IMG/VR virus record: IMGVR_UViG_3300027917_000113
Location: 1-32,616 of that record
Reading direction: 5' to 3' (one strand)
DNA length: 32,616 bases
Source: a virus
The notes under the pieces are model-generated. The model was not told the origin of the DNA and ran no database searches. It worked only from the letters and a program-made list of their open reading frames with translations. The position numbers and the translations under genes were made by a program. Every line of letters starts with the position of its first letter. Position 1 is the stretch's first letter. Shown piece after piece: positions 1-32,616 of this stretch.

Positions 1-52
1 GGCCTGGTGGGTGATCTCACCCATGGGAGTTCGAATCTCCCTCCCGGCACCA
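1..52 (+). tRNA. Partial tRNA, 3' part only (probably tRNA-Leu)
   Basis: The 3' portion of a class II tRNA. A long variable arm folds at 8-14/17-23. The T arm is GGGAG (25-29), loop TTCGAAT (30-36) and CTCCC (37-41). The 3' acceptor strand is TCCCGGC (42-48), the discriminator is A (49) and CCA is encoded (50-52). The long arm plus discriminator A favours Leu over Ser or Tyr. The anticodon is outside the window, so identity is inferred. It belongs to the GC-rich foreign left edge, not clearly to the phage. Confidence 0.75.
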
Positions 53-121
53 TCCCTATGCTGAGCATCCAATCGGATGCCGCCCCTGCTGCGAGCTCCG
101 GTGCATCTTCGGGAGCGCCCG

Positions 122-319
122 ATGAGACTTGCCTTTCTTGGACTGAGCGCTGCCGGGAAGACCACCCTCTTCAACGCACTCACCGGAGCGCACGCGTCGG
201 TGGGCACCTACTCCGGCGCAGGCACCGAAATCCACATCGGACGCATCGAAATCGAAGACCCACGCCTCGAAGTGATCGGCAGCGTCTTCAAGAATTCCAG
301 CCGGTCCTGTGCCGCATAA
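122..319 (+). CDS. N-terminal fragment of a YchF/Obg-like GTPase
   Basis: The reading starts MRLAFLGLSAAGKTTLFNAL, a P-loop (GLSAAGKT) of the kind that opens TRAFAC GTPases such as YchF/OLA1. A region resembling the YchF 'D.RL..l' segment follows near residues 45-55. Homology then ends: the last codons run through bases that read better as an antisense pilin gene, and a stop follows at 319. A full YchF is over 350 residues, so this is a broken fragment. GC content and codon use differ sharply from the phage genes to the right. It is probably bacterial sequence joined by misassembly. Exact family is moderately certain. Confidence 0.5.
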   Translation: MRLAFLGLSAAGKTTLFNALTGAHASVGTYSGAGTEIHIGRIEIEDPRLEVIGSVFKNSSRSCAA

Positions 320-433
320 CTGGCCTGCGTCAGGCGATTGCTGAAGGTATTTCCCTTGACCGCGGTTATCTGCATGGCTGCAATCCCCAACAGCCCGATG
401 GCCAGGATGATCAAGCCCACCAAAACTTCTACC
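268..433 (-). pseudogene. Antisense fragment of a PilV-type pilin N-terminus
   Basis: Read on the minus strand, about 55 residues match the start of type IV pilus minor pilins. A VEVLVGLIILAIGLLG helix comes right after the position where the prepilin cleavage site would be, followed by AAMQ and a segment with RLTQASYAAQDRLEF, as in PilV/PilE-type proteins. The glutamate of EVL is the conserved E5 of processed pilins. The leader peptide is missing, replaced at about 433 by phage tape measure sequence, and the C-terminal part is missing at about 268. It is a truncated bacterial fragment from a Gram-negative-like source and has no role in the phage. Confidence 0.6.
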
Positions 434-461
434 GGATCTTCCAAAATGGGGCAGAGAAGCT

Positions 462-3400
462 ATGGAATCGTGGCTTGGAGGTTGGACTTCTGCAGATTTT
501 GGATTGTTCAGCGATATTGCAGATGTTGTTACTGCATTTGTTCGTTCGTTAGCACATAAAATTCCAGAAACTGAGATAGTGCCTAGAATACTTGGTGCTA
601 GAAGTGCAATAGCGCAAGCAATAAGGGATATGAGGCGGTTTGGCTCTGTCACTGAGAGTTCAATAGGAAAAATAACCAAAGCTATAAAAACTGCTTCAGG
701 ACCATTGAAAGACTTTATACGAGAAGCTTTTCAATTTGCCAAAGTTGAAGCAGCAGTCAAAGCCGTCAGAAAAGTACTTGATTTTGATGTAGAATTCAAT
801 ATTCCTACTAAGATATTGGGTAGGACTGTTTCAAATTTAACTGATTTAGTTTCTTTAGCTCGGAAATTTAAAGGTACTTTGGGAGCTGCTTTACGCGAAT
901 ATGTAATGCGTCTTGAGCAAGTTCAAGCAGCAAACTTACGAGTTCAGCATGCACAAGAAGCTTTGAATGCTGTCACTGAAAAATATGATAAAAGATTAGC
1001 ACAGCTCAGAAAGCGTCTTGACGACCTTCGCCAAAAAGAAGACTTTTCAACTCGAATAAAAGACATAGAAGCTGCGATTGCCTCAGGACTTCTTACTGAC
1101 GAAGAAAAGCGTAGATTAGAACTTGAGAAAGAAGAAATAATAATTCAACACAAAATAAATGCGTTGGAACATGAAAGGGACATTGCCGAAGAAGCAGCTA
1201 GAGACAGATTAACCGCAGAAGAAAAAATCGCTGAAGCTGCAGAATTTGCTTTAGAGCGCCAACGTCAATTAGTTCAAGAATTAGCAGATGAACAATTGGC
1301 TGCTGCAAAAGAGCAATTGGAAATTGCTCGTGAAAGAGTGCAGCTTCAGATTGAAGAAAATAACCTTGTAAATGAGCAAATGAAGCTTCTAGAAAGACTT
1401 GCAAAAGAAGCTGCTGGTGATCAGTTCATTGAAATCCCTGGAATTGATTTCGAAGGCTTCATGGACGACTTCGAGGATTCATTATTAGCAAGTAAAGAAG
1501 AAATTGCAAAAGCAGTTGAAGACCTCAAAAATGACATCGAAGCAAGAGTTCGCGGATTTATAGCTTCAATAACTGAGCCATTTAGAGGAGTTGCTGAAAA
1601 ATTACGTGGATTGTTAGGCGGTATCGCCGGAGTTTTCGAAGCTGCAAAACAGAGCACAGCAGTTCAAGACTTTGTGGAATCAGTAAAAACATTCGTTGGT
1701 GATTTAGCTACGGTCGTAGAAAATTTACGCATTTTCTGGGAAGAAAATGGTCCTGGAATTTTAGCGATTATTGGCGACTTTTTCTCCAGATTGTCCGAAG
1801 TTATAACAGTAGGCGATATACTAGGAATTGCTGGAGATGCATTAGAGCAATTTGGTGATTTCTTAGTGTTAATGTCAGAAAAGCTTATTGAGCATGGACC
1901 GAACATTCAAGAATCTCTGCAAGGTTGGGTAGATTGGGTGTTCAAAGAAGGAATTCCCAGACTTACGGAATTCGGCAAAACGGTCAAAGAAGATGTACTT
2001 CCCGCAATAGGCAATTTCTTTAATTTTCTTATCCAAAATGCACCTACGATCATTGCTATTCTAGCTGCTATTGGCTCAGCATTTCTAGCAATTCGTCCTG
2101 CATTGTTGATATTAGGAGCTTTATCCAAAGCATCATTTGCTTTGCTTCCCATAGTATTTATTTTCCAAACTTTGAGCGGAGCAATAGGTTCACTTACTGG
2201 AGTATTCGCATCAATTGCGGGAGTAGTTGGACCGGCTCTAACAGCGATTGGAGCTTTTGTAGCTGCTAATCTTGCTCCAATTGTTGCCATCGTAACTGTT
2301 TTGATCGGTGTGTTTTTAGCTTTTCAAGACAACGTTTTAGGATTAAAAGATTTATTCATAGAATCTTTTAAGGCGATCGGAAAATCTTTGAAACCAGTTC
2401 TAAAGCCATTGCAAGACGCATTCAAACGACTTACTCCAGCTTTCAAAGAATTAATGAAAGCTCTGGCTCCGATAGGCAGATTTTTAGTAGATGTTCTAAA
2501 AGGAATAGGAACTATTATTCTAGCTATCGTAGTACCGGCACTTACGATACTGCTTTCAATTGTAACTGGAGTCATTCGCGGACTTGCAACTGGATTAACT
2601 TATTTCTTGGATGGTTTGCGAGTAGTTTTTCTGGGCGTTGCAAGATTTATCAATGGTATTATAGAATTTATTGGTGGTATTTGGGATATAATTGCTGGTC
2701 TCTTTACTGGTAATCTTGAGCGAGTTCAAGAAGGCATTCAACAAGCGTTAGGTGGAATAACTGACGTATTTTTAGGAGCATTGCAAGCTATCGGAGGAGT
2801 TATATTTACGGTGCTTGGGTCTATTTGGGGATTTGTCGAAGGATTTGTTATTGGTGTAATAGATTTCTTTGCAAATTTACTTGATGCTTTCAATATTTCG
2901 AGTGATGTATCCAAGTTTCTGAATAATTTATCAACTACCATCTCAGAGAAATTTAATGAGATAATAGATTTATTTAGTGGTTGGATTACTGACGCAGGAG
3001 AGGAAGTTAGAACTCGTCTTTCCGAAATGTGGGATTTGGGTACTGAAATTATAAATAGCCTTATTGAAGGCATTACTGATAAAGTATTTGGAAGTGACGG
3101 ACTTTTAGCAAAAATACGAGAATATATAGATAATGCAATTGCATCAGGACGAGAAAAACTTGCAAACTTCTTAGCTCTAGGCAGTGAACTTATTGATAAT
3201 TTAATAGACGGTATTCGCGAAAAATTTGAAGGAGCGTTAGGACTTTACGAGCAATTCAAAGGATTTATTGAAACTACTATTGGAAAAGTAGAAGAACTTA
3301 AAGACATATTTATTCAAGCAGGTAGAGACATTATTAGTGGACTCATCAGCGGAGTCTTAGAAAAAGCATTAGATCTTTACGCTACAGTTAAAAATGTCAT

Positions 3401-3824
3401 TAAAACTGCTCTAGGTGTAGGCGAAAGAGCTGCTGAAGCTGAGTCTGAATCTAAAAGAACTCGTAGGTTAGGTAATGACTGGATGGATGGATTGATCCAT
3501 GGAATTACTGAAAGAGCTCCAATGTTGGATAAAAGTATATCTAACATTATGGCAAATATAGTTGACATACCTTCGAGCATGCAAGCAAATATGGACAACT
3601 TTTTTGACAGTATGAGCAATTTGAGCGATGTCGGTGGAAATGTTGACGTTAATCATTTATTCCGAGGAGTCGACGGAGCAAACTCATTATTGACACAAAC
3701 GTCGCCCAGTCAGACCAGTATTCAGAATATAAATGTAGAGGTTAATTCTACATATGCTGAAACACAATCCGAAGCTTCTGTTTATTATGACGTTAGAGCT
3801 GCGTTAGCGCATGTTTCAAGGTAA
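462..3824 (+). CDS. Tail tape measure protein (5' truncated)
   Basis: At least 1120 residues. Sets tail length and occupies the tail lumen before DNA ejection (family knowledge). Seen here: a strongly charged coiled coil at about residues 145-320, rich in E/K/Q/A; long hydrophobic runs at about 522-622 and 680-715; and alternating amphipathic helices to the end. It is the longest gene of the window and is followed by a distal-tail-like gene, the usual order. The frame is open upstream of the first ATG back to 411, and phage-like codons are readable from about 435. The true N-terminus is therefore lost at the chimeric junction, and 462 is only the first ATG. No enzyme domain was recognised. 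Confidence 0.9.
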   Translation: MESWLGGWTSADFGLFSDIADVVTAFVRSLAHKIPETEIVPRILGARSAIAQAIRDMRRFGSVTESSIGKITKAIKTASGPLKDFIREAFQFAKVEAAVKAVRKVLDFDVEFNIPTKILGRTVSNLTDLVSLARKFKGTLGAALREYVMRLEQVQAANLRVQHAQEALNAVTEKYDKRLAQLRKRLDDLRQKEDFSTRIKDIEAAIASGLLTDEEKRRLELEKEEIIIQHKINALEHERDIAEEAARDRLTAEEKIAEAAEFALERQRQLVQELADEQLAAAKEQLEIARERVQLQIEENNLVNEQMKLLERLAKEAAGDQFIEIPGIDFEGFMDDFEDSLLASKEEIAKAVEDLKNDIEARVRGFIASITEPFRGVAEKLRGLLGGIAGVFEAAKQSTAVQDFVESVKTFVGDLATVVENLRIFWEENGPGILAIIGDFFSRLSEVITVGDILGIAGDALEQFGDFLVLMSEKLIEHGPNIQESLQGWVDWVFKEGIPRLTEFGKTVKEDVLPAIGNFFNFLIQNAPTIIAILAAIGSAFLAIRPALLILGALSKASFALLPIVFIFQTLSGAIGSLTGVFASIAGVVGPALTAIGAFVAANLAPIVAIVTVLIGVFLAFQDNVLGLKDLFIESFKAIGKSLKPVLKPLQDAFKRLTPAFKELMKALAPIGRFLVDVLKGIGTIILAIVVPALTILLSIVTGVIRGLATGLTYFLDGLRVVFLGVARFINGIIEFIGGIWDIIAGLFTGNLERVQEGIQQALGGITDVFLGALQAIGGVIFTVLGSIWGFVEGFVIGVIDFFANLLDAFNISSDVSKFLNNLSTTISEKFNEIIDLFSGWITDAGEEVRTRLSEMWDLGTEIINSLIEGITDKVFGSDGLLAKIREYIDNAIASGREKLANFLALGSELIDNLIDGIREKFEGALGLYEQFKGFIETTIGKVEELKDIFIQAGRDIISGLISGVLEKALDLYATVKNVIKTALGVGERAAEAESESKRTRRLGNDWMDGLIHGITERAPMLDKSISNIMANIVDIPSSMQANMDNFFDSMSNLSDVGGNVDVNHLFRGVDGANSLLTQTSPSQTSIQNINVEVNSTYAETQSEASVYYDVRAALAHVSR

Positions 3825-3826
3825 TC

Positions 3827-4750
3827 ATGAATAAATTATTTCCTGAATACGATATTTTTATAGCTCCTGACGGTGAGGAGCTTCACTTCAATCTGCTTTC
3901 TGACCGTTTCATTCAATCTTTTGAAGGATACGGTATGTCTCCAATTAAGTATGTTCAGCAACAAGGAGCTCTTCAGCACGGAACTACTGTTTATGACTAT
4001 AAATTGCAAAGACGAATTGTTCAATGGACTGTCCGACAAAATGGATGCGATCGTTGGGATTATTGGGAAAAACGAGCACACTTTATAGATATTCTAAGAC
4101 CAAATAAGCATACTTTGAATAATTTCGGACCCGGAAAACTTCGAAAATTTATGCCTGACGGAGAAATTAGAGACCTAGATGTTCATTTAGAATTCGGTCC
4201 AATATTTGCGTCGCCGCAAAATTATTGGGATGAATGGGGTTTTACAGAGGCTTTGAGATTCATTGCTCCTGACCCAACATTCTATGACCCTACAATTGAA
4301 ATAGAAACATCTGGTCTTTCTACTAGTCCGACTGAGTTAGAATTTCCAATAACATTTCCAATTGAGCTTGGAGACTCTTTGATCAATGACTTGAATAACA
4401 TAACCTATATTGGAACATGGTTAACGTATCCAACTATAGTTATAACTGGACCTATTTCAGGATTTAAAATCACAAATGAAACTACTGACGAATATATTCA
4501 GCTAAGTCATGAGCTTGCTGCTGGAGAAACTATAACCATCTCGCTAGAATATGGAAATAAAACAGTAGAACATTCGGATGGGACCAATTTGATGGGATCA
4601 ATTTTACCTGGAAGTAATTTGGCTACTTTTCATTTGGCTCCTGATCCGCAAGCTCCGGGTGGAGTAAACGCTGTTAGGATTATTGGAGCTGGTGCTGGGA
4701 GTGCAACTGAAATTGAGCTGCAATTCAATAATAGATATATAGGGATATAA
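3827..4750 (+). CDS. Distal tail (Dit)-like protein
   Basis: 307 residues, starting two bases after the tape measure stop. Dit proteins form the hexameric hub joining the tail tube to the baseplate or tip. The N-terminal half has the aromatic, basic pattern of siphoviral Dit/phage tail family proteins: YDYKLQRRIVQWTVR, then an RFIAPDPTFYDP segment near residue 150, the typical end of the N-terminal ring domain. The C-terminal half is beta-rich with G/T/S turns, like a galectin-type or carbohydrate-binding extension. Position right after the tape measure supports the call. Specific family assignment is by pattern only. Confidence 0.72.
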   Translation: MNKLFPEYDIFIAPDGEELHFNLLSDRFIQSFEGYGMSPIKYVQQQGALQHGTTVYDYKLQRRIVQWTVRQNGCDRWDYWEKRAHFIDILRPNKHTLNNFGPGKLRKFMPDGEIRDLDVHLEFGPIFASPQNYWDEWGFTEALRFIAPDPTFYDPTIEIETSGLSTSPTELEFPITFPIELGDSLINDLNNITYIGTWLTYPTIVITGPISGFKITNETTDEYIQLSHELAAGETITISLEYGNKTVEHSDGTNLMGSILPGSNLATFHLAPDPQAPGGVNAVRIIGAGAGSATEIELQFNNRYIGI

Positions 4751-4752
4751 TT

Positions 4753-5757
4753 ATGGCAGAAACTAGTCTTCCTTGGGGAGGTACTACGACCGGCGATGCT
4801 GGACCGTATACCGATGATCAATGGTCAGATACTTGGAGAAAATTATTCACTCGAGATAGAACACTTGAGGGAGTATTACCAAATTATCTTAACGAATTGA
4901 ATATAACCAATCCGTCAGGTACAACTATACGTGTCGCATCAGGAGGTGCTGTTGTAGACGGTAAATTCTATAACAATAGTGCGAATGTTGATAACTCAGT
5001 AACAGCTCCAGGTTCTGGTTCAAACTTTTACACAGTTGTTCTTCGAAAAATTTTTTCTGCACAAACTGTTAGAGTAGCTTTACTTGGACCTAATGCTGTC
5101 TCTCCTCCAGCTGTTACTCAGTCTGACGGAGTTACCTGGGAAATTGCTATTGCTGAAGTTGAAATAACCTCAGGTAGTGTTATCACTGTTACTGATGTTC
5201 GTGTCTATTGTCACTATAATACCGAAGTTTCGACAGCAATGATAGCTGATGACGCAATTACGACTGCTAAAATTGTTGATGGCGCTGTGACAGCTGCGAA
5301 GTTGACAGATGGTGCTGGAAGCGGTGTTGACGCAGATCTTTTGGACGGTCAACATGGAACAAATTATGAAAATACTATAACGATGCTAAATGCAACGTCT
5401 GATATAACATTGTCAACAAGCGAAGTCGTAATTCCTGGCATGAGCGGAAGTTTTAATGCAGGAACATATCTTGTGATCGCGACTGTTCCGTTGAGTGCTA
5501 CTGGAACATCAGGTCAAATTGGAAATACGAATGTGCGATGTCGTGTAAATGCTGTTGTTCAAAATGGGCATGCACACCATTCTTTTACTATTGGAGCGGG
5601 TCTATCTTTCAAATATACAGCAGCTTTTGTATGGAGAGTAGTTTTACCATCAACACAAACTATTGACATTACAGCGTATCAAGGCGGAGGTACAACTTGT
5701 ACGATTGTTACAACTTGGCAACTAGATAAAGCAGCGGTTGTGAAGATAAATCCGTAA
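4753..5757 (+). CDS. Minor tail / tail appendage protein
   Basis: 334 residues. The N-terminal third begins with SLPWGGTTTGDAGPYTDDQW and includes a beta-rich segment with a GGAVVDGKFY motif typical of siphoviral baseplate appendage proteins. Near residues 160-200 is a linker of 'addAITTAKIVDGAVTAAKL' type followed by DADLLDGQHG, a repeat motif common in phage tail fibres. The last 130 residues look like a compact beta-sandwich (C1q- or TNF-like topology possible). It lies between the Dit-like and Gp37-like genes and ends in a TAATG overlap with the next start. Receptor binding is plausible but inferred. Confidence 0.6.
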   Translation: MAETSLPWGGTTTGDAGPYTDDQWSDTWRKLFTRDRTLEGVLPNYLNELNITNPSGTTIRVASGGAVVDGKFYNNSANVDNSVTAPGSGSNFYTVVLRKIFSAQTVRVALLGPNAVSPPAVTQSDGVTWEIAIAEVEITSGSVITVTDVRVYCHYNTEVSTAMIADDAITTAKIVDGAVTAAKLTDGAGSGVDADLLDGQHGTNYENTITMLNATSDITLSTSEVVIPGMSGSFNAGTYLVIATVPLSATGTSGQIGNTNVRCRVNAVVQNGHAHHSFTIGAGLSFKYTAAFVWRVVLPSTQTIDITAYQGGGTTCTIVTTWQLDKAAVVKINP

Positions 5758-6956
5758 TGACTGAGTCTATCGCTCCAACTTATCAAGTTATATTGCGTAC
5801 TCCATTGAGCTCTCAAGTCGAAGTGTTTGACCGATTTACGTCCATTGAGCTCAATCATAAACTAAACGGAGTAGGATCATATACTTTAGCACTTGAAGAT
5901 TTAACGGATGAGCGTAAAAATAATTTCGAATTAGATGGTCAAATAGAAATTTTGCGAGCTGTTTCTGGAGTTGATTTAGATTGGTACAATGAATTTGAAG
6001 GATTTCATCGAAAATCGTCAGAGCAAATTACTAGAGATAAGCAAGAAATTTTCTCCAGCATTGGTGTCGGATTTAACAGTTTATTGGAAAGAAGGACCAT
6101 CGCATATCGGGAAGGAACAGTCAAAGCGGATAAATATGATGTAGCTGAAACTGTTATAAAAGAATATGTTGAGGAAAATTGTGGTGTGACTGCTACTACA
6201 GATAATGGCAGGATAATTGACGGTACTTATCCACATTTTTCTATTCAGTCTGACTTTCAAACTGGTGTTGAATGGTCAGGAAGTAGAGCATTCGAAAATC
6301 TTTTGGACACTTTGAAAGCTATAAGCGATTATGCACAATTAGACTTTGATGTAGTTAGAAGTGGTTATCCTGGATTTTTATTCATGACGCATAACGCTCT
6401 TAAAGGAACCGACAGAACTGTAGACGGATTGGATCCTGCAACTGGAAAAAATGCTGCTGGAAATTATCCGGTAACTTTATCCGTTAATCTTGGAAACCTT
6501 GAACAAGGTACGTATGAAGACGATAGACTAAGTGAAGCGAATGTATGTGTTGTTCTTGGCGACGGAGAAAAATCTACACGAAATGTTTTAGCCAGAAGTA
6601 ACGCATTAGCTGCTAGCGATAGTCCATGGAATAGTATTGAAGTATCTAGACCTTCGCAAACAGCATTTATTCCTGGACTGAGCGAAGACGCCGCAGCTGA
6701 ATTAAAAACTTTTTCTATGCAACAAACTGGTGACGAAATTTTAGAGGAAATGCAAGCAAAGAAAGATTTTACATTTACTCCTCTTCAGCAACCAGCAACT
6801 CTGTACGGTCTTCATTACTTTCTGGGCGATCGAGTGACCGTTCAATTTCGAGATTTCATCATAAACAAACGAATTGTAGGAGTTCAGATTCGCGTTCAAA
6901 GAGATCAAGAAACAATAAGTTTGGATGTTTCTTCATACACGTCAGGAACACAATAA
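5757..6956 (+). CDS. Tail protein, siphovirus ReqiPepy6 Gp37-like
   Basis: 399 residues, TAATG-coupled to the gene before and after. It opens with a beta-rich domain (EVFDRFTSIELNHKLNGVGS) typical of Gp37-like/tail-associated hub proteins, in which a ligand-like 'F.S...N..G..tl' stretch precedes 'W...FEGF'. Helical and beta segments follow, and the C-terminus has the 'LGDRVTVQFRDF' pattern of a hub domain (residues ~355-385). These proteins sit at the tail tip in phages of Gram-positive and related hosts. Gene order supports the call. No peptidase or lysozyme motif was seen. Confidence 0.65.
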   Translation: MTESIAPTYQVILRTPLSSQVEVFDRFTSIELNHKLNGVGSYTLALEDLTDERKNNFELDGQIEILRAVSGVDLDWYNEFEGFHRKSSEQITRDKQEIFSSIGVGFNSLLERRTIAYREGTVKADKYDVAETVIKEYVEENCGVTATTDNGRIIDGTYPHFSIQSDFQTGVEWSGSRAFENLLDTLKAISDYAQLDFDVVRSGYPGFLFMTHNALKGTDRTVDGLDPATGKNAAGNYPVTLSVNLGNLEQGTYEDDRLSEANVCVVLGDGEKSTRNVLARSNALAASDSPWNSIEVSRPSQTAFIPGLSEDAAAELKTFSMQQTGDEILEEMQAKKDFTFTPLQQPATLYGLHYFLGDRVTVQFRDFIINKRIVGVQIRVQRDQETISLDVSSYTSGTQ

Positions 6957-8350
6957 TGTCAGCAAAAGATATCAAATTTATAACTCAATCCATAGAATCT
7001 CTGTCTAAAAGATTGCGCAGGGTAGAAGTTTTAGCACGTTTGTCAACGGATACTGGATTAACGCAATTTCTCGAACTCGACGATACTCCAAGTACTTACG
7101 AAAATGCTCAGAGATGGGCAGTTCTGGTAAATTCAGACGAGGACGGATTAGAATTTGGACCCGTTGGTGGAGATGCTTGCGTAACATTTGTTTGCGGTTC
7201 TCCTGGATGGAGAGCTTCAGGTGGGTCTCCAGTTCGAACATTAGTTCATGAAACTGCTTTTCAGCTAACATCTGCTGGAGATCCCCGAGGGGCAAATGCT
7301 ATTGATTTACAGCAGACGCAATTTGATCCCACTTATGTTGCTGCCGCAGAAGATTCGGCTATTCTTTCTAATCTTAGAAACAAAATAGAATCGGATTGTG
7401 ACCTTTCTATAATTATTGGGGCGTATAATGACATTATAGATAATTCTGTTGAAGGGGGGATTCTGGGATGGAGCAATACAATAGACAATTCAACCGGAAA
7501 TGTAATTTGTGGAATCCTTTGTATGCTTGACACAGATTCCTGGGGGAATTTTGTGTCAGGCTATAACAATGATATAAGCTGGGGGAATGGATCTGCTATG
7601 TTTAATGAAGGCAATGATCTGGTTTATCTCGGAACGCAGGATCCTTGGTATGACTTCCAAGCAGGAATACTGAACGAAATGCAGGGCGATTGTTTTGTAT
7701 GCTATCAATGGGGCGAAGACAACCTAATGATTGGCATAGGGGGGTCTGGAACTCAAACTACTCTATGGGATGCTCAAATAGGTTTTGACAATTTTTTAGG
7801 AAATGTAACAATGAACGTTGGTATTGGACAGGGTACTTTTTCTTGGCGACCATCTGGACATGACGAATATTACACGGGACGATTGCTTTGGTCTGGCGAT
7901 TATCCTCAGAAATGGCCGACCACGACATTTGGTGCTTCGCATCCTGCCAATAATGGAGCTAGTGGCTATAACCAACTGAGTTGGTTCAGTCAAAATGTTA
8001 TAATAACCGATTGGCCTGTGACATGGACAACATCCAGATTCGAGTTTCCGATCATCAATGATTCCGCCTGGGGGTTTGTTGCTTATATCGCAGGAACTGA
8101 GCAAGGTTGTGCTAATACATATCATTGGAAAATCGAGGGCATGGTAGAAAATGACGGAGGTACAACCGCAATCCTTTATTCTATCGTGACTAATCTTTAC
8201 AGAGATGTGGTTACGAAAGAATGGCAGGTCGTTGCGGATAATGTAAATGATCGCTTGGTCTTCCAGTATCGAGATACAGGAGGACCAGATTCAACAGATT
8301 GCAATATTCAATTCGATATGAACACTCAAGAGGTTGGCTGGGAGGCGTGA
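6956..8350 (+). CDS. Tail fibre / receptor-binding-like protein
   Basis: 464 residues. A short N-terminal coiled coil (SIESLSKRLRRVEVLARL) is followed by a stretch resembling fibre heads ('LELDDTPSTYENAQRW'). Glycine- and asparagine-rich beta-turn repeats occupy residues ~140-300, each of 'I.G.YNDI..S' style, as in beta-helical or YadA-like fibres. A beta-sandwich-like C-terminus is rich in W and F. The coiled coil near the start suggests a trimer. The repeat region uses GGG glycine codons and G-runs much more than neighbouring genes, hinting at acquisition of the tip from another source. Function is inferred from position and repeat style. Confidence 0.6.
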   Translation: MSAKDIKFITQSIESLSKRLRRVEVLARLSTDTGLTQFLELDDTPSTYENAQRWAVLVNSDEDGLEFGPVGGDACVTFVCGSPGWRASGGSPVRTLVHETAFQLTSAGDPRGANAIDLQQTQFDPTYVAAAEDSAILSNLRNKIESDCDLSIIIGAYNDIIDNSVEGGILGWSNTIDNSTGNVICGILCMLDTDSWGNFVSGYNNDISWGNGSAMFNEGNDLVYLGTQDPWYDFQAGILNEMQGDCFVCYQWGEDNLMIGIGGSGTQTTLWDAQIGFDNFLGNVTMNVGIGQGTFSWRPSGHDEYYTGRLLWSGDYPQKWPTTTFGASHPANNGASGYNQLSWFSQNVIITDWPVTWTTSRFEFPIINDSAWGFVAYIAGTEQGCANTYHWKIEGMVENDGGTTAILYSIVTNLYRDVVTKEWQVVADNVNDRLVFQYRDTGGPDSTDCNIQFDMNTQEVGWEA

Positions 8351-8351
8351 G

Positions 8352-8588
8352 GTGCGAGACGAAAAGAGAATAAAAGCCAAGAAATTGAGAAGAGAGTACA
8401 TCAAACAAAAAGGTGAATTCGATGTGAAAGAACACCTCCGGAGACATAAGGCGTTGATCAAGGAACGGAAAAGATTGTTCAAATCGGGAAAAAAGGAAAG
8501 AGAAGAGATCGAGGAAGAAATTGAAAAATGGATCAAAAAACAAAAGAAAGTTAAAAATGGAGAGGAGCTTGAAAATGATGAGGAGTAA
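8352..8588 (+). CDS. Small highly charged helical protein
   Basis: 78 residues from GTG. This start is preferred because GGGAGG (8340-8345) lies six bases upstream, whereas the in-frame TTG at 8334 has no proper site. About half the residues are K, R or E, arranged as one or two long helices (coiled coil likely). No known domain recognised. It starts just after the fibre gene stop and overlaps the next gene's start. Its position between tail and lysis genes might suggest a structural or chaperone role, which is inference only. Confidence 0.6.
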   Translation: MRDEKRIKAKKLRREYIKQKGEFDVKEHLRRHKALIKERKRLFKSGKKEREEIEEEIEKWIKKQKKVKNGEELENDEE

Positions 8589-8808
8589 ACAAGAAGAAGA
8601 GGCAGCCACACTTCTACAAAAAGCCGAGTCAGATCGTGTTGCGAAGTGTAGTGAAGAGCTGACGCAACTTCTGCAAAAATATAACTGTACTTTAAATCCA
8701 GTATTTGTAGTTGATGGTATGAAAACAATACATGTAGTGAATGTTGTGCCGATTTCAAAAGATCATCCACCAATTACAAGATTATCCAAAAATGGAGTTG
8801 GAGAGTAG
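8575..8808 (+). CDS. Hypothetical protein, helical N-terminus
   Basis: 77 residues. The start is ATG 8575, with AGAGGAG (8561-8567) seven bases upstream; a second ATG follows immediately. It overlaps the preceding gene by 14 bases. Residues 3-40 form a polar amphipathic helix; residues 45-70 look beta-like (NPVFVVDG, IHVVNVVPI). No signal peptide or membrane segment. I do not recognise a family. It belongs to the late tail-lysis transcript. Confidence 0.6.
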   Translation: MMRSKQEEEAATLLQKAESDRVAKCSEELTQLLQKYNCTLNPVFVVDGMKTIHVVNVVPISKDHPPITRLSKNGVGE

Positions 8809-8823
8809 GGGGGAGGAGGATAC

Positions 8824-9138
8824 ATGACAGATGAGCCAACACAACCTCGTTTAAGCGAAGATACACCTAATTGGTTTAGAAGTTTTGTCGATACTGGTTG
8901 GATACCCCTTATTCAAGCTGTTAAAGATACAAAGGAGGTGTCGTTATCAAATAGCAGAGCAATTCGTGGATATGACGGTAAACCTGGACTGGTTACTGAA
9001 ATATCCGTACTTGAAGAAAAAGTGACAACATTGGAGTTAAGAATGTCGTCATTTCTTAAAACGAGTACAACAATTATCGTTTTCGTTGTGACTACGCTGA
9101 TTGGCGTTGTCGTATATCATGTAATGAGTACACCTTAA
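8824..9138 (+). CDS. XhlA-like coiled-coil membrane protein
   Basis: 104 residues, preceded by a very strong GGGGGAGGAGG site. It has a soluble N-terminus, a heptad-like stretch (VTEISVLEEKVTTLELRM, ~55-73) and one C-terminal membrane helix (TTIIVFVVTTLIGVVVYHV, ~82-100). This layout matches haemolysin XhlA-type proteins that sit beside holins and help lysis in Bacillus-type phages. The next gene is a multi-pass membrane protein and the one after a lysozyme, which supports a lysis-cassette role. Sequence homology to XhlA itself is not obvious. Confidence 0.55.
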   Translation: MTDEPTQPRLSEDTPNWFRSFVDTGWIPLIQAVKDTKEVSLSNSRAIRGYDGKPGLVTEISVLEEKVTTLELRMSSFLKTSTTIIVFVVTTLIGVVVYHVMSTP

Positions 9139-9148
9139 GGAGGATGTT

Positions 9149-9544
9149 ATGGCTATTTGGCGTTGGATTTTAGCGTTACTTTATACTTTCTTGTTTACAT
9201 ACGGTCTTGTTGCCTTGCTTGAACCTGGAAGCGAGATTCAGCTTGGTGCTATCGCTGGTACTGTTCTTACGCTTGTTTTATCGTATGCTCCTGGAATTGC
9301 CGGAGAGTACGAAAAGCTGACGAAAGAAATGAAACAAGTCGTAAACATTGTTTTGATGTTGATTGCTGCGATTTTGATCTTCGTATTATCTTGTGCTGGC
9401 ATGCTTGATGTAGGAATTGTTTGCACTTGGAACGGAGCGTTGAGCCTTCTTGGTTTGTTGATTTCCGGCCTAATCGCAAATCAAAGCATTTATGGTGCGA
9501 ACAAGTACATTGCTGAAAAAGTAGGCGCTAGAGTTTACGGATAA
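9149..9544 (+). CDS. Holin-like membrane protein
   Basis: 131 residues with a perfect AAGGAGG site (9138-9144). Hydrophobic segments occur at about residues 4-24, 30-48, 63-84 and 88-110, suggesting three to four membrane helices, with a short polar loop (EYEKLTKEMK) in the middle. Small multi-helix proteins directly upstream of a phage lysozyme are normally holins, which open the membrane on a timer. No family-specific motif was recognised, so the call rests on topology and position. Confidence 0.65.
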   Translation: MAIWRWILALLYTFLFTYGLVALLEPGSEIQLGAIAGTVLTLVLSYAPGIAGEYEKLTKEMKQVVNIVLMLIAAILIFVLSCAGMLDVGIVCTWNGALSLLGLLISGLIANQSIYGANKYIAEKVGARVYG

Positions 9545-9566
9545 TTAAGATTTATATGGTCATATA

Positions 9567-9591
9567 GGAGTCGGGTTTATTGCCCGACTCC
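9567..9591 (+). promoter_or_regulatory. 9-bp hairpin just before the endolysin RBS
   Basis: GGAGTCGGG (9567-9575) pairs perfectly with CCCGACTCC (9583-9591) around a 7-nt loop, TTTATTG. The endolysin ribosome site AAAGGA follows directly and its ATG is at 9604. There is no U-run right after the stem (a TTTTT lies five bases on), so it is not a classic terminator. It may set mRNA ends, stability or partial termination. It is one of a set of similar hairpins in this genome. Confidence 0.7.
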
Positions 9592-9603
9592 AAAGGATTT
9601 TTC

Positions 9604-10605
9604 ATGAACACTCTTGCAGAATCAAGTATTCATCTTCGACAACCAAAAGATTTTGGTAGATATATTGAAGTTCCTGTAATTGGTACACTTCTTGATGCAG
9701 TTCGTCGAACTTATTCTGCACTTGTTCTTGATTATGCAGAAGGTCTTGATCTAAATCAGTGGCGACCTGGACTGAATATAAAATCTGCTAAACAACAAGG
9801 AATGCGATTTATATTCACAAAAGCAACCGAAGGAACCCACTTTTACGACCCAACCTATGAGGATTATCGAGACCAAACGAAAGCAGTATATCTACCGTTT
9901 GGAGCTTTTCATTATCTGCGTCTCAATGCCGATCCGTATGAGCAAGCGAAATGGTTTTATGACCATGTTGGCGATGACATAGATCTTTTGCCAATTCTTG
10001 ACGTAGAAAAATACAATAATCAAGGAATAATGTCTCAAGCTGAAGCTGCTGTTCACATATTGGCTACCCTAGAAGCAATTCGTGAACTGTTTGGCAGAGA
10101 CGTTATGATCTACACTAACCGAGACTCTTGGACCGTATTGACCGGAAATGCCTCGTTTATTGCAGATTTTCCATTGTGGGTTGCAAATTGGACCAATGCA
10201 TCGCAACCAACATTGCCAATCGGGGCTACAGACTGGGTATTCTGGCAGTATACGAATTCATATTCAATTGAAGGCGCTCCTCATGCCGGTTATGATGCAA
10301 ATAGATTTCATGGAAATGAAGGGGCATTTGAGGATTATGTAAAATCACTAAATGGCGAACCATCTCCATGCGAATGTTGTGAAGAACTAAGGCAACGAAT
10401 AGAAATTTTGGAGCTAGAAATAGAGAAATTGGAAAATTCAGTTGATAAAAATGCCAGTGAGATATTTGCTCTTAAAGAACGAGTTACTGAAGTTGAAGTA
10501 TCAGATAAGGAACAAAACGAGAAACTTAAGGAATATCTCGAAAGACTTAAAAAATTGGAAGCTCGAGACGCCGCAGTAGCAGAAGTTTATTGCGAAGAAA
10601 GTTGA
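9604..10605 (+). CDS. Endolysin, GH25 muramidase with coiled-coil tail
   Basis: 333 residues. Cleaves the MurNAc-GlcNAc bond of peptidoglycan (GH25 family). Motifs: LDLNQW with D49, FTKATEG (71-77), GAFHYLR (100-106), the catalytic ILDVEK with D133 and E135, then IYTN, LWVANW, FWQYTNSY and DANRFHG at the end of the barrel (~245). ATG 9604 is chosen because AAAGGA precedes it; the upstream TTG lies inside the hairpin loop. Two oddities: a ~45-residue N-terminal extension, and a C-terminus with a CECC cluster (~256-259) followed by a ~70-residue coiled coil instead of a familiar cell-wall-binding repeat. Confidence 0.9.
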   Translation: MNTLAESSIHLRQPKDFGRYIEVPVIGTLLDAVRRTYSALVLDYAEGLDLNQWRPGLNIKSAKQQGMRFIFTKATEGTHFYDPTYEDYRDQTKAVYLPFGAFHYLRLNADPYEQAKWFYDHVGDDIDLLPILDVEKYNNQGIMSQAEAAVHILATLEAIRELFGRDVMIYTNRDSWTVLTGNASFIADFPLWVANWTNASQPTLPIGATDWVFWQYTNSYSIEGAPHAGYDANRFHGNEGAFEDYVKSLNGEPSPCECCEELRQRIEILELEIEKLENSVDKNASEIFALKERVTEVEVSDKEQNEKLKEYLERLKKLEARDAAVAEVYCEES

Positions 10606-10616
10606 ATTTTGCACCC

Positions 10617-10645
10617 TTGCGCTTTGACCTACCTTACTTTATAAT
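10617..10645 (+). promoter_or_regulatory. Promoter P1 for the replication module
   Basis: TATAAT at 10640-10645 with TTGCGC at 10617-10622, spacer 17. GACC begins at 10626, exactly 14 bases before the -10 box, as in the promoters at 23188 and 28034. It lies in the 144-base gap between the endolysin and helicase genes, just ahead of two hairpins. A sigma70-type promoter read from sequence only. Confidence 0.65.
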
Positions 10646-10652
10646 TACCGCA

Positions 10653-10677
10653 GGTTAGGGGCTATTTACCCCGAGCC
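10653..10677 (+). promoter_or_regulatory. Leader hairpin downstream of P1
   Basis: GGTTAGGGG (10653-10661) pairs with CCCCGAGCC (10669-10677) around the 7-nt loop CTATTTA, with one A/G mismatch and one G-U. It starts eight bases after the -10 box of P1, so it would sit at the 5' end of the transcript, where it could protect the mRNA. Confidence 0.55.
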
Positions 10678-10691
10678 TCCTTCATATAAAT

Positions 10692-10725
10692 GGAGAGTGG
10701 TGTGTTCCCCCGCACATCACTCTCC
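10692..10725 (+). promoter_or_regulatory. 13-bp leader hairpin before the helicase start
   Basis: GGAGAGTGGTGTG (10692-10704) pairs with CACATCACTCTCC (10713-10725), 13 pairs with one G-U, loop TTCCCCCG. It covers the first codons of the longer possible reading frame from ATG 10690, which has no ribosome site, and argues that this stretch is 5' untranslated leader. Confidence 0.65.
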
Positions 10726-10749
10726 GATGCACTTGAGGAAAGAGGTCAT

Positions 10750-12738
10750 ATGGACTGGGAGGATCGAACAAGTGTACTGAAGGCATTAGTCCTTCTTTAT
10801 TCTCTGCAAACAGAACAGGAAAAATCTAATCACAACACAGTAGAAGATAATGACGTCGGCTTCAATGCAATAGACGCACCATTTTTGACTTCTGTTGCTG
10901 AGCAAATGCTAGTTCGAAAAAGGGGTATTTCTAGTAAACAATTCACACTAGTCAAGACAAAACTCAGAAAATATCAACGACAAATTCTGTCATTCGGAAT
11001 TCGTAACGTTACTTTGCCGGAGACAGCGGTGGTATATGTTTCAAAAGATGAACGTGAGAAGTATGACGGAGTTATTTCTACGGATGGAGCAAAGTTATTG
11101 TTTCATCCGTATATTTATCCATCTAAACAAGTGAAATCTATAGGATTTACTTGGGGTCAAGATGGTAACGGATGCTGGGAAGCTCCATTAAGTTTATCTA
11201 AATATGAGCAATTATTAGAAGTATTTGACGATTATGTAATTGATGAAACCATTACAAAATGGATTGAGGAATTAGAACGTCCACCTGAATTGAGCGAATT
11301 AATTACAGATAGCAAACTTCTGGCATTTCAACGAGAAGCAGTTGGGTTCATGATAAAAGAGCCACAACGAGGATTGCTAGGATTAGCTCCCGGACTTGGC
11401 AAAACACCGGTCAGCGTATTAGCCATGAAAGAATTAGGTGGACGAACTTTGGTCATTTGTCCGTATTCACTGTTATATAACTGGAAACGTGAAATCGAAA
11501 TGTGGGCAGATGAAAATGCTGAAATATGGCATGGGTGGATTGGACGAAACCAGGCAAATTGGGTCATAACAAATTACGAAACTGCATTGAATTATATGGT
11601 AAGTTTCGACATCAAGAAATATACAAAAGACGGTAAGCAAAAGGTCAAACGGGTTAACTGGCGACCAAATGCGCAGTATAATTTTGACAATTTGATTGTA
11701 GACGAATCCGTCCTAATTAAAAATCGCTATGCGCAACGATCACGAGCAGTTTATACACTCGCAAATAAATTGAAGCAGATTAAGCGAGTATATCTTCTTA
11801 GTGGTAGTCCAACTACAAAATTTCTTGACGATATGTGGCATCAATTCCATGTACTAGATCCAGAGAGATTTTCTTCATACTGGAAATTTGTTGAAGAATA
11901 TTGTGTTACAGAAGAAAATTATTGGGGAACAGCAATTGTCGCAAATCAAAAAGACGCACCTACAAGACTGAAGCAACAACAAAGAGATATTTATTTTGCT
12001 AGAACACAAGATCAAGTATTGGATTTACCTGATTGGCTATTTGATACTTATGAAGTTCCAATGGATCCGAAGCAAGCTGTTTTATATAAGGATATGCAGG
12101 ACAATTTTGTTGCTAGACTACCTGACGGAAATACGGTCGTAGCACCAAATATTCTTTCACAGATGACTAGACTTATTCAGCTTGCAAGTGATCCGCAATT
12201 ACTTGGAGGACCTAGCATTTCGCCTAAGACTGCTACTGCAATTGATCTCATGGAGTTCGAACAGTTTCCGGTAATCTTTTGGACTAATTTTGTCTCAACA
12301 GCAGAACATTTGCATGAAATGTTGACGGATAGAGGTCTAAAATCAGGATTGCTCATTGGAAAAACCAAAGACACTACCAGAGATATGTTTGTTCAGAAAT
12401 TCCAACGTAATGCGCTTGATGCAATAGTAGCACATCCTGGAGTAGGTAAATTTGGTCTTACTCTGACCGCAGCTAGAACAGCAATTTATGTTGAGCGCTC
12501 ATACGATGGTGATAATTATTATCAAAGTTTGCATAGAGTACGACGATTCGGAACAACCCATTCGCCGCATGTCATAATTTTGCTGTCAAATATAGTTGAG
12601 CAATTAAAGCTTCATGACGAGATAGAAATAAATGAAAAGCCTACAATTGATCATGTAATTCACAAAGTTCTTGGATTTAAGCGTGAAAATAGCATTCAGA
12701 TAACCACAGGACTAATTCGTGAAACATTAGGAGTGTAG
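10750..12738 (+). CDS. SNF2-type DNA helicase/translocase
   Basis: 662 residues from ATG 10750, chosen because AAAGAGG precedes it; the in-frame ATG 10690 lies in a leader hairpin without a site. Superfamily 2 motor: Walker A GLAPGLGKT (211-219), motif Ia-like LVICPYSLLYNWKRE, motif II VDES (317-320, a variant of DEAH), motif III SGSPT (351-355) and motif VI QSLHRVRRFG (~592-601), the SNF2 form. The N-terminal 180 residues include a HARP/SMARCAL1-like region ('FGFTWGQDG..CWEAPLS'-type). Uses ATP to move on or remodel dsDNA or forks. First gene of the replication operon, followed after one base by a nuclease. Confidence 0.88.
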   Translation: MDWEDRTSVLKALVLLYSLQTEQEKSNHNTVEDNDVGFNAIDAPFLTSVAEQMLVRKRGISSKQFTLVKTKLRKYQRQILSFGIRNVTLPETAVVYVSKDEREKYDGVISTDGAKLLFHPYIYPSKQVKSIGFTWGQDGNGCWEAPLSLSKYEQLLEVFDDYVIDETITKWIEELERPPELSELITDSKLLAFQREAVGFMIKEPQRGLLGLAPGLGKTPVSVLAMKELGGRTLVICPYSLLYNWKREIEMWADENAEIWHGWIGRNQANWVITNYETALNYMVSFDIKKYTKDGKQKVKRVNWRPNAQYNFDNLIVDESVLIKNRYAQRSRAVYTLANKLKQIKRVYLLSGSPTTKFLDDMWHQFHVLDPERFSSYWKFVEEYCVTEENYWGTAIVANQKDAPTRLKQQQRDIYFARTQDQVLDLPDWLFDTYEVPMDPKQAVLYKDMQDNFVARLPDGNTVVAPNILSQMTRLIQLASDPQLLGGPSISPKTATAIDLMEFEQFPVIFWTNFVSTAEHLHEMLTDRGLKSGLLIGKTKDTTRDMFVQKFQRNALDAIVAHPGVGKFGLTLTAARTAIYVERSYDGDNYYQSLHRVRRFGTTHSPHVIILLSNIVEQLKLHDEIEINEKPTIDHVIHKVLGFKRENSIQITTGLIRETLGV

Positions 12739-12739
12739 C

Positions 12740-13591
12740 ATGGAAGAAGTGTTTGAGCGGAAATTATCTTATACCAGTCTGGCAACTTTTCGTCGTTGTA
12801 AAATGAGATATAAATGGAAGTATATTGACGATTATGCACCGCCTTCATCCATCAATCAAGCTATGGGTGGTGTTGGACACGCTGGTTTAGGAGCGTGGTA
12901 CACTTCTCTTGCTGACGAGCTGTCTACCGAAGAAGCTAAAGAAGCTGCATTTCAGGCAGCTGATCTAAAACTATCAGAATATGAGCGGGAACTCGGAAAC
13001 GAATTACCTGACACGTGGGATAACGCTTCACTCATCCTCGACCGTTATTTTGACTGGTCTTTAGGAAATGACTCTTTTGTAGCGCATGAAATTGAGCACA
13101 AGTTTGAACTTCGCATCGACGATTTTGTTATTATAGGATACATTGACGGAATTGTTGAACTAGAGCGAGATGGTTCACTGTGGATTTTAGAGCACAAATT
13201 CACAAAACAAGTACGAACAAAGCATTTGGAAATTGACCCACAAATAAGTCTTTACATGCTGGCTGCTCGAGCAACTGGATTCGATGTGCGAGGTGCTTAC
13301 TACAATGTGGTCAGAACAACCATTACAGGCAAAGCAGAAAAAGAGCCAGTAGTTCGTATGCCAGTTTATCGAAACAATGAAGGTTTAGAACAAGTTGTTC
13401 GTGAATTGATTTGGCAAATGAACGAGATACGAGCATTTCATGCGCAGAACGGTGAAAATGCGTACAGAAATGAAACTATGGATTGTAGCTGGGATTGTGG
13501 ATTCTTCAACGCATGCCTCTGCATGAATGATGACGGAAATCCTAAACCGGCATTACGAATGATTCCGTTGAGAGACCGTATAGGAGAGTAA
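12740..13591 (+). CDS. Cas4/RecB-like PD-(D/E)XK nuclease with Fe-S cysteines
   Basis: 283 residues. RecB-family exonuclease motifs in order: C20 after LSYTSLATFRRC, H47 in GGVGHAGLG, D136 in GYIDGIVEL, E151-x-K153 in WILEHKF, and Q168 in QISLYML. Four cysteines near the C-terminus (C249, C253, C259, C261), with C20, resemble the 4Fe-4S arrangement of Cas4 and AddB. Expected to resect DNA ends. GGAG lies six bases before its ATG, one base after the helicase stop. With the next two genes it forms a resection-annealing set. No CRISPR array is in the window, so a CRISPR role is not suggested. Confidence 0.85.
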   Translation: MEEVFERKLSYTSLATFRRCKMRYKWKYIDDYAPPSSINQAMGGVGHAGLGAWYTSLADELSTEEAKEAAFQAADLKLSEYERELGNELPDTWDNASLILDRYFDWSLGNDSFVAHEIEHKFELRIDDFVIIGYIDGIVELERDGSLWILEHKFTKQVRTKHLEIDPQISLYMLAARATGFDVRGAYYNVVRTTITGKAEKEPVVRMPVYRNNEGLEQVVRELIWQMNEIRAFHAQNGENAYRNETMDCSWDCGFFNACLCMNDDGNPKPALRMIPLRDRIGE

Positions 13592-13592
13592 T

Positions 13593-14393
13593 ATGTCAGA
13601 TATTGAAACTGTAAATATTCCGGACGATATTCCTAAGCTGATCGACATAGCTAAGGAATTTGGTGTAGAACTTGAAGAACATGAAGGCTTTTTCAATCTA
13701 GAGCAAGTAAAATTCCTGATATACGGAGAAAGTGGAGCAGGAAAAACAGTGTTTAGCTCTTCATGGCCTGATTGCGTATTCCTGGATATCGACAAAGGTA
13801 TGTCATCGGTAACTAGGCGAGTTGCAAGAATTCCTATATCTGCAACGAAACAGCAAACAGCTTGGGACGCAATGACTCGTGCAATTGCATATTTGGAAAG
13901 TGGACAGCATAATTTCAAAACAGTTGTTGTAGATTCTTTAAACGAGATGCAAGCCATTGCAATGGACGATATACTCGAAAATTTTCCCGAAATTCGTAGA
14001 CCGTATAACAGATTGGCGAGCAAAGGCGATTATGGAATGATGTTATTTGATTTCGACCATGCTCTGCGAAGGCTGAAAGCTCTACCAATGCATGTCGTAT
14101 TTGTTTGTCAAGTTGCATCTAGAGAGTATGAAACAGACGTTATTCAACCGCAATTGACTGGAAAAAATACTCCAAGAACTGTTGCGAGGATGATGGACGT
14201 TATCGGCTATCTATACAAACAAGAAGGAGGTGACGAAGAAACATCAGGCGATAAAAGTGTTCGTATAATGATTTTTGATGCAGTTAATCATGTTACAAAA
14301 GATCGTAGTGGATTACTGCCAATGAGGGTGCAAAATCCTGTATTCGCTACACTATACGAACATTGGCAAACACAATTTGATCCAACAGAATAG
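13593..14393 (+). CDS. Sak4-like RecA-fold ATPase (AAA_24 type)
   Basis: 266 residues. Walker A is GESGAGKT (45-52). A Walker B-like VVVDSLNEM lies near residue 112, and a VVFVCQVASRE segment follows at ~165, where the RecA core has its sensor. Length and motif spacing fit the phage Sak4/AAA_24 group, small RecA-like proteins that help annealing and recombination and are usually encoded beside an SSB, as here. No DnaB-type or lid features were seen. AGGAGA precedes its ATG. Confidence 0.78.
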   Translation: MSDIETVNIPDDIPKLIDIAKEFGVELEEHEGFFNLEQVKFLIYGESGAGKTVFSSSWPDCVFLDIDKGMSSVTRRVARIPISATKQQTAWDAMTRAIAYLESGQHNFKTVVVDSLNEMQAIAMDDILENFPEIRRPYNRLASKGDYGMMLFDFDHALRRLKALPMHVVFVCQVASREYETDVIQPQLTGKNTPRTVARMMDVIGYLYKQEGGDEETSGDKSVRIMIFDAVNHVTKDRSGLLPMRVQNPVFATLYEHWQTQFDPTE

Positions 14394-14402
14394 GAGAAAT
14401 AA

Positions 14403-14870
14403 ATGTCAACTGAAATAGATCTCGATCGAACTTCCGGCTTGGTGAGTCTTGGCACTCACACATTCCAGGTTACTGAACGGTCAACCGAACAGGTTGGCGA
14501 TGCAGGTCCTTATTGGAGATTGATTTGCAAGGTGATCAGTCCAGGTGACGACCAGGGTAAAGAAGTTATGTATCAGCTGAGCTTATCGCCGCAATCTCGA
14601 TTCAGAATAGACTCGTTCCTTGACGGTATCGGCGCTCCTCGCAAAGGCAAAGGGACTCTGGCTCAGTTTATTGGAAAGAAATTTCGTGCAAGTATTGAGC
14701 ATGCTCCGTACCAGGGTCAGCTTCGAGCGAACATTGCAACCGTCATTCCAGCTGAGGATTTGCAACAGTCATTCGACGACTTGGCGTCAGAACCTGACAA
14801 TCCAGATGCTGAACTGCCTGCGGATGTTCTTCCTCAAGAAGAAGAAGCGCCCAAGCGAAAACGCTTCTAA
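14403..14870 (+). CDS. SSB-like protein (DUF669-type)
   Basis: 155 residues. The first ~115 form a beta-rich fold with a conserved YWRLICKVISPG segment and 'L..FIGKKFRASIEH', as in DUF669 phage proteins, which are single-strand DNA-binding-like. The tail is acidic (ADVLPQEEE) but ends in a basic KRKRF, unlike the DDDIPF tip of bacterial SSBs. AGGAGA is seven bases before its ATG. Sits directly after the Sak4-like gene, its typical partner. Binding to ssDNA is inferred. Confidence 0.72.
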   Translation: MSTEIDLDRTSGLVSLGTHTFQVTERSTEQVGDAGPYWRLICKVISPGDDQGKEVMYQLSLSPQSRFRIDSFLDGIGAPRKGKGTLAQFIGKKFRASIEHAPYQGQLRANIATVIPAEDLQQSFDDLASEPDNPDAELPADVLPQEEEAPKRKRF

Positions 14871-14876
14871 TTGAAT

Positions 14877-15296
14877 ATGGCGACGGATAAAAGGGGAGAA
14901 AATGCTCTCCCCTTAGTTTCGCCTTTTTCGCTTATAGCTCTTGATGTAGGCGAGATAACTGGTATAGCCGTTTTGACTTTTGAAACGGGCTATGCTGATT
15001 TACGTTGCGCTTCCACTAAGTATTCCCTCCAGATACTTCCACTATTAGCACTACTTCGACCTGACGTAATTATTCTAGAAAGAATTCCTGTTAATCATTC
15101 GTTAGAATATGAGGCAGAAATAACTTATAAAAATATAGCGCGAAAAGCTTTTCTAGTTTCTCCAGGAGACTGGAAACCGGTCATGAAAAATAGAAAATGG
15201 AAAAGTCCTCAAGCTTCAAATCAACATGAGCAAGACGCTGTTGACATGATACGATATTATCTATTCATAACGCAGAAGGAGGACTTTAGGCTATGA
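14877..15296 (+). CDS. RuvC-like Holliday junction nuclease
   Basis: 139 residues. RNase H-fold signature: IALDVGEITG (D23), VIILERIP (E68) and HEQDAVDMIRY (H117, D120, D123), the RuvC-type catalytic set. Would resolve branched DNA. The start is uncertain: ATG 14877 (or TTG 14871) has no ribosome site, and an 8-bp hairpin lies in codons 5-13, before the first conserved residues at codon 19. No ATG, GTG or TTG in frame follows the hairpin before the fold begins. Translation may be coupled to the SSB gene, whose stop is at 14870. The end overlaps the next start by ATGA. Confidence 0.8.
   Translation: MATDKRGENALPLVSPFSLIALDVGEITGIAVLTFETGYADLRCASTKYSLQILPLLALLRPDVIILERIPVNHSLEYEAEITYKNIARKAFLVSPGDWKPVMKNRKWKSPQASNQHEQDAVDMIRYYLFITQKEDFRL
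14891..14914 (+). promoter_or_regulatory. 8-bp hairpin at the start of the RuvC-like gene
   Basis: AAGGGGAG (14891-14898) pairs perfectly with CTCCCCTT (14907-14914) around AAAATGCT. A pyrimidine-rich stretch with TTTTT follows 14 bases later. It lies between the SSB stop and the first conserved RuvC residues, so it may control translation or stability. Confidence 0.6.
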
Positions 15297-16084
15297 AAGT
15301 AGCCATTCTTGGAACTGGTCCATCAGCAGCATACGTCGTAGCTGCTTGCAATAAATTTGAAGTTGAACATAAAGTTATTTCAAATGCATTTCCACCAAAA
15401 ACATATTCCGGTGCATTTTGGCCGAGACTGAATCCAACAAATTTGACTCTGCCTATGAAGCAAGTCTACATCTACTCAGTTGGAACGGCAGAAGGTTATT
15501 TGCGAAAACAATGGGGAGACGATTTTAGAAAAGAATGGCTGGATACTTGCTCTTTTCCAACAGAGTCAAAAAGTGAATTGGCGTATGATCCATATTCATT
15601 ATTTCAGATTCTTTGGAAAGACGTAAATATAAGTTTAGTGCATGATCTTAGCGATCGTGAAATACGAAAATTAGCTATGAAGTATGACATAGTCTTTATG
15701 ACGTTCCCTACCGAGAAAAGTAAGCGAAGTCAAAAAGATTACATTATTCAGTATCCAATTACTTCATTTCCTATGAATAATTCTGAGACATATCAGTATT
15801 GTGTTTACAGTGGAAGAGACGCAGAAAATGCAGTACGAATGTCTAATTTGTTTGGATTTTTGCATACCGAATATTCAAAAGACCATATTGTAAATGCAGA
15901 TTTATTAGACGGGGGAACGGTTCAATGGGTTCGCGACACGTATCCAGACACACCCGAATGGGATGCATTTGACGTACCCGCTGACAATGTGGTTTTAGTT
16001 GGTCGTTGGGCGCAATGGAAACGAAAAGTTCTTGCGCACAATGCCTACGAAACAACTATGGCTGTCTTAAAGGAATTGACGTAA
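15293..16084 (+). CDS. FAD/NAD(P)-binding Rossmann-fold protein
   Basis: 263 residues. A dinucleotide-binding motif opens the protein: VAILGTGPSAAYVVAAC (GxGxSAA, residues 5-14). The C-terminal NVVLVGRWAQWKRKVLAHNAY resembles the FAD-contacting end of amine-oxidase/UDP-galactopyranose-mutase-type flavoproteins, where a G-R-x-x-x-W-K segment is followed by a helix. It is shorter than most such oxidoreductases (usually 350+), so the substrate domain is reduced. AAGGAGG lies ten bases before the ATG. Neighbours are MazG-HAD, DUF1599-like and ThyX genes, suggesting a step in nucleotide or base metabolism. Substrate unknown. Confidence 0.65.
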   Translation: MKVAILGTGPSAAYVVAACNKFEVEHKVISNAFPPKTYSGAFWPRLNPTNLTLPMKQVYIYSVGTAEGYLRKQWGDDFRKEWLDTCSFPTESKSELAYDPYSLFQILWKDVNISLVHDLSDREIRKLAMKYDIVFMTFPTEKSKRSQKDYIIQYPITSFPMNNSETYQYCVYSGRDAENAVRMSNLFGFLHTEYSKDHIVNADLLDGGTVQWVRDTYPDTPEWDAFDVPADNVVLVGRWAQWKRKVLAHNAYETTMAVLKELT

Positions 16085-17040
16085 TGCCAACATTTCACGA
16101 AATTTTCCAAGAGCAAAAAGATTATAACGAAGCTATTCGCAGTCAAAATCCTGAATGGCGTTTGCATAGACACGAATGGGCTGAGACGTATCTTCTTGGA
16201 CTGGTGAGCGAGATCGACGATATTTTGGACAGTCTAAAATGGAAACGTCATCGAAAAGGTGAAGACCCTAGACCTCTTCAGTCAAATTTGAGTAATGACC
16301 TTGCTGATCTCACAAAATATGTTCTATCTTTATGGGAATTATTTGGATTTCCAGCAGATTCTGTTCTGTATTCTGTTCACAATAAAACTCAGGTAATGCA
16401 AGAGCTGTTTCGCCAAGAATTCGAAGAAATACCTACTGACCGTTTAGTTGTCATAACTGATTTGGATGGAACATTAGCTGATTGGAGAGCGTCATTTATT
16501 GATTGGGCATGGGCAATGATGAATGTTAAAATGGAACCAATTGAAGACGGAAGGAGTTCATTGCAATTAGATTCAGACCTTGCTATGAACTATCCTGACT
16601 ATTTTCGGCTGAAAGAAGAATTTGAAAGTGGAGGAAATTACTCAGCACTTAAAATATATGACGATGCTGCTACATTTCTTCATTGGCTAAAGAATGAATT
16701 TCAGGCATATTTCATAGCCCATACTGCTAGACCGTGGAACAGATATTATCGGATATGGGGAGATACGTGGAAATGGATTATGGAGCATAAGCTTCCGATC
16801 GATCAATTAAGGGTTGGTTCAGAGTCCAGAATTTTATTGGCGAGTGAAATAGGAGGTGAAAATGTTTTGATGCTGGAAGATGACCCCGGACTAATGCTTA
16901 GAGCAGCTCATAGCGGAATTCGTGTAGTTGCTCGTAAGCACCCGTACAATGACGGGATTGAACACGAAAATATAACATTCGTCGAGTCTTTACTCGACGC
17001 CAAGGAGAAAATTGAAAATGATTTTACGGCACAAAGATGA
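16084..17040 (+). CDS. MazG-like / HAD 5'-nucleotidase fusion
   Basis: 318 residues, TAATG-coupled to the gene before (ATG 16084). Residues 1-~115 resemble all-alpha NTP pyrophosphatases: ETYLLGLVSEIDDILDSLKW and NDLADLTKYVLSLW carry the acidic metal ligands (E34, E43, D46, D72, D75). Residues ~120-318 are a HAD phosphatase of the 5'(3')-deoxyribonucleotidase kind: TDLDGTLADW (D126, D128), AHTARPW (T214) and LEDDPG (D266, D267). Together they could convert a dNTP to dNMP and then to a nucleoside. Such a fusion is unusual. Its targets are not predictable from sequence. Confidence 0.75.
   Translation: MPTFHEIFQEQKDYNEAIRSQNPEWRLHRHEWAETYLLGLVSEIDDILDSLKWKRHRKGEDPRPLQSNLSNDLADLTKYVLSLWELFGFPADSVLYSVHNKTQVMQELFRQEFEEIPTDRLVVITDLDGTLADWRASFIDWAWAMMNVKMEPIEDGRSSLQLDSDLAMNYPDYFRLKEEFESGGNYSALKIYDDAATFLHWLKNEFQAYFIAHTARPWNRYYRIWGDTWKWIMEHKLPIDQLRVGSESRILLASEIGGENVLMLEDDPGLMLRAAHSGIRVVARKHPYNDGIEHENITFVESLLDAKEKIENDFTAQR
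16981..16998 (+). promoter_or_regulatory. 7-bp hairpin before the RBS of the DUF1599-like gene
   Basis: GTCGAGT (16981-16987) pairs perfectly with ACTCGAC (16992-16998) around CTTT. It lies inside the last codons of the fusion gene, three bases before AAGGAG (17002-17007), the ribosome site of the next gene. Coding sequence tolerates it, which suggests selection on the RNA. Confidence 0.55.
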
Positions 17041-17383
17041 AGGTAAGGAAAAATTACCAAGGACTGAATCAAGCGGTCCAGCAACAATAAAAACGAAAGC
17101 TTTAGATCCTCGGTCACAGCAATTCGACGAAATTGTTGCTTCTGCCAAGGAGCTTTTCTTACAGAAAAACAAGCAGTATGGCGACGCTATTGCTGAAACT
17201 GGTGTTCTCGGCGCTGTTGTTTCTATTGTTGGTTTGAACGCAAGGCTTAAGAAGATCGTTCTTGCCAGCTCAGATGCAGGCAAGTCTCAAGAAGAAGCCT
17301 TGAAGGATATCCTCAAAGATACGCTCAATTATGCTGCGATTGCTGGCATGATGATCATGGACGATAACTGGCGACCTGAGTAA
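17018..17383 (+). CDS. DUF1599/Nmad1-like protein
   Basis: 121 residues from ATG 17018 (AAGGAG ten bases upstream; TTG 17012 is an alternative). After a ~28-residue polar N-terminus comes a helical domain with LFLQKNKQYGDAI, LNARLKKIV and LKDILKDTLNYAAIAGMMI, the pattern I associate with DUF1599, described as a nucleotide-modification-associated domain. It is related in style to MazG-type helical bundles. It lies between the MazG-HAD fusion and ThyX, which fits a role in nucleotide or DNA-base modification. The family match is from memory of motifs. Confidence 0.65.
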   Translation: MILRHKDEGKEKLPRTESSGPATIKTKALDPRSQQFDEIVASAKELFLQKNKQYGDAIAETGVLGAVVSIVGLNARLKKIVLASSDAGKSQEEALKDILKDTLNYAAIAGMMIMDDNWRPE

Positions 17384-17386
17384 ATC

Positions 17387-17408
17387 GAGGGGGCGAACAT
17401 GCCCCCTC
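17387..17408 (+). promoter_or_regulatory. 8-bp GC-rich hairpin before thyX
   Basis: GAGGGGGC (17387-17394) pairs perfectly with GCCCCCTC (17401-17408) around GAACAT. The thyX site GGAG (17415-17418) and ATG 17426 follow. There is no U-run, so it is not a standard terminator. Same placement as the hairpins before the endolysin and polymerase genes. Confidence 0.7.
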
Positions 17409-17425
17409 CATAATGGAGACTCCCA

Positions 17426-18223
17426 ATGAGAGAACAAATTGTCGTAAAAACTGTTGAAATGACGTCGAAAGATGGACCCTACGAAATTCAATTCGTAAAA
17501 CCATCAGCAGCGACTGTAACTCTATGCTCGTTTACGAGTAATCCAAAGAATGTAATGTATCTTACAGTTCGCGGGTATAAAGGATTTTACAATCCAAAAC
17601 CACTCGAATTACCTCCCGACGGATACAATATAACACAAGCATTTGAGGATATTCAGCGAACAAAGTTGCAAACTCCGCTTGAAATGGTTCATACGCTTTG
17701 GCTACTTCAAGATGTTACTCGTGCATTCACTCATCAGCTAGTTCGCTACCGAGTTGGAACTGCATTTGTGCAAGAAAGTATGCGATTCTTCGGTATGCAC
17801 AAAATATTCAAAGTTTTAATTACTGGAAAAGCGGCAGCTGAAACTCACACTGAAAATCAGCTTAGTAATTTCAAAACTTATATGTACGGAATACTCGAAG
17901 CGATCAGTTCATACGTAGACCTATTGGATTGCGGTGTACCAGATGAAGATGCTAGAGGCGTTCTTCCTACGAATATTTTAACGAACATATTCTTTGATTG
18001 TTCATTTAGAACGTTGCAGAATATTTTTCCACAGAGATTATGTTGTCAAGCTCAGCAAGGAGAATGGCAACCTATTCTCCGAGATATGCGACAACAAATC
18101 AAAGATCATATGGGCGAAGAATTAGAAGGATTACTGCGAGCTCCCTACGAAAAAGGCGAAGACTGCGGATACAGAGCCTCATTCGACCGTCCCTGCATTT
18201 GGACGCAAAAGGTAGATAAATGA
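17426..18223 (+). CDS. thyX: Flavin-dependent thymidylate synthase-like protein (ThyX)
   Basis: 265 residues, within the usual ThyX range. ThyX methylates dUMP to dTMP using methylene-THF and FAD. The signature region is at 107-121, RYRVGTAFVQESMRF, against the usual RHRxxSxNExSxRY: His is Tyr, Asn is Val, the final Tyr is Phe, and the motif is one residue longer. Conserved partner segments upstream (MVHTLWLLQDVTRAFTHQL) and the C-terminal R/Q-rich helix (LRDMRQQIKDHM) are present. It may be a true dTMP synthase or a related pyrimidine C5-modifying enzyme. GGAG is seven bases before the ATG; the stop overlaps the next start (ATGA). Confidence 0.85.
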   Translation: MREQIVVKTVEMTSKDGPYEIQFVKPSAATVTLCSFTSNPKNVMYLTVRGYKGFYNPKPLELPPDGYNITQAFEDIQRTKLQTPLEMVHTLWLLQDVTRAFTHQLVRYRVGTAFVQESMRFFGMHKIFKVLITGKAAAETHTENQLSNFKTYMYGILEAISSYVDLLDCGVPDEDARGVLPTNILTNIFFDCSFRTLQNIFPQRLCCQAQQGEWQPILRDMRQQIKDHMGEELEGLLRAPYEKGEDCGYRASFDRPCIWTQKVDK

Positions 18224-18483
18224 GCATACCCTACTATTCTAAACAGACTGGAATACAAGTTCATGATGGGGGTGGTTTTTACGTCATTCTCGACAAACCT
18301 GTCGTTGACGCTATGGATACTGAGCTTTGGGAAGTTTTTGAGTCGGTCAAACAAAAGTGTGCCGAGGAACTGAAGATTTTTCTAGATTTCGGCGAGATTT
18401 TTTATGCGCTCTCTCCTGACGGAGATAAAACGTATGTTATCAATTTTATCTCTGTGGGGAAGCGCGAGGAATTTTTATCATGA
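18220..18483 (+). CDS. Hypothetical protein
   Basis: 87 residues, ATGA-coupled to thyX and to the next gene, so translated as part of the same transcript. Predicted to alternate beta and helix: QVHDGGGFYVILDKPVV, a helix around ELWEVFESVKQKCAEEL, and a final strand KTYVINFISV. No membrane segment, no CxxC pairs, no family recognised. Confidence 0.65.
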   Translation: MSIPYYSKQTGIQVHDGGGFYVILDKPVVDAMDTELWEVFESVKQKCAEELKIFLDFGEIFYALSPDGDKTYVINFISVGKREEFLS

Positions 18484-18662
18484 TTATATTGTCTTGTAAA
18501 TACTGCGGATGCTTAGAACTGGATCCGCTAAAGAACTTTTATGAAGCTTCGTGTACTCAATGCGGTCGTAGTCTTTATTTATGGCAAATGAAACCTATAC
18601 TTGTCTCGCGCCCAGAGTCCGAATTAAAGGATACAAATCTGAGCAAAATACAGGTAAAATAG
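18480..18662 (+). CDS. Small zinc-ribbon protein
   Basis: 60 residues, ATGA overlap with the gene before. Two CxxC knuckles, CKYC (6-9) and CTQC (25-28), 15 residues apart, form a minimal zinc ribbon. The C-terminal half is polar. It is the last gene before the leader of the DNA polymerase gene, and its stop lies within the duplicated RNA element (18660-18730). Such ribbons bind nucleic acid or proteins; the role here is unknown. Confidence 0.65.
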   Translation: MIILSCKYCGCLELDPLKNFYEASCTQCGRSLYLWQMKPILVSRPESELKDTNLSKIQVK

Positions 18663-18730
18663 GGGTAGGGCATAGTACCTGTCGAATAAATAAGAGCCGC
18701 ATAGAAGCGTGGGGAAGTCTGCTTTTTATC
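18660..18730 (+). promoter_or_regulatory. Duplicated RNA element, copy A (upstream of DNA polymerase)
   Basis: A ~71-base leader element that recurs at 24373-24443. It contains TAGGGGTAG (18660), a GGTA/TACC hairpin (18664-18667/18676-18679; ACAGGTA at 18650-18656 can alternatively pair with TACCTGT at 18676-18682), then ATAGAAGC, TGGGGAA and TTTTTATC at 18701-18730. Spacing from the first to the last block is identical in both copies (41 bases). It could be an attenuator, antiterminator or protein-binding leader. No known riboswitch class was recognised. Confidence 0.6.
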
Positions 18731-18745
18731 TTGAAAATGTGTTTT

Positions 18746-18762
18746 TGCGCTTACAATGCGCA
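18746..18762 (+). promoter_or_regulatory. Hairpin before the DNA polymerase RBS
   Basis: TGCGC (18746-18750) pairs with GCGCA (18758-18762) around the 7-nt loop TTACAAT, followed one base later by the GGAG site (18764-18767) for ATG 18774. It covers the alternative upstream ATG 18756 and so supports the later start. Confidence 0.55.
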
Positions 18763-18773
18763 CGGAGATTGCT

Positions 18774-20669
18774 ATGGCGGATATGACTTATAAAATATAC
18801 GATCCGGACATCCTCCCAAAGTGTAGTGGACATCAGGTAGTTTTAGATACAGAAACTACCGGTCTAAAATGGTACAGACCGGGAATTCACATTAATGGTG
18901 TCGGTATAGAATGTCCAACAGCAGGTATTCATGGCTTCATTCACTGTATGGATGAACGTAGGCGTGAATGGGTTTACGAAGAAGTGCAAAAGATCGATAA
19001 GGGAACAACTGTTATCATGCACAATGCAAAATTTGATTTGCACTTTTTGAAAACTGATCCTGAAAAATTAGGGTGGAATGTTCGCGATATTCCAGTTATG
19101 CTCTCCAATATTGATAGTAGACCACAGCATAAGAGAGCTTTGGCTTTCGCTGAAAATCTGTACTTGGGTACAGATAGTAAACGTCAACACTTATTCAATG
19201 CACCGAGCAGAAAGAAAATTTGGGAGTGGGATCCAGAAGTTCGCGCAGATTACGGATACAATGATGCTCTGGTAACTTTTCAATTATACGAAAAATTACA
19301 ACCCATGTTAGAAGCTTTGAAAGTATGGCGAATTTTCTTGAAAGATATGGAATTTCTTAAAGTAATTTGGAAAGCAGAAAATTATGGAATTGTGCTTGAC
19401 CTCGATTTCATAGAAAGGGCTATTCCTAAACAGGCTCAGCACGTAGATGTCTTTGAGAATGATCTATGGGATGCATGTGGTTATGAATTTAATTGGAGAT
19501 CTCATCAGCAACTTAGTGATGCTATTTACAGAAATCTTGGGATTTCTAAGCCTAAAAATCCATTTGCTGACGCAGATGGTGTTGACCGCAGTAAGCTCGC
19601 TGATAAGGGTCTTTACAAATCTACTTGTACTTCCACTTTTCTTTTGCGAGAAAAGGTTAAACATCCTCTTGCCGATAATGTTGCAAATCTTCGTGAAGCC
19701 TATCGAATGCTTCGTACAATGGAGAAATATGCGGAACTAATTGACGAGGATGAAAATGCTGTCCATGCAAACTTCAAGCAAGCACGAACAAGAACTCATA
19801 GGCTTTCATGTTCAGACCCTAACCTCCAGAATGTACCAAGTCAAGTTCGCGGTAGATTTACTCAAAGTGTCTATTCAGGCGACACTACTCGCCTTGAAGA
19901 ATATAACCTAAGAACTGCATTTTGCGCACGACCTGGAAAGAAGTTACTCAGCGTGGATTATAAGCAAATGGAAATGCGGATGTTCGGAATACTCGCCGAA
20001 GACCCGTTTATGCTCGAGGCACTTGGCGCAGGGAAAGACATACATGCTGAAATCGCCGCTAAAGTTTGGGGAAAAGTAAATAAGACCACACGTGAATGGA
20101 GCAAGACTATCGGGTTTGGGCTTGTTTACGGTATGACCGTTGGTTCTTTGATGTTCAAGCTAAATCAGACACATAAGCAAGCCAAGAGAATTCGCGATGA
20201 TTACGTCCGAGAATTTCCCCGCATTATGCCTTGGATGGCTGAGGTCATAACTGAATGCGGTCGTGCAAACATGATCAGATACTGGGATGGGAAAATTTGG
20301 AGAGAGTCAAATCCTATGTATCGCTACAAAGCGGCGAATGCAAAGATTCAAGGTGGATGCGCTGAAATTCTATCTATTGCTGGCATTCGCGTAAATGAAT
20401 GGTGTAAGAAACAAGGGGATGACCATAAAATTGTGAATTTTGTTCATGACGAATTAATGCTAGAAGTACCTGAAGAGGACGTCATTCGCTCAGCTCAGGA
20501 GGTTGGAAAAATTATGGAAGTTGACGACTTGTTTATTGTTCCATTTTATACTGACGCCAAAGCTGGCGATAACTACGGAAATCAAGAGAAATTATTCGGT
20601 AAAGCTTCATACGAAACGGCGGAGGATGCAAAATTGACAACGGCGGTGAAGCTAAATGACAGACGCTGA
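18774..20669 (+). CDS. polA: Family A DNA polymerase
   Basis: 631 residues from ATG 18774 (GGAG six bases upstream; ATG 18756 lies in a hairpin without a site). 3'-5' exonuclease: VLDTETTG (D25, E27), MHNAKFD and YGYNDALVTF. Polymerase: TRTHRLSCSDPNLQNVP, motif A VDYKQMEMR (D395), motif B REWSKTIGFGLVYG (R440, K444, F448, Y452) and motif C VHDELMLEV (H558, D559). No 5'-3' exonuclease domain. The position equal to E. coli Pol I F762 is Phe (F448), the ancestral state. It replicates phage DNA together with the primase-helicase, whose start overlaps its end by 14 bases. Confidence 0.95.
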   Translation: MADMTYKIYDPDILPKCSGHQVVLDTETTGLKWYRPGIHINGVGIECPTAGIHGFIHCMDERRREWVYEEVQKIDKGTTVIMHNAKFDLHFLKTDPEKLGWNVRDIPVMLSNIDSRPQHKRALAFAENLYLGTDSKRQHLFNAPSRKKIWEWDPEVRADYGYNDALVTFQLYEKLQPMLEALKVWRIFLKDMEFLKVIWKAENYGIVLDLDFIERAIPKQAQHVDVFENDLWDACGYEFNWRSHQQLSDAIYRNLGISKPKNPFADADGVDRSKLADKGLYKSTCTSTFLLREKVKHPLADNVANLREAYRMLRTMEKYAELIDEDENAVHANFKQARTRTHRLSCSDPNLQNVPSQVRGRFTQSVYSGDTTRLEEYNLRTAFCARPGKKLLSVDYKQMEMRMFGILAEDPFMLEALGAGKDIHAEIAAKVWGKVNKTTREWSKTIGFGLVYGMTVGSLMFKLNQTHKQAKRIRDDYVREFPRIMPWMAEVITECGRANMIRYWDGKIWRESNPMYRYKAANAKIQGGCAEILSIAGIRVNEWCKKQGDDHKIVNFVHDELMLEVPEEDVIRSAQEVGKIMEVDDLFIVPFYTDAKAGDNYGNQEKLFGKASYETAEDAKLTTAVKLNDRR

Positions 20670-23151
20670 AAAGCTTGCTCAACTACTTCTTGACATTTTT
20701 GGTGGAAATACTTATCATTCTCGAGCAAAGCAAATATATGGAGATACTACTTATCATCCAATAGATGTTGCGCTTTCAGTTGAGAATTTGACTGCACACA
20801 TCGAAGGAACTGTAACCCTAGGAAGTTATCAGCTCATTCAAGGTGCTAATGTTGTTCGCTGGTTAGGTTGGGATGTCGACAGCAAAGATTTAGAGTCTGC
20901 ACGTAAGATGGCACAAAAGATACTGCACCATCTTTCGAATGTACCCCATGCAATCGAATTTTCTGGCAGTAAAGGTTATCATATTTTAATATTCTTAAAA
21001 GAGCCAATGTTGGCTTCTAAAGCTAAGAAAATCGTTGAATGGGTACGTGAAGTTGAAGGTCTTAGTTCAATGGGTGATTCGCACGTAGAATGCTACCCGA
21101 AACAAGATAGGCTAGACCGCTCTAGACCGAAAGGTAATTTGATTAAAATACCTCTAGGAAAACATCCTAAGACTCATGCAAGAAGTGTATTTGTTGATCC
21201 AATAAACGGTTGGGAAAATGGACCTCCTTATGACCCTGAACAAATTCTAAATTATAGGGCGGAAATAGAGGAAGTTGAAGCGATCATGTCGGAAGGACCC
21301 AATCCGATGGAGCAGATTGTTGACTTGCTCTGTGACTACTGGATTGCAGGTAAACGACACGATATATCGCTTTACTTGTGCGGATTCTTAGCCAACGAAG
21401 GATGGAGTCAAGAACAAGTAACTGAACTTGTAATGGCTCTTGTTCAACGCACTGACGATGATGACGCATACAACAGAATGGAAACAGTGGATACGACATT
21501 CCTTCGTCATTCGGAGGGAAAAAGTATTCGTGGTAGGCAAGGTCTTGGAGAGTATCTACCAGCCACAATTTTGCAGAGATTGACCGAATTGTCATCACTA
21601 GTCAAGTCTCCCAACACAGTCGCACAAATTGACGATTTGCGTTATATGAAGGGTAAACCTAAGATAGAAGCAGCTCGTTTAGCCTGTTCAACGATGTGGA
21701 GTATTTTAAACGATGAAGGCGATCAAGTTGTTCAAACAAGCGAAAATGTCGCCTATTGGTACAATCATCAGAATCACTTGATAACCAAAGAAGGAACTGA
21801 ACTTTGGAGCGCATTATTAAATGGACGATTCGGACTTAATCCAGTAGAAAATTTCAGCAGAATGGTGTCAACGGAATTAAGACTTCGGATCATTCGCGAA
21901 GCACCATTCGTGCCAATTCGAAACAGAACATTCTGGTCGGCAGAAGAAAAAAAGTTGTATGTGAATACTGGAGGTCCTGAAGTCTATATTGTAAGTGGAC
22001 GAAATAAAATTGAGCGAGCTTATAATGGAGAATGCGGTCAAATATTTATAACCAATGAGTCAGGAAAATACTTAGTACCTGATCTAGATAATCAAGACAA
22101 TGCGGATGCATGGGAGCATTTAGTCGAGGATCTCTCATTCACAACCTCAGAAGAAGCTCCAGCTACACCTGAAGAACAAAAAGAGCTTCTTAAGGCGTGG
22201 ATACTGGCATTCTTCTTCCAGGAGCTCATGCCCACCCGACCGATACTTGCACTCATAGGAGAACCAGGATCAGGCAAGACGACAGCAATTCGTCGTATAC
22301 TGCGCATTGTTGAAGATCCGTATAGTGACGTTCTTGGTGTACCTACGGATAAACAAGATGCATTTCGGTCGAGCATTGAGAGGCATAGATTACTCGTCCT
22401 TGATAACCTGGAAAAGTCTGGCGCTTGGTGGATGGTCGACATGTTGAATAAACTTGCGACCGGTAGTCACATAGAAATTCGTAAATTGTACAAGACTAAT
22501 GAAATTCACAGGATCATTCCTGAATGTTTCGTTGCTTGTACTGCTGTCAATGTACCGTTTAGTGATGAAACTTTATTCAGCAGATTGTTAGTGTTAGAAA
22601 TGGAAAGACTTTTTACCCCATTGCCTGAACACACCCTTCAACGACGCATTGCTCAATATGGACCGAGTATTTGGGGAGACCTTTTGTTCAAGTTAGGAGA
22701 AGTAGTTGAAGCGTTGTGCGAGGAAGAACCTGTAAAAGCACCGACTTCTAGTCGTTTGGCTGACTTCACTATTTTCTGCGAACGCATAAAGAATTGTGAC
22801 GTTATCGATGGAGATGTATTATCTGCTGGATTACTTTCAATGGTAGACAGTCAATTACGTCAGCTGAAACAAAGTTCTCCTGCAATTCAATTGCTGGAGG
22901 ATTGGATAATGCTAAGACCTGACGAAGCAGCAAAATGGATGACTATGCGTCAATTGTACGAGATATTGCGAGAAATGGCACAAGCTCGTCAAGTAAATTT
23001 TAGATGGCGTAGTTCTCAAGCTTTGTGGAGACATCTGGGTACACTCGAAGAAAGATTGCGCCAAGACTTTCAAGCAGAATTGAAGCGAGAACAAAACCCA
23101 ATAAATCGTCAAGAAGAAGTTATGATAAAGTTTTCTGTAGACCTTGTGTAG
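20656..23151 (+). CDS. AEP primase-helicase (PrimPol fused to AAA/SF3-like helicase)
   Basis: 831 residues, overlapping the polymerase end. N-terminal archaeo-eukaryotic primase: GWDVDSK (D73, D75), SGSKGYHILIFL (103-114) and IPLGKH (~170). A PriCT-like helical linker follows (residues ~215-300). C-terminal ATPase: GEPGSGKTT (535-543), Walker B LLVLDNLE (~580), sensor ACTAVN and a downstream SRLLVLEM arginine. One protein thus makes primers and unwinds DNA, like plasmid and phage PrimPol-helicases. Next is a 98-base gap with a promoter. The helicase may belong to SF3 or a related AAA+ clade; this is not certain. Confidence 0.88.
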   Translation: MTDAEKLAQLLLDIFGGNTYHSRAKQIYGDTTYHPIDVALSVENLTAHIEGTVTLGSYQLIQGANVVRWLGWDVDSKDLESARKMAQKILHHLSNVPHAIEFSGSKGYHILIFLKEPMLASKAKKIVEWVREVEGLSSMGDSHVECYPKQDRLDRSRPKGNLIKIPLGKHPKTHARSVFVDPINGWENGPPYDPEQILNYRAEIEEVEAIMSEGPNPMEQIVDLLCDYWIAGKRHDISLYLCGFLANEGWSQEQVTELVMALVQRTDDDDAYNRMETVDTTFLRHSEGKSIRGRQGLGEYLPATILQRLTELSSLVKSPNTVAQIDDLRYMKGKPKIEAARLACSTMWSILNDEGDQVVQTSENVAYWYNHQNHLITKEGTELWSALLNGRFGLNPVENFSRMVSTELRLRIIREAPFVPIRNRTFWSAEEKKLYVNTGGPEVYIVSGRNKIERAYNGECGQIFITNESGKYLVPDLDNQDNADAWEHLVEDLSFTTSEEAPATPEEQKELLKAWILAFFFQELMPTRPILALIGEPGSGKTTAIRRILRIVEDPYSDVLGVPTDKQDAFRSSIERHRLLVLDNLEKSGAWWMVDMLNKLATGSHIEIRKLYKTNEIHRIIPECFVACTAVNVPFSDETLFSRLLVLEMERLFTPLPEHTLQRRIAQYGPSIWGDLLFKLGEVVEALCEEEPVKAPTSSRLADFTIFCERIKNCDVIDGDVLSAGLLSMVDSQLRQLKQSSPAIQLLEDWIMLRPDEAAKWMTMRQLYEILREMAQARQVNFRWRSSQALWRHLGTLEERLRQDFQAELKREQNPINRQEEVMIKFSVDLV

Positions 23152-23163
23152 TGGAAATTATAT

Positions 23164-23193
23164 TTACAAAAGCGACCTGATCTGTGCTATAAT
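23164..23193 (+). promoter_or_regulatory. Promoter P2 for the lipoprotein operon
   Basis: TATAAT at 23188-23193 with an extended -10 (TGC before it) and a weak TTACAA -35 box at 23164-23169 (spacer 18). GACCTGATCTGTGC fills the 14 bases before the -10 box, almost the same as GACCCGATCCGTGG at the promoter near 28034. It serves the lipoprotein gene at 23250 through a 56-base leader. Confidence 0.75.
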
Positions 23194-23249
23194 GGTATTA
23201 ATTGGGGGTGCATCCGAACCTTAACAGCATAATATACTGGAGGTAAATT

Positions 23250-23783
23250 ATGAGCAAAATGATTGTTTTCACTTTGATAATTTCCATTCTGCTGTCCGCT
23301 TGTGCAGCCGTGGAATCTGGAGCTTCGAATGCTCCAACGTATGGTCAAGTATTCGAACTTCAATTACAATCTACTCTCTGGGGAATGCAGCAAGCCGCGA
23401 AAGGTGCTAGCGGAACAAGCATCTTTCAAAAAGATAATTTGATAACTTTTCTATGGACACTAAAAGATGGATGGGCATTCGTAACCATTGACATATCATC
23501 GTCGAATCCGGTGAAACAATTTATAGACTTGAGTGGTCGTGGAAATTTTGTTAATCCTCGCTCCATGAGCGATATAGTCAGAGGCATGACCGAAAGTGGT
23601 TGGAGAGTTATTCCAGCATCACAACTTCCTGAAGTTGTTGTCACTGCACTTCAACCAGGATCGTCATTACTTGGACTTGCTGCTGGAGGTACTACTTCAC
23701 TTTTGGTAGTCCCTGCGGATATCCTAATGACTCCCCCTATTCTCAGAGAATATCAAGAGGCAACGATCGGAATTGACGGATGA
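23250..23783 (+). CDS. Phage-encoded lipoprotein
   Basis: 177 residues, GGAGG six bases before the ATG. N-terminus: one lysine, a hydrophobic stretch and the lipobox LLSAC, with cysteine 18 as the lipidated residue, followed by AAVES. The mature part mixes beta segments (AFVTIDISSSN) with a hydrophobic C-terminal stretch (LLGLAAGGTTSLLVVPADIL). It would be anchored on the outer face of the host membrane. Surface lipoproteins of phages often block superinfection, but no known exclusion family was recognised. First gene after promoter P2. Confidence 0.7.
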   Translation: MSKMIVFTLIISILLSACAAVESGASNAPTYGQVFELQLQSTLWGMQQAAKGASGTSIFQKDNLITFLWTLKDGWAFVTIDISSSNPVKQFIDLSGRGNFVNPRSMSDIVRGMTESGWRVIPASQLPEVVVTALQPGSSLLGLAAGGTTSLLVVPADILMTPPILREYQEATIGIDG

Positions 23784-24052
23784 GGATTTTAGAGTATTTT
23801 CCTCTTCACGTAGTTCTGTTGTTGTGGCTGCATATCCGATTCGGTCGGTCTAAAAATCTAGCCAGTATTGATCGTGGAATGTTATTGCAAACAGAGATTT
23901 GGCTTCTGCAACTGAAAGATGAGGTTGAACGTTCTGAAGAGACGTTTCTAAAAAATTGGCTAGTGGATCAAATCGTAAACCAAATTGAAGTGGTAAAGAA
24001 GATGCTTACGATGGGAACAATTTCTATTGGTTTTATCGAAAAGGATAAGTAG
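23780..24052 (+). CDS. Hypothetical protein with hydrophobic N-terminus
   Basis: 90 residues, ATGA-coupled to the lipoprotein gene. Residues 5-22 (EYFPLHVVLLLWLHIRFG) may be a membrane helix or amphipathic anchor. The rest is helical and charged (LQLKDEVERSEETFLKNWLVDQ), ending with a short hydrophobic strand. Likely a membrane-associated partner of the lipoprotein; no family recognised. The structured RNA region starts eight bases after its stop. Confidence 0.6.
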   Translation: MRILEYFPLHVVLLLWLHIRFGRSKNLASIDRGMLLQTEIWLLQLKDEVERSEETFLKNWLVDQIVNQIEVVKKMLTMGTISIGFIEKDK

Positions 24053-24060
24053 TCCATGTC

Positions 24061-24259
24061 TGACTCATTCGTGAACGGGTGCATGCACCCCCGACCTGCA
24101 TATACGATGAGTTGGAATAACGGAGACCACAAGACTTAGATGAGAAGAAAGGGATTGTGGTCTCCAAATACAGGCTTGTCTCCAACAATAAAGTTCGATA
24201 CGTTGCGATAAGGCGTTGATCGGAACGGTAGGGAGGCGAGCCTGTATTTGGAGGATATT
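24061..24259 (+). promoter_or_regulatory. Structured leader RNA with overlapping alternative stems
   Basis: Part of a 440-base stretch (24053-24492) without a long gene. Stem 1: ACTCAT+CGT (24063-24072, one bulge) with 24104-24112, enclosing the palindrome at 24077-24090. Stem 2: GGAGACCACAA (24122-24132) with TTGTGGTCTCC (24155-24165), 11 perfect pairs. Stem 3: 24162-24183 with 24232-24253, 22 continuous pairs including two G-U, with a sub-hairpin GTTC/GAAC inside. Stems 2 and 3 share bases 24162-24165 and cannot form fully together. Stem 3 buries the GGAGG site (24250-24254) of the small gene at 24260, the layout of a translational switch. Confidence 0.75.
24077..24090. repeat. Perfect 14-bp palindrome
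   Basis: GGGTGCATGCACCC reads the same on both strands. It may be the tip of stem 1 in the RNA or a DNA site for a dimeric protein. It lies between two coding blocks in a region otherwise without genes. Confidence 0.6.
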
Positions 24260-24382
24260 GTGTTCAACAAAATATGGCAACGAATATTAATTTCATTACC
24301 TGCAATAGCTCTAGCTCTTAATCGGATGTGGGCTGAATTCAAGAAGCTGGTAGGGCTAAACAGGATGAAAATTAGGGGGTAG
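24260..24382 (+). CDS. Small basic hydrophobic peptide, 40 residues
   Basis: Starts at GTG 24260, five bases after GGAGG (24250-24254). The product has a basic N-terminus (FNKIWQR), a hydrophobic core (ILISLPAIALAL) and a basic C-terminus (EFKKLVGLNRMKIRG), which suggests a membrane peptide. It has no acidic residue except one Glu. Its ribosome site is fully paired in the 22-bp leader stem, so expression would need refolding. Its stop lies inside RNA element copy B. It could also be a regulatory or leader peptide, or a chance frame; the RBS-start pair is the main support. Confidence 0.5.
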   Translation: MFNKIWQRILISLPAIALALNRMWAEFKKLVGLNRMKIRG

Positions 24383-24443
24383 TTTAGTATGCATACCCTA
24401 TTTTACGAAGCAAATAGAAGCTTGGGGAAAGCCTGTTTTTATC
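24373..24443 (+). promoter_or_regulatory. Duplicated RNA element, copy B
   Basis: Matches copy A (18660-18730) with identical block spacing. TAGGGGGTAG is at 24373 and ATAGAAGC, TGGGGAA and TTTTTATC occupy 24414-24443; 24 of 30 bases in the last block are the same. GGGTA (24377-24381) pairs with TACCC (24394-24398), GCTT with AAGC around GGGGA, and AAACAGG (24358-24364) with CCTGTTT (24432-24438). It lies 50 bases before the gene at 24493. Two copies at operon-internal boundaries suggest a shared control signal. Confidence 0.6.
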
Positions 24444-24492
24444 CCACCTACCATTTAATAAGGGTACACCCACCCCAACAATCAGGTTTGAT

Positions 24493-24678
24493 ATGCGAGA
24501 TCTAAATCCTAGATTTCTCCTAGTAACATTCATAACACTATTCGTCAGTGGCTGTGCAGGTGTGACCGTAGGTATTATGGTTTCTGATTGGATAGCTGGT
24601 CTTATTGCTTTTGCTATATCTTATTGGATAGTCCTTATTGTTATTTCTGCGATAACGGAGCCACGACGAAATGACTAA
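24493..24678 (+). CDS. Small membrane protein / possible lipoprotein
   Basis: 61 residues. A first hydrophobic stretch ends in VSGC (cysteine 21), a plausible lipobox, and a second membrane helix (WIAGLIAFAISYWIVLIVIS) covers residues ~33-52. The tail is short and charged (EPRRND). The ribosome site is weak (AGG). It overlaps the next gene by eight bases. Function unknown; topology suggests a membrane-anchored phage accessory factor. Confidence 0.6.
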   Translation: MRDLNPRFLLVTFITLFVSGCAGVTVGIMVSDWIAGLIAFAISYWIVLIVISAITEPRRND

Positions 24679-25417
24679 GGTAATTCGGAATAGTGACGGC
24701 AAAATATTCAGCAGTCCTAAAGGAGTTGCTCTTAATGTCGGCAAACCTATCGCAAAAGCTGTTGGATATTGCTGTAAAGGATACATACCAACAGTTGAAG
24801 GTGAATCTTACGAATGGTTTTACGATGACGATACAGATAGAGGAAGACCTGAATACGTAGACTCGTACTGGGATAGGAGGGGTAAATGGATCACTCGAGG
24901 GTGGGTTCTTAAGTGGCGAGCGCAGTTCATCAGGCTATGGCTTGCTGATATTAGGGATCCCCTTCGATGGCGCAAAGCTGGAGAAGTTGCTGAAGGTATT
25001 TGCAGAGCAGCTGAGTCATCAGGCGAGGTATACAAGTGGGAACCTACAACTCAGTCCATTTCTCGCCATTTACATACGTATCAAGCTTTCTATGGTTTAG
25101 TATTCGGTATGAAAACAACTTTCATGGATACACCTATTTATAAGGGACGTATGTTCAAATTTGTTTTAGAAGAAGCAGATAAAGAATACGAGACTGTTCT
25201 CGAAGAATTGGCGAACGATTGTAATTGGGGTCGGGGAAAGCCAGTCATTCGCACGAATGATAATACATGGTTTCGCAGTATGTCGGAAGCAGAACGTCTA
25301 ACTAAAATTCCGTACTATCAGATCTATCATTGCTGTGAAGGGGATATTGATGATTGTGAAGTTCCACTTACCGGCGAAAGGTTGATTTTCAAATATGCCA
25401 CAGAAGCGGACAGTTGA
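24671..25417 (+). CDS. Hypothetical protein, aromatic-rich
   Basis: 248 residues. No recognised domain. Cysteine pairs at 34-35 (GYCCKG) and near 227-228 (YHCCEGD) might be linked or bind metal. It is rich in W, Y and R (WKWRAQFIRLW-type, DPLRWRKAG) with a helical middle. No signal peptide or membrane helix. Coupled by overlap to the genes on both sides, it is in the operon that leads to the exonuclease and MazG genes. Confidence 0.7.
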   Translation: MTKVIRNSDGKIFSSPKGVALNVGKPIAKAVGYCCKGYIPTVEGESYEWFYDDDTDRGRPEYVDSYWDRRGKWITRGWVLKWRAQFIRLWLADIRDPLRWRKAGEVAEGICRAAESSGEVYKWEPTTQSISRHLHTYQAFYGLVFGMKTTFMDTPIYKGRMFKFVLEEADKEYETVLEELANDCNWGRGKPVIRTNDNTWFRSMSEAERLTKIPYYQIYHCCEGDIDDCEVPLTGERLIFKYATEADS

Positions 25418-25652
25418 CGAATATACTTTTTATTTTGTTCCTGATGATACAGGAAAATATATTTGGAAAAATGTTGTTGGAAATGTTTTCCGCAGAAAAA
25501 TTGGAACAATGACGGATCCACTTGAAAAAGAAGTAGAACCATTATATGCTATTTCAAATGTTGAAGACAAGAAGACTGGCATAAATTTGTTAGTTTATGA
25601 AATATTTGAGGATTTGCGAAAGGAGATTGACGGTGATAGTAGCGGGAATTGA
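25395..25652 (+). CDS. Hypothetical protein
   Basis: 85 residues, overlapping the previous gene by 23 bases. Beta-like N-terminus (EYTFYFVPDDTGKYIW), a polar middle and an amphipathic C-terminal helix (LVYEIFEDLRKEI). No cysteines or membrane segment, no family recognised. Its 3' end carries the AAAGGAG site of the exonuclease gene. Confidence 0.6.
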   Translation: MPQKRTVDEYTFYFVPDDTGKYIWKNVVGNVFRRKIGTMTDPLEKEVEPLYAISNVEDKKTGINLLVYEIFEDLRKEIDGDSSGN

Positions 25653-26343
25653 TCTTGAAACATCGTCGTTAGATACAGAAACTTGCGATATAACTGAAAT
25701 AGGTGTCATTCTCTGGGACCCGTATAGAGATAAAATTATTGAAAGTATTTCTATGCTTGTTGAGGTAGATATAGAAATAAATAATGCTGACATCACAGGA
25801 ATAGACAATACTTTGCTCGGTCTGTACAGCTGGAATCCAGAGTACGTTAGAGAAGCAATACTGTATCGAATAGATAAGGTTGATTACTTGATGGCTCACA
25901 ATGCAGTGTTTGACCAAACTATTCTAAAAAGATTTATGGGATCCCTTTTGAGTAGCGAAAAACTTTGGATAGACACAATGATGGATATTCCCTATTTAGA
26001 ACGGATAAAGACGCGATCATTGTCATATTTGGCTGTTGAGCATGGATTCTTAAATCCATTTCCACATCGAGCATTGTTTGACGTAATGACTATGATCAAA
26101 ATTGCTAGCATGTACGATTTCGACGAAATATTGAAGTATACTCATTCGCCAAATATATGGATACGTGCAGCCGTCAGTATCGACGATAGACAGCTAGCTA
26201 AAGACCGTTATTTTAGATGGGATCCGATCAATAAATTCTGGGTGAAGCGGATAAAAGAAATGAATTTGCAGTACGAGGAAAGCAAAGCTGATTTTCCAAT
26301 AGACCTTTTGCCCGGATATGAATATAAAGAGGTGTACGTATGA
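25633..26343 (+). CDS. DnaQ-like DEDDh 3'-5' exonuclease
   Basis: 236 residues from GTG 25633, seven bases after GGAG (25622-25625); other in-frame starts lack spacing. ExoI IAGIDLETSS (D7, E9), ExoII AHNAVFDQTIL and ExoIII HRALFDVMTM (His and Asp of DEDDh) occupy residues 1-~150. The last ~80 residues (IWIRAAVSIDDRQLAKDRYF, then a basic segment) match the C-terminal region of phage exonuclease/'3'-5' exoribonuclease-like' proteins of unknown role. It may degrade host RNA or DNA, or proofread in trans, though the polymerase has its own exonuclease. ATGA-coupled to the next gene. Confidence 0.85.
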   Translation: MIVAGIDLETSSLDTETCDITEIGVILWDPYRDKIIESISMLVEVDIEINNADITGIDNTLLGLYSWNPEYVREAILYRIDKVDYLMAHNAVFDQTILKRFMGSLLSSEKLWIDTMMDIPYLERIKTRSLSYLAVEHGFLNPFPHRALFDVMTMIKIASMYDFDEILKYTHSPNIWIRAAVSIDDRQLAKDRYFRWDPINKFWVKRIKEMNLQYEESKADFPIDLLPGYEYKEVYV

Positions 26344-26675
26344 ATTTTGACGAGTATCAAAGTAAAGCTAGAGAAACTGCCATTTATCCTAACAAAGGAA
26401 ATAATTTAGTCTATCCAATTTTAGGACTGAATGGTGAAGCTGGTGAAGTAGCAGAAAAATTAAAAAAGCTCATTCGAGACGAGCATTATGCTGACGCAGA
26501 CTTTGTCAAAAGTATTGATAAAGAGTTAGGGGATGTTCTTTGGTACATCGCTGCTATATGCAGTGAACTAGGTATCTCAATGAACGGCGTTGCGCATCGA
26601 AATATCCGAAAATTAGAGGATAGAAAAGTTAGAAATGTTTTATCGGGAAGCGGAGACAACAGAGGAATTTTGTAG
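26340..26675 (+). CDS. MazG-like nucleotide pyrophosphohydrolase
   Basis: 111 residues, ATGA overlap. Classic MazG helices: GLNGEAGEVAEKLKKLI (E33, E36) and KELGDVLWYIAAICSELGI (E62, D65), the ExxE...ExxD metal-binding set. Hydrolyses NTPs or dNTPs to monophosphates, or lowers ppGpp in some phages. With the MazG-like fusion at 16084, the phage carries two proteins of this fold, so they probably act on different nucleotides. Confidence 0.85.
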   Translation: MNFDEYQSKARETAIYPNKGNNLVYPILGLNGEAGEVAEKLKKLIRDEHYADADFVKSIDKELGDVLWYIAAICSELGISMNGVAHRNIRKLEDRKVRNVLSGSGDNRGIL

Positions 26676-26704
26676 TTCCTTTCGGTCGAGAGCACAGAGC
26701 AAGA

Positions 26705-26830
26705 ATGTTATATCTTATTTCTACCCACATGAACCTTCTAGGTCTCATTATTCTGGCAATTTTGGGAGGAGTTTTACTCGGAGTTGCAATAGCGTGGGAT
26801 AAATTCTGGGAATTCTTGGAGGCGAGATGA
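26705..26830 (+). CDS. Small single-pass membrane protein, 41 residues
   Basis: Fills the gap after the MazG gene. Residues 10-30 form a clear membrane helix (NLLGLIILAILGGVLLGVAI), followed by WDKFWEFLEAR. The stop is ATGA-coupled to the next gene, which supports translation. The ribosome site is weak (GAGAG upstream of ATG 26705); ATG 26729 would give a shorter form. Function unknown. Confidence 0.6.
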   Translation: MLYLISTHMNLLGLIILAILGGVLLGVAIAWDKFWEFLEAR

Positions 26831-27252
26831 ATGACACGCATTATTCTCGAATTGACGAATTGACTGAAAAACAGATGGAAGCATTTTCGAAAGAATTGTC
26901 TAGAATATTTAAGTTCGGAGTTGCCTGTCAAATGTCAGGTGCTCGCAATGACACTGGCTCTGACGATAAAGGCTGGCCTCATATCGAATTTCAATGTGAT
27001 GGCGAAAACTTAAGGCTTCCATTGTGCGATGCTTTGGAAGCTTTGCAAGAAGTTGCTATGAATTATTTAGCTACAAGATTTAGTTTCGCAATTCTTACTG
27101 AAATTATATCTACAGAGGATTTTTCGGAAGCCGTTCTTCATATATGTATGCATGATGCTTTTGTTCTTGGATTTGCTATGCATGAACTTGTAGAGCCTGA
27201 CTTCAGTGGTGTTCCGAATATTCTGGAGGAACTAAGTGGCAGAAATCGATAA
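26827..27252 (+). CDS. Hypothetical protein
   Basis: 141 residues, ATGA-coupled, with GGAGG upstream at the end of the small membrane gene. Mostly helical and acidic, with a polar loop (SGARNDTGSDDKGW) near residues 38-52 and a hydrophobic helix near the C-terminus (CMHDAFVLGFAMHELV). No domain recognised. The next gene starts inside its last codons. Confidence 0.65.
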   Translation: MNDTHYSRIDELTEKQMEAFSKELSRIFKFGVACQMSGARNDTGSDDKGWPHIEFQCDGENLRLPLCDALEALQEVAMNYLATRFSFAILTEIISTEDFSEAVLHICMHDAFVLGFAMHELVEPDFSGVPNILEELSGRNR

Positions 27253-27580
27253 AATTGTGATCTGCGCATATTGTCAAGTTGAACATGCACGTACATCAGA
27301 GGCGATTGTTGAGCATGTAACTTCTTGTACTAAGCGTCCAGAATTTGCCTTGAGCGCAAAATTAGGACTTATGGAAGAAGCTGGCGATAAGCTCCTCGAG
27401 GTAATTCGACAATTATGTACGACCGTAACTCAGGTTGAAGGTATGCGGACTAAAGTATGGGTCATTTTTCGTGAATGCGAAGAAGGTTGGGAAAGTGTCA
27501 AAAATATCACAATTGACGAGATAATGGAAATAATGGAGGCGGAAAATGAAGATCGTGAATATACTGAACACAGCGAATGA
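27236..27580 (+). CDS. Small C2HC zinc-finger-like protein
   Basis: 114 residues from GTG 27236, with GGAGG (27225-27229) six bases upstream. Residues 10-31 carry C-x2-C ... H-x3-C (CAYC, VEHVTSC), a compact zinc finger. A long acidic helix follows (IDEIMEIMEAENEDREYTEH) at the end. It overlaps genes on both sides. Possibly a nucleic-acid- or protein-binding regulator; no family name. Confidence 0.65.
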   Translation: MAEIDKIVICAYCQVEHARTSEAIVEHVTSCTKRPEFALSAKLGLMEEAGDKLLEVIRQLCTTVTQVEGMRTKVWVIFRECEEGWESVKNITIDEIMEIMEAENEDREYTEHSE

Positions 27581-27767
27581 CGAACAAAAATTTGAATGGG
27601 ATAGATGGGAAGTTTCTGAATTCAGTGTTCATCACGACATGCGTGGGTCTCTGTGTGTTGACAATATAATTAATCCACCTATTAAAAGAGCTGTATACGC
27701 TCCTGGAACTTGGTTTTACATAGAATATGAGGAATACGATGCCGAAGAAAAAGAAACCAAAAATTGA
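27546..27767 (+). CDS. Hypothetical protein
   Basis: 73 residues, GGAGG site before ATG 27546, overlapping the previous gene by 35 bases. Beta-like, aromatic-rich (EWDRWEVSEFSVHHDMRG, GTWFYIEYEEYD) with a charged C-terminus. No motif recognised. The next gene overlaps its 3' end. Confidence 0.6.
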   Translation: MKIVNILNTANDEQKFEWDRWEVSEFSVHHDMRGSLCVDNIINPPIKRAVYAPGTWFYIEYEEYDAEEKETKN

Positions 27768-27990
27768 AGATGGTACGATTTATATGTTTATTTCAAACGC
27801 TTCACCGCAAACGGTCAAAGATATACTAGAGCAATTTTCTGGAACTGAATCTGGGGAACTTTTTATTCTGCGAAGTACAGAAATTGTAGAGTTGACACAA
27901 GTGTACGTCGGTAAATGTCCTTGGTGCAATAAATTCATTGGTACTAGAGATTTATGTCCGGAATGTGGAAAGTTAGTGGATCTCAGCTGA
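27739..27990 (+). CDS. Small zinc-ribbon protein
   Basis: 83 residues from ATG 27739 (GAGG six bases upstream; ATG 27727 has no site). Basic start (MPKKKKPK), an alpha/beta core and a C-terminal ribbon CPWC ... CPEC (about residues 60-76). Last gene before the third promoter. Probably nucleic-acid- or protein-binding; unknown family. Confidence 0.65.
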   Translation: MPKKKKPKIEDGTIYMFISNASPQTVKDILEQFSGTESGELFILRSTEIVELTQVYVGKCPWCNKFIGTRDLCPECGKLVDLS

Positions 27991-28010
27991 AATTATGTTT
28001 ATATCTACCC

Positions 28011-28039
28011 TTGTTGGCAGACCCGATCCGTGGTATAAT
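28011..28039 (+). promoter_or_regulatory. Promoter P3 for the small-gene operon
   Basis: TATAAT at 28034-28039 with extended -10 (TGG), TTGTTG at 28011-28016, spacer 17. GACCCGATCCGTGG occupies the 14 bases before the -10 box. It lies in the 89-base gap between 27990 and 28080, with no other gene in it. The next gene has a GGAGG site. Confidence 0.75.
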
Positions 28040-28079
28040 TGTAGTACAGATTAAATAATGTCTATGAAGGAGGCATACG

Positions 28080-28328
28080 ATGGATAAATTATACATACCA
28101 GATCCAGAGGATAACGATGACGATGAAGAATTCACGCTATTCCAAAAGGAACTGGACATTCAAGTGGAAGCAGAATGGTTAGCTCGAAAGGAACAGCAAG
28201 CTGAAGCACCGTTTGCCGACCGAGCTCTGGATAATATTGACGATGACGATGACGAAGATCTTGACGATACCGTTGGCATTGCTCCGATAGTGGGTGGGTA
28301 TATGCTGATTCGGAAAGGTGGGTTCTAA
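28080..28328 (+). CDS. Small very acidic protein
   Basis: 82 residues, GGAGG seven bases before the ATG, first gene after promoter P3. Two Asp/Glu runs (DPEDNDDDEEF, NIDDDDDEDLDD) give a strong negative charge, like DNA mimics, but the C-terminus is short and hydrophobic (GIAPIVGGYMLIRKGG). Inhibition of a DNA-binding host protein is conceivable, not shown. TAATG-coupled to the next gene. Confidence 0.65.
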   Translation: MDKLYIPDPEDNDDDEEFTLFQKELDIQVEAEWLARKEQQAEAPFADRALDNIDDDDDEDLDDTVGIAPIVGGYMLIRKGGF

Positions 28329-28582
28329 TGGAACAAAAATGCCATTTCTGCGGTAGAACTGCATCTCTTCACTGGATCAACGAAGAAGGTGGATGGATTT
28401 GCTCCAAGTGTTGGGACATTATAGTGCATGTACTGAAAAGATTTCTAGGCATTTTCACTGCTGACTATGCTGAACTTGAAAAGAAAGCAATCGCTCAACT
28501 TATTGCAGAGAGAGGTTCTTCTGACATTAAAAACTTTGGTCTCAGAGATTTGCGTGGAAAAGCTAATGGCGATCCTGATTAA
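28328..28582 (+). CDS. Zinc-ribbon protein with helical C-terminus
   Basis: 84 residues, TAATG coupling. N-terminal CHFC ... CSKC ribbon (residues 5-8 and ~25-28) followed by a long helix (WDIIVHVLKRFLGIF). The last 30 residues are polar. No family recognised. Its 3' end overlaps the SLOG-like gene by 17 bases. Confidence 0.65.
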   Translation: MEQKCHFCGRTASLHWINEEGGWICSKCWDIIVHVLKRFLGIFTADYAELEKKAIAQLIAERGSSDIKNFGLRDLRGKANGDPD

Positions 28583-29042
28583 GAAGCATTCGAAGGTCGG
28601 TTTTACCGGCGCTCGACAAGGCATGACCGAATATCAAAAGAATACGGTCAAGAATCTTTTGATGGCGGGTCAACCGACCGAATTTCATCATGGTGACTGC
28701 GTCGGTGCTGATGCAGATGCTCACGTATTAGCTGTCCGTGCTGGCATCAAAACAGTAGGTCATCCACCAGATATTTCGGATAATAGAGCCTTCTGCGGTG
28801 TCAACATTCTTCGCGAGACAAAGCCCTACCTCGACCGTAATCATGATATTGTGGATGAAACTGATTTGCTCATTGCCTGTCCGATGAGAGCAGAAGAAGT
28901 TAGACGTTCAGGTACATGGGCGACAGTTCGTTATGCTAGGAAGTTGGGCAGAATGATTTTGATAGTTTATCCAAGTGGACGCATGTTTGTGGAGTGGTCG
29001 AGGGAGCAACAGCGTGAAAAGAGATTACACAGTTATAGTTGA
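28566..29042 (+). CDS. SLOG-fold protein (DUF2493/YpsA-DprA-like)
   Basis: 158 residues; start ATG 28566. Begins KVGFTGARQGMTEYQKN, the strand-loop-helix of SLOG/Rossmann-like nucleotide-binding proteins, then HHGDCVGADADAHVLAV (GDCxGAD) and GHPPD, and ends with a WATVRYARKLGRMILIVYP helix-strand pair, as in YpsA, DprA and LOG-like families. SLOG domains bind nucleotide-like ligands and occur in DNA uptake, nucleotide salvage and defence or counter-defence systems. The ligand cannot be told. Confidence 0.75.
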   Translation: MAILIKKHSKVGFTGARQGMTEYQKNTVKNLLMAGQPTEFHHGDCVGADADAHVLAVRAGIKTVGHPPDISDNRAFCGVNILRETKPYLDRNHDIVDETDLLIACPMRAEEVRRSGTWATVRYARKLGRMILIVYPSGRMFVEWSREQQREKRLHSYS

Positions 29043-29277
29043 CTGTCCAAATAACCTGGAGAAAAGTATCGCACCTTTAGCGAAAAGAGGTTGGACAGTC
29101 CATACAGTTATCGGAGAAAGTGGAGACCACGAAAAATTAATTTTAGTCATAATGGAGAACAATTTTGATGCGCATGAAAAGCTTCGAAAATGGACGCTTC
29201 GAATTTGGGGATTTGTTTTGGCTATTCTTCTATTTTGGTTGTTCATAGAGTATTATGGTCTCAAATATTTTCGATAA
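29014..29277 (+). CDS. Hypothetical membrane-anchored protein
   Basis: 87 residues from GTG 29014 (GGAG upstream), overlapping the SLOG gene. An alpha/beta N-terminal part (DYTVIVDCPNNLEKS ... WTVHTVIGE) and one C-terminal membrane helix (IWGFVLAILLFWLFIEYYG, ~64-82). It would place a small soluble domain at the membrane. No family recognised. Confidence 0.6.
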   Translation: MKRDYTVIVDCPNNLEKSIAPLAKRGWTVHTVIGESGDHEKLILVIMENNFDAHEKLRKWTLRIWGFVLAILLFWLFIEYYGLKYFR

Positions 29278-29437
29278 CGGATTTGGACACAATCCAAATG
29301 TTTTTAAAGACTATGACGTCATTCGCTGCGTTCATTGCGATCAGGTAATCAAAGTCCCAAAAATTGCTATGAGCTTTGTTTGCCCTTATTGCGAAGGTAT
29401 TATTGAATTCGAGGAGGAAGAAGTTGTCGACAACTAG
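29255..29437 (+). CDS. Small zinc-ribbon protein
   Basis: 60 residues. CVHC and CPYC knuckles (about residues 25-28 and 43-46) flank a short beta segment; the tail is acidic (EFEEEEVVDN). Overlaps both neighbours. Resembles rubredoxin-like or transcription-type ribbons in size only. Confidence 0.6.
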   Translation: MVSNIFDNGFGHNPNVFKDYDVIRCVHCDQVIKVPKIAMSFVCPYCEGIIEFEEEEVVDN

Positions 29438-29612
29438 AATAGTTCAAGAAGAAATGCATGAAGGTCGTCTCATTTGCATGGTTTACGAAAAACGTCATGT
29501 GAGCAAACTTCTTTTTAACGGCGAAGAAAAATTAACACTGAAGATAAATATGCTCGTCAGTATGCGTGAGTCTAATATTTACGAAAGGTTATTCAATACA
29601 GATGCAGATTGA
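29424..29612 (+). CDS. Hypothetical protein
   Basis: 62 residues from TTG 29424, six bases after AGGAGG (29412-29417). Beta-rich (RLICMVYEKRHVSKLLF, KLTLKINMLV). No motif. The rare TTG start is supported by the strong site and overlap coupling. Confidence 0.5.
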   Translation: MSTTRIVQEEMHEGRLICMVYEKRHVSKLLFNGEEKLTLKINMLVSMRESNIYERLFNTDAD

Positions 29613-29919
29613 TGTAGAAGTTAACTATTCAACAAACGATTATCATTGGCTGTGTTTTCGCCACGCTGTTCAAGAAGCTATGCGTGGCGGTAACGTCATG
29701 GTTGAAGTTACTGATTATATCATGCTGTGTTCTCTTTGCGAAGCGGAGCTTGAAGAAAGTGCAGAAAAGCACGAAGAATGGTACAAAAATTACGTGAATA
29801 AATTAGAAGAATCCTCATCTCCACCACCAAAAACATTTAGAGAAAGGCAACGAGAAGAAGCAGAACTATATTTTGCAAAGCACGGAAAGGAGATTGGTTT
29901 AGATGACGAAAACGACTGA
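29602..29919 (+). CDS. Hypothetical protein with CxxC
   Basis: 105 residues from ATG 29602 (no ideal ribosome site; GAAAGG lies 14 bases upstream). Contains HWLCFRH and LCSLCEAEL, giving a possible Cys/His zinc site, then a long charged helix (ERQREEAELYFAKHGKEI). Overlaps the Lar-like gene's start. No family recognised. Confidence 0.6.
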   Translation: MQIDVEVNYSTNDYHWLCFRHAVQEAMRGGNVMVEVTDYIMLCSLCEAELEESAEKHEEWYKNYVNKLEESSSPPPKTFRERQREEAELYFAKHGKEIGLDDEND

Positions 29920-30124
29920 AAAATCATGTCCGTTTTGTGGCAGTGAAAATGTCAATACAATACCGCTATCGAAATTGAGGTCCGATGATAGTCAATTATA
30001 TCAAACTTTTTGTTTAGACTGCAAAGCGGGTGGACCTAGAAGCTTGGAAAGAGATGTTGCAATTGCTCGCTGGAATACAACTGTTTTGACGAGAGATGTA
30101 AATGACCATTCCGACCAAACGTAG
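29903..30124 (+). CDS. Lar-like restriction alleviation protein
   Basis: 73 residues, GGAG upstream. Fits the Lar family pattern: CPFCGSENV (C9, C12), CLDCKAGGP (C37, C40), then a helix leading to AIARWN (W57-N58). Lar proteins protect phage DNA by modulating type I restriction-modification enzymes. Family assignment is strong; activity against this host's system is inferred. TAA-ATG-type coupling to the next gene. Confidence 0.75.
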   Translation: MTKTTEKSCPFCGSENVNTIPLSKLRSDDSQLYQTFCLDCKAGGPRSLERDVAIARWNTTVLTRDVNDHSDQT

Positions 30125-30332
30125 ACACATGCCCTCATTTCATTTCCAACATACTTTTCATCCGTATAATGTTGGATTTGGAATTCTATTTAATGGCAGT
30201 GATAAAGACGACTTTGAAACCATTTCGTTGGAAATTGCATTGTTCAGTCATCACTGGAGATTTCTATTGTTCAGACAAAAAGGATTTTACTGGAGGTACA
30301 ATGGACAATCCGATCGACGAAACTGCCCATAA
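30102..30332 (+). CDS. Small beta-rich phage protein
   Basis: 76 residues, overlapping the Lar-like gene. Short aromatic beta strands (FHFQHTFHPYNVGFGILF, ETISLEIALFSHHWRFLLF) resemble a common type of small phage protein with alternating polar/aromatic strands and no known role. Weak ribosome site (GAGAG). Confidence 0.55.
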   Translation: MTIPTKRRHMPSFHFQHTFHPYNVGFGILFNGSDKDDFETISLEIALFSHHWRFLLFRQKGFYWRYNGQSDRRNCP

Positions 30333-30510
30333 AGGTGGCGAAGAAATTATTGATGTAACTGAGCAAGTTGAAAATTTTATTCATAATACTTTACCAATAC
30401 TATTGACAACTGACTTGAAGCGTATGGATGGTAGCATCGTAGGTTATGGCGAAGTTATTGTCTATAAAGTAGGTGACGTAATTCGTCTAGATCTAAAACC
30501 ACATAAATGA
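30301..30510 (+). CDS. Hypothetical protein
   Basis: 69 residues from ATG 30301, four bases after TGGAGG (30290-30295); the longer frame from 30169 would overlap the previous gene almost completely. Helical start (EEIIDVTEQVENFIH), then beta segments (GEVIVYKVGDVIRLDL). No family recognised. Confidence 0.6.
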   Translation: MDNPIDETAHKGGEEIIDVTEQVENFIHNTLPILLTTDLKRMDGSIVGYGEVIVYKVGDVIRLDLKPHK

Positions 30511-30524
30511 AAGCGAGGAAAAAA

Positions 30525-31076
30525 ATGAAGTATCTATTGGTCACTCTGTTCTTTTTAGTCGCATGTTCCACAGTTTCCAGTCAACCGACTATTTCGTCAG
30601 ACTGGGTTCCTGACCCTACTGCCTATCCGGTGTCGCAAGCAACAATACCAACATGGATAAGAGATGACGTAGAAGTAGTTCCTGAAATTTACTTGGAGTC
30701 TACAGAACGGTCTTCGCATAAGCAACGGAGCAACACACCGTTCGAACCTGTGACCGGTAATCAGTTATTGAAACCTGGATTTCAGTTGTGGGCTTCTGGA
30801 ACAGCTCTGCAATTTATTATTCAGCAGTCAGACGAGCAGGAATATTGGGCTCCGATAAACTTTAATATTGTGGACGGATTTATCGTAGTTACATCAAGCT
30901 ATACATACGTCTGTGCTGACGATATTTGTGGCGATTATCAGATATTCCCGCTAGAACAGGATATTTACATCAGAACTAGATCAGAAGAATACAGAGAAGA
31001 TGGTGCTTATGACGTAAGAATTTTTGTTCGCTACGATGGTGGCTGGCAAAGAAGTCTCTGGGGTGATTTGCAATGA
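30525..31076 (+). CDS. Phage-encoded lipoprotein
   Basis: 183 residues from ATG 30525, six bases after GAGG. Signal: MKYLLVTLFFLVAC with lipobox cysteine 14, then a S/T/P-rich linker and a beta-rich domain with one cysteine pair (YVCADDICGDY). The end is aromatic (YDGGWQRSLWGDL). Surface-exposed after lipidation. Second clear lipoprotein in the window; may alter surface receptors or exclude other phages, by analogy only. ATGA-coupled to the next gene. Confidence 0.7.
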   Translation: MKYLLVTLFFLVACSTVSSQPTISSDWVPDPTAYPVSQATIPTWIRDDVEVVPEIYLESTERSSHKQRSNTPFEPVTGNQLLKPGFQLWASGTALQFIIQQSDEQEYWAPINFNIVDGFIVVTSSYTYVCADDICGDYQIFPLEQDIYIRTRSEEYREDGAYDVRIFVRYDGGWQRSLWGDLQ

Positions 31077-31213
31077 CATTGGAAGAACTTATACTATTGC
31101 TCATATGCATTTTGGGTGCTATTGTCCTAGTCATAGGAATACTCGTTTTTATCCAATATGCGAATGGACAATGCCATACACTTGAAGCTTGTTTGAGATT
31201 ACTTTTTCCATGA
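31073..31213 (+). CDS. Small single-pass membrane protein, 46 residues
   Basis: ATGA overlap at both ends. A membrane helix spans residues ~5-28 (ELILLLICILGAIVLVIGIL), then a short tail with two cysteines (GQCHTLEACLRLLFP). Coupling at both ends supports it as real. Function unknown; might pair with the lipoprotein just upstream. Confidence 0.65.
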   Translation: MTLEELILLLICILGAIVLVIGILVFIQYANGQCHTLEACLRLLFP

Positions 31214-31497
31214 CAATTCTTGACGATTCGGAAGCTCCTATACTCAAAGAGGGAGACATTATTGTTTCGCATTGTAGAAAACATAAGTGTTCTACTGAAC
31301 ATGTCTGGGGAAAATGGAAACAACATGGTCGTAGATTATGGTGTATCATCTGTTGGCCGAGCATGGATCCTAAAGAAGAAAAAACGATTGCTGTGGAGTG
31401 CGATAATTGCAATACTGATAATTTTATTCTAGAAAGTGCTCAGTCATTCGCATGCTTCAAATGCGGGACTGAATGGGAATTCGAAGATGGCGATTAG
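31210..31497 (+). CDS. Multi-zinc-ribbon protein
   Basis: 95 residues from ATG 31210. Four cysteine pairs in order: CRKHKC, CIIC, CDNC and CFKC, enough for two zinc sites. Tail acidic (EWEFEDGD). Likely binds nucleic acid or protein; unknown family. Confidence 0.6.
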   Translation: MTILDDSEAPILKEGDIIVSHCRKHKCSTEHVWGKWKQHGRRLWCIICWPSMDPKEEKTIAVECDNCNTDNFILESAQSFACFKCGTEWEFEDGD

Positions 31498-31687
31498 ATG
31501 CCCTAAATGCGGAAAAGAGGCTATTGTACTTCCTAGAACTGTAGACTATGACGGAAAACAGCGAATGGTTCGTTCATGTTCAGATAGAAATGAATGCAAA
31601 TTTTCCTGGATGATATTTGAAATAAAATTTTCTCTTGGTAAATCCGATCAAATAACATATGATGTTGTGGAGTTCAAGAAAAAATGA
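31487..31687 (+). CDS. Small zinc-ribbon protein (NrdR-ribbon-like)
   Basis: 66 residues from ATG 31487. MAIRCPKCGKEA, then RTVDYDGKQRMVRSC ... ECKFSW, resembles the zinc ribbon of NrdR-type regulators (CPxCG..V.dSR....G...RRRxC..C). No ATP-cone follows, so it is not NrdR itself. Overlaps the preceding gene by 11 bases. Confidence 0.6.
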   Translation: MAIRCPKCGKEAIVLPRTVDYDGKQRMVRSCSDRNECKFSWMIFEIKFSLGKSDQITYDVVEFKKK

Positions 31688-31830
31688 CTGAATATAGTTA
31701 CACGAAACCACCGTACAATTTTGACCGAGTTAGGAAAAAGCGTAAAGCTTCAAAGGAAATGAAGCAAAAACAGCGTCGTCGTTTAAATAAGCGAAAATGG
31801 AGACGTAAACGGAAACGGAGTCGTAGTTAA
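31684..31830 (+). CDS. Arg/Lys-rich small protein, 48 residues
   Basis: ATGA-coupled to the gene before. After a short polar start (MTEYSYTKPPYNFD), nearly every second residue is K or R (KQKQRRRLNKRKWRRKRKRS), giving a very strong positive charge. Probably binds DNA or RNA, like protamine-like or nucleoid factors; target unknown. The strand is not low-complexity in DNA, which argues against a chance frame. Confidence 0.6.
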   Translation: MTEYSYTKPPYNFDRVRKKRKASKEMKQKQRRRLNKRKWRRKRKRSRS

Positions 31831-31831
31831 T

Positions 31832-32050
31832 ATGTCCGATATACAAAATATACCGAGAAGCGAACTGGTAAATGACCTGACATGGGCAAGGGGTTATGGC
31901 TGGATTTGTAGATTGGTTGTAAATAATTATAACTCAGACATTATGACGCAGCCCGTTGAATGGTTCCAGGAAAGAGTGGATGGATGCTACGAGATTATAG
32001 CCAGAGTTGTATTCGAGATTGCGAGACGCAATAATGTTCATAGAGCATGA
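31832..32050 (+). CDS. Hypothetical helical protein
   Basis: 72 residues, starting one base after the Arg-rich gene. Helices around ELVNDLTWARGYGWI and ERVDGCYEIIARVVFEIARR; no membrane segment. No family recognised. The next small gene starts in its last codons. Confidence 0.55.
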   Translation: MSDIQNIPRSELVNDLTWARGYGWICRLVVNNYNSDIMTQPVEWFQERVDGCYEIIARVVFEIARRNNVHRA

Positions 32051-32156
32051 CGTAACTCCATTAGGATTCATTCTAATTACGTGTGGAACGATTATTTTCG
32101 CCATTTTACTCGCAATAGTGATACATATTATAACAAAAGGTAAGGATTTTGAGTGA
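32034..32156 (+). CDS. Small single-pass membrane protein, 40 residues
   Basis: Starts ATG 32034 inside the previous gene. Membrane helix from ~10 to 33 (LGFILITCGTIIFAILLAIV, then IHII), ending TKGKDFE. It fills a gap that would otherwise be 150 bases. No strong ribosome site. Confidence 0.55.
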   Translation: MFIEHDVTPLGFILITCGTIIFAILLAIVIHIITKGKDFE

Positions 32157-32201
32157 TCGGGTAAGTCCTGGAGGCAATCTAATTGATGATGGAGACAAGT
32201 G

Positions 32202-32462
32202 ATGTTTTACATGGTCTTGATTGGCATTCTGGTATTCCTTGTGATTTTCTCCGAGGTTGCCAAAAGAGCTAGCTTGGTAGGCGCACTGATAATTACAGTG
32301 GCTTTTATCTTGCTTGTAGTGTTCTTTTTAGGACCGATGCTTGAAGGCACTTGGATTGGGCGTACAGTTGATGGTCTAATTTGTGCCGTCTATGATTGGG
32401 CGGTTTCACAAGGATATTTAGATCCAGCCCATGTATACCCTCGTGTTCCGTATTGTCAATAA
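32202..32462 (+). CDS. Small membrane protein
   Basis: 86 residues from ATG 32202 (GGAG eight bases upstream; GTG 32199 is also possible). Two hydrophobic segments (MVLIGILVFLVIFSEVA and LVGALIITVAFILLVVFFLG) suggest a hairpin membrane protein with a longer polar C-terminus (~50-86). Unknown role. Followed by a hairpin and another small membrane gene. Confidence 0.65.
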   Translation: MFYMVLIGILVFLVIFSEVAKRASLVGALIITVAFILLVVFFLGPMLEGTWIGRTVDGLICAVYDWAVSQGYLDPAHVYPRVPYCQ

Positions 32463-32467
32463 AAATA

Positions 32468-32488
32468 GCTCTCGTCGTAAGCGAGGGC
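32468..32488 (+). promoter_or_regulatory. 7-bp hairpin before the last gene's RBS
   Basis: GCTCTCG (32468-32474) pairs with CGAGGGC (32482-32488) around the 7-nt loop TCGTAAG, one G-U. GGAGGAG of the next gene follows three bases later. Same placement as the other pre-RBS hairpins. Confidence 0.6.
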
Positions 32489-32502
32489 ATGGAGGAGTGA
32501 TA

Positions 32503-32616
32503 ATGAAAAGCGAAAACGGTCAAGTAGAAGTGGCTACAGGAGTGTTTATCTTATTGCTACTGTTTTTACTTATTGTTTTAGCTGCATACTTACTCAAGCC
32601 AGATATAAACATTCAA
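32503..32616 (+). CDS. Small membrane protein (3' truncated by window)
   Basis: First 38 residues only. GGAGG upstream of ATG 32503. Polar start (MKSENGQVEVATG), then a membrane helix (VFILLLLFLLIVLAAYLL) and the frame runs off the window. Another of the small membrane proteins of this region. Confidence 0.6.
   Translation, partial: MKSENGQVEVATGVFILLLLFLLIVLAAYLLKPDINIQ

Follow-up and report, generated by a model that had tools for sequence, protein, structure and literature searches.

Two hairpins lie close together in an intergenic gap of a phage genome, the second of them ending on a Shine-Dalgarno-like (SD) sequence: do they act as a switch on that ribosome binding site, and if so, in which direction? 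The locus belongs to an IMG/VR record that as a whole constitutes the window analysed here, a stretch of 32,616 bases whose ends are classed as linear. The + strand carries most of its likely genes; matches were obtained for an endolysin, a helicase, a primase and a polymerase I, and other ORFs include one that is tape-measure-like, as judged by length and position, plus further ORFs of the tail region. The hairpin pair falls between a 90-aa ORF (23780–24052) and a 61-aa lipoprotein-like ORF (24493–24678), with the primase gene upstream. At the high-GC start of the record, positions 1–330 code for the N-terminal portion of a GTPase of bacterial type (FeoB_N/MMR_HSR1 match); the stretch is either the edge of a provirus or a chimeric assembly.

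Both hairpins are read here on the + strand. Hairpin 1 is formed by a 5′ arm, GGAGACCACAA (24122–24132), and a 3′ arm, TTGTGGTCTCC (24155–24165), and it is perfect, with 11 Watson-Crick pairs, as an earlier note on this DNA had claimed. Hairpin 2, the long stem, is an inverted repeat with arms of 22 nt (24162–24183 and 24232–24253) and a spacer of 48 nt; its coordinates and its 22 pairs agree with that note, which had counted it as a plain 22-bp stem, except that 20 are Watson-Crick pairs and two are G-U pairs (24177/24238 and 24179/24236). A further, inner hairpin folds within its loop at 24194–24226, around TTCGATACG...CGTTGATCGGAA. The sharing of bases 24162–24165 by the two stems was likewise confirmed, and so was the GGAGG at 24250–24254, which closes the 3′ arm of the long stem and precedes a GTG at 24260 with a spacing of 5 nt. 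The four shared bases, CTCC, form an anti-SD with two possible partners: GGAG at 24250–24253, which is the SD itself, or GGAG at 24122–24125, a mimic of the SD at the foot of hairpin 1.

Chance origin of these hairpins is excluded. The long hairpin is the strongest in the window, with a score of 54 against 29–33 for the best hairpin of each dinucleotide shuffle (n = 8); RNA folding gave z-scores of −8.74 for 148 nt and −9.62 for the 97-nt stem, and none of 200 shuffles was equally stable. The expectation that so long a stem would hardly arise by chance is thereby borne out. Among the window's inverted repeats, the long one has no duplicate. The GGAG foot of hairpin 1, which creates the overlap, has a chance of ∼0.5–0.8% by a rough estimate from base composition. 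A search with the Rfam covariance models returned nothing at the gathering threshold, the best match below it having an E-value of 9.1, which is chance level; this agrees with the view that no known riboswitch class is present. A classical intrinsic terminator was considered and rejected, since no T-run follows the stem.

The computed energetics support the proposal of a two-state structure around the ribosome binding site, and they change how it would work. Two complete alternative folds have energies of −45.8 and −45.4 kcal/mol, a difference of 0.4 kcal/mol. The stems had been described as mutually exclusive; instead the minimum-energy fold holds them side by side, with 11 pairs in hairpin 1 and the 18 outer pairs remaining to hairpin 2, and leaves GGAGG and GTG unpaired, so that the contest is limited to four base pairs. 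The four CTCC bases pair with hairpin 1 at probabilities of 0.82–0.37 and with the SD at 0.18–0.63. It had also been held that the upstream stem would free no more than the base of the long stem. The contested bases are the anti-SD, however, and hairpin 1 is therefore predicted to open the SD itself.

How readily the SD opens depends on where the RNA begins. With a 5′ end at or upstream of 24122, opening costs a computed 1.4–2.3 kcal/mol; with a 5′ end at 24126–24160, which removes the 5′ arm of hairpin 1, the cost is 8.5–11.9 kcal/mol, and masking of that arm brings the computed probability of an open SD to ∼1e-8 to 1e-6. Opening is thus cheap with hairpin 1 intact and costly without its 5′ arm, which gives this hairpin the look of an SD derepressor. 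The earlier suggestion that opening needs a trigger is accordingly reversed: in principle none is needed, and it is closing that needs one, in that the 5′ arm of hairpin 1 must be lost or masked. In read-through RNAs the SD is open with a probability of ∼3–11%; in all RNAs for which it was computed, joint unpairing of SD and start codon is rare. When folding was followed in a growing chain, hairpin 1 had formed fully once 24165 was reached and persisted to 24254. The probability of an open SD is 1% at 15°C and climbs smoothly to 17.5% at 55°C, a gradual rise that does not point to a sharp RNA thermometer.

The reading that we regard as best supported, with a probability of about 0.42, is that of a 5′ leader RNA gating a ribosome binding site by shuttling the four bases CTCC between two partners. 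In read-through RNA arriving from upstream, hairpin 1 would fold first and capture CTCC; the long stem would then close with 18 pairs, leaving the SD bare beside the stack in an open state. CTCC would be freed wherever hairpin 1 lacks its 5′ arm, as in an RNA begun or cut within 24126–24160, or has that arm covered, for example by a ribosome terminating a 27-codon ORF within the hairpin loop. Once freed, it would allow the long stem to extend across the SD, giving a closed state. Computation gives the pairings, the closeness of the two energies and the reliance on the 5′ arm of hairpin 1; the existence of such RNAs, the trigger for the change and translation from the GTG at 24260 are what we infer. 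If the shuttle works as computed, it would be a compact and easily tested form of translation control: by holding the anti-SD, the upstream hairpin would relieve repression, with a sharp dependence on the RNA 5′ end.

The GTG opens a 40-codon ORF (24260–24382, + strand), the candidate target, which the earlier note had described as encoding a hydrophobic peptide of 40 residues. The start codon and ideally spaced SD stand; its status as a coding sequence is doubtful. Its codon usage lies below that of all 1,300–1,450 true-frame segments of the phage, both overall and when synonymous choice alone is scored; the top mean hydropathy over 15 residues is 1.7; Pfam gave no match for it, and tblastn found none in the phage collection. 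Short atypical peptides can fail codon tests, and codon usage is low also in the neighbouring 90-aa ORF, so that coding is made less likely rather than excluded. Upstream, a possible leader ORF of 27 codons (24056–24139, + strand) begins with an ATG 3 nt past the stop of the 90-aa ORF, with AGGA 10 nt before it, and its own stop, TAG at 24137–24139, falls within the hairpin 1 loop. It is an uncertain coding sequence as well, since its codon usage is unlike that of the phage (1st percentile). No promoter near the leader stands out from chance level in a consensus scan. A check for antisense RNA yielded one minus-strand promoter-like match, at 24280–24252, again at chance level.

The main rival explanation takes the hairpins as intergenic structures for RNA processing, mRNA protection or the marking of an operon boundary (RNase III targets, for example), with the SD-like GGAGG and the 40-aa ORF incidental and the 61-aa ORF at 24493 as the real downstream gene. 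It draws strength from the non-coding-like codon usage of the 40-aa ORF, set beside the acceptable usage of 24493–24678, from the lack of a T-run, which makes a terminator unlikely, and from sister phages that carry strong operon-boundary hairpins with compensatory changes, such as the one between endolysin and helicase. It must leave as coincidence both that an SD lies exactly at the stem foot at ideal spacing to a start and that the same sequence is repeated at the foot of hairpin 1, and we judge it on balance unlikely. A ligand-sensing riboswitch of unknown class would fit the two nearly isoenergetic folds and the absence of matches to known families in Rfam; we could find no conserved aptamer-like core, no relatives and no metabolite-linked gene alongside the hairpins, and this reading is highly improbable.

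Another rival turns on a sequence element that recurs in this phage lineage. Its core of ∼20 nt, WTAGAAGCGTAsRGARGY, occurs at 18700 and 24413 of the window, at L015:9909, L016:16653 and 19742, L035:3912 and 10751 and L011:7723, and on the minus strand at L031:3953; pattern scans for it returned the known lineage, plus apparent chance matches in coding sequence. A possible further copy, ATCGGAACGGTAGGGAGGCGAGCC (consensus ATTAGAAGCGTAGGGAAGCGTACA), lies within the long hairpin at 24219–24242 (+ strand); with a score of 12.7 it is weak, and it was seen after the fact. A match of this quality has a chance of ∼4e-5 per position and ∼0.007 for the gap. Such an element could be a promoter or operator site acting at the DNA level, the long inverted repeat binding a protein or forming a cruciform. 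In keeping with this, the core is found in six related phages and lies upstream of polA in four (the window, L015, L035 and, on the opposite strand, L031), several of its copies follow a TATAAT-like box by 29–35 nt, and four inverted repeats were observed near cores against 0.39 expected from random placement, the four including the hairpin under study. Against it, the copy inside the hairpin ranks ∼20th genome-wide, and copies of the element do not have the long stem in common, so that we hold a DNA site to be distinctly unlikely. RNA structure as a shared property of the copies was also rejected: the regions 18640–18770 and 24370–24495 fold no better than shuffles. As nothing notable in structure marks the copies at 18700 and 24413, the recurrent element and the long hairpin may be independent features.

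The remaining rival is timing of the kind known for T4 gene e, in which the SD would be hidden in read-through RNA and a promoter between the arms would supply a shorter RNA, without the 5′ arm, for late translation. This arrangement has a documented precedent in T4 (PMC3014915), and the window offers AACAATAAAG at 24184–24193, whose offset to the core is about that of TATAATAAAG in L016. That box is a poor −10-like sequence, however, and the consensus scan placed no + strand promoter in the loop. Read-through RNA has two near-equal states, the SD being open in the minimum-energy fold. RNAs begun inside the loop (24184–24215) pay 2.4–4.1 kcal/mol to open the SD because of other pairing, which is no less than read-through RNA pays, and we judge this mode of control improbable.

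Set against known systems, the proposed shuttle has partial likenesses. In translational attenuation of the ermC type, a short leader ORF ends in the first of the hairpins, and masking alters access to the SD; here the sign is opposite, masking being predicted to close the SD, and the leader ORF lacks support from codon usage. In T4, leader hairpins hide the SD of gene e (lysozyme), soc, 49 and I-TevI (PMC3014915). Both there and here, phage mRNA leaders have a stable helix that can hide the SD, whereas in the present leader the anti-SD is contested by a further hairpin upstream, no internal promoter is convincing and the target is not a known gene. Competing anti-SD pairings and metastable hairpins are found in the type I toxin mRNAs aapA3 and hok (PMC6733600). 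These share with the present leader a short hydrophobic ORF behind a structured leader, the competition for the anti-SD and a change of state that would follow from trimming of the RNA; they differ in that the present locus offers no toxin homology and no convincing antisense RNA, and its ORF looks non-coding. The extended start-associated sequences of cluster K mycobacteriophages, repeated sites with a 17-bp consensus and spacers mostly of 4–13 bp (PMC3203893), are likewise inverted repeats just upstream of phage start codons, but the repeat described here is unique in its genome, with 22-nt arms and a 48-nt spacer. The element works like SD-hiding phage leaders (PMC3014915) and like the competing anti-SD pairings of type I toxin mRNAs (PMC6733600), both already established, yet cannot be filed with either, since an internal promoter, an antitoxin RNA and a real target gene could not be established. 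What sets it apart is the hairpin upstream, which carries a repeat of the SD and keeps hold of the anti-SD.

Related phages were retrieved by searches with the helicase, the polymerase and a primase alignment (identities of 40–77% for the polymerase and 32–62% for the primase). None of these searches found a homologous hairpin locus: the gap with the hairpins is absent or different in the checked relatives that cover this place, and the contig of the nearest relative, L015 (polymerase 77%), stops before the region. Close relatives of the primase and of a 248-aa neighbour were sought among viral contigs and none were found, a DNA pattern built from the 5′ arm had no match there, and among genome contigs the polymerase search gave cellular-type Pol I only, at 25–31% identity.

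Other stable leader hairpins recur in the lineage shortly ahead of start codons, which speaks for the gating reading. One occupies a conserved position in the gap between endolysin and helicase (10691–10726 of the window, L015:151–188 and L002:9946–9974); no T-run follows it, and our reading of the aligned arms shows compensatory changes at several pairs. L023 has a different hairpin at 1852. Another, of 15–16 pairs, precedes the gene just upstream of a tape-measure-like ORF in three phages, at L011:11255–11330, L077:11460–11545 (minus strand) and L079:3170–3242; from its position, that gene is likely a tail assembly chaperone. This leader hairpin is two-tiered, with compensatory changes, and its apical loop, CUACUCUCC or UUUCUCC (ACTCTCC or TTTCTCC in DNA), is complementary to the following SD over 5–8 pairs. 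The complementarity makes a pseudoknot gating the ribosome binding site, conserved in the three phages, possible. A broader idea would be that the lineage controls several genes by start-proximal leader structures and that, at the present locus, a ribosome ending the 27-codon ORF frees the anti-SD and shuts the downstream start, an off-switch by strand shuttle; we give it little weight. The locus also draws attention to a phage lineage that has been little studied and whose start-proximal leader hairpins recur, with compensatory changes.

Two further repeats were seen among the relatives. At the very end of its contig, L081 carries a perfect 26-bp palindrome with a 4-nt loop (8458–8513), which is either an assembly fold-back or a hairpin end. 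In a more distant relative, L020, the region 16609–19880 holds a repeated intergenic unit (GGCCAAAAGTACTATTTGCGGGAAAAGTTTA) together with a 24-bp inverted repeat, resembling REP sequences.
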